Shown here piece by piece: positions 1 to 64,000 of a stretch of DNA of 64,000 nt. The notes beneath the pieces were generated by a model, which had not been told where the DNA came from, did no database searches, and worked only from the letters and a program-made list of their open reading frames with translations. A program made the position numbers and the translations under genes. The stretch comes from Calothrix sp. NIES-4101 (GTDB taxonomy: Bacteria; Cyanobacteriota; Cyanobacteriia; Cyanobacteriales; Nostocaceae). The stretch lies in contig AP018280.1 in NCBI GenBank assembly GCA_004296455.1, positions 1,922,001 to 1,986,000 on the forward strand, given 5' to 3'. Each line of letters starts with the position of its first letter. Positions within the stretch are counted from its first letter, which is position 1.

Positions 1-744
1 TCGCCAGGGAATTCAGATACTTACGTATTTTTTGAAGAAGTCTTGCAAGCATACAATGTTCAATTGTTAGATGGGCAAGGCAAACTGCAACTCGACAACT
101 CCACGGTGCGCCAGGGCATTATTCGCTGTTTGGAATGGTACACCAAGTTTTACAAGCAGGGTTATGCTCCACCAACTGCAACCAAGTGGTTGACACCAGA
201 CAACAATCGTGCGTTGCTGAATCGGTCTGTAGCGATGACTGTGAATCCTTCGATGTCAATTCCAGTTTCCCAGCGAGACAATCAAGAACTTTATTTTCAG
301 CAATTAGGCACGATGGATTTTCCCAATAAACCCGACGGTAAACCCCTGGAGCATCTAGTCTCGGTCAACCAAGTTGTAATTCTCTCATCATCCCAGAAAC
401 AACAAGCAGCAAAAGCATTTTTATCCTATTTGATTCAACCGCAGGTATTGCAAAACTTCGTTAAAAGTTCCTGGGGGCGCTTTTTCCCCGTCATGCCAGA
501 GGCTTGGCAGGATTCCTTCTGGACAAATGCGACTGATCCCCATATTCCCGTTTTGGCAAAGACACTACGCGATCGGCCAACCCGTCTTTTTTACTCTGTA
601 CAATCCCCCGCCTACAGTCAAGTATTTCAACAGGATGTGTGGGGAAAGGTGATCAGTCAGATTGCAACCAATGCTCTAAGCGTTGAACAAGGGGGAGATG
701 AAGCCATCCAGAAGATTCGGGAGATATTTGCTGGATGGCATTAG
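1..744 (+). CDS. ABC-type extracellular solute-binding protein (partial, 5' end outside window)
   Basis: The reading frame is open from the first base to the TAG at 742-744, so the gene starts upstream; the visible part is about 247 codons. It matches the C-terminal half of family 1 (sugar-type) periplasmic binding proteins. The signs are a segment like 'LLNRSVAMTVNPSMSIP', followed by a 'QQAAKAFLSYLIQPQVLQ' helix and a 'GRFFPVMPEAW' stretch near the C-terminus, which is the usual order in this family. The protein would bind a small solute outside the inner membrane. No permease or ATPase gene follows; instead a histidine kinase overlaps its last 10 bases, so the two are almost certainly co-transcribed. 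A sensing role rather than transport is inference. The ligand cannot be told. Confidence 0.8.
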   Translation, partial: SPGNSDTYVFFEEVLQAYNVQLLDGQGKLQLDNSTVRQGIIRCLEWYTKFYKQGYAPPTATKWLTPDNNRALLNRSVAMTVNPSMSIPVSQRDNQELYFQQLGTMDFPNKPDGKPLEHLVSVNQVVILSSSQKQQAAKAFLSYLIQPQVLQNFVKSSWGRFFPVMPEAWQDSFWTNATDPHIPVLAKTLRDRPTRLFYSVQSPAYSQVFQQDVWGKVISQIATNALSVEQGGDEAIQKIREIFAGWH

Positions 745-2807
745 TATACAATCTTTTCAGAAAAATTAAACCCTGGAAATGGTGGAAGCGACATCTTACG
801 ACTCGACTGTCTGGATACTTCTTGTTACTGTCTTTGGTGTCGGTAGGTATCACTGGGGGAGCAACCTTCTGTTGGGCACAAACCTCTCTCCAACAGTCTG
901 TGTTTGATCAACTCCGTGTGGCAGCAACCCTGAAGGAGAATGAAATTAACCGTTGGTTTGAGGATCAGCAACGCATTTTTCTCTCGATGACTCAGTTGCC
1001 AATGGTTCAAAGCCAAAGCCGAGTGCTACTGGATGCAAAAACAAATAGTGTCGATCGCGCTGCTGCAAAGCTCTTACTAGCAGAATATCTCACCTCAATC
1101 AACGACAGGCGGGGTAGTTTTACGGAACTTTCGCTTCTGGATCGTGGCGATCGCGTCATTGTATCAACCGATAAAGCCCGAGAGGGAGAGTACGAGTCCT
1201 CTGCTGACTTAACCTATTTCGAGGAGGTTAAACCTGGAAAACCCACAACGCCCATCTTTTATAGTTCCTCAGCCTCCGGCAAGCTGATTGTCACATTTGC
1301 AACGCCTTTACGGGGTACTAAAGGAGAACGTATTGGTGTTATCGTCACGCACCTCAATCTCAATCGATTAAGTGAGATAATGAAGGCACAGACAGGTTTA
1401 GGGACAGTAGTTGATGCTTACTTGATCAGCACTGTTGGGACAAGCAATACTCTAGTTTCCCAAACACTGAGCAATACTCCAGTTGGGCAAGCAGTTTCTA
1501 GTGTGGCTATTGACGCGGCGATGCGTGGACTTAATGGCAGTGGACTGTATCAAAACTATGCCCAGACATCTGTGATTGGTGTGTACCACAGTTTAAGTAA
1601 TCTGGGGCTGAGTTTGCTGGTGGAGGAGCGCCAGGATGTTGCCGACTTACCAGCTAAGAAATTAGCCCAGAAAATCATGTTAATGGGGTTGATCTCGGCT
1701 GGGACTCTTTCCGTGGGATTGTATTGGTTAGCCCGTCTGATTGTGCGCCCGGTTTTAGAGATTGCTCATACAGCCACTCAAGTTGCTGCTGGCAATCTTG
1801 AGCAACGTGCCCCTGTCCTGACTGAAGATGAAGTGGGTTTGTTGGCTCGGAAATTTAACTATATGGTCGAGCAACTGCAACTTTCTCGCCATCAGTCGGA
1901 GATGTACAGTCTCAGTCTGGAGCAAAAGGCACAGGAGTTGCAAACGGCATTACGGGAAGTGAGGTCAACCCAAGCCCAACTGGTGCAAAATGAAAAGATG
2001 TCTGCTTTGGGACAAATGGTAGCAGGGGTAGCCCATGAAATCAACAATCCCGTCAATTTTATCTACGGTAATCTCATTTACGTAAATCAATATACCCAAG
2101 ACCTGTTGCAATTATTGAATGCCTATCAACAGCACTATCCTAACCCGCCCCAATCTCTTCAAGCAGAGCTAGAGGATATAGATATCGACTTCCTAAATAA
2201 GGATATAAAGAAGATTCTTAAGTCAATGAAAGTAGGTTCAGAGCGGATTCGAGAAATTGTACTGTCATTGCGTAACTTTTCGCGCTTGGATGAAGCGGAA
2301 CTCAAGTCGGTGAATCTCCATGAAGGCATCGATAATACCTTGATGATTTTGCAACACCGCCTCAAAGCCAACGCCGAACGTCCAGCCATTGAGGTGGTAA
2401 AGCAATATGGCGAACTGCCGTTGGTAGAATGCTTGGCAGGACAACTCAACCAGGTGTTTATGAATCTGCTGGCGAATGCGATCGATGCCTTAGAAGAGAG
2501 CAATCGAAACCGCAGTTTCCAGGAAATTGTTGCCAACCCCAATACAATCTGGATTCGCACCACCAAACTAACCTCAAACCAGGTGCAGATTACGATCGCT
2601 GATAATGGTTTGGGAATTCCCGAAAACTTGCGATCGCGATTGTTTGATCCTTTCTTTACCACCAAACTTGTTGGTAAAGGTACGGGATTAGGCTTGTCAA
2701 TTAGCTATCAGATTGTGACTGAAAAGCATGGCGGCAAGTTGTGGTTTGATTCGACACTAGGTGCAGGCAGCAAATTTGTAATTGAACTGCCGATTTCTGG
2801 GGTCTGA
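735..2807 (+). CDS. Membrane sensor histidine kinase (periplasmic Cache-like sensor, HAMP, HisKA, HATPase_c)
   Basis: 690 residues. A first membrane helix lies at about 25-48 and a second at about 313-336. Between them is a periplasmic sensor of about 260 residues, resembling a double Cache domain. A HAMP linker follows (about 337-390), then a coiled coil (390-420) and the kinase core. The phospho-acceptor is His434 in 'GVAHEINNPVNF'. The ATP-binding boxes are intact: N box around 572-585, G1 'DNGLG' at 623-627, F box at 637-642 and G2 'GTGLGLS' at 649-655. Start: the ATG at 735 overlaps the end of the upstream binding-protein gene by 10 bases, which indicates translational coupling. No response regulator is adjacent downstream; the next gene is pyrD. 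The protein probably reports on the solute bound by its neighbour, but that is inference. Confidence 0.93.
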   Translation: MALVYNLFRKIKPWKWWKRHLTTRLSGYFLLLSLVSVGITGGATFCWAQTSLQQSVFDQLRVAATLKENEINRWFEDQQRIFLSMTQLPMVQSQSRVLLDAKTNSVDRAAAKLLLAEYLTSINDRRGSFTELSLLDRGDRVIVSTDKAREGEYESSADLTYFEEVKPGKPTTPIFYSSSASGKLIVTFATPLRGTKGERIGVIVTHLNLNRLSEIMKAQTGLGTVVDAYLISTVGTSNTLVSQTLSNTPVGQAVSSVAIDAAMRGLNGSGLYQNYAQTSVIGVYHSLSNLGLSLLVEERQDVADLPAKKLAQKIMLMGLISAGTLSVGLYWLARLIVRPVLEIAHTATQVAAGNLEQRAPVLTEDEVGLLARKFNYMVEQLQLSRHQSEMYSLSLEQKAQELQTALREVRSTQAQLVQNEKMSALGQMVAGVAHEINNPVNFIYGNLIYVNQYTQDLLQLLNAYQQHYPNPPQSLQAELEDIDIDFLNKDIKKILKSMKVGSERIREIVLSLRNFSRLDEAELKSVNLHEGIDNTLMILQHRLKANAERPAIEVVKQYGELPLVECLAGQLNQVFMNLLANAIDALEESNRNRSFQEIVANPNTIWIRTTKLTSNQVQITIADNGLGIPENLRSRLFDPFFTTKLVGKGTGLGLSISYQIVTEKHGGKLWFDSTLGAGSKFVIELPISGV

Positions 2808-2978
2808 AGCAGATTGCGCGCCGATAAATACGGAGTCAGAACTGTACCTGACTCAAATGGAAAATGCTGTATATTTAGTTTTGCGTAACGACTTAAAAAC
2901 AAGAAATTTAGCAAAAAAAGTCAAAAGACATGAGATGGTAAAGTTACCGGATTTTACCAAACTAATGCCGAATACCCC

Positions 2979-4130
2979 ATGCGCGACATTTATCAAACCG
3001 CTATTCGTCCTTTTTTATTTAACATTGTTAAAACCGATCCAGAACAGCTTCATTCCCTAACGATTCGCAGTTTAAGTTGGCTGGGTGAGATTTGTCAGCG
3101 TCCCGCCACAAGTTGGGTAAATCAACGTTTGCAGCAAACTTTGTGTTTATCGGATGCACGTTTAGAACAACATTTATTTGGCTTGAAATTTCCCAATCCT
3201 GTGGGTTTGGCTGCTGGTTTTGATAAAGATGGTGTTGCTGCCCCTGTGTGGGGTAGTTTGGGATTTGGATTTGCGGAATTGGGTACTGTTACTTTTCACG
3301 CCCAACCGGGAAACCCACAACCACGTTTATTTCGCTTGCCTCTGGATAATGCAGTATTGAATCGTATGGGTTTCAATAACCAGGGTGCTGCTGAGATGGC
3401 AGAACGATTAACACTAGTACGTAGACAGTTTAACTTACCAATTCCCATCGGCGTGAATTTAGGGAAATCAAAGATTACCCCTCTAGAAACTGCGGCAGAA
3501 GATTATCGTGATAGTTTCCGCTTGCTCAAAAATTGCGGTGACTATTTTGTTGTCAACGTCTCTTCACCAAACACACCTGGATTGCGATCGCTTCAAGATG
3601 CCTCAATGCTGGCTGCGATTCTCGATGCTTTAAATCAAGAAAATCTGCAACCAGATGATTCACAAAAACCCATTTTTGTCAAGATTGCTCCTGATTTAGA
3701 ATGGCAAGCCATATTAGACATTATTGAATTAGCCAAAAGCTACAAATTGGCGGGGATTATTGCCACGAATACAACAATTAGCCGGGATGGATTGCATACA
3801 GAAATAATTGAGCGAACCGGGAAAACACCGCAAGCAGAGGCAGGAGGTATTAGCGGCAAGCCAGTACGCGATCGCTCTACAGAAATTATCCGTTTTATTT
3901 ATCAACAAACACAAGGACAAATACCAATTATCGGCGTTGGTGGCATTTTCACCGCAGCCGATGCTTGGGAAAAGATAATTGCCGGTGCTAGTTTGATTCA
4001 AGTTTACACGGGTTGGATTTACGAAGGCCCATGGATGATTCGCCGTATTCTTCAAGGTTTACTTGTCAAACTTGAAGAACAAGGATTTAATTCAATTGGG
4101 GAAGCTGTGGGTAGTGAGGGAGTGGATTAA
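2979..4130 (+). CDS. pyrD: Dihydroorotate dehydrogenase (quinone), class 2
   Basis: 383 residues, usual for membrane-associated class 2 enzymes. It oxidises dihydroorotate to orotate in pyrimidine synthesis and passes electrons through FMN to quinone. The N-terminal helical extension (residues 1-40), which docks to the membrane in class 2, is present. FMN-barrel motifs are clear: '[13 protein letters not shown]' (73-85), '[10 protein letters not shown]' (128-137), 'IGVNLGKSK' (157-165) and '[12 protein letters not shown]' (193-204). Ser196 is the expected catalytic base; class 1 enzymes carry Cys there. Glycine-rich phosphate-binding strands near 'IIGVGGIF' close the barrel. The ATG at 2979 gives the expected N-terminus. 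The gene stands alone, 171 bp after the kinase and convergent with the next gene. Confidence 0.97.
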
Positions 4131-4172
4131 GAATGAAAAGTGTTCATTTCCCAATGCCCAATACCCAATACC

Positions 4173-4958
4173 CTATGTATCAATTGGAAAAAATTCCCTA
4201 GTTTTGCGATCGTACCTCCAAGCAATACCATCTGGATCACGACTACGACTCCATTCTGGAAAATCAACATCCCCGCGACGTTTAAATACTGTGCTCGAGT
4301 AAACATTTAACCTTTTGGCTAGTTCTGATTGAATTAAGGAACCAAAGGTTAATTGTTTTGCTAATGTTTTTTTTGCTTCCTCTAGAGTGGCTGGGGCGCT
4401 TAAATCAGCCTCTACAGGTTCAATAGGTTCAATATCCGCAACTAATTCTTTTTCAGGGATGAATACAGGCTCTTTCTCTTCCAGCACCGCAGGAACGACT
4501 GCGGTTGATGTGAAAAGTTGTGTTGATGCTTTTGCCAAACGAGATGATGGCAATTCTTTTACAGGTTCGCTACTATCCAAAATATCGCCAAGAATATTGG
4601 CAGTCATAAAGTAGTAAACTTGTTTACCATCCTCAGTATTGATGATGCTAGCACCAAACTCTGATGCCTTGTTATCCAGAAACCGCTTTGCTGAACTAGC
4701 AGAAAAATTGCCCTTAATTGCCAAATCTATTGGGCTTAAACTACCCTGGTTTTGCTGAACCAACTGATTGAAAATTGGGTTAACTCCTTGACTCCACTTC
4801 TGCCATTGGTAGTTTCGCCAAAGATTAATACCAGTTATCAGCAATATCAGCCCTAGCCAAATTCGCCAGGTAGAAACCAGGAAAACAATCAGAAAAGAGA
4901 TAGGCAAAAGCAAAACGAGAAATCCTTTCCCCTTGCCTTCGATAGTTTGTTCACTCAT
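4173..4958 (-). CDS. Conserved cyanobacterial membrane protein, function unknown
   Basis: 261 residues. Residues about 12-46 are strongly hydrophobic and give one long or two short membrane helices. A soluble region follows. Residues about 68-120 ('SLSPIDLAIKGNFSASSAKRFLDNKASEFGA...') look like a small winged-helix-type domain. Residues about 125-200 are a linker rich in Glu, Pro and Val. The last 60 residues ('LTFGSLIQSELAKRLNVYSSTVFKRRGDVDFPEWSRSRDPDG' as two pieces around 'LNV') look like a second small helical or DNA-binding-like domain, ending in an aromatic tail. I recognise no named family and assign no function. The tail is convergent with pyrD, 42 bp away. The upstream spacer holds a cluster of GGCAAAA heptamers that may regulate it. 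Confidence 0.75.
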   Translation of the reverse strand: MSEQTIEGKGKGFLVLLLPISFLIVFLVSTWRIWLGLILLITGINLWRNYQWQKWSQGVNPIFNQLVQQNQGSLSPIDLAIKGNFSASSAKRFLDNKASEFGASIINTEDGKQVYYFMTANILGDILDSSEPVKELPSSRLAKASTQLFTSTAVVPAVLEEKEPVFIPEKELVADIEPIEPVEADLSAPATLEEAKKTLAKQLTFGSLIQSELAKRLNVYSSTVFKRRGDVDFPEWSRSRDPDGIAWRYDRKTREFFPIDT

Positions 4959-5013
4959 GCCGATTATTACCCTGTAATTGTTTCGGGAAATATTTGGGAA
5001 ATAATATCATCTT

Positions 5014-5160
5014 GGCAAAAACAGGGAAACTGATTTGTATCCTGTGTAGATTTGCCAAAAGTTTTTCCAGAATTTGTTTCCAGATATTTTCCAGATCAAC
5101 TATGGCAAAAATGCACTTTTGCCAAAAGATAATCCCGGCAAAATTATAGGCAAAAATGCA
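5014..5160. promoter_or_regulatory. Cluster of GGCAAAA/TTTTGCC heptamers with one perfect dyad
   Basis: The heptamer GGCAAAA occurs at 5014-5020, 5104-5110, 5137-5143 and 5149-5155, and its complement TTTTGCC at 5117-5123. The copies at 5104 and 5117 form a perfect inverted repeat with 7-base arms and a 6-base spacer. The 12-mer GGCAAAAATGCA is repeated at 5104-5115 and 5149-5160. A partial copy, TTTGCC, lies at 5051. The cluster is in the 365-base spacer directly upstream of the minus-strand membrane-protein gene that ends at 4958. A role as repeated operator sites is inference from arrangement only. Confidence 0.4.
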
Positions 5161-5201
5161 ACAAAAATCTCTACTAGTATTTAAAAATACAATTTACCTT
5201 G

Positions 5202-5303
5202 ATGGTTACTCAAGAGCGATCACATTTTTGCGAATATGTATGGGAGACAAATAGAGGCGACTTAAAATATCAAGTCCAACTCATCAGTAGTGCTGACGAT
5301 TAA
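5202..5303 (+). CDS. Possible 33-residue small protein (MVTQERSHFC...)
   Basis: An ATG at 5202 opens 33 codons ending at TAA 5301-5303. The peptide begins MVTQERSHFCEYVWE and ends VQLISSADD, a balanced composition with aromatic and charged residues rather than low-complexity noise. There is no clear Shine-Dalgarno sequence, and I recognise no family. It sits alone between two minus-strand genes, converging on the DUF3370 gene end at 5324. It may be a real small protein, the remnant of a larger gene, or chance. Confidence 0.25.
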   Translation: MVTQERSHFCEYVWETNRGDLKYQVQLISSADD

Positions 5304-5323
5304 TTTTTCGGCGTTGCATCCTC

Positions 5324-6709
5324 CTATTTTCCCATCTCCCCATTGCTTTTAGGTAATGTCTGCACCGTCAGTACTTGTGGTGGACTCGCATCGGGTGGAT
5401 AGAGAAAATCAACTTCCACAAGTCTTTTTTCGCCTGGCTGAATGGGCAGAGTCACTAATGGTTCTCCAGTTTGCCCACGTTTCTGTACCAAATGTACGAA
5501 ATTTGTTTGGAATTTGCCCAAGTCATCCCGGTAACGGACTCTTACCGTACCTCTAAAGAAAGTCGGACGAGCTAATTCTGCAAAAAAACGTAATCCTTTC
5601 TGACTCAATACATCTTCTTTAATAGGCGTTTGCACGGCTACTGCTACGGTTTGTGCTGTTTGTGTATTGTTATGTAGCGGCAATCTGAAACTATATTGCA
5701 CACCATAGTTACCATGCGCTAAGTATGCAGTGTCAGAGTAGCGCACCAACATTGGAGCACTTTGAATTTGATTTGTACCCAATGTGCCACCATGTAATGT
5801 ACTTAATCCATAGGAAAATGCTTGTCCGGGTTGGGGAATGCTTAAAAATCTGGTTTTGGGACTATCTGTAAGTGATGCTCTCCAATAAGAACCTCTGGCA
5901 ACTCCTGACACACGTCCGTATTTGCGTTGGCTAGTTTGTGCTAAAGGAGTAGGTGGAATATCTCTTGGTGTTGATAATTCACCATTATTTAATAAATTTT
6001 GCCATTCTTCCAGAGTTGGCGCTTTTTCAGTCCCATCAGGATTATTACCTGCTGGCATCGCTAAACTTGCTGCATAGATAGTTCCGCTACTTCGCAATCT
6101 TGCATAGGTTGATCTGCCGTTTAGAGGCGGAGTCAATCCCTCTACAGGAATGGAAGTGTTCAGTAGCATTTGATACTCTCCAGGAGCAATTGTCATCTCC
6201 TGCGGGAAAACATCTTGTCGCATTCCTCGTAAAATATCACTCATTACCCGACTACCGGGGCCAGCATATATTTTACCTTCCAGGTTCTGAGCAAAGGCAG
6301 GTAACTCGATAAATGGGGCATCAGGTTGGCTGAGATAACTTGCTGCTTGCAAAACACTAACCTTGACGGGTTCTTTACCAGGATTGTATAAGATGATGCC
6401 AAGATAAAGCGATCTGAGATTATCGGGACTTGACGCTTGGTAAACATGATGGGCAAAAACATCAAATCTACCCCGAAAAGGAAAGTTTAAATGGGCTTGT
6501 GGATTCTTTTTACCTGCTGAGGGGAAAGTGGATAGTAAAATCCCTGGGTTTACAACTTTTTCGGGGCTATTACTGTTAAAAACCGGTACGCTATCTAGCC
6601 TACCGGGTAAGGAACGCACCTCTTGAATTTGGATCACTTCTTCCGGTGGGGCAGGAGGTACAGCAGGGGTAGCCTGAGCTAGAGAAAAAGATAGTAAGAA
6701 TGGCAACAT
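5324..6709 (-). CDS. DUF3370 domain-containing secreted protein
   Basis: 461 residues. It starts with a short hydrophobic signal-like segment, 'MLPFLLSFSLAQA', followed by a Pro-rich stretch. The body matches the cyanobacterial DUF3370 family: 'EVRSLPGRLDSVPVFNSNSPE', 'GILLSTFP', 'LNFPFRGRFDVFAHHV', 'LYLGIILYNPGKEPVKVSVLQAAS' (given here in pieces) and a C-terminal 'YRDDLGKFQTNFVHLVQKRGQ'. The fold is probably all-beta and the protein probably exported to the periplasm or outer layers. Function is unknown in the family. The ATG at 6709 directly precedes the signal segment, so the start looks right. It lies 22 bp downstream of the peptidase-C15-like gene on the same strand, so the two may form an operon. 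Confidence 0.88.
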   Translation of the reverse strand: MLPFLLSFSLAQATPAVPPAPPEEVIQIQEVRSLPGRLDSVPVFNSNSPEKVVNPGILLSTFPSAGKKNPQAHLNFPFRGRFDVFAHHVYQASSPDNLRSLYLGIILYNPGKEPVKVSVLQAASYLSQPDAPFIELPAFAQNLEGKIYAGPGSRVMSDILRGMRQDVFPQEMTIAPGEYQMLLNTSIPVEGLTPPLNGRSTYARLRSSGTIYAASLAMPAGNNPDGTEKAPTLEEWQNLLNNGELSTPRDIPPTPLAQTSQRKYGRVSGVARGSYWRASLTDSPKTRFLSIPQPGQAFSYGLSTLHGGTLGTNQIQSAPMLVRYSDTAYLAHGNYGVQYSFRLPLHNNTQTAQTVAVAVQTPIKEDVLSQKGLRFFAELARPTFFRGTVRVRYRDDLGKFQTNFVHLVQKRGQTGEPLVTLPIQPGEKRLVEVDFLYPPDASPPQVLTVQTLPKSNGEMGK

Positions 6710-6731
6710 ATACTGATATATTTTCTTCGGA

Positions 6732-7310
6732 TTAAAGACGCTCTTGTGATTCTGAAAGTGCCAGATGGTGAATAATTGATAGGAAACATTTCAATATAAC
6801 TGATAAATTATTTTTGGTCAAAATGGGAACGTGAACAAAAATACAAGACACTTTTTGCGGATGAGATTGGCAAGAAAACTGGGGATGAAAACTGAGGAAT
6901 TCCAGTACCGAATAATATAAACCTTCGCAAACAAATCGACCGCAGTTGTGGCTAATCTCAAGTGCGACTGACTCCCGTACTAAGTGTTCTAAATCTATAG
7001 ATGTACGCAAAACAGATTCGCTACTATTCTCTTCAAGATTGACTCTCCTCCGAGCATTTGATTCGACGCTTAATTTCTCTCGACTTTCTGCCATGCCACA
7101 ACAAATAACATAGTCTGGCTGAGTTTCAACAATTTTGGCTATTACTTTATCGCTGGCACTTTTGATATCTACGGGTAATTTTCTTAAAAAAATCAATTCG
7201 TAAGGGATAGACTCAACCTTGGCAAGTTCCGTTAATAAATCATCTGACGAATTTGATGTGTGATGTGGCAACCAAATGTCAAAAGAAGTTAATAGAAATC
7301 TTTTCGTCAT
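6732..7310 (-). CDS. Pyroglutamyl-peptidase I-like protein (peptidase family C15)
   Basis: 192 residues, close to the roughly 200-215 of the family. C15 enzymes are cytosolic cysteine peptidases that remove N-terminal pyroglutamate. The layout fits: N-terminal 'LLTSFDIWLPHHTSNSSDDLL' region (compare the family 'TGFEPF...N.S'), 'CCGMAESREKLSVESNARR' around residues 70-88 with the expected catalytic Glu83, 'CGRFVCEGLYY' with nucleophile Cys128, and 'CIFVHVP' with His160. All three triad residues are present. The N-terminal substrate loop departs from the enteric consensus ('FDIWLPH' instead of 'FEPFGG'), so substrate preference is uncertain. It is divergent from hisH (61 bp spacer) and upstream of the DUF3370 gene. 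Confidence 0.8.
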   Translation of the reverse strand: MTKRFLLTSFDIWLPHHTSNSSDDLLTELAKVESIPYELIFLRKLPVDIKSASDKVIAKIVETQPDYVICCGMAESREKLSVESNARRRVNLEENSSESVLRTSIDLEHLVRESVALEISHNCGRFVCEGLYYSVLEFLSFHPQFSCQSHPQKVSCIFVHVPILTKNNLSVILKCFLSIIHHLALSESQERL

Positions 7311-7371
7311 ACAAAATATTATTTACAATATAAAAAGTCTCCATAATAAATATTTTATAGGGAGCAGGTAA

Positions 7372-8007
7372 ATGGCAATAATCGCAGTCGTAGATTACGA
7401 CATGGGAAACTTACACTCAGTTTGCAAAGGACTGGAAAAAGCTGGAGCAACTCCCAGAATTACAGACTCTCCAAAAGTTATCGAACAAGCGGATGCTGTC
7501 GTTTTACCTGGAGTGGGTGCTTTCGATCCGGCAGTTCAACATTTACGATCGCGTTCTTTAGAAGAACCCATAAAAAACGCGATCGCATCTGGAAAACCTT
7601 TTCTTGGCATCTGTTTGGGTTTACAAATTCTCTTTGAATCTTCTGAAGAAGGAAGCGAACCGGGACTCGGAATCATTAAAGGAAAAGTTAAACGTTTCCT
7701 TCCCGAACCCAATATTACAATTCCTCATATGGGTTGGAACCAACTCGAATTTACCCAACCAAAAAACCTGTTGTGGGAACACCTACCTCCCCAACCCTGG
7801 GTATATTTTGTTCATTCATATTATGTTGATCCCACTGACAAGAGTGATCAAGCTGCAATCGTCACCCACGGAAACCAAAGTATTACTGCTGCTGTTGCCC
7901 GTGATAATCTGATGGCTGTGCAATTTCACCCCGAAAAATCCTCAAATATCGGTTTACAAATTCTTTCTAACTTTGTCTCCCAGGTATGGATGAAAGTAGC
8001 TGCTTAA
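7372..8007 (+). CDS. hisH: Imidazole glycerol phosphate synthase, glutamine amidotransferase subunit
   Basis: 211 residues, full length. HisH hydrolyses glutamine and channels ammonia to HisF, which makes imidazole glycerol phosphate and AICAR in histidine synthesis. It is a class I amidotransferase: 'VVLPGVGAFD' (43-52), nucleophile Cys81 in 'FLGICLGLQIL', and the His186/Glu188 pair in 'MAVQFHPEKSS'. The interface motif 'IPHMGWNQL' (118-126) is characteristic of HisH. A GGGAGCAGG stretch just before the ATG at 7372 serves as ribosome-binding site. hisF is not in the window, so the his genes are dispersed, as usual in cyanobacteria. rsmD follows after 96 bp. Confidence 0.97.
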   Translation: MAIIAVVDYDMGNLHSVCKGLEKAGATPRITDSPKVIEQADAVVLPGVGAFDPAVQHLRSRSLEEPIKNAIASGKPFLGICLGLQILFESSEEGSEPGLGIIKGKVKRFLPEPNITIPHMGWNQLEFTQPKNLLWEHLPPQPWVYFVHSYYVDPTDKSDQAAIVTHGNQSITAAVARDNLMAVQFHPEKSSNIGLQILSNFVSQVWMKVAA

Positions 8008-8103
8008 GGATGGGGAAGCGGGTAATTGGGAAATGATGAATGGTCAAGGGTAAATAGTATTTTAGAGTTAGTCTAAAATCTCAAATCCCCAATCCCAAAC
8101 CAA

Positions 8104-8658
8104 ATGAGTCTGAGAATATACGGAAATCGCCTGCTAAAAACTTTGCCAGGTCAAGCAACGCGACCAACGATCGCGCGGGTAAGGGAAGCATTATTTAATA
8201 TTTGGCAGGGAAAGATTTCTGGCTGTCGATGGCTTGACATCTGTACTGGTAGTGGTTCAATGGGGGCGGAAGCCCTATGTCGTGGCGCTAGTTTTGTTGT
8301 GGGTATGGAGCGATCGAGTCAAGCCTATAGGATTATTCAAGAAAATTGGCAGAAAGTAGCCACACATGACCAAAAATATCAAATATTGAAGGGTGATGTC
8401 CTCAAGCAATTACCAAAACTTGCAGGACAGCAATTTGATCGCATCTACTTTGATCCACCATATGCTAGTGAGTTGTATGCACCTGTATTGGAAGCCATAG
8501 CCCAATATCAACTTTTAGAGACAAACGGCGAAATAGCAGTAGAACATGATTCCGAAAGCTGGAACGCACCAAACATAACAGCTTGGGAAATCTGCCGTCA
8601 AAAGACTTATGGAAATACAGGATTAACTTTTTATCGAGTTGTGGAGAATGGAGAGTAG
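8104..8658 (+). CDS. rsmD: 16S rRNA (guanine-N2)-methyltransferase RsmD
   Basis: 184 residues, the usual length. It methylates guanine 966 (E. coli numbering) of 16S rRNA using S-adenosylmethionine. The family N-terminus 'MSLRIYGNRLLKTLPGQATRP' (20 shown or fewer per piece) leads to 'TIARVREALFNIW', the Rossmann SAM motif 'WLDICTGSGSMGAEAL' (43-58) and the catalytic 'FDPPY' motif (116-120) typical of N6/N2 methyltransferases. ATG at 8104. It follows hisH on the same strand and is convergent with petG, whose stop lies 78 bp away. Confidence 0.95.
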   Translation: MSLRIYGNRLLKTLPGQATRPTIARVREALFNIWQGKISGCRWLDICTGSGSMGAEALCRGASFVVGMERSSQAYRIIQENWQKVATHDQKYQILKGDVLKQLPKLAGQQFDRIYFDPPYASELYAPVLEAIAQYQLLETNGEIAVEHDSESWNAPNITAWEICRQKTYGNTGLTFYRVVENGE

Positions 8659-8736
8659 GGGACGTAAAGACAAAATTTCTTGATTTTCCCCATCTTTGCG
8701 GCTTCCCCTCTCCCCATCCATCAATTTAGTCCGAAC

Positions 8737-8850
8737 CTAAATTCCTAATTGATTACCGCGCTTGTATTGAATGTAAGCCTTGTAAAACAATCCAGCGAGG
8801 GTAACGGGAATTAAACCAATAACAATTCCGCACAATAAGGGTTCAACCAC
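8737..8850 (-). CDS. petG: Cytochrome b6f complex subunit PetG (37 residues)
   Basis: A 37-codon gene on the minus strand, GTG start at 8850-8848 and TAG at 8737-8739. It translates as [20 protein letters not shown] (1-20), then [17 protein letters not shown]. This is the typical PetG sequence: acidic Glu3 near the N-terminus, a single membrane helix from about 5 to 25, then a basic 'YKRGNQL' stromal tail. PetG is a small single-helix subunit needed for assembly and stability of the thylakoid cytochrome b6f complex. AAGGAG lies about 9 bases upstream of the GTG, which supports this start. It is divergent from the CytM-type gene, with a shared 207-base upstream region. Confidence 0.95.
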
Positions 8851-9057
8851 TTTTAATCTCCTTGTTACATTCATTCAAAATTTATTCCTGCACCCGATTG
8901 TACCAAATTCAACATAAATCCCGCTTTCTATCTTGCTTGTAGAAACTCATGCTTGTGCAGAAATATGCGATCGCGCTTGCAGACTGCATCAAGAACTTTT
9001 AAGCTATGTGTATGAAATGAAAACTTTTTGTAAACCTATATTTTCAAAGTACACCTT
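8851..9057. promoter_or_regulatory. Shared upstream region of petG and the CytM-type gene
   Basis: This 207-base spacer separates two divergent genes for photosynthetic or respiratory electron transport, so it must carry both promoters unless one is transcribed from further away. It contains the petG ribosome-binding site (AAGGAG on the minus strand near 8860-8866) and a GCGATCGC octamer near 8968. I see no clear dyad or known operator. Confidence 0.5.
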
Positions 9058-9432
9058 TTGGATAACCGGATTACCACACCTTCCATTCTTCTACAGCGCG
9101 TCATTTTGATGGTGCTGGCAATTTTGCTTGCTATTGTTTTAAGCATATTTGTCGTGCGTGTGGTGCAAGCCTCTGACCCATACGTCAAAACTGTTTTAGC
9201 ACTGAAAGGCGACCCAGTGCAAGGACATGCAATATTCCAAATTAATTGCGCTGGATGTCATGGTTTGGAAGCTTCTGGACGAGTTGGCCCCAGCTTGCAA
9301 GGTGTTTCCAAACATAAGTCTCGCTATGGATTAATTCACCAAGTTATCAGTGGCGAAACTCCACCAATGCCTAAATTTCAAGCTAGTACTAAAGAAATGG
9401 CAGATTTATTAAGTTATTTAGAGACATTATAA
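9058..9432 (+). CDS. cytM: Class I c-type cytochrome, CytM type
   Basis: 124 residues from TTG 9058; an in-frame ATG at 9109 would give 107. A membrane helix lies at about 13-34, then 'VQASDPYVKTVLALKGDPVQGHAIF' (split here at 'LAL'). The haem-binding motif CAGCH is at 64-68 with 'GPSLQGV' after it. 'ISGETPPMPKF' (98-108) supplies Met104 as probable sixth ligand, and the end is 'MADLLSYLETL'. The 'GDPVQGHAIFQINCAGCHG' core and 'SGETPPMP' are hallmarks of cyanobacterial cytochrome cM, a low-abundance membrane-anchored cytochrome implicated in redox balance and respiration. The longer start keeps a short hydrophilic N-terminus before the helix, as usual for CytM, but TTG is unusual. Divergent from petG. 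Confidence 0.87.
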   Translation: MDNRITTPSILLQRVILMVLAILLAIVLSIFVVRVVQASDPYVKTVLALKGDPVQGHAIFQINCAGCHGLEASGRVGPSLQGVSKHKSRYGLIHQVISGETPPMPKFQASTKEMADLLSYLETL

Positions 9433-9462
9433 ATAGTCAGGTTAATTAAGATGGATACGGAG

Positions 9463-9515
9463 GTTGGGAGACGCGGGGACGCGGGGACGCGGGGATTGGG
9501 GGATGTGGGGAAAAA
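9463..9515. repeat. G-rich dispersed repeat with 3 tandem ACGCGGGG units
   Basis: The spacer between the CytM-type gene and the GT22-like gene contains a purine-rich tract starting GGTTGGGAG. It has three perfect 8-base tandem copies of ACGCGGGG at 9471-9478, 9479-9486 and 9487-9494, and then ATTGGGGGATGTGGGG. Related tracts occur near 19639, 21338, 51556, 57341 and 62978, so this belongs to a repeat family dispersed in the window. Confidence 0.75.
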
Positions 9516-9540
9516 TGAATAATAACTGAGCCGCTTGATA

Positions 9541-11040
9541 CTACTCATTCTTCGCCTTTAAAACCTGATTGATATGGTATCCCGGGATAGGGGAACAACT
9601 ACCCTCTCGCTGATAAACACAAGCTTGACGCAAACATTGCTTTTTTCGATAGTTTGGATTGTTAGGGGGGTAGGGAGATTTACTCACGACATAATTAAAA
9701 TGGCTTTGCCATTGTTGCCAGTCGCTATCTTTTTCCAAAATAAATAGGGGAACATTATGGTGGAGATAGGTATAACCTCCAGAAAAGACTGGGGGAATCT
9801 CTTGTAACCCCACACCACAGATATTGGTTTTGGTACTAAGTTGTTGGAAAGTCATTAAATTACCGTAGGAACGATACCAATGGGTTTGGTGACTCAGAAA
9901 CATTAATCCCACCGAGGGAATGATCCAAATTAAGAGACAAGTTGAGATAGTGGGAATAATTTTTTGGCTGGTAAGTTCTGGGGGAAAATATTTTTTGAGT
10001 AATTCAGTTGCCCCTAATCCTACCAATATCATTAACATTGCGATCGCTGGGTAAATAAAGCGATATTCTTTATGAGCAAAAGCACTATGGGTGACAATAA
10101 TTGCCAAGCTTAACCATAACAAAATTGGGCTACGACGAGCGCCGATCGCAGCTAAGACAATAATTGCTGGGGTAAAAATTGACCAAGCTTGCCAGAGAAG
10201 GGATATGTATCCATACCAAGGAGAAACACCATAATTGTGACTTTTCTGTTCAACTGAGTTAATCCAGAAATTCAACCAAAAAGACTGAAAAGGGTATTTC
10301 CAAGTGAAGGCATCAACTGTACCAAAAATGATTAATGCCAAGAGAATACCGGCTGCGATTGGAAATAATTGACTCCGCCATTTCTTACCACAGATAAATA
10401 CCACAGCTAGGAGAATCGTTGGTAAAAGGTGGATACGTAAGCCGGCGACAGTTCCCAACAGACAGCCCACCCAAAAGAAACCCATCTGAGTTTGGCGGAA
10501 TTTGCTGTAAATACCCAGATACAATGCAGGCAAAAGCAGATAAGTCGCGATCGCTTCATTTAATGCTTTCGGTGCAAAGTAAATAATTTCCGACCAAACA
10601 CTACAAAGAACACCAGTAATAAATGCCGCTAAAATGCCACTGGTACGATATGCCCAACAAAAAGCAACGACAACGACACTCAGGGACGACAAACATAAAG
10701 ATATTTTTACCCCCCACAGGTATCCATTAGCTCCCTCACCCATCCATGCTGTCAGACGCATAATCCCCGCTAAGAAACCCGGAAATACCCAAGAACGAAT
10801 ACCATCACGCCATTCCCAAGAGATAATGCCATAACCAAAACTGAGCCGATGGGCAGGTTCTAAGGTTTGAAATATCTCATCGGGCCAAATCATATTCGGG
10901 AAAAAATAGGCACTGGTGACTCGTAAAAGTAAACCCAGGACGGTAATAATCAGTAACGATAAGCGGAAAGTGCTGTTAATTTGGCTACTCATTAATTTTG
11001 ATTTTATATTTATGAGTGGAGACACCCCATACATTCTCAT
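9541..11040 (-). CDS. GT-C membrane glycosyltransferase, GT22 (ALG/PIG mannosyltransferase)-like
   Basis: 499 residues from ATG 11040; an ATG at 10992 gives 483. Eight to ten membrane helices are spread along the protein. The first large non-cytoplasmic loop carries 'MIWPDEIFQTLEPAHRL' followed by 'FGYGIISWEWRDGIRSWVFP'. This is the signature of family GT22: a DE pair after the first helix, then G.G...WEW....RS. GT22 enzymes such as eukaryotic ALG9, ALG12 and PIG-B transfer mannose from dolichyl-phosphate-mannose in the ER. In bacteria the donor is probably polyprenyl-phosphate-linked sugar, and the acceptor is unknown. Later 'KEYRFIYPAIAML' is also typical ('H KE.RF..P'). It is one of three GT-C proteins within 14 kb. 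Confidence 0.85.
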   Translation of the reverse strand: MRMYGVSPLINIKSKLMSSQINSTFRLSLLIITVLGLLLRVTSAYFFPNMIWPDEIFQTLEPAHRLSFGYGIISWEWRDGIRSWVFPGFLAGIMRLTAWMGEGANGYLWGVKISLCLSSLSVVVVAFCWAYRTSGILAAFITGVLCSVWSEIIYFAPKALNEAIATYLLLPALYLGIYSKFRQTQMGFFWVGCLLGTVAGLRIHLLPTILLAVVFICGKKWRSQLFPIAAGILLALIIFGTVDAFTWKYPFQSFWLNFWINSVEQKSHNYGVSPWYGYISLLWQAWSIFTPAIIVLAAIGARRSPILLWLSLAIIVTHSAFAHKEYRFIYPAIAMLMILVGLGATELLKKYFPPELTSQKIIPTISTCLLIWIIPSVGLMFLSHQTHWYRSYGNLMTFQQLSTKTNICGVGLQEIPPVFSGGYTYLHHNVPLFILEKDSDWQQWQSHFNYVVSKSPYPPNNPNYRKKQCLRQACVYQREGSCSPIPGYHINQVLKAKNE

Positions 11041-11329
11041 CTGGGAGATTCCGGTTTACTGAAATAACTACGATCAGCATGAAATGGTGACTAAGGGATG
11101 CAGAGAGTTATTAATTATTAAGGATTTACCAGAGTTAATCCCAGCCAAAAGCTAATAACTCATAATTGGCGTGTTTTCAGGCATTTTATCTCCTTTCCAC
11201 TTTCCCCAAACCGGATTGACAGGCAAAATCTTGATTAAATTTGTATCTCTCTGAACTAGAAACTTCCCACAGATATATAAAACTTTGTATGCTGAGATTA
11301 GAGCGTCTTAATATTTCTTTAGAAAAACT

Positions 11330-13654
11330 GTGCTAGAAGATTTTAGATTAATTATCGATTTGGTTTCGGTTCTCGCTGTCGCAGCTTGTGGTGGTTTGAT
11401 AGCGGCGCTATTACGACAACCTGTTTTATTGGGGTATCTCATTGGCGGGATGGTGGTAGGGCCAACCGGACTCGGGCTAATTAAGGAATTAATCCAAGTT
11501 GAGACGTTAGCACAGTTTGGCGTGGCGTTTTTGTTATTTGCATTGGGTGTAGAATTTTCGTTTGCGGAACTCAGGAAAGTTCAGGCGATCGCTCTTGGTG
11601 GTGGTGGCTTGCAAATCAGTCTGACAATTGGATTTACTGTCCTGATTTGTGCGATTACTGGGGCTTGGGAGGTTTTACCCGCCAAAGGTGTGTTTTTGGG
11701 AGCGATTTTGTCCCTGTCCTCAACTGCGGTAGTCCTCAAATGCTTAATGGAACGCAATGAAACGGAAACACCCCACGGACAGGTTTTATTGGGGATTTTA
11801 GTGGTGCAAGATTTAGCGCTGGGGCTAATGCTAGCAGTGTTACCTGCCCTCAACAAACCAGCTGAGGCGATCGGGATTGCTGTGGTAATGGCATTAGTGA
11901 AAATCGCTTTATTTGCTGCTGGGGCTGTAGTTGCCGGAAAATGGTTGATTCCTCCCTTATTGCGATTGTTAGCCCGCACAGAAAGCCGAGAATTATTTCT
12001 CCTGGGTGTCGTGGCGCTGTGTTTGGGTATTGCCCTGTTGACAGAATATCTGGGACTCTCGATTGAGATGGGGGCATTTGTTGCCGGGTTAATGATATCG
12101 GAAGTTGAATATGCCGACCAAACACTGACCTATGTAGAACCCATCCGAGACATTTTCGCCAGTTTGTTTTTTGTGGCGATCGGTATGTTAATCGACCCGT
12201 TCTTTTTATGGAAAAACTTAGAATTAATTTTGGGGTTGGTAGCCCTAGTAGTGGTTGGTAAATTTTTGATTGTGGCTCCAATTGTAAAATTATTCCGCTT
12301 TCCATTAAAAACTGCCATTATTGCCGGGGTTGGATTAGCGCAAATTGGAGAATTTTCCTTTGTTCTTGCCAGCGAAGGACAAGCTTTAGGGTTAGTTTCT
12401 CGAAAAGTATATTTACTGATTTTGGGAACGACAGCCGTAACTTTGGTAATAACTCCATTTGTGTTGCGGTTAGCACCGATCGCCTTTGATTGGTTAGAGT
12501 CAATTCCTTGGTTGAAGCCTTATATTAGTGGCGAAGGGCAAGCTTTGGAAGTTGCTGATGATTTACCACTTAAAAACCATGTAGTTGTTTGTGGTTACGG
12601 ACGTGTTGGTAAAAACTTAGTTAAATTATTTCAGCAGCATAATTTACCAGTAATTGTCATTGACCAGTCAGAGGCGAGGATTCAGCAATTACGTGATGCC
12701 AAAGTTCCGTATGTTTACGGTAATTGTGCCAGCTTTCATGTATTAGAAACTGCGGGAGTGACTACAGCCCAAGGAATGGCGATCGCACTTCCTGACCCGA
12801 TGAGTAGTAGACTATCGTTAAAGCGGGCTTTGGAATTATCGCCGGAATTAGATATTGTCGTGCGGGCGAATAATAACAAAAATATTGAAGTATTTTACCA
12901 ATTAGGGGCAAGGGAAGTTGTCCAGCCAGAATTTGAAGCCAGCTTGGAAATGGCAGCACATTTATTCACAGATTTAGGTTTATCACCTTCTTTAATTCAG
13001 CGAGAAATGCAACAAATACGTGATCGACACTATCTCGATTTGCGTCCAGAAGAAACAGAATCGGAAGTCTCTCGTAGTTTACGTCAAGCAACCCAAGATT
13101 TGAACCGGCGTTGGTATTCTCTACCTGAAGGTTCTCCGTTGGTGGGAATGACTTTGGAAGAGGCTGATATTCGCTATTTGACAGGTGTCAGCTTAATGGC
13201 AATTCAGCGTCTCAACGGTAAAGAAATTGATTATCCCGACGCAAAAACAACATTAGAAGCAGGAGATAAGTTATTAATAGTTGGTGAAGATGGTGAATTT
13301 GCCGCTTTAGACGAATTTGCTCAAGGCAAGGCGGCAATTCCCAGAGAAAATAGCGCTTGTCAATGGATAAATTTAGGTAATAACTGTCCTGTGATTGGGC
13401 AAACTATTGCAGATTTAGAATTAATTGAAGACTTTGGTGTGCAAGTTCAAGCAATGCGTCGCGATGGTAGATTTATGAAGCTACCAGAAAAAAATACGTT
13501 ATTACAAGTTCGTGATCAATTATTATTTTGTGGTACTTTGTCAGCATTGCAACAACTTGAACGGATACTTGCACCATTATCAGATGTTGTATCACTATCA
13601 ATACCTGTTATGAATGCTGGGAAAACAGAAAATTTAACAGATTTATTTCCCTAG
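11330..13654 (+). CDS. Cation:proton antiporter of the CPA2/KefB type with TrkA-N and two TrkA-C domains
   Basis: 774 residues. Residues 1-395 form about 12 membrane helices of the Na+/H+ exchanger (CPA2) fold, with 'LIGGMVVGPTGLG' and 'FLLFALGVEFS' near the N-terminus and 'IEMGAFVAGLMIS' midway. Around residue 415 the nucleotide-binding TrkA-N (RCK) domain begins at 'HVVVCGYGRVGKNLV'. Two consecutive TrkA-C domains follow: one around 598-665 ('GSPLVGMTLEEADIRYLTGV') and a second around 682-755 ('CPVIGQTIADLEL'). The protein probably exports K+ or Na+ in exchange for protons under nucleotide or redox control; the ion is not decidable. GTG start at 11330. Single gene flanked by GT-C genes. Confidence 0.93.
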   Translation: MLEDFRLIIDLVSVLAVAACGGLIAALLRQPVLLGYLIGGMVVGPTGLGLIKELIQVETLAQFGVAFLLFALGVEFSFAELRKVQAIALGGGGLQISLTIGFTVLICAITGAWEVLPAKGVFLGAILSLSSTAVVLKCLMERNETETPHGQVLLGILVVQDLALGLMLAVLPALNKPAEAIGIAVVMALVKIALFAAGAVVAGKWLIPPLLRLLARTESRELFLLGVVALCLGIALLTEYLGLSIEMGAFVAGLMISEVEYADQTLTYVEPIRDIFASLFFVAIGMLIDPFFLWKNLELILGLVALVVVGKFLIVAPIVKLFRFPLKTAIIAGVGLAQIGEFSFVLASEGQALGLVSRKVYLLILGTTAVTLVITPFVLRLAPIAFDWLESIPWLKPYISGEGQALEVADDLPLKNHVVVCGYGRVGKNLVKLFQQHNLPVIVIDQSEARIQQLRDAKVPYVYGNCASFHVLETAGVTTAQGMAIALPDPMSSRLSLKRALELSPELDIVVRANNNKNIEVFYQLGAREVVQPEFEASLEMAAHLFTDLGLSPSLIQREMQQIRDRHYLDLRPEETESEVSRSLRQATQDLNRRWYSLPEGSPLVGMTLEEADIRYLTGVSLMAIQRLNGKEIDYPDAKTTLEAGDKLLIVGEDGEFAALDEFAQGKAAIPRENSACQWINLGNNCPVIGQTIADLELIEDFGVQVQAMRRDGRFMKLPEKNTLLQVRDQLLFCGTLSALQQLERILAPLSDVVSLSIPVMNAGKTENLTDLFP

Positions 13655-13694
13655 ATAACACGATTTACGCACTCACTACGATTTTACGTCATTA

Positions 13695-13850
13695 CGTAGC
13701 TTGCTTCCCACAGGGTAGTAATCACCAAAATTTATCAAAGCTAGTTACTAGTAAAAAAATAAAATTTAGGAATGTGAATTAAATGGAATGTGAATTAAAT
13801 AAAGTGCAAAAGTAGGGTGCTGTTAGCGCAGCGTAACACACCATATCATA
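13695..13850. repeat. Spacer with short dispersed repeat pieces
   Basis: The 280-base spacer between the antiporter and the next gene contains CGTAGCTTGCTTC at 13695-13707, which recurs exactly at 54888-54900. It also has TGGAATGTGAATTAAA-type direct repeats around 13770-13800, and a TGTTAGCGCAGCGTAACACACC tract (about 13822-13843; its two halves are TGTTAGCGCA and GCGTAACACACC). These resemble the small palindromic spacer repeats common in Nostocales. No gene is seen. Confidence 0.45.
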
Positions 13851-13934
13851 CTTGTTCAGACTTGCAAGTTATTAAATTCTTGTTCCTTAGTAAATAAAGC
13901 TGTAAAATCTTCTTTGATTGGCAACAAACAATTT

Positions 13935-15563
13935 ATGGTGGGAAAAACTACACATTCCAATTTACTGAATGCCAATGTTACTGGTTGGCAACTAGCTCCA
14001 AAGTCGTGGAGATTTTTACTGATTATTATATTAGTCATTAGTATTTTTTTTCGCTTTACCAATCTTGAACGAAAAGTTTTCTGGTTTGATGAGACTGCAA
14101 GCATATTTAAGATTTCAGGTTATACATCAGAAGTATGGTGGGATAACAAATTACCAAACAATCAACTAATCAGCGTTGAAAATTTGCCTAAGTATTATCT
14201 CCCTAATCCTGAGTCTAACGTTATTGACACTATCAAATTTTTAGCACAAGAAGACTCTAAGCACGTGCCTTTGTACTTCGTGATATTGAGATTGTGGGTA
14301 GATTGGTTTGGTAACTCAGTAGTTGTAATGAGAAGTTTGTCGGCTGTGATTAGTCTGCTAACATTCCCCTGTATTTATTGGTTGTGTTTAGAGTTGTTTC
14401 AATCAAGTCTTATAGGATGGATTGGCGTAGCACTGATAGCTGTATCACCCTTTCATCTTTTATATGCTCAGGAAGCACGTATGTATAGTTTGCAGATGGT
14501 AATGATCTTACTATCAAGTGCTATTTTCCTCAGAGCTATCCGCATCAATAACAAGTTAAATTGGGGGCTTTATGCATCAAGTTTGTCACTCTCAATCTAT
14601 ACACATACATTGTGTTTCTATTTAGCCATAGCTCATGGTATCTATGTATTTGCAGCTTATGGTATTCGCCAAAGTAAAGTACTTATCAATTATTTAGTTG
14701 CGACATTAATAGCGCTGTGTACTTTTGTACCTTGGTTATTTTTTATTATTACCCACGCTGAAAAAGTTGCTGGCTCAATGGATTGGGCAACTCAACCAAT
14801 GCCACTGTTTGTTTTGATGAGACATTGGGCAATTGACTTGAGCCGTATTTTTATCGATTTTTATCCTAGTAATAATTTGAGTGAATTCAGTAATAGCTTA
14901 TCAATTTTTTGTATGACGATTACTTTCATTTTAGTAGGATACTTAATTTATTATATTTGTCTTCATGCTCCCAGAAAAACTTGGATATTTATCTTGAGCT
15001 TAATAGGTATTCCATTCCTGTCTCTAGCATTACCAGATATTCTACTTGGTGGAATTCGCTCATATAATAGTCGATATTTAATTGCATCTTATTTAGGAAT
15101 TCACTTAGCTGTTGCTTATTTAATGACTACGAAAATAATTTTATCGTCTCCAATGTGGCGACAGAAATTATGGCAGATTGTGACATTAACATTAATTGGA
15201 TGCGGAATTAGCTCATGTATAATCATCTCCCCAGCAGAAACTTGGTGGAACAAGTATTATGCTTCTGAAAATTTGCCAGTAGCTAAGATTGTGAATCAAT
15301 CTGAACAACCACTTTTACTCATTGAAAATTATTGGTGGTCTGAGGGCAATTTATATTCAATGAGTCATTTTTTAAAACCAAAAGTTAAAATTCAGGCATT
15401 AACTGAAGGCAAGATGATTAGCAAAATTCCTGATAATTTTCACAATGTGTTCTTATTTAATCCATCTGAAACATTGCAAAAAAATATCAAAAAAAGCCAA
15501 AATTATCAAATTAAGCCAGTTTATAATGGTAAGCGCTTCCTACTTTGGAAATTAGAAAAATAA
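13935..15563 (+). CDS. GT-C membrane glycosyltransferase, GT39/ArnT-like
   Basis: 542 residues from the ATG at 13935; an in-frame TTG at 13914 adds seven. Ten or more hydrophobic helices are spaced along the protein. The first extracytoplasmic loop has 'FWFDETASIF' (acidic pair D52-E53), the usual catalytic or metal-binding site of GT39/GT83-like enzymes. A second loop has 'HVPLYFVILRLWVDWFG', the typical 'H.P.Y......W...FG' block, followed by 'RSLSAVIS' and 'LLYAQEARMYSL', another hallmark. These enzymes move sugars from polyprenyl-phosphate donors to lipids, proteins or polysaccharides outside the membrane. AT-rich compared with neighbouring genes. No obvious operon partner. Confidence 0.88.
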   Translation: MVGKTTHSNLLNANVTGWQLAPKSWRFLLIIILVISIFFRFTNLERKVFWFDETASIFKISGYTSEVWWDNKLPNNQLISVENLPKYYLPNPESNVIDTIKFLAQEDSKHVPLYFVILRLWVDWFGNSVVVMRSLSAVISLLTFPCIYWLCLELFQSSLIGWIGVALIAVSPFHLLYAQEARMYSLQMVMILLSSAIFLRAIRINNKLNWGLYASSLSLSIYTHTLCFYLAIAHGIYVFAAYGIRQSKVLINYLVATLIALCTFVPWLFFIITHAEKVAGSMDWATQPMPLFVLMRHWAIDLSRIFIDFYPSNNLSEFSNSLSIFCMTITFILVGYLIYYICLHAPRKTWIFILSLIGIPFLSLALPDILLGGIRSYNSRYLIASYLGIHLAVAYLMTTKIILSSPMWRQKLWQIVTLTLIGCGISSCIIISPAETWWNKYYASENLPVAKIVNQSEQPLLLIENYWWSEGNLYSMSHFLKPKVKIQALTEGKMISKIPDNFHNVFLFNPSETLQKNIKKSQNYQIKPVYNGKRFLLWKLEK

Positions 15564-15576
15564 TTTCTCATATTTA

Positions 15577-15882
15577 TTATTCCTTTTGACTTCGGTATCC
15601 TGCAAATTCCTCATCCGCAAAATATTTCTGGGTTTCTATATTTGCTTGGATGTCATGTAGAGTTTGCCATCCTGGTTCCCAAAATTCTCGGTCTTGCAAT
15701 ATCTTAGCGTTAATCCAAAATTTTACATTGGGGTCACAGGAGGAAATCATTTCTGCATATACCCATTTCCCCTGATTTTTGCGGTTGATAACTTCAAAAT
15801 GTCTCCATCCATCTACTTTTTGCTGTGCTGTCCATTTAGAACCCAGTAAATATGGAAATTTTTGTTTTTTAGGTTTAGGCAT
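15577..15882 (-). CDS. TIGR02450-type Trp-rich small protein
   Basis: 101 residues from the ATG at 15882 (an upstream ATG at 15918 would add 12). 'PKPKKQKFPYLLGSKWTAQQ' at the N-terminus, 'GWRHFEVINRK', 'VYAEMISSCDPNVKFWINAK' and 'LQDREFWEPGWQTL' match the small Trp-rich family described as TIGR02450, found in cyanobacteria and marine proteobacteria. The conserved Trp residues (GSKWT, GWRHF, FWINA, FWEPGW) are all present. I chose the second ATG because the family starts with the basic 'KPK' segment. Function is unknown; the protein is probably cytosolic. The gene's end lies 13 bp from the end of the preceding convergent glycosyltransferase gene. Confidence 0.85.
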   Translation of the reverse strand: MPKPKKQKFPYLLGSKWTAQQKVDGWRHFEVINRKNQGKWVYAEMISSCDPNVKFWINAKILQDREFWEPGWQTLHDIQANIETQKYFADEEFAGYRSQKE

Positions 15883-15918
15883 AATGTTTTCAGAAGTTTT
15901 AATACTGATATTAATCAT

Positions 15919-16313
15919 AAATCATTAAAAAACCATATCTCCAAATTTGCAATAGCCGGGGATATTCAAGTATTGGATATTCAAGTATTGATGTAATTAC
16001 AGCTAGAAGTAAGTTTTTTCTAGATTCATTCACCTAATTAGTAATTTATGAGATATTGAAACCGATTATAATTCCCTGAGGGAAAAATCAAATTTGCGAT
16101 CGCACTCCAATAGTATCCTTAGAGCTAATCTACAACTATATATACTTAACTAGTATTTTTACTTATGTATAAATACTACCTTGGAGGCTGTCCCATCAAA
16201 AAAAATTGTATACTTTGCACCTTCAGATGTGGTGAGAGCAAAATGGAAAAGCCAAAATAGAAGCACGGGCTTTAATTTACAAAGTCTCGGCTTGAACAAG
16301 GAGTCTGTCAAGA
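15919..16313. other. Spacer upstream of the PutA gene, with a 15-bp tandem duplication
   Basis: A 395-base AT-rich spacer between the divergent Trp-rich gene and the PutA gene. It carries a perfect tandem duplication, GATATTCAAGTATTG, at 15961-15975 and 15976-15990, a GCGATCGC octamer near 16097, and the PutA ribosome-binding site AAGGAG at 16298-16303. No conserved ORF is evident. Confidence 0.6.
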
Positions 16314-19313
16314 GTGGTATTACAAGCACAAACAAGCACTTACGAAGCAAAAACCCAAGAGATTGCTAAACAGCTTCTCGCAGCTACCCAAGAAAATCGT
16401 TCATTTTTCGCGAATCTCCGCGACCAAATGCGTTGGGATGATAAGCTTTTAGACTGGGCGATGAGTAATCCCAGTTTGCGGGTGCAACTATTTCGTTTTA
16501 TCGATACCTTACCTGCGTTAAATACTAACTCGGAGATTGCCGCACATTTACAGGAATACTTGGGTGAAGAGTCGGTAGAATTACCTGCTGCACTCAAAGG
16601 AATGTTAAATTTTGCCAGTCCCGATTCGATGCCGGGGCAGGTAGCAGCAACTACAGTCACGAAAGCAACAGAAACATTAGCTTATAAATATATTGCTGGT
16701 GAAAATATTAATCAGGCGTTAAAAACTATCGAACGCTTACGTAAAGAGAAAATGGCTTTTACCGTAGATTTACTGGGTGAAGCTGTAATTACAGAAACAG
16801 AAGCGCAATCTTATTTAGAACGCTATCTGGATTTAATGGAACAATTAACCGCAGCCTCGAAAAAGTGGAATTCCGTACCCCAAATTGATGAGGCTGATGG
16901 GCAAGCAATTCCAAAGGTGCAGGTTTCAGTAAAATTAACGGCTTTTTACTCACAATTCGATCCTTTGGATGCCGTTGGTAGTGAGGAAAAAGTTAGTGCG
17001 CGGATTCGGATTTTATTGCGACGTGCCCAGGAATTAGGCGCTGCTGTTCACTTTGATATGGAACAGTATGCATACAAAGATATTACTTTTAGCATTCTCA
17101 AGAAAATTTTACTCGAAGAAGAATTTCGCGATCGCACGGATATTGGTATGACTGTACAAGCATACCTCCGTGATAGTGAGCAGGATGCGAGGGATTTGAT
17201 TTACTGGGCAAAGCAACGCGGTAAACCAATTACGATTCGTTTGGTTAAGGGTGCTTATTGGGATCAAGAAACGATTAAGGCGGAGCAAAAACATTGGCAG
17301 CAACCAGTTTATAACGATAAAGCGGCAACTGATGTCAATTTTGAGGCGATTACGCAATTGCTGTTAGAAAATCATCAGTATGTCTATGCTGCCATCGGTA
17401 GTCATAATGTTAGATCACAAGCCCGTGCGATCGCAATTGCTGAAAGTTTGCAGGTTCCCCGTCGCTGTTTTGAAATGCAGGTGTTGTATGGGATGGGGGA
17501 TAAGTTAGGGAAAGCACTGGTTGATAAGGGTTATCGCGTGCGGGTTTACTGTCCCTATGGAGAATTGTTGCCGGGGATGGCTTATTTGATTCGGAGATTG
17601 TTGGAAAATACGGCTAATAGTTCGTTTTTACGGCAAAATCTGGCTAATGTTGCTCCTGAAGAGTTACTTGCTGCTCCAGAAACCAAATTATCTCGCGCAC
17701 AGATGCAGAGACGCGAAGAGGAGATTAAAAATGTCCCCTTGTCCTCTTTTAATGGTGTTGCGGATACTGATTTTGCAACTCCAGAAGCTAGTCAGAAGGC
17801 AAAGGATGCTTTTGAGTCGGTGCGGGGGCAATTGGGTAAGCTATATTTGCCGTTAATTAATGGTGAATATGTCAGTACCCAGGAAACTGTAGAATCAGTG
17901 AATCCGTCGAAGTTTAGCGAGGTTATCGGCAAGATTGGACTTGCTAGCGTCGAACAAGCGGAAATGGCAATGCAAGCCGCGAAAAATGCTTTTCCTGGTT
18001 GGCAAAAAACACCAGTGAGCCAGCGTGCTGCTGTGTTGCGAAAAGCTGCTGAGTTGATGGAACAGCGACGTGCAGAATTATCTGCTTGGATTGTTTTGGA
18101 AGTTGGTAAACCTGTACGGGAAGCTGATGGGGAAGTTTCCGAAGCGATTGATTTTTGCCTTTATTATGCTGCGGAAATGGAACGGCTTAATGAAGGTGTA
18201 AATTATGATGTTGCTGGGGAGACAAATAGATATATTTACCAGCCTCGCGGAATTGCAGTGGTAATTTCGCCTTGGAATTTTCCTCTGGCGATCGCTGCGG
18301 GGATGACTGTAGCGGCGTTGGTGACAGGGAATTCAACTATACTAAAACCTGCGGAAACTTCCTCTGTAATTGCGGCGAAGTTTGCAGAAATTTTAGTTGA
18401 GGCGGGAATTCCCAAAGGTGTATTCCAATATTTACCTGGTAAGGGTTCTGCCGTTGGTGCTTATATGGTAAATCATATAAATACCCACATTATTGCTTTT
18501 ACTGGTTCCCAAGAAGTCGGTTGTCGAATTTACGCCGATGCTGCCAACCTGAAAATCGGGCAAAAGCACATGAAGCGGGTGATTGCCGAGATGGGTGGGA
18601 AAAATGGCATTATTGTTGATGAAAGTGCCGATTTAGACCAGGCTGTTGTCGGAGTCGTGCAATCAGCTTTCGGATATAGCGGACAAAAATGTTCGGCTTG
18701 TTCACGGGTGATTGTGTTGGCAGCCATCTATGAGGAGTTTGTCCAACGTTTTGTCGAAGCAACCAAATCTTTAAATATTGGCGAAGCTGAATTCCCTAGC
18801 ACCCAAGTTGGGCCTGTAATTGATGATAATGCGCGATCGCGTATTCGTGAATATATTCAGAAAGGGAAGGCAGAATCAACTGTAGCTCTAGAGATGTCGG
18901 CACCGGAACAGGGCTATTATGTGGCTCCAACGATTTTTAGGGATGTCCCTGCAAATGGGATAATTGCCCAGGAAGAAATTTTTGGTCCTGTGGTTGCCGT
19001 GATTAAAGCCAAAGATTTTCAGGAAGCTTTGCAAATTGCTAATGGGACGAATTTTGCTTTGACAGGTGGTTTATATTCGCGAACTCCTTCCCATATCGAA
19101 CAAGCACAGGCAGAATTTGAAGTTGGGAATTTGTACATTAACCGTACAATTACGGGGGCAATTGTAGCTAGACAGCCCTTCGGTGGTTTCAAATTATCGG
19201 GTGTTGGTTCTAAAGCCGGTGGTCCTGATTATTTGCTACAGTTTCTCGAACCTAAAACAATTACAGAGAATATTCAACGTCAAGGTTTTGCACCAATTGA
19301 AGGAGCAGAATAA
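16314..19313 (+). CDS. putA: Bifunctional proline dehydrogenase / L-glutamate gamma-semialdehyde dehydrogenase
   Basis: 999 residues. It converts proline to glutamate in two steps. The N-terminal half (about 80-450) is the FAD-dependent proline dehydrogenase barrel, with 'KVSVKLTAFYSQFDP'-like strand 'VQVSVKLTAFYSQFDPLDA', 'AAVHFDMEQYAYKD', 'IRLVKGAYWDQE' and 'RRLLENTANSSFL'. The C-terminal half (about 510-985) is an NAD-dependent aldehyde dehydrogenase with 'ISPWNFPLAIAAGM', general base Glu759 in 'IAEMGGKNG' and nucleophile Cys793 in 'GQKCSACSR'. It lacks the ribbon-helix-helix DNA-binding domain of E. coli PutA, so it should be an enzyme only. The GTG at 16314 has AAGGAG ten bases upstream. 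Single gene. Confidence 0.96.
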   Translation: MVLQAQTSTYEAKTQEIAKQLLAATQENRSFFANLRDQMRWDDKLLDWAMSNPSLRVQLFRFIDTLPALNTNSEIAAHLQEYLGEESVELPAALKGMLNFASPDSMPGQVAATTVTKATETLAYKYIAGENINQALKTIERLRKEKMAFTVDLLGEAVITETEAQSYLERYLDLMEQLTAASKKWNSVPQIDEADGQAIPKVQVSVKLTAFYSQFDPLDAVGSEEKVSARIRILLRRAQELGAAVHFDMEQYAYKDITFSILKKILLEEEFRDRTDIGMTVQAYLRDSEQDARDLIYWAKQRGKPITIRLVKGAYWDQETIKAEQKHWQQPVYNDKAATDVNFEAITQLLLENHQYVYAAIGSHNVRSQARAIAIAESLQVPRRCFEMQVLYGMGDKLGKALVDKGYRVRVYCPYGELLPGMAYLIRRLLENTANSSFLRQNLANVAPEELLAAPETKLSRAQMQRREEEIKNVPLSSFNGVADTDFATPEASQKAKDAFESVRGQLGKLYLPLINGEYVSTQETVESVNPSKFSEVIGKIGLASVEQAEMAMQAAKNAFPGWQKTPVSQRAAVLRKAAELMEQRRAELSAWIVLEVGKPVREADGEVSEAIDFCLYYAAEMERLNEGVNYDVAGETNRYIYQPRGIAVVISPWNFPLAIAAGMTVAALVTGNSTILKPAETSSVIAAKFAEILVEAGIPKGVFQYLPGKGSAVGAYMVNHINTHIIAFTGSQEVGCRIYADAANLKIGQKHMKRVIAEMGGKNGIIVDESADLDQAVVGVVQSAFGYSGQKCSACSRVIVLAAIYEEFVQRFVEATKSLNIGEAEFPSTQVGPVIDDNARSRIREYIQKGKAESTVALEMSAPEQGYYVAPTIFRDVPANGIIAQEEIFGPVVAVIKAKDFQEALQIANGTNFALTGGLYSRTPSHIEQAQAEFEVGNLYINRTITGAIVARQPFGGFKLSGVGSKAGGPDYLLQFLEPKTITENIQRQGFAPIEGAE

Positions 19314-19782
19314 GAAATTTTGTTTTTCTACTTAGTGTAAATTAGAACTAAAATATTCAGTAAAAGTAAGTAGTATATTTGTTTAGTTTGCCGTAGAACT
19401 GAAAATATCAAATTTTCCCGCTTATTTTTACAAGACTCCTCAGTTGCTTGCCTAAAGTTGATTAATATTCGGGTGGGCATTTGCCCACCTTCTTTGATAC
19501 TGAGAACAAGTAATACCAATTCTCCAAAAGAACAGATAAGCTAAAACGCACTTACTTTGTAAGCCCGAAAACGTTACAGCAAGACTTTCAGGTTGCAAAA
19601 GATGTCTGTCACTTAGATGCTTCCAAGCTTAATCACACAGGGATGCGGAGACAGAGAGGCGCGTATCAGATTTTAAAAGTATAAAGTCAAAAAAGAAGCG
19701 ATCGCATGTTTTTATTACCAGGAAAAAGCATTCATGTGATGCATCTAGCTACATCAAGCTCAAGACTAAAGAGAAAATTTTT
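19314..19782. other. Spacer after PutA: hairpin and repeat fragments, no gene seen
   Basis: A 469-base spacer. It contains a perfect hairpin, GGTGGGCA-TT-TGCCCACC at 19472-19489, followed by TTCTTT, which may act as terminator for putA or be a dispersed palindrome. A purine-rich fragment, GGGATGCGGAGACAGAGAGG, lies around 19641-19660 and relates to the dispersed G-rich repeat. A GCGATCGC lies near 19700. No supported ORF. Confidence 0.6.
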
Positions 19783-20226
19783 ATGAGTCAAATAATTGTC
19801 AAAATTGCTACGTCAAGCAATGAACTTGCCGCAATTCAAGAAATCAGGAAAACAGTATTTCAGCAGGAACAGGGAGTTGATGCAGAGTTAGATTTTGACG
19901 GATTTGACGAAACTTGTGACTTATTAATTGCGTCATTGAATGGTGAGTTTATCGGTACTGTCAGAATTCGTATGCTAGATACGAAAATGGCAAAAATTGA
20001 ACGATTAGCTGTTTTGAAACAGTCGCGAGGACATGGTATCGGTAAAAAATTAATGGCAGAAGCTTTAGAAATTGCTGAGAGTAAAGGAATATTAGAAGTG
20101 GTAATTCATGCCCAAGAGTACATCATGCCTTTGCATCAACAATTAGGGTTTGAGGCTGATGGTGATGTATTTGAAGAAGCAGGTATTCGCCATGTGAAGA
20201 TGAGAAAAGTTCTGAGTATTGAGTAA
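19783..20226 (+). CDS. GNAT family N-acetyltransferase
   Basis: 147 residues, a minimal single GNAT domain. 'EIRKTVFQQEQGVDAELDFDG' at the N-terminus and 'LLIASLNGEFIGTVRIRML' form the first strands. 'AKIERLAVLKQSRGHGIGKKLM' carries the acetyl-CoA pyrophosphate loop R-G-H-G-I-G-K (motif A). 'HAQEYIMPLHQQLGFEADGDVFEEAGIRH' (pieces around the Gly-Phe) is the C-terminal part and resembles the ElaA/YjcF-like subgroup with its 'FEEAGIPH.RM' ending. Substrate unknown. ATG 19783; stands alone, 69 bp before the next gene. Confidence 0.92.
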   Translation: MSQIIVKIATSSNELAAIQEIRKTVFQQEQGVDAELDFDGFDETCDLLIASLNGEFIGTVRIRMLDTKMAKIERLAVLKQSRGHGIGKKLMAEALEIAESKGILEVVIHAQEYIMPLHQQLGFEADGDVFEEAGIRHVKMRKVLSIE

Positions 20227-20295
20227 AGAGATAGTAATTACAAATTACCTTCTTTCCTCCTTTCCCTTGCCCTTAAAGATTCCGAGTGCTGCAAA

Positions 20296-23079
20296 GTGAT
20301 TACACGTTCCCTGTCTTGCCGTCGTCTTCCCAGCAATGCCTTAATATTGCTCTTGATTTGGACTTTAGGTGCAATATGCGATCGCATTTGGCTCTCCTTT
20401 GACAATTCTATTCCAGCTTGGGATCAAGCTGATTACCTCACGGGAACATTAAATTATCTGCAAGCTCTACAAAATCTGGACTTGGGTAATTATGAATGGT
20501 GGCAAAATCTTTGGCTACTATCTTCTAAAATTCCACCGCTAACTTACATAGTCGCCGGTTTGTTTCAAAGTATTTTTGGTGTTGGACAAGAACAAGCCAT
20601 GCTGGTGATGCTACTGTTTAGTGGCATTCTTATCGCTTCAGTTTACGGCTTAGGTAAGATTTTATTCAATTCCAGCGTTGGTTTATGGGCAGCAGCACTA
20701 TGTCAAGTTTTGCCAGGACTTTATCTACTGCGTCTCGAATTTCTCTTAGATTATCCGCTTGCGGCAATTGTTACCTTTAGCTTTTTTTGTTTGACTCTTT
20801 GGCATTTTACGGGTGAAAGGGAACGCTTAAAGAAGTTACAGAAAGATTTATTTTTCCAGCAAACTTTGGCAAGCAATGGGAAGTGCCAAAAAATAGATCA
20901 TCCAGTCAAAATTTCTTCCCCTTCACCGCGTCTTACCTGGCTGAATTTATGCAATTCCTCACTTCTGGCAATACTATTTGGCATATCTCTGGGACTAGCT
21001 TTATTAGTTAAACAAACGTCCTTATTTTTCTTAGTGACACCGATTGCGTGGGTAGGAATCGTTAGCCTGCGTCAATTTCGTTGGCTGAAATTACTTCAGT
21101 TAGTCGGCAGCTTATGGGTATCAACCTGGGTATTTGGTGGTTGGTATCGTACTAACTGGCTAACTATTTTAACATCTGGAAAACGAGCTACAATTGATTC
21201 TGCGATCGCTGAAGGTGATGCTCCTTTAAATACTATTAATGCCTGGATTTATTATTGGCAACAATTACCACAGCAAGTATCTTTACCTCTGCTATTAATA
21301 CCAATATTTACACTGTTATTCTATTGGGGCAGGTTTGGGGAAGAAAGGGAAGGGAGAGGGGGAGATGGGGAGAGGGGGAGACGCGGAGATGGGGAGATGG
21401 GGAGATGGGGAGGAGTTAGAAATAGAAAACTTGCCAAATCTCCAAATCGAATTTCTCAATCTCTCAAATGGCTGGCAATATTTTTAATTAGTGCATATTT
21501 ACTTTCATCATCGAATCCGAATAAAGATGCACGGTATATAACCCCTTATCTGCCGACATTTGCAGTATTTTTGGCATATGGATTCACACGTGTAAAAAGT
21601 CTTTTTGGACAGCGTATTCGTTGGGGAACATTGGGTTTGGCTGTTGTACTAATGCTGCTCAATTTGTTTCCCATTGGTGGCTTCGCTGGTGGTTTGCTCA
21701 CACAAACATTGAGTCCTCAAGCCCAACGTCATCCAGAAACCCTGGCAGAAATACCTCACAAAGAAATAATAACTGAAATTATTCGTACAGAACCCTATTT
21801 GCGATCGACTTTAGGGGTTTTACCATCAACAGAAAAAATTAACCAGCATAATTTAAATTATTACGGTGCATTAACAAATTTCCAAGTTTATGGACGACAA
21901 GTAGGGACTAGAAACAGACAAATAGAACAAGATGCGCGCTCGCTTTCCTGGTTCCTCACAAAAACAGGAGAACAAGGTTCAGTCCCCCAATCTCAGCCTG
22001 GGATTGTTAAAACAGTCGAAACGTCACCTAATTTTAAAATCCAACATAGCTGGAGATTATCTGATGGTAGTACCCTCAACCTTTACCATCAAAAAGAACC
22101 GACTGTCGAAGTGATGTCGCGTCCTCTGGAATATTCATCATCACAAATAATTCACGAAAAAAATATCCTACCAGCGCCTGTCACCTTAACCCAGTTAATT
22201 TTTCCCGAAAATAGTCCTCCCGGTGTCCCCATTCCCGTAACTTACCGATGGACTGGTTCCTGGGAAGAATTAAAAAACGGCTTGGTTTTATTAACCTGGC
22301 GAAAAGAAGATGATGAGACTCAGAAACCTCTGGAGACAAAGAAAAAAGACTTAAACTCTCCTCCTCAATCCTGGCTTCATGATCATGCAATTGGCATGGG
22401 GAATTTATATACAGCAATCAAAAAAACTGAGGGAAATTTTCAGGCAATAGAACGTACTGCTATGCTACCTCCAGCTAACATTGTCCCTGGAAAATATCGA
22501 TTAGAAGCAAGTTATCTCAATCGCTTATCGGGGGAAATATATGCGATTAATACACCGCAGACAAGCATTACAATTAATCCTCAAGCAACTGCGACACCAG
22601 CACCAGAATTAGATTTAATTACCCAACTACGTACATTAGCAACGAATCTCCCAAAAGGGACTCAAGCGATCGCAAAAATCTTTGATGAAGTTGCCCGTAT
22701 TAACCAATATGACCCAACACAAGACTATTTATTACAAGCACAACTCACATCAGAATATCGCCTACGTCATTACAATTCCGATTCCGACTTAGCCTATACA
22801 GTAGCTTTAGCAAATGTCTTACAAAGACGAGTCAAAGGCGCAATTAACTCCCTAGAAAGGGTTACTCAAATTGACTCACAAAATCCATTCGCGTGGGCAT
22901 ATTTAGCATTTGTCAGACTCTATAATTGGCAACCTCAAGCCGCCGATAAAGCGCTAAAAATCGCTTTAAAAATAAATCCAAATCAAAGTGAGTTTCAAGC
23001 ACTTGCAGGCGTAGCAGCATTAATGCAAGGTAATTTCATCAAGGCATGGGAGAATTTATCTGTGTTAATTCGTAGTTAA
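20296..23079 (+). CDS. GT-C membrane glycosyltransferase (GT39-like) with C-terminal TPR region and an in-frame repeat insertion
   Basis: 927 residues. Residues 1-470 contain about ten membrane helices with GT39-like landmarks: 'AWDQADYLTGTLNYL' after the first helix, 'IPPLTYIVAGLFQSIFG' and later 'SSNPNKDARYITPYLPTF'. Residues about 349-376 (bases 21338-21420) are a foreign-looking stretch of Gly, Arg and Glu (GEEREGRGGDGERGRRGDG...), encoded by the G-rich dispersed repeat. Residues 480-790 form an extracytoplasmic region. Residues about 800-927 look like TPR helices ('ALANVLQRRVKGAINSLERV', 'NPFAWAYLAFVRLYNWQPQA'). GTG start at 20296. It probably glycosylates an envelope component, acceptor unknown. 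The insertion lies in a cytoplasmic or lumenal loop between helices, so the protein may still work. Confidence 0.87.
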   Translation: MITRSLSCRRLPSNALILLLIWTLGAICDRIWLSFDNSIPAWDQADYLTGTLNYLQALQNLDLGNYEWWQNLWLLSSKIPPLTYIVAGLFQSIFGVGQEQAMLVMLLFSGILIASVYGLGKILFNSSVGLWAAALCQVLPGLYLLRLEFLLDYPLAAIVTFSFFCLTLWHFTGERERLKKLQKDLFFQQTLASNGKCQKIDHPVKISSPSPRLTWLNLCNSSLLAILFGISLGLALLVKQTSLFFLVTPIAWVGIVSLRQFRWLKLLQLVGSLWVSTWVFGGWYRTNWLTILTSGKRATIDSAIAEGDAPLNTINAWIYYWQQLPQQVSLPLLLIPIFTLLFYWGRFGEEREGRGGDGERGRRGDGEMGRWGGVRNRKLAKSPNRISQSLKWLAIFLISAYLLSSSNPNKDARYITPYLPTFAVFLAYGFTRVKSLFGQRIRWGTLGLAVVLMLLNLFPIGGFAGGLLTQTLSPQAQRHPETLAEIPHKEIITEIIRTEPYLRSTLGVLPSTEKINQHNLNYYGALTNFQVYGRQVGTRNRQIEQDARSLSWFLTKTGEQGSVPQSQPGIVKTVETSPNFKIQHSWRLSDGSTLNLYHQKEPTVEVMSRPLEYSSSQIIHEKNILPAPVTLTQLIFPENSPPGVPIPVTYRWTGSWEELKNGLVLLTWRKEDDETQKPLETKKKDLNSPPQSWLHDHAIGMGNLYTAIKKTEGNFQAIERTAMLPPANIVPGKYRLEASYLNRLSGEIYAINTPQTSITINPQATATPAPELDLITQLRTLATNLPKGTQAIAKIFDEVARINQYDPTQDYLLQAQLTSEYRLRHYNSDSDLAYTVALANVLQRRVKGAINSLERVTQIDSQNPFAWAYLAFVRLYNWQPQAADKALKIALKINPNQSEFQALAGVAALMQGNFIKAWENLSVLIRS
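21338..21417. repeat. G-rich dispersed repeat inside a coding sequence
   Basis: An 80-base purine-rich tract within the glycosyltransferase gene. It has three perfect tandem copies of GATGGGGA at 21388-21395, 21396-21403 and 21404-21411. The 18-mer GACGCGGAGATGGGGAGA at 21380-21397 is identical to 51556-51573 in a spacer 30 kb away. It keeps the reading frame open and encodes a Gly/Arg/Glu-rich loop. Confidence 0.85.
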
Positions 23080-23304
23080 TTCGTAATACATAAAGCACTG
23101 CAATTGTAGTTATTTTCAAAATAGCGATCGCATCCCTATTTGATAATATTTATACTTGGGATAATCAAACTGGGAAACAGTTATATCAATCAAGAACGGC
23201 TCAAAATTTCTATCCAAACATCACAAACATAGAGGCTGGTTGCAAACTTTAGACGATTTGTAATGCCATCCTTTCTGTTTCCCAGAATTAATTTTTCAGT
23301 CTAC

Positions 23305-24774
23305 TTACTTTCCACTAGCAATTATTTCCTCGGTTGTATTAGTAATTGCCTCCTCTACACTTAACTCTTCAACAACAGCCTCTTCTTGTATTTCTACTTC
23401 TGGTAAACCAAGTATCGAACGATACAAATTATTGTATTGCTTTGCCGACTGATACCAGCTAAAGTCTTGATGCATCCCCCGTTGTTGTAATGCTTGCCAC
23501 TGAGGTTTGTAACGAAAACCTTCCCAAGCACGAATTAGGCAGGTGAATAAATCCAGAGGCTCGTACCTGTCAAAACAGTAACCAGTACCCGCTTCATTCA
23601 TGGGGTCATGGTGTGATACCGTATCCACTAATCCACCAGTACGACGGACGATGGGGACAGAACCATAACGCAGCGCCATCATTTGACTAATCCCGCAAGG
23701 CTCAAAACGACTAGGCATCAAAAATGCATCAGTACCTGCATATATACGCCGTGCGAGGGCATCATTATATAGTAAATAATTTGCCATACGTCCCGGAAAA
23801 CGCGATGCCATCTGCCACATCTGGGTTTCATAATACCTATCTCCAGTGCCCAAAAGCACAAATTGAGCATCAGTATATGACATAAATCTGTCAAGAATTT
23901 GTAGGACTAAATCGATGCCTTTTTGCTCAACTAGGCGTGTCACCATACCAATCACAAAGGCATTACTATTAACCTCTAAACCCACTTCTTCTTGTAATGC
24001 AACTTTGTTGGCTTTGCGCTTTTCTAAAGTATCAGCAGTGAAACTTTGGGCAATATATTTATCTGCACTGGGGTCATAAATATCGGTATCAATACCATTA
24101 ATTATTCCCGATAATTTACCGCCAATAAATGACATTAAACCTTCAATTTCTTCACCATAGGTTGGTGTTTTAATTTGTTCGGCATAGGTAGGAGAAACAG
24201 TATTGACGCGATCGGCAAATTGTACCGCCGCCGCCATTGTATTATGTCCCTGCATATACCAAGGACACCAAGTAACTTTTTCCAAATAACCGCGCCAAGG
24301 GCCTTGATAGGCTAAGTTATGAATTGTGAAAACACTACTAATATCGGGTGATTGATGCATCCATACGGGTATCATTCCCGTGTGCCAATCATGACAGTGA
24401 ACGATTTCAGGTTTCCAGTAATTCCAGCAAAACTCTGCTGCACCATTGGCGAAAAATGTAAACCGCCAAGGTTCATCTTCTCCACCATAGACACGGCGAG
24501 GGTTAAATGCTGGATGTCCAAATAAATATAAAGGAACGTCAGTACCAGGAAGAACACTTTCGTAGACATGAAAGTCGTTAAACATGGCATAGCCTTGCCA
24601 AAGTGGTTCTTTGGGAATCTCCATTTTGTCAGGCAAAAAACCATAATAAGGCATGAAAATTCGTACATCATGCCCCATTTTTTTCAATACTTTGGGTAAT
24701 GCTCCCACAACATCACCCATGCCCCCAACTTTGGCAACGGGTGCTGCTTCTGCTGCTACAAATAAAATTCGCAT
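23305..24774 (-). CDS. glgA: Glycogen synthase (ADP-glucose), GT5
   Basis: 489 residues from the ATG at 24774; a TTG nine bases upstream is less likely. It extends alpha-1,4-glucan chains using ADP-glucose. The N-terminus '[27 protein letters not shown]' (two pieces around KVGG) contains the ADP-glucose-binding K-x-G-G motif. '[10 protein letters not shown]' and '[10 protein letters not shown]' are typical GT5 strands, and '[18 protein letters not shown]' and '[18 protein letters not shown]' provide the C-terminal catalytic Glu motif. A tail of about 25 residues rich in Glu, Val and Ala follows the usual end. Cyanobacteria often carry two GlgA paralogs; which one this is cannot be decided here. 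Same strand as hemC, 224 bp downstream of it. Confidence 0.95.
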
Positions 24775-24998
24775 GATCAACAATTACCCATTAACTATTA
24801 AAAATTACACCCTTCGGGATTCATCAGTCGCCTGCAAAAGGAAATTCTCCCTTTATATCGCTGGTTGATGATTAACTTGTAACAAAATCAATAGCTGCCA
24901 ACGTTCAGTCATCAACTGTCTGAATTTTCCTCAGAAGAGGCGAAAAACTACCAGTTGGCAGCTGAATAGATTTGCATGTGAACACTGGTTGACGAGAG

Positions 24999-25970
24999 TT
25001 AGGAACCTCGTTGAATCTCGGTAAATATCTGTTCGAGAATTTCTTGCGCTCCTTGTTGGCGAAGAAGATTTGCGAGTTCATTTCCTAACTTTTCGGCATC
25101 GCTTGCTTTTCCAGAGACGGAATCCTGGACTAAATTTTGTCCATCCACGCTAGCAACTATACCTGTAAGGGTCAGATTATCACCATTTAACTCGGTATTT
25201 ACGCCAATAGGTACTTGACAACCACCTTCTAAGTCTCGTAAAAATGCTCTTTCCGCAAGGCAACGATCGCGTGTGGGCGGATGTTCGATCGCTTTTAATA
25301 AGGAGATGATTTCATGATCTTCGGCACGACATTCAATACCTAAGGCGCCTTGTCCGACAGCATGTAGGGATACTTCCTTGGGAATTACTTGATGTACGCG
25401 ATCGCCCATTCCTAAACGCTGTAAGCCAGCCGCAGCCAAGATTAAAGCATCGTACTCGCCTGCATCCAATTTCGCCAAGCGTGTATTCAAGTTTCCACGT
25501 ACATCTTTAAACTGCAAATGGGGGAAATGGTGACGTAACTGCGCCAATCGTCGCAGCGAAGAAGTTCCCACAACCGCACCCTCTGGTAGAGTGTCTATCT
25601 GCTTATCTTTATATTTTTCATGCACTACCAGGGCATCCGCAGGGTTTTCCCGCTCGGTAATGCAAGCCAATGTCAACCCTTCTGGTAAGTTAGTTGGCAA
25701 ATCTTTGAGGGAATGAACTGCAAAGTCAATCTCCTGATTGATCATCCCCAGTTCTAGCTCTTTGGTGAACAACCCTTTGTCGCCAATTTTCGCTAATGCT
25801 ACATCCAAGATTTTGTCACCTTGGGTAGACATTGTGTGAACTTCAAATTTTATGTCGGGAAAGCTTTTTTGCAGCTGTTCTTGAACCCAATATGTCTGAA
25901 CTAGTGCAAGTTGGCTTTTGCGCGAACCGATGCGAACGGTACGTAACGGGCTAGAAACAACTGATGTCAT
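24999..25970 (-). CDS. hemC: Porphobilinogen deaminase (hydroxymethylbilane synthase)
   Basis: 323 residues from the ATG at 25970. It polymerises four porphobilinogen units to hydroxymethylbilane, on the common path to haem, chlorophyll and bilins. Family landmarks: '[14 protein letters not shown]' at the N-terminus, '[11 protein letters not shown]', 'HSLKDLPT', '[11 protein letters not shown]' and '[11 protein letters not shown]'. The dipyrromethane cofactor is attached to Cys251 in 'EGGCQVPIG'. Upstream TTG at 25985 is not needed. The upstream spacer is long (over 900 bases). It supplies the same pathway that ends in PcyA at the right end of the window. Confidence 0.97.
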
Positions 25971-26929
25971 AAAGCTGCTTATCAAAGTGTGGAGAATAAT
26001 TTACTAGAACTAGACTACCGCAGTCGATGACCAATAGGAGCTACTATTGCCCGATTTTATGCAAGATTATTTTTTACTTTTTAATATATCTTTACTAATT
26101 TTTGTAAATAAGAGAAAAGAGCCGCTCTCGATTGATATATTTGATTAGTTTTTGTGTACGTATTTTGGTTAGTTGCTGCATACAAGCATTATTGGTCAAA
26201 GCGTTGAAAATCACAGCTAGTATCGCGAAATTTAATCCATGCTGGTTGAGCAGTAACTAGTTTTGGCTTTTTTGTAGCAGTTAATGTATTTAACAATTAT
26301 TTATCAGCTTGATTTAATTTTTTATCTTCACTTTTATCTTCATTTTGATCAAAGTGATCAGTACACTCATTTATTGGCGATTGATGCAAATTGGTAAAAT
26401 TATGACAATTTAGTTTTTTGGGCTCTTCGGCAAGTTTTATGGAGCTTGAGGTTTTTTTGCAGTAAAACCCTTACAAAACAATGATTACAAGCAACTATGA
26501 TACTTTTTGAGGCTAAATTCCTATGTAATAAGGCTTTCAAGGATTTTTAGCTAAGTTTTCCATAAAAAGAACTGAAGAGCCGTTTTTTGTTAATCGAACA
26601 CAGGCGATCGCTTTTCAACTTGTGAGAGTAATAACACTGATGTAAATCAGTACGAAACGATGCATTTTCTCCGTCAATACTGGCATCTTCAAAAAACCAA
26701 GAAAGTCTAGAATTTTGCTCATAAAGTTTTTCTCGGAGAACAAATTAATACAGATTAATCAGCAATAAACTTGATTCAAATTCTCGGTACTTTGTGTTAG
26801 GCTACCAAGAATTCCGACAAAACCTGCCACAAGAAGGAAGATTTTATGCGATCGCTTATAAAAATATTTAAAAAGATAATAATTACTTGACATTAGGTAT
26901 TATTTTTTAATTATCTCCAGATTGTTCCT
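25971..26929. other. Long AT-rich spacer upstream of hemC and the lipid-kinase gene, no gene seen
   Basis: Nearly 960 bases between two divergent genes with no supported reading frame. It is AT-rich and contains two GCGATCGC octamers (near 26607 and 26851) and the adjacent repeats TGATCAAAGTGATCA near 26347-26361. 'AAGAGCCG' occurs twice (near 26117 and 26576) in similar A-rich context. It must hold both promoters. A small RNA or unusually long 5' leader is possible but I cannot point to a structure. Confidence 0.5.
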
Positions 26930-27886
26930 ATGAATCGTTCTGCTTGTCTCATATTTAACCCCGTTGCTGGTCAGGGCGACCCCGAACAAGAACTAGCACA
27001 AATTCGCTCAATCTTAGAAACGGAAATAGAATTAGATATTCATCTAACTACCAAAGATGTTGGTGCCGGAGAATTAGCGATCGCCGCAGTCAAAAGGGGA
27101 GCCAATGCCATTATTGCATCGGGTGGAGATGGAACACTTTCAGCCGCCGCCGCCCCTGTTATGGGCACTGATATCCCCTTTGGAGTGATTTCGCGGGGAA
27201 CGGCAAATGCTTTTGCAAATGCATTAGGGATTCCCGACACAATTGCCGATGCTTGTAAAGTTATTTTGCAAGGAAGCACCCGAATTATTGATGCCGCAGA
27301 ATGTAATGGCTATCCAATGGTATTGTTAGCAGGCATCGGCTTTGAAGCGGAAACTGTTGAACTCGCAGACAGGGATGCCAAAAATCGTTTAGGTGTCATG
27401 GCGTATATATTGGCTGGTTTGCAGCAATTACGTAATTTGAGTAGTTTCGAGGTGGAAATTGAAACTGAAGATAAAATTATTAAAACCATTGCATCGGCCG
27501 TAACCGTAGCGAATGCGGCTCCAGCAACATCAGTATTAGCCCATGGAAGTTCAGGTATTATTTTTGATGATGGGCTGTTGGATATGACAATCGTAGCACC
27601 CGCGACAAAAGCTGCTGCCATAGCTAGCGCATTTCATTTATTTCAAACCGCCTCATCGGGAAGTGCAGCAGAACGCGACGATATTGGTTATTTACGAGCC
27701 AAACAATTTAAAATCACCACTAACCCACCGCAAAAAATAGCCATTGATGGCGAAGTTATAGAAGCAGCACCAATTGAAATCAAATGTATACCCGGTGCGT
27801 TAAAAATTTTTGTTCCTAGCGTCGAAGAAGTGGAACCTTTGGAAAAGCTGGAAGGATTGCCGAATTTGGTAATTCAAGAAAAATAG
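26930..27886 (+). CDS. YegS/diacylglycerol kinase-family lipid kinase
   Basis: 318 residues. The DAGK catalytic domain is clear: 'IFNPVAGQGDPEQEL' at the N-terminus, the nucleotide-binding 'ASGGDGTLSA' (63-72) and 'GVISRGTANAFANALGIP' (substrate and phosphate loop). The C-terminal beta-sandwich contains 'LVNDGLLDM'-like 'IFDDGLLDMTIVAP' and 'IAIDGEVIEAAPIEI'. It belongs to the YegS/BmrU group that phosphorylates lipids such as diacylglycerol. The exact substrate is unknown. ATG at 26930 after TGTTCCT. It is followed by an AT-rich hairpin probably ending transcription. Confidence 0.93.
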   Translation: MNRSACLIFNPVAGQGDPEQELAQIRSILETEIELDIHLTTKDVGAGELAIAAVKRGANAIIASGGDGTLSAAAAPVMGTDIPFGVISRGTANAFANALGIPDTIADACKVILQGSTRIIDAAECNGYPMVLLAGIGFEAETVELADRDAKNRLGVMAYILAGLQQLRNLSSFEVEIETEDKIIKTIASAVTVANAAPATSVLAHGSSGIIFDDGLLDMTIVAPATKAAAIASAFHLFQTASSGSAAERDDIGYLRAKQFKITTNPPQKIAIDGEVIEAAPIEIKCIPGALKIFVPSVEEVEPLEKLEGLPNLVIQEK

Positions 27887-27910
27887 AGAAGAGGGGAAAA
27901 AATAAGTTAC

Positions 27911-27940
27911 AAAAACATCAATTATCGATGTTTTTTGACC
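27911..27940 (+). terminator. Probable terminator of the lipid-kinase gene
   Basis: AAAAACATC at 27911-27919 pairs with GATGTTTTT at 27927-27935 across a 7-base loop, and a T run continues to 27936. It lies 25 bases after the stop codon. The stem is AT-rich, so termination may be partial. Confidence 0.6.
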
Positions 27941-28032
27941 ATTATTTGAGCATTAAATTATCTATAATCTCTGCCCATTTTTTCATTTGCCTATTTGCCC
28001 AATAGATATTAACTATTAACTACTAATTAACC

Positions 28033-29607
28033 ATGAAACTAGTATATGAGGTTGCGATCGCAGAAAAAATTCGGCGGATGAAACAAAGGGTACGCTGGCA
28101 AGACCCATTAATTACTGCTAGAGGAATTGATCAGACAAGGTTTGTCCTTGATGATGGCAAAGATAACGAGGATGAATTTTCGTTTCTGGTTATTGGTGAT
28201 AGTGGCACTGGTAAACACCAAGGACATAACCCGCAACGCCAAGTCGCCAAACTTATGCTTCCCCATCAAGACGAATGTAGATTCATGCTCCACACTGGAG
28301 ATGTTGTCTATCTAGTCGGCTCCAGTGAATACTATCAGCAAAACTTCCTCAAACCCTACCGGGAATTTATTGTCAATGGCGATAATTATCACCATATCGC
28401 CTACGATAATATGACCTTCAAATTCCCTATATTCCCAGTTCCCGGAAATCACGATTATTACGATTTGCCTCTTTTTTGGAGTCTGGTATCTTTAGGGACA
28501 ATGCCCATTCGGCGCTTGCTTCAATCTAAGCTTGACCTTGATGTTGGTTGGCATGGTTCGCGAGCAGGTGAAGCTTATGCCAAGGCTTTTCTAGACTACT
28601 TAAAATCCCAGATGATGCCGGGAGATTTAGCACATCATCTAGATAAACATTACACCGCCAAAAGTGATAGTGGCTATTGTTTGCGCTACGAGCCTGGTAA
28701 ATTTACTCGTGTACCAAATCGTTATTATACATTTCGCTACGGTGGCATTGACTTTTTTGCCCTTGATTCCAATACATTTAACCAACCAGCACCCATCCCC
28801 AGTACCAGAGAAGGAGACTTACATCGACTGCAACTGGAAACAAGCCGCCAAGCATTAGAACAGCAAAAACAGCAAATTTTAGATAAAGTCAATCAACTTA
28901 ACCCCTATAATCCGATAGATGCGGATCAACTTGATGATTCACATGCACAAATTACCCAGATAGAAGAAATTATTGTCGATATTGAAAAACAACTAGCGCC
29001 TAAACAGGAAGTTGCCGTAGATATAGAACAACTCGAATGGTTGAAAAATCAACTTATTGAGTCATGGAATAATCGCCAAGTTAGGGGGCGAATCATATTT
29101 TTTCACCATCCTCCCTATGTGACTGAAGCAACAAAATGGCAGCAAGCGCAAACTTTAGCAATACGTTATCATTTGCGGGAAGTATTCGACGCAGTTGCCG
29201 AAACAATTGGCTCGCTGAATCAAAATCGTCCACTTGTTGACTTGGTATTTAATGGACATGCCCATTGTTTAGAATATTTACAAACCCAGGATACCGGACA
29301 TGCAGATTCCCACATCAATTGGATTGTTTGCGGGGGAAGTGGGTTTAGTTTGCGCCGTCAGCGTCCCGAAGGCGTGGATTTGATGGAGACATTTACTAAT
29401 AATGAATCTCGCTTAGTTGCCAACTCAAAATTATTTCTGGGTCGTAATGGTCAAGGTTCACAAAGACGAAGACCCTATTCTAGTTTACGTGTAGATGTTA
29501 AAGCTGGAGATGTACCAAAATTTGTGGTTCGCCCTTTAGTTGCCGAATGGTATCAAAGACAGTGGCTGCATCCAGAAATTGAACCATTTATAGTAGGTGG
29601 TAAATAA
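28033..29607 (+). CDS. Calcineurin-like metallophosphoesterase
   Basis: 524 residues. The five blocks of the metallophosphoesterase fold are present in order: 'VIGDSGTG' (53-60), 'HTGDVVY' (87-93), 'VPGNHDYYDLP' (136-146), 'FFHHPPYVT' (about 357) and 'NGHAHCLEY' (about 407). These Asp, His and Asn residues bind a two-metal centre. The domain is interrupted at about 275-335 by a helical, Gln/Glu-rich insertion with coiled-coil character ('LEQQKQQILDKVNQL', 'IEEIIVDIEKQLAP'). No signal peptide is visible, so it is probably cytosolic. Substrate unknown. ATG at 28033. It is not obviously in an operon. Confidence 0.9.
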   Translation: MKLVYEVAIAEKIRRMKQRVRWQDPLITARGIDQTRFVLDDGKDNEDEFSFLVIGDSGTGKHQGHNPQRQVAKLMLPHQDECRFMLHTGDVVYLVGSSEYYQQNFLKPYREFIVNGDNYHHIAYDNMTFKFPIFPVPGNHDYYDLPLFWSLVSLGTMPIRRLLQSKLDLDVGWHGSRAGEAYAKAFLDYLKSQMMPGDLAHHLDKHYTAKSDSGYCLRYEPGKFTRVPNRYYTFRYGGIDFFALDSNTFNQPAPIPSTREGDLHRLQLETSRQALEQQKQQILDKVNQLNPYNPIDADQLDDSHAQITQIEEIIVDIEKQLAPKQEVAVDIEQLEWLKNQLIESWNNRQVRGRIIFFHHPPYVTEATKWQQAQTLAIRYHLREVFDAVAETIGSLNQNRPLVDLVFNGHAHCLEYLQTQDTGHADSHINWIVCGGSGFSLRRQRPEGVDLMETFTNNESRLVANSKLFLGRNGQGSQRRRPYSSLRVDVKAGDVPKFVVRPLVAEWYQRQWLHPEIEPFIVGGK

Positions 29608-29730
29608 TAAGAATATTTGGCGTGGGTTAGATTGGGTGAGAACTAACATTAAAATGATGATTGAGCAAAAACCCAATCATCATTACAAAATCAACACGAA
29701 TGAGACTTCAAATAGGGACTTCAAAAACAA

Positions 29731-30138
29731 CTAAATTACACCCGTCCCTTTACCTCGCTGATCACTATCTACGGTCAATTTGCCTTCTTCATCTTCATTC
29801 ATATGTTGCATTTCTTGCATTCTTGCTTGCTTCTCTTCTTCAGCTTGCTGACGTGCATCACCGGGCACTTCGTAATACATTTCCGGCTCAACTGCGTAGT
29901 TATTTAATAAACCTTCATTATCCACAGTATAACCATCAGTGGTGCGAACACTATTTGATGTTGTTTGGTCATCGCTATTTGCATCAGCAGCTCTTTCCTC
30001 AGTAGGCAATGTTTTGAAAAGTTCGCCTTCCCGTTCCTTCCGTGCTGCTGTCTCTGCGGGAATTATACCGCGATCGTATGTATCTCTTTCCGCGCGTTCT
30101 GATGAATCAATTCCTTTGTGAGACTCATTATTTTCCAT
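29731..30138 (-). CDS. Small acidic hydrophilic protein, unknown function
   Basis: 135 residues from the ATG at 30138; an upstream TTG-type start at 30183 would add 15 basic residues that look untranslated. The protein is almost free of hydrophobic segments and rich in Glu, Asp, Asn, Thr and Arg ('GIIPAETAARKEREGELFKTL', 'ARQQAEEEKQARMQEMQ'), and is likely largely disordered. It ends 'DSDQRGKGTGVI'. It resembles small cyanobacterial stress-type hydrophilic proteins but I cannot name a family. It lies on the same strand as the CAAD-domain and glycine-zipper genes upstream, with gaps of about 340 and 270 bases. Confidence 0.65.
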   Translation of the reverse strand: MENNESHKGIDSSERAERDTYDRGIIPAETAARKEREGELFKTLPTEERAADANSDDQTTSNSVRTTDGYTVDNEGLLNNYAVEPEMYYEVPGDARQQAEEEKQARMQEMQHMNEDEEGKLTVDSDQRGKGTGVI

Positions 30139-30480
30139 AACTCGATTCCCCAAGTTCAGCAATTTTTGTTTTTTCTTACACAATTAGCTTATAAATTTTG
30201 TAACTGAATTGATACTATCTTGCGGATGGAATTGAATTGATTATAGAAGTATTTTTTCTATCTGGAGATATATTTAGTTTTCTACTGAAGTTAGAATGCA
30301 TAAAAATATTGAATCAACATAACCCTACCTGTAAAGACAACAGGCAGGGATTTGCGACGAATAATTAAGTTATTTCCGAATTTGATATCAAAAAGAAGTA
30401 AAAAAACTAAGATTTACAGAATTAGCGGCAATTTTGCGATCGCATTAATAGCAATACAAAATTCCACTCGAATATTCAGA

Positions 30481-30939
30481 TCACAAATTATCACTACCAA
30501 TAATTTGCTTTTTGAAGGAATTAATCTGAGATAATAGTTCTTGGCGAGTAGATGCTTTGAGGATATAGCGCCAAATAAACCAAACTACATAGGCAATTCC
30601 GACTAGTTCAAAAAAGAAGGCAATTAGTGGTATATCATTAATCGCTTTCAGTATGGCCAGTACAATTTTGACGGAAATGAACGCTGCTACAATTAAAATA
30701 ACACTGGTGATTTGGACTTTGTACTGAATCCAGAAATTACCAATATATTCTGGTAATTTTTCTAAAAATATTGCCACTTGAGAACTAAATTTCTGCCATT
30801 GCATTCCCAGCGTTGTTTCATCTGCTGGTGGTAATTTAGGCAGGCTATCGTTTGCTAAATTATCAACACTATTAGTTCCGTTAGATACAGTCTGATTAAT
30901 CTCTGTATTCATGTTTTGTCCCGGTTCTTGAACTGTCAT
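30481..30939 (-). CDS. CAAD-domain membrane protein (thylakoid, CURT1-like)
   Basis: 152 residues. About 65 polar N-terminal residues precede two close membrane helices (about 75-97 and 103-126) and a short amphipathic C-terminal helix ('STRQELLSQINSFKKQIIG'). This matches the CAAD domain, first described as an appendage of some cyanobacterial aminoacyl-tRNA synthetases and related to plant CURT1 thylakoid-curvature proteins. 'KVQITSVILIVAAF', 'IPLIAFFFELVGIAYVVWF' and 'YILKASTRQELL' are the characteristic stretches. Here it is a stand-alone protein, probably in thylakoid or plasma membrane. ATG 30939; an internal ATG at 30912 is possible. A GAGGAGTTTT stretch on the coding strand precedes it. 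Confidence 0.88.
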   Translation of the reverse strand: MTVQEPGQNMNTEINQTVSNGTNSVDNLANDSLPKLPPADETTLGMQWQKFSSQVAIFLEKLPEYIGNFWIQYKVQITSVILIVAAFISVKIVLAILKAINDIPLIAFFFELVGIAYVVWFIWRYILKASTRQELLSQINSFKKQIIGSDNL

Positions 30940-31212
30940 AAAAACTCCTCTTTTAATTGCAATTTTTATTTTAATTGTGATGCCTAATTCTTATATTTAA
31001 CTATTAATTATTACTATTAACCGTTAGCCATTAACTATTCAAATTAGGTACACCACTGTGTCTCTCCATCTCGAAGTCAACCTCAATCATCCTCTGATTC
31101 AGCAATACCGATTTTATATTCCCCTAAACTTTTCTCACTAATTATGAGTCATGCTGGAAGAATAAATCTCCCAGCAATCAACATACAGCACCGAACACTC
31201 AGAACTTTTTCT

Positions 31213-32553
31213 CTACACAATTTCTTCGCGGCGATCAATAATCACGACAGGCGCATCAGTATCAATATCTCTATTAATATCTGTCGTGTAGTTGGTACGG
31301 GAAGTATCCATTACTGGTGTCACTCGCTCAGTTGAATTGATATCAGTAGCATCGAAAATATCAAACTCTTCAATACCGTAGTTTCTGAGGATTCTTTCGG
31401 CATGTCGAACTTCGTCTTCGCTACCATCAACCATGACGATATAATTCCCCTGGTTTAATCTATCGTTGTATACCCTAGCTCGATTTTCCGGAATCCCTAA
31501 ACCAACAAGTCCACCAACAACGCCACCCGTAGCCGCTCCAATTGCACCTCCTGTAAGGGTTGTAGCTAGTGCAGTTGCCACTGCACCACCAGCAATCACA
31601 GGTCCAATTCCAGGAATTGCTAAAGCACCCAAACCAACTAACAAACCACCTAAACCACCTAATGCGGCTCCTGTAGCAGCGCCAGTTTTAGCTCCATCGT
31701 CGGCTTTATTGCCTTCCATAGGAGTTCTTGATACGGCATCAAGATTATTATTAGTATCTTTACCAAGAATAGAGACATTATTCATTGCAAAGCCAGAATT
31801 GCGAAGTTCTGTCAGTGCAGCCTCAGCATGACGACGGTCGGAAAATACACCAACTGCCCGCTTATTGCGAATCATAGATTGATTCATGACACCAGGAGTA
31901 TAGCCAAGCGCCGTATTTTCAGCTATTGGAGTCACAACTGTGGGATAAACATCTGTAGTTGTGTATTCACGATTTACCTGATTAGGTTGATCATAAATAG
32001 CAAAATCTTCAATCGGACGATATTCCCTACCGGAGCGACTACCGCTAGCGCGGAGGATTTGTTCGGCATGGGCGATTTCAGCATCAGTTCCATCTATGAT
32101 GACTAAATAATCCCCACGTTCGACTCGTGTATTGTAGGAACGTGCTTCTGTTTCGGGGATTCCCAAACCAATCAGCCCACCTAACAAACCACCTGCTGCT
32201 GCACCAATCCCTGCACCAGCAATTGTAGTTGCGATCGCAGTTGCAGTTGCACCAGCTAACATAATTGGGCCAATACCAGGAATTGCCAATGTTCCCAATC
32301 CGATTAACAGCCCAGTCAAACCGCCTACAGTTCCGCCTGTAGCTGCCCCCAGTGACGCACCTTCATCTGCTTGGTTGCCAACTTTTTCGCGAACTTCAGC
32401 ACCAGCGATATTGTCACGTTGATCTTTTTCTTGGGCAATTACCGATACTCGCTCCATGGGGAAGCCAGAATTTTTTAACTCATGTAGTGCGTTTTCTGCA
32501 TCTTGACGGCGTGAAAACACACCTACTGCTCTTTTCTGTATGCTCACTACCAT
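31213..32553 (-). CDS. Tandem-duplicated general stress protein (YflT/GSP17M-like) with glycine zippers
   Basis: 446 residues made of two homologous halves (about 1-190 and 227-400). Each starts with a small alpha/beta domain of the YflT/GSP17M kind ('KRAVGVFSRRQDAENALHEL' in the first half and 'KRAVGVFSDRRHAEAALTEL' in the second). It continues with a Gly/Ala zipper predicted to enter membranes ('GGTVGGLTGLLIGLGTLAIPG', shown within 21, and 'GGLGGLLVGLGALAIPG'), then 'IGLGIPE..AR.YN', and closes with a ferredoxin-like strand ('GDYLVIIDGTDAEIAHAEQI'). The C-terminal 45 residues are Thr/Asp-rich. Proteins of this type are linked to general and osmotic stress in other bacteria; the role here is unknown. 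ATG at 32553. Confidence 0.83.
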   Translation of the reverse strand: MVVSIQKRAVGVFSRRQDAENALHELKNSGFPMERVSVIAQEKDQRDNIAGAEVREKVGNQADEGASLGAATGGTVGGLTGLLIGLGTLAIPGIGPIMLAGATATAIATTIAGAGIGAAAGGLLGGLIGLGIPETEARSYNTRVERGDYLVIIDGTDAEIAHAEQILRASGSRSGREYRPIEDFAIYDQPNQVNREYTTTDVYPTVVTPIAENTALGYTPGVMNQSMIRNKRAVGVFSDRRHAEAALTELRNSGFAMNNVSILGKDTNNNLDAVSRTPMEGNKADDGAKTGAATGAALGGLGGLLVGLGALAIPGIGPVIAGGAVATALATTLTGGAIGAATGGVVGGLVGLGIPENRARVYNDRLNQGNYIVMVDGSEDEVRHAERILRNYGIEEFDIFDATDINSTERVTPVMDTSRTNYTTDINRDIDTDAPVVIIDRREEIV

Positions 32554-32948
32554 TTTAGTTCCTTGCTCTTAAAAATTATTTTTTACAATTTCATTGCTTC
32601 AATGTACTAAATTTCAACATTTTTAAATTTGCTTTTCATCAATCACATGTTAGAGTTTCATCTCTATCAATAGTCATACTTAACAAATGCTTGAAAGTCA
32701 CTATCGTCATCTTTAATTATTTAAAAAGTGCATCTGAATAGCCCCCATTTCTACCTAGAAATAGAGGACATTGGCATAAGTGCGATCGCTTTCCGTACCC
32801 TAGCCTATGGCATGGGCTTGGCGATAACCGTTATTTAAACAGACATGATCATGATTGTCTGAAAGCACTCAAAATACGCAAGTAAAAATCTGTAATTAAA
32901 TTTCCAATACAACTCACTCTTCTGATACTAGAGTTATGGCTTCTATCA
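32554..32948. other. Spacer with a short palindromic repeat, no gene seen
   Basis: A 395-base AT-rich spacer between two minus-strand genes. Around 32782-32835 is a GC-richer block, GCGATCGCTTTCCG, then CTAGCCTATGGCATGGGC and TTGGCGATAACC, resembling the dispersed spacer repeats of Nostocales. It ends in ATGATCATGAT at 32845-32855. It probably includes the promoter of the glycine-zipper gene at its left end. No supported ORF. Confidence 0.5.
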
Positions 32949-33728
32949 TTAAAATTTCCAAACCCGATATTGCACCCCTGTATCAAAAATTCTCACACCT
33001 CCCCCCTCAGCAATTGTTTGTCGTAACGCTTCTGCATCGGTGACACCAACACCCGCCAAATAATTGATTCCCATATCTGCTAAATCTGTTAACCAGGGAA
33101 CAGTCGGTCCCATCAAAACTAAATTGGCATTTTGCGACAACTCAACCAAACGTGGAAATGTTTTATTCACAATTGAGGTTGCTGTCAGAAACACCCAGTC
33201 GGCTTCAGGAAGAAGATACTCGCAGGCGGTATCAGGTAAATCTTGGGTACTGGGTTGACGTTCAAGTACGGTCAAGTCTATTTCTTTTTCATACACAGAT
33301 AATCCGGGATAACGCCCAATGACGACTACTCGTTTCCCCCGAATTAATGGCAAGAAATGCTCAAATACAGCTAAATTTGCCAAACTTGGAGAAGAGCCTA
33401 GCTCATGGGAGATTTCCTGTGGTAGGGGTTGTGCAGCAGCTAAAAGTGGTGAGGATGAATTAATCACAGCATTAATTGCCGCCATTGCCACGGTTGCTTG
33501 ATAGCTATCCCAAGACTTCAACCAAGGTGCTAAATTTGCTACATGTAGATTCACCAATGTTCCTGACCAAGGTAATGTCCGGGTTGCCTGTCCAGGACTC
33601 ATGCATAATCCAATTCCATCAGCTTGGCAGTATGTCCATGTTAAGCCGATAATAATCTCTTTTACTAATGCGTTCGTCTGGCTAGAATCTAGTAATAGGT
33701 TATAAATTTCTCGTGGGTGTACTTTCAT
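32949..33728 (-). CDS. DUF364/DUF4213-type protein (putative metal-chelation family)
   Basis: 259 residues. An N-terminal domain ('VKEIIIGLTWTYCQADGIGLCMSPG', 'TLPWSGTLVNLHVANLAPWL') is followed by a Rossmann-like C-terminal domain ('KRVVVIGRYPGLSVYE', 'LTVLERQP', 'ADWVFLTATSIVNKTFPRLV', 'LVLMGPTVPWLTDLADMGINY' and 'LAGVGVTDAEALRQTIAEGGG'). This two-domain pattern matches the DUF364 family, whose structure suggested a heavy-metal chelation role; biochemical function is not established. 'IVNKTFPRLVELS' and 'GPTVPW' are the conserved substrate-site stretches. ATG at 33728. Stands alone; same strand as flanking genes. Confidence 0.82.
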   Translation of the reverse strand: MKVHPREIYNLLLDSSQTNALVKEIIIGLTWTYCQADGIGLCMSPGQATRTLPWSGTLVNLHVANLAPWLKSWDSYQATVAMAAINAVINSSSPLLAAAQPLPQEISHELGSSPSLANLAVFEHFLPLIRGKRVVVIGRYPGLSVYEKEIDLTVLERQPSTQDLPDTACEYLLPEADWVFLTATSIVNKTFPRLVELSQNANLVLMGPTVPWLTDLADMGINYLAGVGVTDAEALRQTIAEGGGVRIFDTGVQYRVWKF

Positions 33729-34003
33729 GGCTCACTTCTCGATTACTGCGGCTACAGTAACAGGATTATGAACAATTCCCAGTTAAAAATGAACTAATAG
33801 CAATTTCTGATTCCAAATATTGCCTGGAGATAAAAATCCAGCCAAGATTTTCGTGATTCCTATTCAAAAAAAATCACTGACAAAATTTTCAGTGTGTAAA
33901 TTCTCAAAACTACAACCCTCAACAGTATCAAGTTAAAACTATCAAGTTAAAAATTACAAACTGAATCTAGAGATGTTAGATATCGCATCTCTAAATTTTT
34001 TGA

Positions 34004-34387
34004 TTAATCTTTATTTGTTAAAAACTGTCGCAAACTTAACAAACTTAGAGTTTGTCCCAAGGAAATAGGAAAAATTGTCACACCTTCAATTCGTGACTGC
34101 ACCCAACCTTCACCCCAATACCATTCATGAAAACCATCAATTCCCTGACTTAATAGCAAGCGTAGAGAATTAGAAGTCGCGATATCCACCTTGTGCTCAA
34201 TTGCAAATAGTCCGATTTTACTGGTAAATTGCAACCCTGGATGCAGTTCTTCCGGCATTCCTGTAGTAAAACCACCAGAAGGAAGCCATTTTTCCAACTG
34301 TGCAGAACGGAGTAAACTATTGCGAATTGCTTCTGCGGTTGCTTCTACCTCAATTCTTAATTGGCTTTGTTGAAAATTACCAAGCAT
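34004..34387 (-). CDS. SRPBCC (START-like) small protein
   Basis: 127 residues. The pattern fits a short SRPBCC/polyketide-cyclase-like ligand-binding fold: an opening strand ('SQLRIEVEATAEAIRNSLL'), 'SAQLEKWLPSGGF', then strands 'GLQFTSKIGLFAIEHKVDIA', 'LRLLLSQGIDGFHEWYWGEGW' (one strand pair) and a final helix 'LGQTLSLLSLRQFL'. The long C-terminal helix is the hallmark of the fold. Ligand and function unknown; cytosolic. ATG at 34387. Upstream lies a heptamer repeat. Confidence 0.7.
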   Translation of the reverse strand: MLGNFQQSQLRIEVEATAEAIRNSLLRSAQLEKWLPSGGFTTGMPEELHPGLQFTSKIGLFAIEHKVDIATSNSLRLLLSQGIDGFHEWYWGEGWVQSRIEGVTIFPISLGQTLSLLSLRQFLTNKD

Positions 34388-34401
34388 ATAAATAGGTGAT
34401 G

Positions 34402-34422
34402 GGTTAATGGTTAATGGTTAAT
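34402..34422. repeat. Heptamer tandem repeat GGTTAAT x3
   Basis: Three perfect tandem copies of GGTTAAT at 34402-34408, 34409-34415 and 34416-34422, followed by a degenerate AGTTAG. Similar heptameric stretches (TTAACTATTAA-like) occur near 24788, 28006, 31008, 60615 and 60720. They belong to the short tandemly repeated families known from heterocystous cyanobacteria. Confidence 0.7.
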
Positions 34423-34659
34423 AGTTAGTTGCTAGCTACATGTAATTTTAACTATCTGTCTTGAAATTGGGGAGAATAATTTTGTCGCTTGGTTCCCTCA
34501 GCTACAGAAAGTATCCATCACTTAGCTATTGGAATTAACGAGCCAGAAATTATCAATTTTCCGGAACTCACTGATTTACCTTTCTCTTGACTCAACAACC
34601 AATAACCAATAACACATTAAAATATAAAGAAGTGTGTATTAAGAAATGTAAGGGATATC

Positions 34660-35559
34660 ATGGTGGATCGGTTAATTCGCGCTACGGCGGCTGATGGTAG
34701 CATCAGAGTAGTTGGTGCTATCACGACAAGACTGACAGAAGAAGCACGGCAGCGTCACAAACTTTCTCCCGATGCAACTGCTGCTTTAGGGAGGACAATG
34801 ACTTGCGGGTTGCTGATGGCATCAAGCATGAAAAGACCTGGTTCGCGGGTTAATCTCCGCGTCAAAGGTGATGGCCCTTTGGGGGGTATATTAGTAGATG
34901 CTGGTTTGGATGGTACGGTGCGTGGCTACGTCCATAATCCACTAGCGGAATTACCAAAAAATGCCAAAGGTAAATTAGATGTTGGTGGCATAGTTGGGAA
35001 AGGTTTTCTGTATGTCGTCCGCGATATCGGTTATGGTTATCCTTATTCCAGTACTGTAGAGCTTGTTTCGGGTGAAATTGGTGAAGATGTTGCTTATTAT
35101 TTAGTAACCTCCGAACAAACTCCTTCCGGTTTAATTGTGGGTGTATTTGTTGAAGAAAGTGGAGTCACCGCAGCAGGTGGTTTATTGGTGCAGGTTTTGC
35201 CGAAAGCGGCTCGTGATGAAGCTCTTGTGGAAACCTTGGAGTCACGTATGGCTGCTTTGGCGGACTTTACCCCATTGCTGCAAGCTGGTAAGAGTTTAAA
35301 CGAAATTTTTCAGGATATTTTGGGCGATATGGGACTGCATATTTTCCCTGATACCCAAATGTTGCGTTTCCACTGTGGTTGTTCATTTGATCGAGTTTTG
35401 CGTGCTTTGAAATTGTTAGGAGAGTCGGAACTGCAAGATATGATCAGCAAAGATAATGGCGCGGAGGCAACATGTGAGTTTTGTGGCTCAGTATATCAAG
35501 CTAGTAGCGATCATTTAGAACAGATAATCGTTGAATTGCAGACTGAATCCTTGGTTTAG
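34660..35559 (+). CDS. hslO: Redox-regulated chaperone Hsp33
   Basis: 299 residues, full length. Hsp33 is a cytosolic holdase activated by oxidation of a zinc-bound Cys cluster. The N-terminal core is typical ('MVDRLIRATAADGSIRVVGA', 'GRTMTCGLLMASSMKR', 'VKGDGPLGGILVDAG' and 'GYVHNP'). The four zinc ligands are present: Cys-x-Cys in 'FHCGCSFDRVLRAL' (the two Cys after His) and Cys-x-x-Cys in 'CEFCGSVY'. The redox switch should therefore work. ATG at 34660 after GTAAGGG. The repeat-protein gene follows after 164 bases on the same strand. Confidence 0.97.
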   Translation: MVDRLIRATAADGSIRVVGAITTRLTEEARQRHKLSPDATAALGRTMTCGLLMASSMKRPGSRVNLRVKGDGPLGGILVDAGLDGTVRGYVHNPLAELPKNAKGKLDVGGIVGKGFLYVVRDIGYGYPYSSTVELVSGEIGEDVAYYLVTSEQTPSGLIVGVFVEESGVTAAGGLLVQVLPKAARDEALVETLESRMAALADFTPLLQAGKSLNEIFQDILGDMGLHIFPDTQMLRFHCGCSFDRVLRALKLLGESELQDMISKDNGAEATCEFCGSVYQASSDHLEQIIVELQTESLV

Positions 35560-35640
35560 AAGTGGTATAAAAAGAAACTATCAGATTTTCATAGTAATGG
35601 TATTTGTGGAGATATGATAGTCTGGGTGCTAGCTTTTTCT

Positions 35641-35670
35641 GAAGGAGAAAGTTACGATGGCAACAACGTA
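35641..35670 (+). other. Strong ribosome-binding site in front of a 4-codon ORF
   Basis: GAAGGAGAAAG at about 35640-35650 is the best Shine-Dalgarno-like sequence in this neighbourhood, correctly spaced before ATG 35656. The frame reads ATG GCA ACA ACG TAA, only four codons. It lies 68 bases before the start of the next gene. It may be a leader mini-ORF or the remnant of a lost gene start. Confidence 0.3.
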
Positions 35671-35723
35671 AGTTTCGATCGCAAAGAAATACAGATCGTT
35701 ATAAAATCATTTTGGTGTGAGCG

Positions 35724-37799
35724 ATGAGAGAACGGGATATTCCAGAAGGTTTTTCTTCTTCCACGGTCAGCGAATCAGATGATGCGACCCAACTATCCCG
35801 GAAACAACAAGTTAATGGAAGTAATATGTCTGGTGTCCCTGGTACAAATTCAAGTGCTAAGTCAACCACCAAGTCTGTGAAGCAGCAAAAAACAAGTCAA
35901 TCTGAAAAAACAGTGCTACAAAGCGAAGCGCAAGAGCAAGTATCGGCAACAAGTAAAATTTCTGGGAAATTGCCGCGTTGGACAAAGAGTTGGATTTTGT
36001 GGACGGGCTTGTTAGCTTTTGTGCCAGGAACGATCGCATTTATTTCTATGGCAATGCTGTTTAAGTTGCCTGCCGCACCCAACTGTCCGGAAATTTTTTG
36101 GCCCCTCGCCAGTGCTTCAGTGCGGATGCATTGCGCTCAATTGGCAGCCTCAAAACAAACGGTTAACGACTTATTGCAAGCGATCGAATTAGTAAAGGGG
36201 TTGCCAGAAAATCATCCTTTACGTGGGGAAGTAGACCGTTTCTTAGAGGAATGGTCAAAGGATGTTTTGACTTTAGCCGACGAGAGTTTTCAAGCTGGGA
36301 AACTGAATGAAGCGATCGCCACAGCAAAACGCATTCCCAGTGATATGCCTGCCTATAAATTGGTAGAGGAAAAAATCCAGAATTGGCAGTCGATTTGGAC
36401 AAAAGGTGAGGAGATTTACAAAGAAACTGAAGATGCAATGCGTAATGCACGCTGGCAGCAAGCGTTTATGACAGCATCAAAGTTACTGCGTTTAGATAAC
36501 AAGTATTGGGAAAAAATTAAGTACCAGCAGTTGAATGACTTGATTACCAAGTCTCGTGAGGATGGCGAAAAGTTAGCAAAAGCTGAAGATTTAGCGAAAA
36601 CTGGTATCGTCGATAAAATTATTGAAGCCATTAAATTAGCTCAATCAGTAAGTAATGATAGCTATGTTTACCAAAAGGCTCAGGAGGCAATACCAGTTTT
36701 TGGTCGGCAAATGCTGAATATTGCTGAGAAGAAAATGCAAAGACGCGATGCCGATGAGGCAATCTCGATTGTCCAGCAAATTCCCGCCAACGCTGGTTTA
36801 CAAACCGAAACCGAAGACTTTATTGCAATTGCCGAGGCACAGCGTAACGCTTGGATTGGTACAGTATTAGGATTAGAATCAGCGATCGCCCAAGCCCAGC
36901 AAATCCAGCCAGAACGAGCGGTGTATCAAAAAGCGCAGCAGTTAATAGCTGGTTGGCAATTAGAAATTGGTGATGTTGTGCGTTTGGACAAAGCCAGAAC
37001 GCTGGCAAGTCAAGGTTCAATTGCAGACTTAACCGCAGCAGTTGCTGAAGCTCAGTTAGTTCCCGCAAATAATCCCCGTTCGCGGGAGGCTCGTCAAGAA
37101 ATCAGTCGTTGGATTGCCCAGGTACAAACTATTCAAGACCGCCCATTTTTAGACCGTGCCGAACAATTAGCCTATTCTCAGGATAATATTTCCCTCCAAG
37201 CTGCGATCGCGGAAGCTAGTCAAATTCGTCGTGGTCGCGCCTTGTATCCAGAAGCACGCAAAAAAATCAGTGAATGGACAGCAATCATTCAACGTGCCCA
37301 AGACCAACCTTATTTAGACCGAGCTAGGCAGTTAGCAAATAGTGGAGACTTTGCCGGAGCAATCCAAACTGCTAGCCAAATTACTGGTAATCGGGCATTA
37401 GCTGGTGAAGCCCAATCGGCAATTAACGATTGGCAAGGGCAAGTAGCATCTCGTAATAATTGGGACAAAGCCCGAACAGTTGCCTTACGTGGAACCCCTG
37501 ATGCATTATCGGAAGCCATTCGTCTTGCTAACAAAATTCCCGGTAGTAGTGCTTTACGCAACGATGTTAACCCAGCACTCGACCAATGGAGTCAGCAGTT
37601 GTTCGATATCGCGCGATCGCAATCCGAATCTGATGTTGAGAAAGCTATTCAGACAGCAGAGTTAATCCCACGGGGAACGGCAGCCTATAGTCAAGCCCAA
37701 CAACAAGTTCGTGCTTGGCGTGAATTTCTCAACCCGGCACCACTGCCAACCGAACAAGCACAACCACAACCTCAAGAATCAACAACAACTGGGCAATAA
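35724..37799 (+). CDS. Cyanobacterial membrane-anchored repeat protein, unknown function
   Basis: 691 residues. The first 85 are Ser/Gln/Thr-rich and likely disordered. One membrane helix follows at about 91-116 ('SWILWTGLLAFVPGTIAFIS'). From about 140 to 670 the protein is a solenoid of helical units of about 50-60 residues, with a shared pattern of 'A......L..AI..A..I......Y..A...I..W'. Examples are 'AIATAKRIPSDMPAYKLVEEKI', 'AIAEASQIRRGRALYPEARKKI' and 'AIQTASQITGNRALAGEAQSAI' (20 or so each). This is TPR-like and probably a protein-interaction scaffold on one side of the membrane. The end is Pro/Gln-rich. ATG or nearby; probably co-transcribed with hslO. A good terminator follows. Confidence 0.78.
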   Translation: MRERDIPEGFSSSTVSESDDATQLSRKQQVNGSNMSGVPGTNSSAKSTTKSVKQQKTSQSEKTVLQSEAQEQVSATSKISGKLPRWTKSWILWTGLLAFVPGTIAFISMAMLFKLPAAPNCPEIFWPLASASVRMHCAQLAASKQTVNDLLQAIELVKGLPENHPLRGEVDRFLEEWSKDVLTLADESFQAGKLNEAIATAKRIPSDMPAYKLVEEKIQNWQSIWTKGEEIYKETEDAMRNARWQQAFMTASKLLRLDNKYWEKIKYQQLNDLITKSREDGEKLAKAEDLAKTGIVDKIIEAIKLAQSVSNDSYVYQKAQEAIPVFGRQMLNIAEKKMQRRDADEAISIVQQIPANAGLQTETEDFIAIAEAQRNAWIGTVLGLESAIAQAQQIQPERAVYQKAQQLIAGWQLEIGDVVRLDKARTLASQGSIADLTAAVAEAQLVPANNPRSREARQEISRWIAQVQTIQDRPFLDRAEQLAYSQDNISLQAAIAEASQIRRGRALYPEARKKISEWTAIIQRAQDQPYLDRARQLANSGDFAGAIQTASQITGNRALAGEAQSAINDWQGQVASRNNWDKARTVALRGTPDALSEAIRLANKIPGSSALRNDVNPALDQWSQQLFDIARSQSESDVEKAIQTAELIPRGTAAYSQAQQQVRAWREFLNPAPLPTEQAQPQPQESTTTGQ

Positions 37800-37827
37800 G
37801 ATTTATTGCTAATATTTGACAATCTTA

Positions 37828-37865
37828 GGGGCGCTACTAAATAGTAGTGCCCTCAATATTTTTTG
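37828..37865 (+). terminator. Rho-independent-type terminator after the repeat-protein gene
   Basis: GGGGCGCTACTA (37828-37839) pairs with TAGTAGTGCCCT (37842-37853) with two G-T wobbles, followed by CAATATTTTTTG. It lies 28 bases after the stop codon at 37799. Confidence 0.8.
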
Positions 37866-37944
37866 ATATTCTGAATCCGTTAACTGATTAAGTATCAATA
37901 CGGTTCAGTTAAGGTGATCAGTCATCGATTTGTTGAGAACCAAG

Positions 37945-38046
37945 ATTTGGGGGATTCTCCCCCAAGCCCCCAATTGGGAAAAGTTGACGGGGAGATTTCT
38001 TCCCGTCAAACTTTGGACGGTTGCGTCCCCCGAGCCCCCTCCAAAA
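37945..38046. repeat. Hairpin-rich repeat block between convergent genes
   Basis: Two perfect hairpins lie in series: TTGGGGGA-TTC-TCCCCCAA at 37947-37965 and TTGACGGG (37984-37991) with CCCGTCAA (38002-38009). CCCCCGAGCCCCCT follows around 38026-38040. Tracts of this 'GCCCCCAATT..GGGGG' kind are frequent dispersed repeats in Nostocales genomes. It may also end transcription of the minus-strand NRPS gene. Confidence 0.65.
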
Positions 38047-38103
38047 AAGTTGATCTGTTTTATTCGCAGTAATTGATTTTATTCTTAACTAAACTGTATT
38101 GGA

Positions 38104-40770
38104 TTAAGTATTAGTATTCGAGGTTAAGTAATTAGATAATTGAACTCCTATAGGCTCATAATTAGTGCTGATCAAATGATTATGATGTCCTTGGACATCA
38201 ATTACTTCCACTGGTTTTTCTGTTAGTTCAGTCCAACCTAATTGGCGATCGTGTTGTACCCACCAAATTTGTTCTAGACAACGGAATAGGACGATTTTGC
38301 CGGGATATATTTGGGGAGTATAATCACAAACGGCATTTACGAGGCTAGAAAATAGTTCTTCTTCCTCTGAGGTTTCATTCGCTGTGGAAATTGCTGGAGA
38401 TACTATTTCTTGAATCGCAGTAACGGTTTTTCTCCAACGCTCTTGTAATCCACCCTGTAAATAGATGAGCTTGTGTGCTAACTTCAAATTCGTGAATGTG
38501 TTCCAGTGATAAGCCAGCCAATTCCCCAGTGATAATTGTCTGTAATATTTGGGGCAGGTAGTGTCTAATAATACAAGTAGCCCCACATCTTCCCCTTGGG
38601 CTAGGAGTTGCTGCGCCATTTCAAATATAATTACACCACCAACTGAATAACCACAAAGATGGTAGGGGCCTTGTGCTTGGACGTTACGGATATATTGGAT
38701 ATACTCAGTCGCAATAGCTTCTATTTGCTGACGGCTATCTTTTTTGCCATCAAGTATGTGAGCTTGTAATCCGTAAATTGGCTGTTCTGAGCCTAAATAT
38801 TTGACCAAGTTCTGAAAAGCGAGAACATTACCATCTGCACCGTGAATACAAAACAGAGGTGGTTTTTTGCCATTCCCTTGAATGGGTACTAAAGTTGACC
38901 AAAGTTCAGAATTATCTTCTTTTTGGAGAATATCTGCAAGTTCTGCAATTGTTGTAGCTTGTAAAAATGTTGTCAGAGGTAATTTTTGATGACATCTATG
39001 TTCAATTTGTGCCAGCATCCGCACAGCTAACAAAGAACTACCTCCCAACTCAAAGAAATTGTCATGGATGCCGATCGCTTCAATTCCCAGCAATTCCTGC
39101 CAAATTTCTGCTAATTGAGTTTCCAGATGCGATCGCGCCGCCACAAATTCTGGTTCGAGTTCGGGACGGGTGGGGTTGGGAATCGGTAATGCATGGCGAT
39201 CGAGTTTACCGTTCGGGTTCAGTGGTAAGCTTTCTAAAACAACAAATGTTGCAGGAACCATATAGTCAGCTAATTTTTGCTGGAGATAGCGACGAATTTC
39301 GCTGACTTTGATTGTTTGTTCAAGTTGAGGAACCAGATAAGCAACTAAGCGCTTCTCTGCTGATGTATCTTGACGGGCAATAACTACCGCTTCTCGGATA
39401 TGCGGAAGTTGTAACAAAGTGGTTTCGATTTCCCCTAATTCAATCCGGTAACCACGAATTTTGACTTGATGATCAATCCGTCCAAGAAATTCAATATTGC
39501 CATCGGCTAAAAAGCGTCCCAAATCTCCAGTTTTGTAGAGTTTTGCTGTTGGTTCTGGGTTTAAAGGATGAGGAATAAATTTTTCAGCGCTCAGTTCGGG
39601 ACGGTTCAGATAACCCCTTGCTAAACCGATTCCCCCAATGTGGATTTCTCCAGGTTCACCTATGGGGGTTGGTTGTAAGTTTTCGTCCAATATATAAATA
39701 TCCGCGTTGGTAATGGCTTTACCGATTGGTGCAACAGCAAAGTCTTCGGAACTCAGGCATTGCCAGAAAGTTGCATCGATGGAAGCTTCTGTAGGGCCAT
39801 AAACATTACATAACACTCCCTGTAAATTTGTGCGATCGCAGAATAGTTTAACTAAATCCATTGTTAAAGCTTCCCCACCGCAGGAAATATGTCGCAAACA
39901 TTGACAAGCTTCGATACCTTCTTCCTCTAAAAGCACCCGCAGCATTGAGGGGACAAAAGCTGTAATGGTTATTTGCTGTTCTGCGATCAGTTTAACTAGG
40001 TATGCTGTATCTTTATGTCCTTGCCGATGAGGTAAAACTAATTGTCCTCCATAGCAGAGAGTCCAAAATATCTGCCACACTGAAGGATCGAAACTAAAGG
40101 GAATATTTTGTAAAACTTTATCTGTATTGCTTAAACCGAAGGTTGTTTGTCGCCAATAGAGTTGGTTGACAATACCACGGTGAGGAACCATCACACCTTT
40201 GGGTTTTCCGGTAGAACCAGAGGTGTAGATAACATACATTAAATTTTCAATGGTTGTCTCGCAGGCTGGATTGTCTTGGCTTTGTTGAGCTAGTTCAGTC
40301 CACTGGGAATCAAGACAAAATAATTGCGCTGTAGTGTTTTCTAGATTCGGTAATAAATTTTTTTGTGTGAGTAGAAAAGGTGTCTGCGTGTCCTCTAATA
40401 TAAAATTCACCCGTTCCGGTGGATAATTAGGGTCTATTGGTACGTAAGCACCTCCAGCTTTGAGAACGCCCAATACCGCTACTATCATTTCTAGGGAACG
40501 TTCTAAATAAATTCCTACCATTACTTCTGGTTTGACACCTAGAGTTTTCAAGTAATGTGCCAGTTGATTGGCTTGCTGATTTAATTCTCGATAGGTAAGC
40601 GATTTCTCGGCAAATACTACTGCTACTGCATCAGGTGTTTGTAATGCTTGTGTCTCAAACATCTGATGTACACATTGTTTACCCAAATTGTTAAAACAAT
40701 TATCGGTTTCCGTTAGATGTTCTTGCTGATTTTGAGGCTGATTGTATAATTTATAACTTACAGTTGACAT
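38104..40770 (-). CDS. One-module NRPS-like enzyme: adenylation, carrier, thioesterase (A-T-TE)
   Basis: 888 residues. The adenylation domain (about 30-530) has intact cores: A3 'YTSGSTGKPKG' (182-192), A5 'YGPTEASID', A7 'YKTGDLGRF' and Lys522 (A10). By alignment in my head to GrsA, the pocket residues are D228, P229, W232, A271, I295, C297, V323, I331, D332 and K522. Asp228 predicts an alpha-amino acid, but I cannot name it. The carrier domain (about 548-615) has Ser579 in 'ELGGSSL' for phosphopantetheine. The type I thioesterase (about 635-885) has Ser709 in 'GYSVGG', Asp736 and a 'GHHNH' His near the end. There is no condensation, reductase or epimerase domain. ATG at 40770. A DUF6875-like gene lies upstream on the same strand. 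Confidence 0.92.
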   Translation of the reverse strand: MSTVSYKLYNQPQNQQEHLTETDNCFNNLGKQCVHQMFETQALQTPDAVAVVFAEKSLTYRELNQQANQLAHYLKTLGVKPEVMVGIYLERSLEMIVAVLGVLKAGGAYVPIDPNYPPERVNFILEDTQTPFLLTQKNLLPNLENTTAQLFCLDSQWTELAQQSQDNPACETTIENLMYVIYTSGSTGKPKGVMVPHRGIVNQLYWRQTTFGLSNTDKVLQNIPFSFDPSVWQIFWTLCYGGQLVLPHRQGHKDTAYLVKLIAEQQITITAFVPSMLRVLLEEEGIEACQCLRHISCGGEALTMDLVKLFCDRTNLQGVLCNVYGPTEASIDATFWQCLSSEDFAVAPIGKAITNADIYILDENLQPTPIGEPGEIHIGGIGLARGYLNRPELSAEKFIPHPLNPEPTAKLYKTGDLGRFLADGNIEFLGRIDHQVKIRGYRIELGEIETTLLQLPHIREAVVIARQDTSAEKRLVAYLVPQLEQTIKVSEIRRYLQQKLADYMVPATFVVLESLPLNPNGKLDRHALPIPNPTRPELEPEFVAARSHLETQLAEIWQELLGIEAIGIHDNFFELGGSSLLAVRMLAQIEHRCHQKLPLTTFLQATTIAELADILQKEDNSELWSTLVPIQGNGKKPPLFCIHGADGNVLAFQNLVKYLGSEQPIYGLQAHILDGKKDSRQQIEAIATEYIQYIRNVQAQGPYHLCGYSVGGVIIFEMAQQLLAQGEDVGLLVLLDTTCPKYYRQLSLGNWLAYHWNTFTNLKLAHKLIYLQGGLQERWRKTVTAIQEIVSPAISTANETSEEEELFSSLVNAVCDYTPQIYPGKIVLFRCLEQIWWVQHDRQLGWTELTEKPVEVIDVQGHHNHLISTNYEPIGVQLSNYLTSNTNT

Positions 40771-40944
40771 ATTTTTAGTATCTATTAATACAAAGTTTCG
40801 TGCTTAGAAGTTCCCATAAAAACTGTATTGAGTCGTCCTTTTTCTCTGAATAATGGATATGATGTGGGAATTTTACAAATTCCAATATTCCAAATCATCA
40901 ATATATAAGACCTTGCAATATTCTCGAAGTTTTAATGAATAGAG

Positions 40945-41658
40945 TTAGTGAATAGAGCTAAATGGGCATTTGAGAAACTTAGATGTTGGTGAAGATTTAT
41001 TTTCTATTAATTCCTGTTTAGCTACAGCTAAAGCGTGGATTGCTTGATAATAGTTTTTGTCGTCTTTAAATTTTTTTGCAAAACGTTGTAAGTAGGTTTC
41101 TAGGTATTTAATGCGGATTTGTGGTGCGTCATGAGAACTTTTGAGAAAAGGTAAATCCTGTTCTACCATGAAGCGAATAGCTAGTATCGGTACAGGGCTA
41201 CGGAGAGGACGAAAATCAGAATTATGTAAGCCTGGACTTTGATTACGCATATGAAATTCTCCCAGCATCATACCCGCTTCTACAAAGTAAGGTTTTAATT
41301 TTTGTTGGACTTCGTCAATTAAAGTTGGAGTATTTTCTATTTGAATACTAGGAAAAATTAGTAAGAATACTTTATATATTGTTGCTTCTCCAGTTGTTGG
41401 TTCTGCCTGTAAAAATACATCACGATATTTTCTAACAATATCTTCTATTTCCTGCTGAATAAGCTTTTCGGGTCGAATTACTGCTAATTGGATTGTATCG
41501 GCTTTTAAAGCGAAAGGTACATAAGGGCACACTTTACCGCTTCTACCTAAGTCTGGATGTGGCTTTGCCAAAAAGTTTCTTACCCATGTAGATATCTCAA
41601 TTAAGTACGGTAAATCTTGTTGAAATTTATCAATTTCTTGGGATGTATATAGTTGCAT
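40945..41658 (-). CDS. DUF6875-like protein, companion of the NRPS-like gene
   Basis: 237 residues. Soluble, with no membrane helix or signal. Central features: 'PHPDLGRSGKVCPYVPFAL' (about 33-51), 'IQLAVIRPEKL', 'YKVFLLIFPSIQ', 'GMMLGEFHMRNQSPGLHNSDF' (about 130-150) and 'LRSPVPILAIRFMVEQDLPFL' (about 152-172). The block 'GR.G.VCP.VP.AL' with 'GEFH....PGL.N..FRPL.SP.P.LAIR.MV..D..FL' matches, as far as I recall, a family listed as DUF6875, often encoded beside NRPS or PKS genes. The Cys, His and Arg residues in those blocks could form an active site, but function is unknown. ATG at 41658. The 174-base gap to the NRPS-like gene fits one operon. Confidence 0.7.
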   Translation of the reverse strand: MQLYTSQEIDKFQQDLPYLIEISTWVRNFLAKPHPDLGRSGKVCPYVPFALKADTIQLAVIRPEKLIQQEIEDIVRKYRDVFLQAEPTTGEATIYKVFLLIFPSIQIENTPTLIDEVQQKLKPYFVEAGMMLGEFHMRNQSPGLHNSDFRPLRSPVPILAIRFMVEQDLPFLKSSHDAPQIRIKYLETYLQRFAKKFKDDKNYYQAIHALAVAKQELIENKSSPTSKFLKCPFSSIH

Positions 41659-42467
41659 ATATGATTACCATTAGGAAGACTGAATACTTGAGAACAATAA
41701 GTATGGGAATTCATTAGTGTCAGAATGCATGAATCTTAAAATATGCGACTACTCATGAACTTACTGCCAATAAATAATTCTCTGAATCAGATAAATACAT
41801 CATTGGTATACAAAGCATTGATAATTCATAATTTTTAATCAGCACTTCAGGAAACAGTGAGCAACAATTAATTTCTCAATCCCAGATGGTACTTGATTAC
41901 TATGTATTGCTGTAATTAGACTGACTCAGTCATAAACTGTATTTTTACTTGTTTTCAGCCGATAATCATGAAGATTATGCTTAAATTCAGTTGTCAATTT
42001 TAAAGTTTTGTCAAATATCTGAATAAAGATAAAGCATAAATGATTTTATGAAGTGTAATTTTTATGTACTTAAGACAGTTTATCAAAACATTTTTTGATA
42101 AACGTATTTATTCTTAAAGTTTTGGTATGCTTTTAATTAAGTATCAATCAAGGATACTGAGGTGTCCGGAATATAAAAATTACTGATGTAAATAAAAGTC
42201 TTGATTTATTTCCGTAGATTCCTCAGCTAAAATCAGCAATTCAGCAACATCAATATATCTACTTGTCGGTATCAACGTACAAGTGAGACTGGTGTAACAT
42301 TTGCAGATATGGGAGTTTGGGTGTAGTATTGGCTGCGATACGGAGTATCGTACTTCCACAACAACAAAATCAGAACAAATAAGAACAAATAAGTCGGGTG
42401 CGAACCAATGGGAGACTGCGATACTACTCTTTAACTTTATATAACTATCTACTTCATCCATATACCC
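41659..42467. other. Long AT-rich spacer between the NRPS-like pair and ftsW
   Basis: An 809-base spacer between divergent genes. It carries an 11-bp perfect inverted repeat at 42078-42103 (listed separately). The rest is AT-rich, and the frame at 42180-42461 on the minus strand lacks family features. It must contain the promoters of the NRPS-like operon and of ftsW. Confidence 0.5.
42078..42103. promoter_or_regulatory. Perfect 11-bp inverted repeat
   Basis: GTTTATCAAAA (42078-42088) and TTTTGATAAAC (42093-42103) are exact inverted copies around a 4-base CATT loop. It is far from any stop codon (420 bases upstream of the NRPS-side gene, 365 upstream of ftsW), so an operator or transcript hairpin is more likely than a terminator. 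Confidence 0.5.
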
Positions 42468-43670
42468 GTGAAGATAATTCGCCGTTTACTACCGATACCA
42501 TTCCTGGATGACTCTGTTAACAGTTGGGCTTTAGAGGCACGTTTGCTGCGTTGGATGACAATGCTTTGGCTGTTTATAGGGCTTGTTGTTTTATTTTCTG
42601 CATCTTATCCACTTGCTGATGCTCGTTATAAAGATGGTTTGTATTACTTTGGACGACAACTAATTTGGGTTGTTGTCGGTTTATTTGGATTCAATATAGT
42701 TGTCAATACACCAATTCGGAAGTTATCCGGGATATCTCATTGGTTTATATTCCTATTTTTACTTTTAATTTTCGTCACCTTAGTTCCCGGATTGGGAAAA
42801 AGTGATTTGGGCGCTGCTCGTCGGTTATTGGGCCCAATTCCAATTCAACCATCCGAATTAATTAAACCATTTTTGGTTATGCAAAGTGCCAGACTATTCG
42901 GACAATGGGATAAATTAACTTGGCGAGTTCGCTTTACTTGGTTAGCTGTTTTTGGACTAGTCGTTTTGGGAATTTTAGCTCAACCGAACCTGAGTACTGC
43001 TTCCCTTTGTGGGATGACTATCTGGTTAATTGCCCTTGGTGCGGGATTACCTTATAAATATCTCGGTGGAACAGCTTTTGGTGGTATTCTGCTAGCAATA
43101 CTGAGTATCAGTTTTCGTGAGTATCAACGCAAGCGGGTAATGTCTTTTCTGAATCCCTGGGCTGACGCTACTGGTAATGGTTATCAGTTGGTTCAAAGTC
43201 TGCTAGCAGTAGGTTCTGGGGGACAAATGGGTGCTGGTTTTGGACAATCACAGCAAAAGTGGTTTTATCTACCCATCCAGGATACAGATTTTATTTTTTC
43301 TGTGTTTGCGGAGGAATTTGGATTTATTGGTTGTATGGTATTGCTGACAATGCTGGCAATATATGCCACTTTGGGATTAATTGTGGCAATCAAGGCGACA
43401 AATCAAATTTATCGATTGATTGCGATCGGAATTACAGTGGTGATGGTGGGACAATCCTTGCTACATATTGGTGTGACTACGGGTGCATTACCGACAACTG
43501 GTTTACCTTTACCTTTGTTTAGTTATGGTGGCAATTCCATGATTGCGAGTTTACTGGCTGCCGGGATATTAATTCGGGTGGCGCGAGAAAGTAATGAAGC
43601 GGAAGTTGTCCCCATCAATCGGGAATTGCCCAAGGGAAGAAGACGCAGAGGCACAACAACGATAGGTTAG
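42468..43670 (+). CDS. ftsW: Cell division protein FtsW (SEDS glycosyltransferase)
   Basis: 400 residues with about ten membrane helices. SEDS proteins polymerise lipid II into peptidoglycan strands together with a class B PBP; FtsW acts at the septum. Motifs: 'GLVVLFSASYPLA', 'ARRLLGPIPIQPSELIKPFLV' (the SEDS block G....Q PSE..K) and 'NGYQLVQSLLAVGSGG', followed by 'GFGQSQQKWFYLPIQDTDFIFSVFAEEFGFIG' (in pieces around 'PIQDTDF') and 'GALPTTGLPLPLFSYGGNSM'. The block 'QDTDFIF..FAEE.GFIG' and 'TG..LP..SYGG' are decisive for the family. FtsW rather than RodA is favoured by the basic C-terminal tail ('GRRRRG'), but is not certain. GTG start at 42468. Confidence 0.9.
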   Translation: MKIIRRLLPIPFLDDSVNSWALEARLLRWMTMLWLFIGLVVLFSASYPLADARYKDGLYYFGRQLIWVVVGLFGFNIVVNTPIRKLSGISHWFIFLFLLLIFVTLVPGLGKSDLGAARRLLGPIPIQPSELIKPFLVMQSARLFGQWDKLTWRVRFTWLAVFGLVVLGILAQPNLSTASLCGMTIWLIALGAGLPYKYLGGTAFGGILLAILSISFREYQRKRVMSFLNPWADATGNGYQLVQSLLAVGSGGQMGAGFGQSQQKWFYLPIQDTDFIFSVFAEEFGFIGCMVLLTMLAIYATLGLIVAIKATNQIYRLIAIGITVVMVGQSLLHIGVTTGALPTTGLPLPLFSYGGNSMIASLLAAGILIRVARESNEAEVVPINRELPKGRRRRGTTTIG

Positions 43671-43696
43671 ATTTTTTTGCGGAAAGGGGAAAAACG

Positions 43697-44011
43697 TTAA
43701 CTGTCCCATTCCAAAGTGATTTCGATGTTGGCTGTACTAACTCCTTTGGCGAGTACAGCCGTTAATTTCCCTGCATCTACACCAATTTCGATCCCAAAGC
43801 GAACTTTGGCTTTATTGGGTTTAATTGTTTGTACGGTTTCAGCAATTTCTTGAGCTAGAGATTTGATAGCAAGAGTAGCTTCGCTAAAAGGTCGAGTTTC
43901 CAATCCGATTTTGCGATCGCTAATCAAAGTTGCTTCAACTTTCACAACTGTACCATCTGCTAGTTCAACTGATACAACTTTGTTTTGGGGTTCCATCTTG
44001 ATTTTGCTCAA
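43697..44011 (-). CDS. Trypsin-co-occurring domain 1 (Trypco1, CU044_2847 family) protein
   Basis: 104 residues, a single small domain. 'VSVELADGTVVKVEATLI', 'AIKSLAQEIAETVQTIKPNKAK' (as 20 or so) and the conserved end 'VRFGIEIGVDAGKLTAVLAKG', then 'ANIEITLEW', match the Trypco1 family described from computational studies of bacterial conflict systems, where it is found with trypsin-like peptidases and effector-associated domains. It is cytosolic. No protease gene adjoins here; the neighbours are ftsW (convergent) and a SWIM protein upstream on the same strand, 65 bp away. ATG at 44011; an internal ATG at 43996 is possible. Confidence 0.82.
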   Translation of the reverse strand: MSKIKMEPQNKVVSVELADGTVVKVEATLISDRKIGLETRPFSEATLAIKSLAQEIAETVQTIKPNKAKVRFGIEIGVDAGKLTAVLAKGVSTANIEITLEWDS

Positions 44012-44076
44012 TTACTATGCTTGATATAGCACTTAACGTAGATGTCACCAAAACTTTTTCCATCACTTATTTTTAA

Positions 44077-44928
44077 TTAATTATTGTCGCCAACGTTCAT
44101 GGCTGCAATCATTGCTTTTTGACTGACATCTTTATAAATGCTATCTAAGTATTTTGTCACAATATCTGCCGCCGAGAAATTCGCCATATTTTCTTCTTCT
44201 TTGGCTAAAGGAATAGAGCCTAATAAATTCAAGATATTTTCGCTAGTAGATGGTGCAATTACTACTAATGAAGCTTCCAATGGTTCGTCATATTTCCAGT
44301 AAGATTCCAAGTTGACTGGATATTGTTTTGCTGGTAGCTGCTCTTGAGTTTCAATGATTTCTGTCTCAATAATTTCGCTATTATTTCCACTATGCTCTTT
44401 ACGTAAATTACGTAAATTACTAATAATTTCTGCTTTTGTCCGTCCCCGCAATTGAAATAATACAAATGGGTCTTCGCTGAATCGATCTCCTAATTGATAG
44501 TAAACTGCACCGATATGTTTACAGGGATTGGCTTTATCGGGACAGGAACATTTACTGCGAACATCTGATAAGGTAAATGGGAACAGAGATAAACCACTAG
44601 AGGTAAATACTGCTTCGATGTTTTGTGGCATTTCTCCAGCTAAAAGTTTTGCTGCAAAAATTGCTTTTTGAGACATTGCTTCGATTACATAGCCCCATTC
44701 TTCATCACTAAAAGGTTCGAGAAAAAGAGATACTTTATAGGGTTCTGGTTCGCTACCTTGGACTTTTGCTAATACTTTCGCGCCTTTAAATTCTATGCTT
44801 AAAACATTACCTTGACGGGAATAATTTCTTGCCCGTTCTAAGCGTTTTTTAAAGCGATAAGAATCGAGTAATTCCAACCATCTTTGTGACCACCATTCAC
44901 GACTTGCTTGTAATGTATCATTAGACAT
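44077..44928 (-). CDS. SWIM zinc-finger protein
   Basis: 283 residues. The SWIM motif CxCx(n)CxH is intact: Cys127 and Cys129 in 'SKCSCP', Cys136 and His138 in 'PCKHIGAVYY'. Around it are the usual flanks: 'NVLSIEFKGAKVLAKVQGSE' before and 'LGDRFSEDPFVLFQLRGRTK' after. SWIM fingers bind nucleic acid or protein partners. Bacterial SWIM proteins are commonly encoded next to SNF2 helicases, exactly as here: the helicase gene ends 56 bases upstream on the same strand. The pair probably forms one functional unit on DNA or chromatin-like complexes; its role in bacteria is not established. ATG at 44928. Confidence 0.93.
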   Translation of the reverse strand: MSNDTLQASREWWSQRWLELLDSYRFKKRLERARNYSRQGNVLSIEFKGAKVLAKVQGSEPEPYKVSLFLEPFSDEEWGYVIEAMSQKAIFAAKLLAGEMPQNIEAVFTSSGLSLFPFTLSDVRSKCSCPDKANPCKHIGAVYYQLGDRFSEDPFVLFQLRGRTKAEIISNLRNLRKEHSGNNSEIIETEIIETQEQLPAKQYPVNLESYWKYDEPLEASLVVIAPSTSENILNLLGSIPLAKEEENMANFSAADIVTKYLDSIYKDVSQKAMIAAMNVGDNN

Positions 44929-44984
44929 AATTATTTATTTTTTTTACTAATCGGGAGGGTAGATTGTAACATTAAAAAAACTGA

Positions 44985-47900
44985 CTATTCTTCTTCAATA
45001 ACTGCACTTCTATCTAATAATAATAAATTTCGTAATTGGTCTGTATCGAGTTCGGTTAACCAGTCTTCGCCAGCACCGACAACTTGTTCAGCAAGTTGTT
45101 TTTTACTTTCAATCATGTCATGAATTTTTTCTTCTAATGTACCTGTACAAACAAACTTATGCACTTGGACATTTCTAGTTTGACCAATACGAAATACTCG
45201 GTCTGTGGCTTGATTCTCAACTGCGGGATTCCACCATCTATCAAAGTGAAAAACATGATTTGCTCGTGTTAAATTTAAGCCGACACCTCCAGCCTTCAAT
45301 GATAAAATCATGATTGGTGGTCCTTGGGGGTCATGTTGAAATCTATCGATCATTTCCTCACGTTGTTTTTTACTAGTACTTCCATATAAGAAGAATATTT
45401 CTCGACCCAATTGTTTTTCTAAATGTGGCTTAAGTAATTTACCCCATTCTGCAAATTGTGTAAAAATTAAAGCTCTATCTCCTTCCGCTAAAGCAACATC
45501 AAGCATTTCTTCTAATCTTTGTAACTTACCTGAATGTTGTTGTTTGAGAGATTCTTGTTTGAGATATTGTGCGGGGTGATTGCAAACTTGTTTGAGTTTG
45601 ATTAATAATCCTAAAATCATTCCCCGTCGCTGTAAACCATCGGCTTGATCAATTTCAGCTAAGGATTTTTCGACAACTTGTTGATAGAGTGTGGCTTGTT
45701 CGGAAGTCAAACTACAAAATACCGTCATTTCTTGCTTTTCTGGCAAATCTTGAATAATATCGCGGTCTGATTTTAACCTTCGCAAAATGAATGGTTGTAC
45801 CAAAGAACGTAATTGCGAAAGTGAGGATGTATCACCATATTTTTCAATTGGCATTGCAAAACGTCTTTGGAAAAATTGTTTATTTCCTAAATATCCAGGG
45901 TTGAGAAAGTCGAGAATTGACCAAAGTTCTTGCAAACGGTTTTCTACAGGAGTACCAGTTAAAGCAATACGAAAACTAGCTTCTAATTGTCGCACGGCTT
46001 GCGATTGCTTAGCATCGGCATTTTTGACATTTTGGGCTTCATCGAGAACGATGTTTTGCCAACTAACCTGCTGCAATTCCTTAATATCTCTGTGTACGAG
46101 TGAATAACTAGTAATGACTAAATCATGTTTTTTGATTGCCGTTACAAAAGCTTTTCCTTTAGGTCTTTTATCGCCGTGATATTGTAAAACTTTGAGAGTT
46201 GGCGCAAATTTTTTAAACTCACGTTCCCAGTTTCCCAATACTGATGTGGGACAAATAAGTAGTGTGGGATTTTCAATCGTATTTTGTTCTTTGAGGTGTA
46301 ATAAAAAGGCGATGAATTGAATTGTTTTACCTAATCCCATATCATCTGCAAGACAAGCACCTAAACCCCAACGTTCCAGAAATGCTAACCAAGCAACACC
46401 ACGCTCTTGATAGGGACGCAATTCTCCTCGAAAGTCTTTAGGTGTTGGTAAAGTTGCGATCGCGCTACTATTAGTTAAGGCGTTAACTAGTTCCTGTAAA
46501 GCTCCTGAAGCTTCAAAGCTAACTACAGGTAATTTTTCAATACTCTGGGTATCTCCCGAACTTAACCGCAATGCATCCTCTAAGGAGAGTGACATTTCTT
46601 CTTTGCGAGATGCAAAAAAGTTTTGTGCTGTTTTGATATCATGCGATCGTAATTCTACCCATTCGCCGTTAATCTCAACTAGGGGGCTATTCAATGCAAC
46701 TAAACGATCAAATTCCTGTTTAGAAATAGTTTGTCCCCCAATTGCTAATTGCCATTGGAAATTTAACAAACTCTGCAAATTCAAACGCCCTGGCTGTTGT
46801 AGGTTTTGGGCTGTAATTTTTAAACCCAAGCGATTTGCCCAACCTTCACGATTCGCCAAACTAGGCGGTAAAATCACACCCAAGCCACTATCTTCCAAAC
46901 GCCAAGCTACGGATTTGATAAATTCGTAAGCTTGCATGGGGTTGAGATAACAAAATGTCGGAGATTCGCTCTCCAAGCTCTCGGCAATGGGAAGATATAA
47001 CCTCGAAGCTAACCCCAAACCCCGCAAAAATGTTTCCTGGGGCTGTTCAATTGTCCGATTTTGATACAGGAAACGTTCAATCGGTTGTTGCCAAATCGTT
47101 GCCGCATCAACTAAAAATTCACTATCATCTGATGCTTGCAGAAAATAAGCTAAAATCCACTGATTTTCTCCAGCTTCTGGTGATTGCAATTGAAAACAAG
47201 TGCGAAATAGTGTTTTCCCTGCCATTTGATACTCTAATGGCATCATCCAAGCTTTGAGGGCTGCCTGCAAGCGTTCTACTTCTGGAGGATTGGCATTGAT
47301 AGCATTGGATGTTGTTGTTAATCCTTGCAACCACTGACGTACTGCTGTGGGTAATGCGGCTAGCAACCGTGCTTCTGCGGCTGCGGGAGGAGTAATCATT
47401 CCGCGCACGCTGACGTTAATTGTGGAGTTGAGAAAGTCGATAATTAATTCTTGAGGTTCTATAGGCAAGTCAATATTGAATAGAGAATTGTTTTCAGACT
47501 CACCATTTTTCTGGTAAGTTCGACATGCTAAAGGCATTAAGTGCGAGAATTTCTCTAATCTGGTGGTATCAACTGCACTATCTAAGAGTGCTTGCCAGGA
47601 AGTTGTAAAGGTATTATTTGGTAGATTATTTGGTAGATTATTTTGTAAACTATTTTGCTGCGATTGAATATTGGGCAAATACTTACATCGTGCAATTAAA
47701 TCGAGACTCCAACGAGCAATTTGCATCCAGAATCGTAAATCTGCACCTAAAAACTGACTCTCTCCACTCGCAATGTTTAGGGGTAAAGATGCAAGTAATT
47801 TAATTGCTTCATGGGGATTGAGATAAAATCCTTCGACTCGCCAAGGTTGAAGATACAGAGATTTTCGCTGTGTTTGTTCATCTTCAAGAATTTCACCATA

Positions 47901-48269
47901 ATGGATTGGTGATATTGTCATATTTTCGCTATCATGACTAACTATCACATGACTAGGTAGAGCAACAATTTCAGATGCGATCGGCAAATTAATGGGGCTA
48001 TTTTGAGTGGCTTTTGTTGTTCGCCGATTTGATGTCGCCTTAGATTGAGTTGTGGGAGAAATATTTTGCTGTAGAGACTTTGGCAAGCTAATTGGTAAAG
48101 TTTGCATCCATTCCCATAAATCCACAGATGACATCACAAAAGGATTTAAAGGTAATTCATCTAATAAAGTAAAATTCGAGTTGGCATCCAGAGAACGCCA
48201 AGTTTCTCCCCAGATGAATAGACAGTTTGTTTTATTTTTAATTATCCAACTACCGTGTAAGATTGCCAT
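44985..48269 (-). CDS. SNF2-family DEAD-box ATPase/helicase (bacterial type)
   Basis: 1094 residues from the ATG at 48269; a TTG at 48275 is less likely. The N-terminal 600 residues are the bacterial SNF2-associated region (low similarity, repeated 'LNPHEAIKLLASLPL' and 'LNPMQAYEFIKSV' type blocks). The helicase core begins around 630: 'RPYQERGVAWLAFLERWGLG', Walker A 'DDMGLGKTIQ' (about 645), Walker B 'VLDEAQNVKN' and 'LTGTPVENRL'. The C-terminal lobe has 'LIFTQFAEWGKLL', 'LKAGGVGLNLTRANHVFHFD' and the arginine-finger region 'ATDRVFRIGQ'. All ATPase motifs look intact. It would translocate on double-stranded DNA to move or strip proteins. Its SWIM partner follows in the same operon. Confidence 0.95.
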   Translation of the reverse strand: MAILHGSWIIKNKTNCLFIWGETWRSLDANSNFTLLDELPLNPFVMSSVDLWEWMQTLPISLPKSLQQNISPTTQSKATSNRRTTKATQNSPINLPIASEIVALPSHVIVSHDSENMTISPIHYGEILEDEQTQRKSLYLQPWRVEGFYLNPHEAIKLLASLPLNIASGESQFLGADLRFWMQIARWSLDLIARCKYLPNIQSQQNSLQNNLPNNLPNNTFTTSWQALLDSAVDTTRLEKFSHLMPLACRTYQKNGESENNSLFNIDLPIEPQELIIDFLNSTINVSVRGMITPPAAAEARLLAALPTAVRQWLQGLTTTSNAINANPPEVERLQAALKAWMMPLEYQMAGKTLFRTCFQLQSPEAGENQWILAYFLQASDDSEFLVDAATIWQQPIERFLYQNRTIEQPQETFLRGLGLASRLYLPIAESLESESPTFCYLNPMQAYEFIKSVAWRLEDSGLGVILPPSLANREGWANRLGLKITAQNLQQPGRLNLQSLLNFQWQLAIGGQTISKQEFDRLVALNSPLVEINGEWVELRSHDIKTAQNFFASRKEEMSLSLEDALRLSSGDTQSIEKLPVVSFEASGALQELVNALTNSSAIATLPTPKDFRGELRPYQERGVAWLAFLERWGLGACLADDMGLGKTIQFIAFLLHLKEQNTIENPTLLICPTSVLGNWEREFKKFAPTLKVLQYHGDKRPKGKAFVTAIKKHDLVITSYSLVHRDIKELQQVSWQNIVLDEAQNVKNADAKQSQAVRQLEASFRIALTGTPVENRLQELWSILDFLNPGYLGNKQFFQRRFAMPIEKYGDTSSLSQLRSLVQPFILRRLKSDRDIIQDLPEKQEMTVFCSLTSEQATLYQQVVEKSLAEIDQADGLQRRGMILGLLIKLKQVCNHPAQYLKQESLKQQHSGKLQRLEEMLDVALAEGDRALIFTQFAEWGKLLKPHLEKQLGREIFFLYGSTSKKQREEMIDRFQHDPQGPPIMILSLKAGGVGLNLTRANHVFHFDRWWNPAVENQATDRVFRIGQTRNVQVHKFVCTGTLEEKIHDMIESKKQLAEQVVGAGEDWLTELDTDQLRNLLLLDRSAVIEEE

Positions 48270-48484
48270 GTGCAAATTAATTAATTTATCTTCTTGAATT
48301 TTTAATTTAAAACTAACAAATACTTAATATTGGATTTTTTAAAAAATGAAAAATATGATATTTTTTATATTTACAATTTTCATATATTCGCTAAAACCAC
48401 AGATACATAAATTAAATATTTAGATAGACCTGTAAATTACTCAAATGAAAACACTTATATTATCTTAAACAAAAATAGTAAATC

Positions 48485-49057
48485 ATGGACTTACCTGTTG
48501 ATAAAATTTTAGAAAATGGGATGCATCTAGAACTAGACTACATGCATTCGCATGAACAAGAAACAGTCAGAACATTACTTAATTTAATTATTGTTGAGGG
48601 AAAAAGCTATCCCCAAAAACACCCTCTGACTGAACTAGAATTTAGAGCATATTGGATGAATCAAGCAGCTTTTGTTGTCAGACATAAAGTTGCTGATAAT
48701 ACAGCTAAACCAAAGGAAATACTCGGAGCCTTTTTCTTGAAGCCAAATTTTCCGGGACGGTGCAGCCATATTTGCAACGCTGGCTTTATTGTACAACGGG
48801 AAATGCGGGGGCTAGGTTTAGGTCGATTTATGGGAGAAGCAATGTTAGAAATCGCCTTTGAGCTTGGATACAAAGCTGTGATGTTCAATTTGGTATTTGC
48901 AAATAACATCCCTTCCTTGCGCCTGTGGGAATCTTTAGGCTTTGAGATAATTGGGCGAATTCCGGCAGCAGTGGAACTAGACGATCGCACCTTCATCGAT
49001 GCAGTAATTATGTACTGTTGTCTGGGAGAACAGAGGCAGGAAAAAAATAAAATTTAG
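48485..49057 (+). CDS. GNAT family N-acetyltransferase
   Basis: 190 residues. Opening 'HEQETVRTLLNLIIVEGKSYP' and 'ILGAFFLKPNFPGRCSHICN' are the N-terminal strands. The acetyl-CoA-binding motif A is 'FIVQREMRGLGLGRFMGEAML' (R-G-L-G-L-G-R). Motif B is 'YKAVMFNLVFANNIPSLRLWESLGFEIIGRIP' (pieces around 'NNIPSLRLWESLGF'), where the N-x-P-S-L-R-L-W-x-x-L-G-F block is classical for RimI/PAT-like GNATs. The end 'DRTFIDAVIMYCCL' suggests the acyl-group-binding strand. Substrate unknown. ATG at 48485; single gene. Confidence 0.92.
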   Translation: MDLPVDKILENGMHLELDYMHSHEQETVRTLLNLIIVEGKSYPQKHPLTELEFRAYWMNQAAFVVRHKVADNTAKPKEILGAFFLKPNFPGRCSHICNAGFIVQREMRGLGLGRFMGEAMLEIAFELGYKAVMFNLVFANNIPSLRLWESLGFEIIGRIPAAVELDDRTFIDAVIMYCCLGEQRQEKNKI

Positions 49058-49285
49058 CAATTGCCAGCCAGTACTAGTAGATGGGTACAAAATCGCCAAA
49101 AAACGATAAGTTGACTAAATAATCAGGCTTTTTCCACAATTATGTCGGAAATTCCGTATAGGAATACTCCAACTCGTATATAAAATATCTCATAACTCTT
49201 AACCTTTACGACCGACAGTAATAGTACATAAATGTTAGGATTGCCACAGTGAGAGAATAGCGAACATAGAAGGAAAAGAAACTGA

Positions 49286-51436
49286 ATGGGAGAATTTGAG
49301 AAGTCAATATCCTTTGATGGACGGGATATTGGACTGAAGATCGGCTTGTTAGCTCCCCAGGCTGGCGGGTCTGTTTTGTTACAATCTGGGGATACGTCAG
49401 TGTTAGTGACAGCGACGCGATCGCAAGCCAGAGAGGGCATCGATTTTCTACCTTTGACTGTAGATTACGAAGAAAGACTGTATGCTGCGGGTAGGATTCC
49501 CGGAGGGATTTTACGACGTGAAGGTCGTCCACCAGAAAGAGCAATTTTGACTAGTCGTCTAATTGATCGTCCTTTGCGTCCCTTGTTCCCATCGTGGTTG
49601 CGCGATGATTTACAAGTCGTAGCTACAACCCTATCCATCGATGAACTCGTACCACCTGATGTACTGGCGGTGACAGGTGCATCAATCGCAACACTATTGG
49701 CAAAAATTCCATTTAATGGCCCAATGGCAGCCGTGCGCGTCGGCTTGGTGGGGGATGATTTTATCATTAACCCTACTTACGCAGAGATTGAAGCCGGAGA
49801 TTTAGATTTGATCGTGGCTGGTTCACCTGATGGTGTGATCATGGTGGAAGCTGGAGCCAACCAGTTGCCGGAACGGGATATTATTGAAGCGATCGAGTTC
49901 GGTTACGAAGCTGTACAGGATTTAATTCGCGCCCAGCAAGAATTAATTGCTGATTTAGGCTTGCAAATTGTCCACGAAGCACCACCTGAAGTAGACCAAA
50001 CCCTGGCAAACTTCATTCGCGATCGAGCAACAGCTGACATCAAGAAAATTCTTGCCCAGTTCGAGTTTACCAAAACCGAACGTGATGCCGCTTTAGATGA
50101 AGTCAAAGCAGGTATTGTTGCAGCGATCGCAGAATTTCCTGAAGATGAGGTCATCCGTGTTGCTGCTGCTGCTGATCACAAGGCACTGGGTAATACTTTT
50201 AAAGAGATTACCAAAGAGCTAATGCGCCGCCAAATCGTCGAAGATAACGTTCGCGTTGATGGACGTGCCCTCGATCAAGTTCGTCCGGTTTCCTGCCAAG
50301 TCGGTATTATTCCCAAGCGTGTCCACGGCACAGGGTTATTTAACCGAGGACTAACTCAAGTGTTATCTGCATGTACCCTGGGTACTCCTGGCGATACGCA
50401 AACCCTCACCGATGATTTGCAGCCAGATCAGTACAAACGTTATATGCATCACTATAACTTCCCGCCCTACTCTGTTGGGGAAACCAAGCCCCTACGTGCC
50501 CCAGGCCGCCGGGAAATTGGTCATGGTGCTTTAGCAGAACGCGCTATTCTCCCCGTGCTACCTACCAAGCATGAGTTTCCTTATGCTATTCGTGTCGTGT
50601 CGGAAGTTCTTTCTTCTAACGGTTCGACCTCAATGGGTTCGGTTTGTGGTTCCACACTGTCGTTAATGGACGCAGGTGTGCCGATTAAAAAACCCGTGAG
50701 CGGTGCGGCAATGGGTTTAATTAAAGAAGGTCATGAAGTTCGCGTTCTTACAGATATCCAAGGTATCGAAGATTTCTTGGGTGATATGGACTTCAAAGTT
50801 GCGGGAACCGATTCGGGAATTACAGCATTGCAAATGGACATGAAAATTTCCGGCTTATCGCTGGAAGTGATTGCCCAAGCCGTCCATCAGGCAAAATCGG
50901 CAAGGTTGCACATTCTCGAAAAAATGCTTGCCTGCATTGACAAGCCTCGCACGGAAATGTCGCCATATGCACCAAGATTGTTGACTATTAAGATTGACCC
51001 AGACATGATCGGTTTGGTAATTGGTCCTGGTGGTAAAACAATCAAGGGTATTACTGAGGAGACTGGCGCTAAAATTGACATCGAAGATGACGGTACAGTC
51101 ACAATCTCAGCAATCGATGAAAACAAAGCCAAGAGAGCGCGTGGTATCATTCAAGGAATGACACGTAAGCTTAATGAGGGTGATGTTTACGTAGGTCGTG
51201 TGACTCGCATTATACCGATTGGTGCGTTTGTGGAATTTTTGCCCGGTAAAGAAGGCATGATTCACATTTCTCAGCTTGCAGACTACCGCGTTGGTAAAGT
51301 CGAAGATGAGGTTGCAGTCGGTGATGAAGTGATTATTAAAGTACGTGAGATTGACCAAAAAGGTCGAATCAACCTCACTCGCTTAGGTATTCACCCTGAA
51401 CAAGCGGCAGCAGCAAGAGAAGCTGCAACGAAGTAA
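49286..51436 (+). CDS. pnp: Polyribonucleotide nucleotidyltransferase (PNPase)
   Basis: 716 residues, full length. It degrades RNA from the 3' end with phosphate and can add tails. Two RNase PH-like domains: '[20 protein letters not shown]', '[14 protein letters not shown]' and 'RPLRPLFP' in the first; '[19 protein letters not shown]', '[11 protein letters not shown]', '[14 protein letters not shown]' and '[23 protein letters not shown]' (pieces) in the second, which is the catalytic one. A KH domain ('[18 protein letters not shown]', about 570-587) and an S1 domain ('[25 protein letters not shown]' in pieces, about 632-695) follow. ATG at 49286. It is followed by a strong inverted repeat that may end the transcript. 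Confidence 0.97.
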
Positions 51437-51448
51437 ATCACGCGATTT

Positions 51449-51492
51449 TGGATTTTAGATTTTGGGTTAAATACATCGAAAATCTAAAATCC
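51449..51492. terminator. Perfect 14-bp inverted repeat after pnp
   Basis: GGATTTTAGATTTT (51449-51462) and AAAATCTAAAATCC (51479-51492) are exact inverted copies around a 16-base loop. Outer TCAC (51437-51440) and GTGA (51493-51496) can extend the stem across a bulge. There is no T run downstream, so it may be an RNA-stabilising or repeat hairpin rather than a classical terminator. Confidence 0.6.
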
Positions 51493-51555
51493 GTGATGCC
51501 CTGATTAGAGGTATTACTGTTATGTGGCGCTTACCTAAATAATTTCGATCAAATC

Positions 51556-51590
51556 GACGCGGAGATGGGGAGAGAGGAAGACGCGGAAAA
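51556..51590. repeat. G-rich dispersed repeat, spacer copy
   Basis: GACGCGGAGATGGGGAGA at 51556-51573 is identical to 21380-21397 inside the glycosyltransferase gene, followed by GAGGAAGACGCGGAAAAA. It lies between pnp and the LtrA-like gene, just outside the end of the latter. Confidence 0.8.
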
Positions 51591-51623
51591 AATTAATGAT
51601 CACTGATTAGCCGAACTTGCATA

Positions 51624-53096
51624 TTACCTATAGTCTCGTCTATCATCCCGTCTATCGTCCCGCCTATCATCCCGTCTATCGTCCCGTCTATCGTCCCGCC
51701 TATCATCCCGTCTATCGTCCCGTCTATCATCGCGCCTATCGTCCCGTTTATCATCCCGTCTATCATCGCGCCTATCGTCCCGTTTATCATCCCGTCTATC
51801 TCCAGAACTAGAACTAGAGCTAGAACTGCTACGCTTTTCTTCTTTTTTATCTCCAGAATCCTTTTTTTCGCTAGAACTAGAACTGCTAGATTTATTTTCT
51901 TTCTTATCTTTGGAACTGTCTCCCGAATCGAACTCAATATCGGTCATCAGTACCCGGACTAAAAACATGCCAGTCAAGCAAAAAAGATACAAAGGTACGA
52001 CAACCCGTGCGGCGAGAATACCGCATCCAGCAACAACCGCAGCAGTAACAAAATAAGATGCGGAGTCGTTAAAACTACTTTTCTGCGCCAAGATGGGAAG
52101 TGATGTCCAAATAACGCCTAATGCTAACATGGAACTTCCGACCGCCAGTGCTAATATCCAACCCGTTGTGTAGTCGATAAAGTCACCGGGAAACGTATAA
52201 ATTGCATATCGAAAACCAATAGCAATTACTGGTATCAATGCATGTAGTGCCAGGTGACTGTAAGTCCACTGCCAAAAAGCCGGGATAGTAGTAGAAACTT
52301 TGGTCTTACTGGGTTCGAGAAACCGCGAAGATTCATAATAATCCCACCAAATCCCAAATATCAGTATTAGACCAAAACTTGCCGCGATCGCAGATTCAAT
52401 CACAGATAATCGACGTAGCTGAATTGTGCGGATGATTGTAGCTACCGTTGTCCCCAAGATAATAATCGTAAATACTCCAAATCGCTCCCGGAGTTGGGCA
52501 AAATTCCCCGGAAACTTGACTTTATCCTTTTCCTTACTGGCAAATACTGGTGTCAATAATTCAACCGACAGGGCAATACCCCACATCACATATCGTGACG
52601 GCGCAGGAATTGCGATCGCCACTAGCCAGATAATCAAACCAATCCCATATCCTTGAGTGAGGCGACCTGTTAATTCTTTGGCTTCGGGAATAGTTTGTCC
52701 TGCACGTATATATTGAAAAAACGTTGCACCTCTCGTTGATACATAAGCCGCAACAAAGGTTGTATCAGCTTGGTCAAAAGTGTCAGGAATCGCGATCGCC
52801 ATCATCGCCACACCAAACATACCCGATAGGGTTAACAATCTCTGGATGATATCACCGATATCAAACCGCGCCATGCAAAAATTATGGTCGCACCATAACC
52901 ACCAAATTGGCACAAATAAAAGTGCATAGCGTCCTAATTCATCAATATCATATTCTCTAGATAACTGAGCCGATAACTGCAAAATCGCAGCCATGAAAAT
53001 CAAGTCATAAAATATTCCCAGCCAATTACTATGTCGTTCCTGGGAATCATCTCGCAGACGTAGCTTTTGGGAAAGTTGGCGTTTGAAGCGGCGCAT
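51624..53096 (-). CDS. Low-temperature-requirement A (LtrA) family membrane protein with Ser and RRDD repeat tail
   Basis: 490 residues. Residues about 20-390 contain some ten membrane helices and match the LtrA family: 'HSNWLGIFYDLIFMAAILQL', 'LLFVPIWWLWCDHNFCMARF', 'RERFGVFTIIILGTTVATII' and 'HLALHALIPVIAIGFRYAI'. The family is widespread and poorly characterised; the name comes from a Listeria low-temperature mutant. The last 95 residues are unusual: Ser runs and Lys/Glu blocks, then about 14 copies of RRDD or KRDD. The tail is encoded by a 12-bp tandem repeat (51630-51800), is probably cytoplasmic and disordered, and adds no known domain. ATG at 53096. Convergent with pnp. Confidence 0.88.
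   Translation of the reverse strand: MRRFKRQLSQKLRLRDDSQERHSNWLGIFYDLIFMAAILQLSAQLSREYDIDELGRYALLFVPIWWLWCDHNFCMARFDIGDIIQRLLTLSGMFGVAMMAIAIPDTFDQADTTFVAAYVSTRGATFFQYIRAGQTIPEAKELTGRLTQGYGIGLIIWLVAIAIPAPSRYVMWGIALSVELLTPVFASKEKDKVKFPGNFAQLRERFGVFTIIILGTTVATIIRTIQLRRLSVIESAIAASFGLILIFGIWWDYYESSRFLEPSKTKVSTTIPAFWQWTYSHLALHALIPVIAIGFRYAIYTFPGDFIDYTTGWILALAVGSSMLALGVIWTSLPILAQKSSFNDSASYFVTAAVVAGCGILAARVVVPLYLFCLTGMFLVRVLMTDIEFDSGDSSKDKKENKSSSSSSSEKKDSGDKKEEKRSSSSSSSSSGDRRDDKRDDRRDDRRDDKRDDRRDDRRDDRRDDRRDDRRDDRRDDRRDDRRDDRRDYR
51630..51800. repeat. 12-bp tandem repeat encoding RRDD, with a 36-bp higher-order duplication
   Basis: About 14 units of 12 bp, of the form TCCCGTCTATCA on the plus strand, encode the RRDD tail on the minus strand. 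A 36-bp segment is perfectly duplicated in tandem (51729-51764 and 51765-51800), which points to recent expansion. All six frames stay largely open here because of the period. Confidence 0.9.
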
Positions 53097-53367
53097 GGGA
53101 GGGATGCAAACAGCGATAGTTATTTCTAAATCTAGGGGATAGGAGCGATCGCAGTTGTTATTCTAGTCAAGATTGCAGTTAAATTATTTGTTATTCATAC
53201 ACAAGAGAAGGGAAAAGGTGATGAGGCTTGTTTTTCCCATCTGCTCTTTAATTATCGCAAAAGTAGATTTTGATATATTTAGGGTGTTTTATTACATGAC
53301 CTTGGATAATGGATACTAGAAATTTAAACTTAAGGTGAGTCTGCCGTCGTCATCGGCAATTTTTATA

Positions 53368-54675
53368 ATGTCCCCAACAGTCGAAGTTCTAATTATTCTT
53401 CTATTAATCTTTGCCAATGGGCTGTTTGTCATGTCGGAGTTGGCAATAGTTTCGGCGCGAAAAGTCCGCTTGCAACAACTTGCCGAACGAGGTGATATCA
53501 AAGCACGGGTGGCTCTAAGTTTAGCTTCTTCCCCGAATCAGTTTCTTGGTACTGTCCAAATAGGTATTACCCTACTAACTATTCTCTCTGGAGCTTTTGG
53601 TGAAAGCACTATTGCTAGACGCATTGCTCCGATTTTTGGGATTACAATTGCCCCCCCAGCACCCGCATCCTACAAGGAACAGTTAGCTACAGGATTAGCT
53701 ATTCTGATTATTACTTTTTTAACCCTGATTTTGGGTGAGCTTGTACCCAAGCGGTTAGCCTTAAATCATCCCGAAGCGATCGCTTCTGTGATGGCAATTC
53801 CCATGCAGATGCTCTCGAAAGTTACAACACCTGTTGTTTACCTCTTGACTATTTCCACTGAAGCAGTCTTACGCATGTTAGGGATTAAACCATCAACGGA
53901 ACCTTTAGTGACTGAGGAAGAAATTCGGGTTTTGATCGAACAAGGAACCGAAGAAGGAACCTTTGAGGAAGCTGAACAAGACATGGTGGAACGGGTGTTC
54001 CGTTTAGGCGATCGCCCTGTTAGTGCTTTGATGACTCCCCGCCCCGATATTGTCTGGTTGGAATTGGAAGATACAGTCGAAGAAAATCGCCAAAAAATCA
54101 TTGATAGTGCTTATTCTCGATACCCCGTATGTCAAGGTGGACTCGATAATGTGCTGGGGGTTCTCCCAGTTACAGACCTACTCGCAAGGAGTTTTACAGG
54201 TCAACCAATCGACTTAACAGTTGGTTTACGTCAGCCTGTCTTTGTACCAGAAAGCACCCGTGGTTTAAAAGTTTTAGAAATGTTCAAGCAAACGATTACC
54301 CATATGGCGTTAGTCGTTGATGAATATGGAGTAATTCAGGGATTAGTAACACTCAATGATGTTTTAATTGAAATAGTTGGCGATGTTCCCACCATTGACG
54401 GACAAGAAGACCCACAAGTTGTCCAGCGCGAAGATGGTTCTTATTTGTTGGATGGGATGTTGGCAGTCGATGAATTCATGGAACTATTTGATCTTGAGGA
54501 ATTGCGATCGCAAGATCGAGGTAGTTATCAAACTTTAGGTGGTTTCGTCATTACTCATCTGGGGCGTATTCCCTCAGCCGCTGACTATTTTGAATGGCAA
54601 GGTATGCGATTTGAAGTCATGGATATGGATGGGAATCGTGTGGATAAAGTTTTGGTAGTACCAAAGGTGGAATGA
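53368..54675 (+). CDS. CNNM/CorC-type (hemolysin-like) membrane protein with CBS pair
   Basis: 435 residues from the ATG at 53368; a GTG at 53335 would give 446. Residues 1-190 form the DUF21/CNNM membrane domain: 'LLLIFANGLFVMSELAIVSARKVRL', in pieces around 'SELAIV', 'PNQFLGTVQIGITLLTILSGAFG' and 'LILGELVPKRLAL'. A CBS-domain pair spans about 205-320 ('VSALMTPRPDIVWLELEDTV', 'MALVVDEYGVIQGLVTLNDVL'). A C-terminal CorC_HlyC domain follows ('REDGSYLLDGMLAVDEFMELF', 'YQTLGGFVITHLGRIPSAAD'). Members transport or sense Mg2+ or other divalent ions; the 'hemolysin' label is historical. Divergent from the LtrA-like gene. A strong terminator follows. Confidence 0.93.
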   Translation: MSPTVEVLIILLLIFANGLFVMSELAIVSARKVRLQQLAERGDIKARVALSLASSPNQFLGTVQIGITLLTILSGAFGESTIARRIAPIFGITIAPPAPASYKEQLATGLAILIITFLTLILGELVPKRLALNHPEAIASVMAIPMQMLSKVTTPVVYLLTISTEAVLRMLGIKPSTEPLVTEEEIRVLIEQGTEEGTFEEAEQDMVERVFRLGDRPVSALMTPRPDIVWLELEDTVEENRQKIIDSAYSRYPVCQGGLDNVLGVLPVTDLLARSFTGQPIDLTVGLRQPVFVPESTRGLKVLEMFKQTITHMALVVDEYGVIQGLVTLNDVLIEIVGDVPTIDGQEDPQVVQREDGSYLLDGMLAVDEFMELFDLEELRSQDRGSYQTLGGFVITHLGRIPSAADYFEWQGMRFEVMDMDGNRVDKVLVVPKVE

Positions 54676-54747
54676 TATCAATTTCGCCTCAATACTTACG
54701 ATAAAATCATGCGGAGCAAAATAAAAGACTAATAAATAAAGAGTTCT

Positions 54748-54788
54748 AGAGGCTGTTACCAATGAATTGGGGGCAGCCTCTCACTGTT
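54748..54788 (+). terminator. Strong hairpin terminator after the CNNM/CBS gene
   Basis: AGAGGCTG (54748-54755) pairs with CAGCCTCT (54774-54781). The stem continues inward with wobbles and then CCAAT/ATTGG (54759-54763 and 54766-54770). CACTGTTTTTG follows. It lies 73 bases after the stop codon. Confidence 0.75.
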
Positions 54789-55567
54789 TTTGAGGGTGGG
54801 ATGATTTTTGCCCCTAATACCATTTCACTAAAATCGTGAAACATATCCAAATTCTGAAACCCTTGTAAAATCAGGATTTCTTAATTGCGTAGCTTGCTTC
54901 TCGCGCCGCAGCGCGAGTATTGCGAATTGTGAATTGGTATAACATGAACCCCACCGCGCCAATACATAATCTAAACTTATGCAATAAATAAGCTATAAAT
55001 ATTCTCACGATAATTACCAGTACCAAGTAATGAGAATACAGAACAAAAAGTATAAAAAACAACATTTACCGTTTGAGTCATTCAGGCATTGGTGATTGGG
55101 TTGAGTATATCCCTGTGCTTGAGACAGTTAACATGACACAAAATTACAGCTAGTGCTGCGTGTATGCGTTCAAGTATGTAAGTGGCTTTCCTCTACAGCG
55201 TATTGCTCACTGGCTATTTTCAACTGATGTACAACGATGGGAAGGCAAATTTTGCTTCCATATTAGTAGTAAAATTAATTTTCTTTATCAAAAGTTTAAA
55301 GTATTCAAGCTCAATTTACGTTGTTTTGCGGATATTAATCACAGCAAAAAATTAGAAAAATTTTGCTATAAAATATCGGTTATTGCTGACAAAAAAACGT
55401 TTTTTACCCACATATCAAGATTAAATAAAATCATTCTTATCACCCTATACATTTCTTCAATGTGTGTATTAACTTGGTAATTAATCAGGGCAAAGAGAAC
55501 TTAATTTGTTTTGATAATTAGCAAAATTTAGCAATATTTAATTTAGCAAACGGAAGTAAGAGGCTCT
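54789..55567. other. Long spacer with palindromic repeat, no convincing gene
   Basis: About 780 bases before the PEP-CTERM gene. It contains GCGTAGCTTGCTTC at 54887-54900 (13 bases also at 13695-13707) followed directly by the palindrome TCGCGC-CGCA-GCGCGA at 54901-54916. Frames at 54871-55065 (minus) and 55160-55480 (plus, GTG start) have biased composition and no family features; I do not call them genes. The end (55440-55567) is AT-rich and should hold the promoter of the PEP-CTERM gene. Confidence 0.55.
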
Positions 55568-56323
55568 ATGCACAAGCGTAACGTTATCCAAGGATTTTTT
55601 ATTAGCGCAGCATTAGGATTAGGATTCATCTCAACAATGCCTGCGGCAAACGCAATGAATTTAATTCCCCAAAAGGAAGGGGAAATCCAAACTACTAACT
55701 TAGGTTGTGTGGTTAATGCAGCAAGTTGTATTAAATCGAGTGAACTAGGATTTAGTGTCACTAGCTTAAGCTACAAGGACTCCGCTAACACGACTTATGC
55801 ACCTAGCCGTTTATTCATTGATAAAGGTGAAACTGCAAATAACTGGGGTTCTGGAATTGAGTTTGGTAAGACAGATTTGGGAACTAACACCACACAAGAT
55901 GAATATTGGTTACGTGCTGTTGCATACGATGCTGCTGGTAAAGTCCGTGAGAAGGGTCAGTTAGAAGTTGGTAGGTTTAAGTTTGATTTCGGCAAGATCA
56001 TAAGTGAAATCACCTTGGATTTATTTGATATTGAAGATGCATTTAAAACAGGCATTTTAGAACTTAATGGAAGTCCAGTCAGCCAACTCTTAGCTGCCAA
56101 TGGAAATAATGGAAGTACATCAATAGTCTTAAAAAATGTGAGCTCTTTTGTTTTACAGTTAGGAAACACTGGTCCTGATTCTGTTTTCAAAATCACTGGT
56201 GATGGTGTTCGTTTAACAGGTTTAATGTCATCGCAATCTATTCCCGAACCCAGTACTGCGATCGCTTTTGGTTTATTCGCAACTGTCGGTACATTAGGTT
56301 TGAAAAAGCGTCAACACGCTTAA
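55568..56323 (+). CDS. LEVG-family PEP-CTERM exported protein
   Basis: 251 residues. A signal peptide covers about 1-30 ('VIQGFFISAALGLGFISTMP', then 'AANAM'). The body holds Cys48 and Cys54, and the family motif 'GQLEVGRFKFDFGKI', from which the LEVG family takes its name. The C-terminus is a PEP-CTERM sorting signal: 'IPEPSTAIAFGLFATVGTLG', then 'LKKRQHA', that is PEP, a membrane helix and basic residues. Exosortase should cleave the tail and place the protein at the cell surface or in extracellular matrix. The exosortase gene is not in this window. ATG at 55568. A perfect terminator hairpin follows, so the gene is a single transcript. Confidence 0.92.
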   Translation: MHKRNVIQGFFISAALGLGFISTMPAANAMNLIPQKEGEIQTTNLGCVVNAASCIKSSELGFSVTSLSYKDSANTTYAPSRLFIDKGETANNWGSGIEFGKTDLGTNTTQDEYWLRAVAYDAAGKVREKGQLEVGRFKFDFGKIISEITLDLFDIEDAFKTGILELNGSPVSQLLAANGNNGSTSIVLKNVSSFVLQLGNTGPDSVFKITGDGVRLTGLMSSQSIPEPSTAIAFGLFATVGTLGLKKRQHA

Positions 56324-56382
56324 GCCAAGATAATTTATTGAGCTAGAACACAGGGCTCAGAATAATTTGATTGATTAATTTC

Positions 56383-56406
56383 CAAGAGGGTTCATAACCC
56401 TCTTTT
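56383..56406 (+). terminator. Rho-independent terminator of the PEP-CTERM gene
   Basis: AAGAGGGTT (56383-56391) and AACCCTCTT (56395-56403) are exact inverted copies around a CAT loop, followed by TTT. It lies 60 bases after the stop codon. Confidence 0.85.
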
Positions 56407-56522
56407 TGGCTTTTCCCACTCAAAAATTGAAATAAATTTTCTCATATCAACTTTGGCAAGCGTCATCTTGGACAAATAGATTTAATTGAAAAGCATAGAA
56501 ATGTTGCTGTCGGAGATTTCCG

Positions 56523-57281
56523 TCAGTTCACTGTAGGCATTTTACTAATTATCATCTTGGCTAGCTCACAAAATCCTTCCCCCTCATCTGCCTTGGTAAT
56601 GTAAGCAGGTTTATACTGCAATCTCTCAACATACTCCCGCACATTTGCCACACCTACAGAAATGGGAAAGTAACGTGCATCAAATAAACTTTCATCGTTG
56701 GGACTATCACCAACTGTTAAAATTTCTGCGGCTGTGTAGTCAGGAAAATATTTTGGCAATACTTGTAATAAACCAATTGCTTTATCTTGTGCTTGAGGTT
56801 TGATGTGACATTGCACCGTGCTGTAGGTAAAACCCCAACCCATATTTTGGCAAAGATTCGCCATTAATTCTAAATCACTTGTAGTTAATCCTTGAATATC
56901 AAAAGTCCAGTCGGTGATACGGAAACGGTTATCGCTAGATTCTTGAATTTGGGGAAATTTGGCTTTTAACTTGTTAAAAGTTGCTGCTAATTGCTGACGA
57001 TGTCTAATTAGATCAGGAATTTCGCTTAAAGATATTCCCGTTTCCCTCCCAGATGGATAATACATACCACCATTTTCAGCGATCGCTCCCACAACAGGCA
57101 AGTAGTGTGCGAGTCCACTTACCCATCCCGCACTACGACCAGTAACTATTAAGACTTTGATATTGGCGACATTTAAATCATGAAATGCCTGAAGCAAAAG
57201 ACTATTAAATTTTCCATTTACAGTTAGAGTCCCATCCATATCAGTAGCGATGAGACGAATTTTACTTAGAGAATGGAGCAT
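56523..57281 (-). CDS. HAD-superfamily sugar-phosphatase-like hydrolase (Cof/SPP type)
   Basis: 252 residues from the ATG at 57281; an upstream start at 57395 would add 38 residues without family likeness. HAD motif I is 'LIATDMDGTLT' (nucleophile and acid Asp), motif II 'VLIVTGRSAGW', the C2-type cap lies in the middle ('RETGISLSEIPDLIRHRQQL'), Lys in motif III precedes 'AIGLLQVLPKYF', and motif IV is 'ILTVGDSPNDESLFD'. This is the class of Mg2+-dependent phosphatases acting on sugar phosphates and similar small molecules. The substrate is not decidable. The spacer upstream has a GGACGCGGAGATG piece of the dispersed repeat at 57341. Confidence 0.9.
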   Translation of the reverse strand: MLHSLSKIRLIATDMDGTLTVNGKFNSLLLQAFHDLNVANIKVLIVTGRSAGWVSGLAHYLPVVGAIAENGGMYYPSGRETGISLSEIPDLIRHRQQLAATFNKLKAKFPQIQESSDNRFRITDWTFDIQGLTTSDLELMANLCQNMGWGFTYSTVQCHIKPQAQDKAIGLLQVLPKYFPDYTAAEILTVGDSPNDESLFDARYFPISVGVANVREYVERLQYKPAYITKADEGEGFCELAKMIISKMPTVN

Positions 57282-57489
57282 AGAGGTATAAGCATGAGTA
57301 TATCGATTCCCTAAATTTTGACTACAGATAATTGACACGAGGACGCGGAGATGTAATATGTAGCAGTATTTTAGAGAATTTATATAATACCCCATTAAAC
57401 ATTAATCAATTTCTCAAAATTGATCGTCACCAGGGAAAATAATACTGTAAATTTGGGCATCCTAAGTGTGAGAGGTTAAATTCTTATGC

Positions 57490-58341
57490 GTGTCCATTAT
57501 GTCAACTTCAATTTATATTGCCCAATATATTGCCCAGTCCCCGACGGCAAAATCTAAAAAGGTAACATCTCAGGCTACTCAAACACAAGAAGTTGCATCT
57601 ACTAGCGACTCGCAAGCTGCTTCAGTTTGGGTTGGTACATCCGCAGGGTTAGGAATACTATTAGTTGTATTGATTTTATACGGTAAAATCACGTTTGATA
57701 AATTGCAAAAGAAAATTAGATTTGAGAATTTTCGTGTTAGAGAAATCGAGAAAAAGCTGAAGTTAGCTTTAGAAACCATTCGCAAAATGGAAACTAATCC
57801 GGATTTAATTAATTCGCGGGAATTTAACTTAGATTACTTACGGATGCGGATGGATGAAGAGGTTTTCCATTTTGCAATTGTAAATCAGGTAAAAATTAAA
57901 GTAAAAGATAAAATTACGCAAGCACTGCGTCCAACTCAGGTAAATACAGGGGTTGTAGGAATTTCTAATAATTCGGGCAGGCAAGTTGATGAGATATTTG
58001 ATGTTGAGCATGAAACAGGCGCTCCACCAAATATTAGTAAACGAGTTCTGTTTCGGATTCAAATTCGGTTAATGAAATTACCAACGCAAGCGACTTCTGT
58101 GACAATTAGCCAAATTATTGATTGTATTGAAACTTACCTAAGTCCGGCGGAAGATCATGATACTTGGCAACCTACTATTCAAGGCAGGGTTGCTTTTATG
58201 CATTGGGATCAAAAAGCTAAACCCACACCTTTATTAGTGCTTGAACAATCAAATGAAGGTGTCAATGTCACTTTCCGTACTAGTCGTCAAAGTAATGGTT
58301 CTAATCCCAAATCTGAGAAAACACCCAGGTCTTTTAGATAA
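57490..58341 (+). CDS. Conserved cyanobacterial membrane protein, unknown function
   Basis: 283 residues from GTG 57490; an ATG at 57499 gives 280. A polar, Gln/Thr/Ser-rich N-terminus of about 44 residues precedes one membrane helix (about 45-66, 'VWVGTSAGLGILLVVLILYG'). A basic, probably coiled segment follows ('KLQKKIRFENFRVREIEKKL'). The soluble domain (about 105-265) has 'YLRMRMDEEVFHFAIVNQVK' and 'ISKRVLFRIQIRLMKLPTQA', and the end is Ser/Arg-rich. I recognise no named family. It is probably anchored in plasma or thylakoid membrane with the domain in the cytosol. It is convergent with the devA gene. Confidence 0.75.
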   Translation: MSIMSTSIYIAQYIAQSPTAKSKKVTSQATQTQEVASTSDSQAASVWVGTSAGLGILLVVLILYGKITFDKLQKKIRFENFRVREIEKKLKLALETIRKMETNPDLINSREFNLDYLRMRMDEEVFHFAIVNQVKIKVKDKITQALRPTQVNTGVVGISNNSGRQVDEIFDVEHETGAPPNISKRVLFRIQIRLMKLPTQATSVTISQIIDCIETYLSPAEDHDTWQPTIQGRVAFMHWDQKAKPTPLLVLEQSNEGVNVTFRTSRQSNGSNPKSEKTPRSFR

Positions 58342-58508
58342 TTTTTAATTACGAGGAAATGAAAAATTCAGGATATGGAGTCTTCAATTCTGAATTTTAT
58401 TGATAACTGAGTGCATCTCCAATAAAGATAGAATATGGTGCTGATTAAATAGTCAGCAGTCATAATTTAAAAGTCATAATTTCTAATTAAGAAGTCAGCA
58501 TTCAGAAA

Positions 58509-59240
58509 TTACTGATTTCTCAATCCAGATTCATGACTCAGGATAATATTTTGAGAATCCCTTGCTAAAACACCATCTTCCATATTGATAATGCGATCGG
58601 CAATATCTAAAATTCGGTTATCATGAGTCACTAATAAAATAGAAGTACCTTTTTCTCGTGCTAATCGTTGCATTAATTCAACAACATCACGTCCAGATTG
58701 TTTATCCAAAGCAGCAGTAGGTTCATCGGCTAATACCATCGCCGGATTATTTACCAAAGCACGGGCAATAGCAATTCTTTGTTTTTGTCCTCCAGATAGA
58801 TTATCGGGAAAATAATTTACCCTTTGTCCTAAACCAACTGCTTTCAACATTCCTTCTGCACGATTAATCGCCTCCGTTTGGGAAATGCGATCGTTTAATT
58901 CTACTGCCATTTGTACATTCTGTCTGGCTGTCAAAAATCCTAGCAAGTTATGTGCCTGGAAAATAAACCCAATATTACGTCTAATATTTACTAATTTTTT
59001 CTGATTGGCTCGGTACAATTCCTCACCTAAAAATTTTAAGCTACCTTCTTGAACCGACCGTAAACCACCAATTAAACTTAGCAAAGTAGTTTTACCAGAG
59101 CCAGAGGGCCCGGTCATAATCACAATTTCTCCTGGATAAATATCCAAGTTAATATCAAATAATATTTGTTTTTTTAACGCGCCTTTACCATAGTAATGGT
59201 TAATATGCTTAATTGAAATTACAGGCTCTTTTCTTGGCAT
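58509..59240 (-). CDS. devA: DevA-type ABC transporter ATPase
   Basis: 243 residues. It powers the DevBC exporter. Walker A 'GPSGSGKTTLLSLIGG' (about 42-57), Q-loop 'GFIFQAHNLLG', signature 'LSGGQKQRIAIARALVN', Walker B 'MVLADEPTAALDK' and the H-loop 'LVTHDNRIL' are all intact. The MacB/LolD-like type and its order after devC identify DevA. Best known members export heterocyst glycolipids in Anabaena, but Nostocales genomes carry several devBCA paralogs and the substrate of this set cannot be told. The 205-base gap from devC is wide for an operon and contains a hairpin. Confidence 0.92.
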   Translation of the reverse strand: MPRKEPVISIKHINHYYGKGALKKQILFDINLDIYPGEIVIMTGPSGSGKTTLLSLIGGLRSVQEGSLKFLGEELYRANQKKLVNIRRNIGFIFQAHNLLGFLTARQNVQMAVELNDRISQTEAINRAEGMLKAVGLGQRVNYFPDNLSGGQKQRIAIARALVNNPAMVLADEPTAALDKQSGRDVVELMQRLAREKGTSILLVTHDNRILDIADRIINMEDGVLARDSQNIILSHESGLRNQ

Positions 59241-59346
59241 AAAATAATTTACTGCGATTAATTAGTAATGTTTTAATTGAAATCAATAATTGTCTATTTT
59301 GTATTATTCATCTGAGATTAGCCACTATGTATTCCCCGTTATGAAT

Positions 59347-59367
59347 CCAAAGATAAATAATCTTTGG
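59347..59367. promoter_or_regulatory. Hairpin in the devC-devA spacer
   Basis: CCAAAGAT (59347-59354) and ATCTTTGG (59360-59367) are exact inverted copies around AAATA. In the minus-strand transcript it would form between devC and devA and could lower devA expression, protect the upstream mRNA, or be a repeat. No T run follows. Confidence 0.5.
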
Positions 59368-59445
59368 CTCAATTTTGCCACAATTATTAATTTTCATGAT
59401 TCATATTATCCTTTTTAATTAATGAAAAGCCTCAAATATTGAGAT

Positions 59446-60600
59446 TTAGAAAATATCTGCGGGGTCAACTGCACGAAGCTTTCTCACTGCAATTACACCG
59501 GAGAAGAAGCACATGACAACTGTGAGAATTAATACAATAATCGAACGGTCTACTGTCATGAATATAGGTAATAATGTCGCATCTCGTGCTTTTTGATATA
59601 GAAATATAGCAAATGCAAATCCTGGAATATAACCTAATAATGCTAATATCAAAGCTTCTTGCAAAATTACATTTAATAAATATTTATGACTGTAACCAAT
59701 TGCTTTCAAAGTTGCATATTCAGATAAATGGTCTGCGACTTCAGTGTAAAGGATTTGATAAACAATTACAGTTCCGACAATAAAACCCATAATTGCACCT
59801 AAAGTGAAGATAAAGCCGATCGCAGTATTATTTGCCCAAAAATTGCGCTCAAAGTCAATATATTCTTGTTTAGTCATCACACTAATATCTGACCCTAAAT
59901 ATTGGCGGATTTTTTGAGCAACGACTTGAGCATTTGTGCCGGGTTTTAATTTGATTAAACCAACTTCAATTAAGCCTGATTGACGGAGATTAAATATTCT
60001 TAAAAAATTGACATCACTAGTCATCATATTTCCATCAGCACCAAATGAAGTGCCTAACATAAATAAACCAGCAACTTTAATTCTTCGTAGTCTAACCTCA
60101 GCAAAAACAGATTTTCCAGCGTTGAATTCTCTGGCGATCGGCCCAAACTCTAAACGCGAAGCTCGGTCATATAAGATAGTATCTGGTAAGGTTAACTTTT
60201 TCTGATTTTCTCGAACTCCGGGAATATCAAATACATTAGATTGGGGATTAAATCCAATTACAAATATAGTTCGAGGATGACCAGTTTCAGGATTTTTAAA
60301 ACTCGTGAAGTCAAGATAAATTGGATGAACTGCTTCTACTTCTGGAAAATCTAGCGTTTGAAATAAACGCCTTTGAGAAAAGCTTTTCATCGAGATTAAG
60401 GAACTCGATTGATTACTAATTAAAACAATATCACCTTGCAAACTACTATGAAAACGCACGTTACTGTAATACAGTGAATCTTGGAAACCCAACTGCATAA
60501 ACATCAAAATATTGGCAAAGGCAATTCCAGCAAGTGCTACTAAAAGTCGAGTACGTTCGCGAGTCAGTTGCAGCCATGCTAAGGGGATTTTGCGAGACAT
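59446..60600 (-). CDS. devC: DevC-type ABC transporter permease
   Basis: 384 residues. One helix at the N-terminus ('LLVALAGIAFANILMFMQLG', about 19-38) is followed by a large periplasmic domain and three helices at the C-terminus ('GFIFTLGAIMGFIVGTVIVY', 'VILQEALILALLGYIPGFAF' and 'IIVLILTVVMCFFSGVIAV'). This is the MacB/FtsX permease layout. 'MSRKIPLAWLQLTRERTRLL' and 'MQLGFQDSLYYSNVRFHSSL' are typical of DevC. It forms the inner-membrane channel with the DevA ATPase and the DevB adaptor, exporting through a TolC-type outer-membrane protein (HgdD in Anabaena, not here). ATG at 60600. DevB lies 190 bases upstream. Confidence 0.93.
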   Translation of the reverse strand: MSRKIPLAWLQLTRERTRLLVALAGIAFANILMFMQLGFQDSLYYSNVRFHSSLQGDIVLISNQSSSLISMKSFSQRRLFQTLDFPEVEAVHPIYLDFTSFKNPETGHPRTIFVIGFNPQSNVFDIPGVRENQKKLTLPDTILYDRASRLEFGPIAREFNAGKSVFAEVRLRRIKVAGLFMLGTSFGADGNMMTSDVNFLRIFNLRQSGLIEVGLIKLKPGTNAQVVAQKIRQYLGSDISVMTKQEYIDFERNFWANNTAIGFIFTLGAIMGFIVGTVIVYQILYTEVADHLSEYATLKAIGYSHKYLLNVILQEALILALLGYIPGFAFAIFLYQKARDATLLPIFMTVDRSIIVLILTVVMCFFSGVIAVRKLRAVDPADIF

Positions 60601-60790
60601 TTAATATTTATATTAATCAATAGTTAGTGGTCGGTAGTTAATGGTTATCGGTTAGTAGGTAGTCTGATGGAAACTAAAATGTGAAGAATTGAGTTATGGT
60701 AAAAATCATGTTTAATCATTAAAAATCCACAATTACCAATAACTTTTAGCTATTCTCATTACCTATGAACTAATAACCACTAATAAGTAA

Positions 60791-62212
60791 TTAAATCCCG
60801 ATTTCAACAAGTACTTTTGCAAAGGTTAAACCAGATACTCGTTCGCTTTCTTCACGGGAAAGAGCTATTTTGACTTCAACAACTCTCGCATCTACATCTG
60901 CTGCTGGATCGGTGTTGAGTATATCTCTTTTTCCCACTTTTCTGCCAATCTCGCTGACTGTTCCTTGTAATTGTCCGCTAAATGCACCATTGTCACTGCG
61001 AATAGTGGCTTTTTGTCCAAGACGAACCCTACCAATGCTGTCTTCGGGAATTTCGGCGACAACTAACATTTCGTCAGTCCGTCCAATTTCTGCAATTCCA
61101 CTCGTACCCATTGTTTCACCTGGTTTGGTGTGGATTTTGATAATTTCTCCAGAAATAGGTGCTTTGATGTAACTTTGATTTAATTGTGCTTCCGCTTTCC
61201 GCATATTTGCGATCGCATTTGTAACTTGTGCTTGGGCTATCTGGATGTTACTTGGGGCGACATCGCGGAATTTATCAAATCGGGAACGCTCTTCTTCTAT
61301 TTGTCTTTGTAGTGTGAGAAGGGTTTTATTGCGGTTTGCCCTGGCTTCATTGATCTGCTGTTGCAGCGTGGCAATCGTTTTCGACTGATTTGCACGAGCT
61401 TCTGCTAATTGTTGCTGTAAAGTTGATATTGCTCTTCGGCGTTGAGCTTGATTTTCAGAAAGTTGTGCGGTGCTGGTTTCCGCACTCAACCTTCTTCTAT
61501 CCCGTTCTTGTGCGGATATTGCCCCCTGACGAAATAAACTTTCGTAACGATTAGAATCAACTTGAGCATTACGCTGTTCAGCTTGCGATCGCGCTACAGT
61601 TGCTGTTGAACTGTCAGTCTGTCCACGTAGTTCTGCTGCGATTCTATCTACTGTTGCTTGTTGGGCTACCTGCTCTCCCCGCAATTGCGCTTCTAAACGG
61701 TTAATACCAGCCTGTTGAGCATCCCGTTCTCCTCGCATTTGGGCTTCTAAACGGGCAATTACGGCTGTTTGCGATTGTATATCCCTGGGTGAACTAGCTC
61801 TGACACTCCCTAAATTCGCCCGAGATTCTAGTAATTTTGCTTTTGCTTCTTCCATTGCTGCCTGATTAGTTTTGAAGCTATCCAAAACAGCAATTACCTG
61901 ATCTTTTCTGACTCTTTCTCCTTCTTGAACCATAATTTGTTCAACTCTGGCTGATGAAGTGATTCCAGAAGTTGGGGCGGAAATTCTGATCACTTCTCCC
62001 CGTGGCTCAAGTCGTCCCAATGCATTAACACTGTTAGTAACTGGTTGACTAACTGGAGCTTGGTTATTCAGACTTTGCAATTGCTGCCATTTTGAGAATC
62101 CCAATACCCCACCAGTAATAGCTAGCGGTACGATCACAGCAAGAGTCCACGGAAATTCTCGTCGTTCTTTTGGTCTTTCGGTTGGTACGGAATCTTCTGT
62201 CCACCTTGACAT
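60791..62212 (-). CDS. devB: DevB-type membrane-fusion (HlyD) adaptor
   Basis: 473 residues. One membrane helix (about 24-42, 'WTLAVIVPLAITGGVLGFSKW', near full) anchors it. Then comes the lipoyl half 'LGRLEPRGEVIRISAP', a long coiled-coil hairpin rich in Gln/Ala/Arg (about 115-325, with several repeated 'RLEAQLRGE' and 'TLQQQINEARANR' blocks), the second lipoyl half 'YIKAPISGEIIKIHTKPGE', and the beta-barrel 'MLVVAEIPEDSIGRVRLGQK'. This is the periplasmic adaptor linking DevCA to the outer-membrane duct. 'VGKRDILNTDPAADVDARVVEVKI' (in pieces) at the end is typical of DevB. First gene of the operon; ATG at 62212. The coil repeats are longer than in enteric HlyD proteins. Confidence 0.94.
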   Translation of the reverse strand: MSRWTEDSVPTERPKERREFPWTLAVIVPLAITGGVLGFSKWQQLQSLNNQAPVSQPVTNSVNALGRLEPRGEVIRISAPTSGITSSARVEQIMVQEGERVRKDQVIAVLDSFKTNQAAMEEAKAKLLESRANLGSVRASSPRDIQSQTAVIARLEAQMRGERDAQQAGINRLEAQLRGEQVAQQATVDRIAAELRGQTDSSTATVARSQAEQRNAQVDSNRYESLFRQGAISAQERDRRRLSAETSTAQLSENQAQRRRAISTLQQQLAEARANQSKTIATLQQQINEARANRNKTLLTLQRQIEEERSRFDKFRDVAPSNIQIAQAQVTNAIANMRKAEAQLNQSYIKAPISGEIIKIHTKPGETMGTSGIAEIGRTDEMLVVAEIPEDSIGRVRLGQKATIRSDNGAFSGQLQGTVSEIGRKVGKRDILNTDPAADVDARVVEVKIALSREESERVSGLTFAKVLVEIGI

Positions 62213-63343
62213 AATCTGTTTGCTCGTTGTTTTTCTGTTAGTTTTAATGTGCTGATGGCATAAAAAAGGTGAGTTCAGGATTATTTACTCATTAATAGCA
62301 ACTAATCAAAACTCATAAAATAATATTTATAAAATCAAGCTCATGACAATAATTACCTATTTTTAATAATTGGTTGTATTTAACAATAATTTAGTTTTTA
62401 ATTACTATTGAATCACTACATTCGCATTGAAAAAATTACCACTCGCATTTGAGCGGATATATATCAAGTCAAGAAATTCACGTATATCCTTTGCCGGCTA
62501 GGAATAAATTCCTAGTGAGGAAATCGTCAAATTTCGCCCTCGAAAATATAATATAATTCATCCTAATTTATGAGAGATTACTCATAAATATCAGACATTT
62601 ACACTATGATTTACAATCATAATCACCCTTCGATCTAGAATATGCTCGTTATTAACTTTATCCACATAAAATCAATATTCCTCAGTTGATATTATTCAAT
62701 TGCCAAAATCAAGAATAATGTTCAGATAAAGTACTTTTAATTAGCATCAACTAGACAGCTAAGATGCTTATTCCTTATGGTTTACCTCTATAAGGATTAT
62801 GCAAGGGCAATATTCTACAGTCTCATCAACACAGGATACTATCTACAAGAATATCTGGACAGTTAAAAGATGATGTAGTTCGTTAACTATGTCGCTAGAT
62901 TCTCTTGCCTGACATCATTTTTCCTTGTGGATTATGACTCCTAATAGCAATTATTCAAAAGAAAGTAACAGATGATGACCTGGAGATGCGGAGATAGAAA
63001 AACACGGAGATTAATGTGCTGCCAGATTTTGGAGAAACGGTATAAATTCTAAATACTGCTGTATATCCACATAAATATTATTGAAATTATCTAACAATTG
63101 TACACAAGATAATTTCTCAGGTAGATGATGTTGATAAACGATTGAGCAGTTCTGTTGCTGGAAGTGAACTGTTCTTGCCATTATATATCTATTATCAAGA
63201 TTTGGCTTATTTTTTAGTTACGGAATTAAAGATTAGATAAATACAATCTTGAATACAAACTATTATCAGTAATCAGCTAGGGCAGAGGGAATTAGGTATT
63301 TATTTTAGCCATTTTCCCTTTACCCATTTCCTTTTCTGTTATC
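62213..63343. other. 1.1-kb AT-rich spacer upstream of devB, no gene seen
   Basis: The spacer separates devB from pcyA, both on the minus strand. It contains a perfect palindrome, CTAGGAAT-AA-ATTCCTAG, at 62498-62515, and a degenerate copy of the G-rich dispersed repeat around 62978-63012 (CCTGGAGATGCGGAGATAG, then AACACGGAGATT). GTATTTAACAATAA near 62376 resembles an NtcA site but misses the last base of GTA-N8-TAC. No ORF with family character on either strand. The devB promoter, likely regulated, should be within its left few hundred bases. Confidence 0.5.
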
Positions 63344-64000
63344 CTAACTGGGCAAATCAAACAATACCGTTGTCATATAATGTTCAGCCCAAGTAGAACC
63401 AAAGGCTTTTTCTAAGACACGACGGGTTTTGTCATTTGCCTGCTGCTTGGTGCAGTAGTTACGCTGTCCGGCAAGGATTTTAATGCTTTCCTCTGGTGTC
63501 ACTTGCAAAGATGCGATCGCATTACGGCAATGTATATCCAAAAAATCCTGGACACGGTTGACAAACATCACTTCTTCCTGTGGTGTTGCCGGACGAATAA
63601 AAGTACAAAACTCCGAAAAAATATCGCCCCATTGTGGTAATTCACGAGGTTGAGAAAAGTTAGCGCTTTCGAGTGCCGTAAGTGCTGAAGTATATGATGG
63701 TGGTAGCTTTTGCGAATTTACAGGTGAAAGATCAACAATTGCTGCACTAATCTGTCCCCTACCTCCAACCAAATCGCAACCAAACATGGGCAAATCATAT
63801 TCTGGGCGAGGAAACATTACGCAATGCAAAATATCGAGCATATTCCCCACCCTTGCTAATTCTAGGTGGATTTTGCGGAACTCAGGAGTCTGATAGCAAA
63901 GGTTTTCGATGATTAACTTCTCACCCTCAAGTTTGCCTTCGACATACCCCAACTCCGCAGGCAAGTTATAGATCGATAAGTCGAGATGCTTGCGCCAAAC
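63344..64000 (-). CDS. pcyA: Phycocyanobilin:ferredoxin oxidoreductase (partial, 5' end outside window)
   Basis: About 218 codons are visible and the frame stays open to the right edge; the full protein is about 245. PcyA reduces biliverdin IXalpha by four electrons from ferredoxin to phycocyanobilin, the chromophore of phycobilisomes and phytochromes. Visible family stretches: '[20 protein letters not shown]' near the window edge, '[21 protein letters not shown]' (in two pieces), '[20 protein letters not shown]' with the active-site His of 'LHCVMFP' and the Asp of 'FGCDLVGG', and 'AAIVDLSPV'. The C-terminus '[15 protein letters not shown]' is complete. The chain of bilin synthesis starts from hemC at 24999. 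Confidence 0.95.

Follow-up and report, generated by a model that had tools for sequence, protein, structure and literature searches.

A one-module NRPS and its DUF6875 neighbor probably form a small dedicated pathway in Calothrix sp. NIES-4101 and other cyanobacteria

The window analyzed here, a stretch of 64,000 nucleotides from contig AP018280.1 of Calothrix sp. NIES-4101, carries a gene for a DUF6875 protein followed on the same strand by a gene for a one-module nonribosomal peptide synthetase (NRPS) with adenylation (A), carrier (T) and thioesterase (TE) domains (Table 1). The two ORFs are separated by 174 bp in the ORF list, and their coordinates, lengths, strand and order matched exactly those given in an earlier sequence-only reading of this DNA. 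The nearest genes encode Hsp33, a 691-aa protein without a Pfam match above the cut-off and an FtsW/RodA protein. No further biosynthetic gene was seen within 5 kb of the pair among the listed ORFs, part of which were covered by the family search, in agreement with that reading. The genome contains six other full-length NRPS-type A domains, all at 1.10-1.13 Mb, about 0.8 Mb from the pair. A third conserved partner was also sought across lineages, and none was seen among the neighbors, which vary by lineage and are housekeeping-like as named by eye.

Table 1. Features of the A-T-TE/DUF6875 gene pair (window positions)
Feature	Position	Strand	Basis
A-T-TE one-module NRPS, 888 aa	38104..40770	(-)	ORF; four Pfam domains; catalytic residues kept
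Thioesterase, aa 637 to end, triad Ser709/Asp736/His863	38107..38862	(-)	PF00975 at aa 637-748; triad by motif
Carrier domain, PP-binding PF00550, aa 552-614, with Ser579	38929..39117	(-)	Pfam; Ser579 kept in 33/33
Adenylation C-terminal part, AMP-binding_C PF13193, aa 447-522	39205..39432	(-)	Pfam
Adenylation domain, AMP-binding PF00501, aa 38-388	39607..40659	(-)	313.4 bits; pocket code DPWASGVIDK
Pocket motif FDPSVWQIFW, aa 227-236, with Asp228	40063..40092	(-)	Exact pattern match
DUF6875 protein, 237 aa, probable heme-dependent oxygenase	40945..41658	(-)	PF21780, 227.9 bits; literature; AlphaFold2 model, AglA top match
Invariant DUF6875 Cys44 codon, candidate heme ligand	41527..41529	(-)	No exception in three alignments (29, 12 and 44 proteins)

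The 888-aa protein is an NRPS of one module with a TE, in which A, carrier and TE domains are all present with their catalytic residues. The Pfam search (E ≤ 0.001) returned only four domains and no condensation, reductase or oxidase domain, confirming the architecture proposed from the sequence. In an alignment of 33 one-module homologues, the window protein included, Asp228, Lys522, Ser579 and the TE His863 were invariant, as was the DPSVWQIFW motif, and Ser709 and Asp736 of the TE were each kept in 32. Since the pocket Asp is kept, the substrate of the A domain is likely to be an alpha-amino acid, as had been suggested from the presence of Asp228.

The companion protein had been described as a 237-residue, DUF6875-like protein with a conserved Cys/His/Arg block. 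The profile search assigned it to PF21780 (E 1.2e-67, profile positions 2-175 of 178, against a Pfam cut-off of 24.5 bits), and it is the only DUF6875 match in the whole genome. His34, Arg39, Cys44, His136 and Arg162 were invariant in 44 aligned cyanobacterial DUF6875 proteins; when two Streptomyces and two Rhizobium proteins were added, His136 was lost in Rhizobium and the other four residues remained. Cys44 and His34 are the candidate heme ligands judged from this conservation. One Streptomyces DUF6875 gene sits among tryptophan-biosynthesis genes, and one in Lysobacter is joined in a fusion to a flavin monooxygenase that weakly resembles VioC.

DUF6875 proteins bind heme and oxidize L-tryptophan according to PMC13307353 (2026), which cites a preprint of Ma et al. 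for this family as 'cytochrome P422' tryptophan oxygenases. An AlphaFold2 model of the window protein, compared with respect to the sandwich fold of the YqcI/YcgG heme hydroxylases, gave AglA as top structural match among the compared chains, a moderate match with Z 7.0-8.7 and 5-8% identity (Foldseek E 0.11) in a comparison where unrelated models often reach Z 7-8. As described in PMC12866846, AglA is a heme N-hydroxylase of the YqcI/YcgG family that acts on guanidine N-H and whose heme is ligated by Cys44. The two proteins have a similar helix and strand order, and the invariant Cys44 of DUF6875, placed after the first helix, may be equivalent to the AglA ligand. On the other hand, their sequence identity is low and three DUF6875 proteins gave no match to the YqcI/YcgG Pfam family at E ≤ 1. 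No sequence relatives were found among solved structures; the matches obtained there, DDX48/eIF4A-III chains at E 0.21 and above, were judged to be chance. From the literature and the moderate fold match, the window protein is probably a non-P450 heme-dependent oxygenase, and the earlier suggestion that it may accept the activated amino acid is corrected in this sense.

Cyanobacterial DUF6875 is accompanied by a single A-domain type with the code DPW[AGT][TSFI]G[CV]IDK, of which the window carries DPWASGVIDK. The code was found in all 49 DUF6875-adjacent NRPSs whose A domain was of sufficient length (three were partial) and in all 20 fetched unlinked NRPSs (one partial), so that the pocket code is coherent. 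NRPSs beside DUF6875 outside the cyanobacteria carry other codes (Streptomyces L106, Lysobacter L188), and in one DUF6875 genome (G035) both fetched best A domains have another code, which we take to be Gln-like. Fragments of the DPW-type code found no match in the literature searched, and literature on 7-hydroxytryptophan, cyanobacterial A-T-TE enzymes and cyanobacterial Trp codes yielded no comparable code or product. According to PMC13126170, A domains specific for Trp use a range of dissimilar pockets, and therefore the absence of a known Trp code argues neither way.

The distribution of the two genes was followed in 192 genomes of the host's family. A strict DNA motif for the A-domain type was present in 75 of them, all 75 with DUF6875, and in none of the 111 genomes without DUF6875. 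The cross-table counts 81 DUF6875 genomes, with two genomes below the Pfam cut-off (G074 and G099) set aside. In a sample of 386 genomes from the phylum, DUF6875 and the motif occur in the same 11, all of them already in the family sample. A scan of genome contigs with a single protein gave no relatives; repeated with an alignment, the scan listed 249, and the 80 best of these were retained. In the nine kept cyanobacterial loci judged to lie outside the host's family the A-T-TE gene adjoins DUF6875 without exception, in differing orientation. DUF6875 places numbered 94, of which 84 were fetched, leaving out the window's own and nine short or weak pieces, and in 30 of these 84 loci no NRPS adjoins DUF6875. 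Nostoc-type genomes, where DUF6875 often occurs without an NRPS, seemed to speak against pairing, but such genomes proved to carry the A domain at another place; the link between DUF6875 and the A domain holds where the genes lie apart. These counts support that the two genes stay together, although shared ancestry of the pair could account for their co-occurrence without a substrate match.

The enzyme had been called an orphan one-module enzyme; elsewhere in the host's family the same A-domain type also occurs next to DUF6875 in NRPSs of two and three modules. These longer versions, together with the location of the pair at a synteny break relative to two congeners, would suit a remnant left by the decay of a larger NRPS cluster, an origin that is largely refuted and that we regard as scarcely credible. 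Three Calothrix relatives, the nearest ones, carry the same pair, and the catalytic residues of the A-T-TE protein are kept. In the A-domain tree, built by a quick method with six outgroup rows, the A domain of the window falls within a group of 10 rows that consists entirely of one-module proteins (support 88, unstarred), and the far one-module proteins branch first. The one-module state is a lineage feature. Because the pair is shared by the three relatives and remains adjacent, with changed orientation, in all nine far loci, it is not the remnant of a cluster.

The A-T-TE enzyme and the DUF6875 protein, found together in many species, the culturable Calothrix sp. PCC 7103 among them, probably constitute a small dedicated pathway. 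In the reading that we somewhat favor, the pathway is self-contained in two genes: DUF6875 would oxidize an aromatic amino acid in its free form, most likely L-tryptophan, with ring hydroxylation as best guess for the reaction; the matched A domain would activate the oxidized amino acid with ATP and load it on the carrier domain; and the TE would release the product as free acid, ester or two joined units. In other members of the host's family, the same module with further modules would give short peptides containing the same residue. Domain content, catalytic residues, co-occurrence, code coherence and predicted fold were computed, and the heme and Trp chemistry of DUF6875 is taken from the literature; from this we infer substrate, step order and product. 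TE-driven dimerization of the loaded units is possible. A fuller version is doubtful: a widespread new pathway in which the heme oxygenase makes an oxidized Trp-type residue, a co-evolved A domain of new code selects it, the TE dimerizes it and other lineages extend the module into short-peptide enzymes.

If the two-gene reading is true, many cyanobacteria would link a newly described heme-enzyme family to one defined amino acid and to an A-domain code that matches it, and the product may need no more than two genes. A single simple heterologous expression could then address the metabolite, the NRPS code and the reaction of DUF6875 in cyanobacteria at once, and the code would let genome miners spot the oxidized building block.

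The order of oxidation and loading could also be reversed. A-T/P450/TE sets make beta-hydroxy amino acids on the carrier, as in nikkomycin and quinomycin, and a stand-alone A-T-TE beside an oxygenase, with the genes adjacent in many genomes, fits this logic; the A domain would then load a standard amino acid, for example L-Trp, DUF6875 would oxidize the thioester and the TE would hydrolyze it. We consider this unlikely, since this A-domain type occurs only in genomes with DUF6875, a restriction not required of an ordinary Trp domain, and DUF6875 proteins are reported to oxidize L-tryptophan in PMC13307353.

That report also speaks against an arginine-like substrate, as do the missing YqcI/YcgG match and the tryptophan genes beside one Streptomyces DUF6875 gene. 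Hydroxylation of a guanidine nitrogen by DUF6875, followed by loading of N-hydroxyarginine or a relative, would agree with AglA as top fold match and with the Asp that closes the side-chain part of the pocket code. Some arginine codes likewise close with Asp. Even so, we rate this substrate as decidedly improbable. Less probable still is a dimerizing synthetase of the atromentin/furanone type, which has an identical A-T-TE domain order and would load an aryl-pyruvate, DUF6875 being a neighbor without functional relation. Such enzymes usually lack the pocket Asp, as the earlier reading also stated; here it is kept in 33/33 homologues, and the A domain and DUF6875 occur in the same genomes also where the genes are not linked.

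ZigI, which belongs to the same Pfam family with its reported heme binding and Trp oxidation, acts in zigralone biosynthesis, a meroterpenoid pathway that lacks thiotemplate enzymes as far as PMC13307353 describes it, whereas the DUF6875 protein of the window, a putative heme enzyme, has a one-module NRPS partner. The atromentin and furanone synthetases share the domain order of the window enzyme and differ in the pocket Asp. Indigoidine synthetase, A(Ox)-T-TE with the oxidase domain inside the A domain, is likewise a one-module NRPS with a TE that combines loading with oxidation; the window enzyme has no internal oxidase domain and a different pocket code, and its oxidation would come from the separate heme enzyme. 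Should its product be a dimer, which is possible, the window system would be a split counterpart of indigoidine synthetase. NikP1 and NikQ, a stand-alone A-T protein and a P450 for beta-hydroxy amino acids, also combine a small NRPS module with a heme oxygenase, but the oxygenase in the window belongs to a different family, and its A-domain partner is of a type specific to genomes with DUF6875.

Both open reading frames named by the sequence-only reading, a one-module NRPS of adenylation, carrier and thioesterase domains (A-T-TE) and a DUF6875 companion, were recovered at the same coordinates on the minus strand by ORF and Pfam analysis. DUF6875 comes first, the intergenic distance is 174 bp, and Hsp33, a 691-aa protein and an FtsW/RodA protein are the neighbours. 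A search of the 7.59-Mb genome gave a single DUF6875 match, the 237-aa protein of the window. Its six other full-length NRPS-type A domains lie at 1.10-1.13 Mb and share 42-50% identity with that of the window; the other 10 A-domain matches are short or weak.

The gene pair and the adjacent 691-aa gene in the window
Feature	Position	Strand	Evidence
A-T-TE one-module NRPS, 888 aa	38104-40770	-	ORF; Pfam AMP-binding, AMP-binding_C, PP-binding, Thioesterase
DUF6875 protein, 237 aa	40945-41658	-	ORF; PF21780, 227.9 bits (cut-off 24.5)
691-aa protein	35724-37799	+	Nothing in Pfam above cut-off; 84% identity to congeners; apparent internal repeats by eye

The pocket Asp228 reported from the sequence alone is indeed present. 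It does not vary across 33 one-module homologues, the window protein among them, and nor do Lys522, the carrier Ser579 and the TE His863; TE Ser709 and TE Asp736 are each kept in 32/33. The DPSVWQIFW pocket motif is identical in 33/33. The pocket code of the window, its positions taken from an alignment to gramicidin synthetase, is DPWASGVIDK, and A domains with similar codes that accompany DUF6875 are called DPW-type here.

Of 192 genomes from the family of the window, 83 have DUF6875, and in 81 of them it exceeds the Pfam cut-off. A strict 30-base degenerate pattern for FDPSVWQIFW, searched in the same genomes, matched 75, every one among the 81 with DUF6875 (75/75), and none of the 111 others; the two genes go together, contrary to the possibility, raised in the sequence-only reading, that they are not conserved as a pair. 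The association gives a Fisher p of 9e-47, which is no true probability because the genomes are related. Six of the DUF6875 genomes lack the exact pattern. G184 and G050 have the same code with one motif residue changed; in G118 and G148 the A domain that immediately follows DUF6875 is truncated at the contig end, and in G104 the contig extends 209 bp beyond DUF6875; G035 has a different code in both of the A domains read, its two best. In a phylum-wide sample of 386 genomes DUF6875 and the motif both occurred in the same 11, all of the window's family and already in the 192-genome sample. Neither was found in the two same-genus genomes (G019 and G068). Short DUF6875 pieces occur at G181:C46, G130:C13, G105:C169 and G119:C71 (genome:contig), with the DPW motif on the same contigs, about 1 kb off in three; they are possible remnants of DUF6875 copies lost beside the NRPS.

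An NRPS was directly adjacent in 51 of 84 fetched DUF6875 loci, absent within 1.5 kb in 30, and 3 loci end too soon. The adjacent NRPS was an A-T-TE enzyme downstream in 18 loci and upstream in 1, a two-module enzyme with TE in 19, a multi-module enzyme lacking a TE in its frame in 8, and cut or broken in 5. These classes come from blastp comparison with the A, T and TE domains of the window protein, with condensation domains Pfam-checked in four proteins. A set of 80 named loci, the best of 249 and from genomes largely overlapping the 84-locus set, gave 41 with an NRPS gene no more than 1.5 kb away. Among these are Calothrix HK-06, PCC 7716 and PCC 7103, the three nearest relatives, each of which carries the same pair, and not the larger NRPS cluster that the sequence-only reading had considered for close relatives. 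The two genes are divergently oriented in Lyngbya, Oculatella, Elainella, Stenomitos, Leptolyngbyaceae M33, a cyanobacterial MAG, Nodosilinea and Tildeniella; in a Chroococcidiopsidaceae MAG the A-T-TE gene lies upstream of DUF6875 on the same strand. Thus, in 9/9 kept cyanobacterial loci judged outside the window's family (best 80 of 249), orientation has changed yet the genes have stayed together, which argues for a functional link between A-T-TE and DUF6875. The pair is a real, conserved two-gene system and no remnant. Nostoc-type genomes mostly have DUF6875 without an adjacent NRPS. Away from DUF6875, all 20 fetched places with the A-domain motif had a DPW-type code (one cut short), in 13 two-module, 4 one-module, 2 multi-module and 1 broken NRPS. 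At L031, L032, L035 and similar Nostoc-type loci, a solo DUF6875 gene lies at a common site after an alpha/beta-hydrolase-like gene, its A-domain partner being elsewhere.

Every adjacent NRPS whose A domain was of sufficient length (49, three of them cut short) contained one DPW[AGT][TSF]G[CV]IDK domain; the nine far loci had DPWAFGVIDK (8) or DPWASGVIDK (1), and DPWAIGCIDK was a further code among unlinked NRPSs. Conserved adjacency (three nearest Calothrix and 9/9 far loci) and a coherent code (49 adjacent and 20/20 unlinked NRPSs), proposed earlier as marks of a dedicated system, were both found. Partner-module codes in adjacent and unlinked NRPSs vary: DILQLGMIWK, DVWHFSLIDK and DLTKVGHVGK, which we take to be Gly, Ser and Asp/Asn-like, together with the unassigned DVRHFAL[LM]AK and DPRHFAFQAK. 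The last two recur beside the DPW module (L043, L046, L067, L083 and many two-module loci). Relative to the gramicidin synthetase pocket for Phe (code DAWTIAAICK), three positions of the window's code hold smaller residues and an Asp stands near its end, and the pocket would therefore be consistent with a larger aromatic side chain bearing N-H or O-H. Fragments of the code did not occur in the literature searched.

The AlphaFold2 model of the window DUF6875 protein (44 sequences) had a pLDDT of 91.6. Among the chains compared, the best match was AglA (YqcI/YcgG family; five entries, Z 7.0-8.7 over 134-139 residues, 5-8% identity), a moderate match (Foldseek E 0.11, TM 0.38), since models without clear relatives often reach Z 7-8; the next entry had Z 6.2 over 56 residues. 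AglA is described in PMC12866846 as a heme N-hydroxylase of 'sandwich' fold with Cys44 as heme ligand. Cys44 of the window protein is likewise predicted to lie between the first two helices; it is invariant in all three alignments, as is His34. Both residues are candidate heme ligands, and the name cytochrome P422, used for DUF6875 tryptophan oxygenases, is compatible with either. DUF6875 proteins are reported to be heme-binding and to carry out L-tryptophan oxidation; deletion of zigI, the DUF6875 gene of zigralone biosynthesis, yielded a demethoxylated compound, and C-7 hydroxylation of an indole intermediate by ZigI was proposed (PMC13307353).

The likeliest mechanism has DUF6875 oxidise an amino acid in free form, probably tryptophan, after which the matched A domain would activate the oxidised product and the TE would release it by hydrolysis or dimerisation, for which the sequence would look alike. 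The confinement of this A-domain type to DUF6875 genomes supports oxidation before loading, because an ordinary Trp domain need not be so confined; it is support and not proof, since the same pattern would arise if the two genes had descended together as a unit. Both parts, NRPS module and DUF6875, belong to known families; no mention of the A-T-TE and DUF6875 combination, of its code or of its spread turned up in the literature searched, the P422 preprint lying outside that search.

A quick tree of 74 DPW-type A domains was rooted on six others, a small outgroup, and has long-branch warnings and some weak forks. Its first branches are the far one-module proteins, and the window A domain falls within a group of ten one-module proteins (support 88; nearest the three Calothrix, 100), so that one-module enzymes look ancestral and multi-module enzymes look derived; this history would include several reversals, and labels change 8 times over the whole tree. 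Left (Hsp33, 691-aa gene) and right (FtsW and beyond) flanks match two congeners at 82-87% (one 43-bp piece at 91%), on different contigs in both. This similarity ends at about 37801 and 42293, either side of the pair, no trace of which was found at the flanks in the two congeners; the pair occupies a rearrangement point (window 37802-42292). A decayed end of a larger NRPS cluster is largely refuted by the same pair in the three nearest Calothrix and by the kept catalytic residues.

Relatives of DUF6875 were found in 61 plasmid records, mainly of Rhizobium (42) and Streptomyces (16); four, two from each of these genera, were looked at. In Streptomyces sp. NBC_00523 (L107:9921-16538) DUF6875 lies among tryptophan-biosynthesis genes, in a group with trpA, indole-glycerol-phosphate synthase, PRA isomerase, a carrier protein and a PLP decarboxylase-like enzyme. 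In Streptomyces sp. NBC_00557 (L106:12216-24100) it overlaps the beginning of an NRPS that comprises two A domains, two C domains and a TE, near a TauD-like dioxygenase and a diaminopimelate decarboxylase gene. In Lysobacter psychrotolerans (L188:9896-12112) it is fused to an FAD (flavin) monooxygenase, downstream of NRPS genes; the best NCBIfam model of the monooxygenase is VioC (violacein biosynthesis), at 183 bits far below the cut-off of 760. Such contexts are compatible with oxidation of indole or tryptophan and with NRPS use but prove neither. The NRPS codes of NBC_00557 and L. psychrotolerans are unlike DPW, and the matched DPW code would therefore be, as far as seen, a cyanobacterial feature. 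On two Rhizobium plasmids (L108:11884-13184 and L109:11869-13171) the gene after DUF6875 encodes a YbaK/EbsC protein, whose name suggests a likeness to aminoacyl-tRNA deacylases and which could provide self-protection against a modified amino acid; both plasmids also carry nodD3, and in L109 a MetRS-like protein lies near DUF6875.
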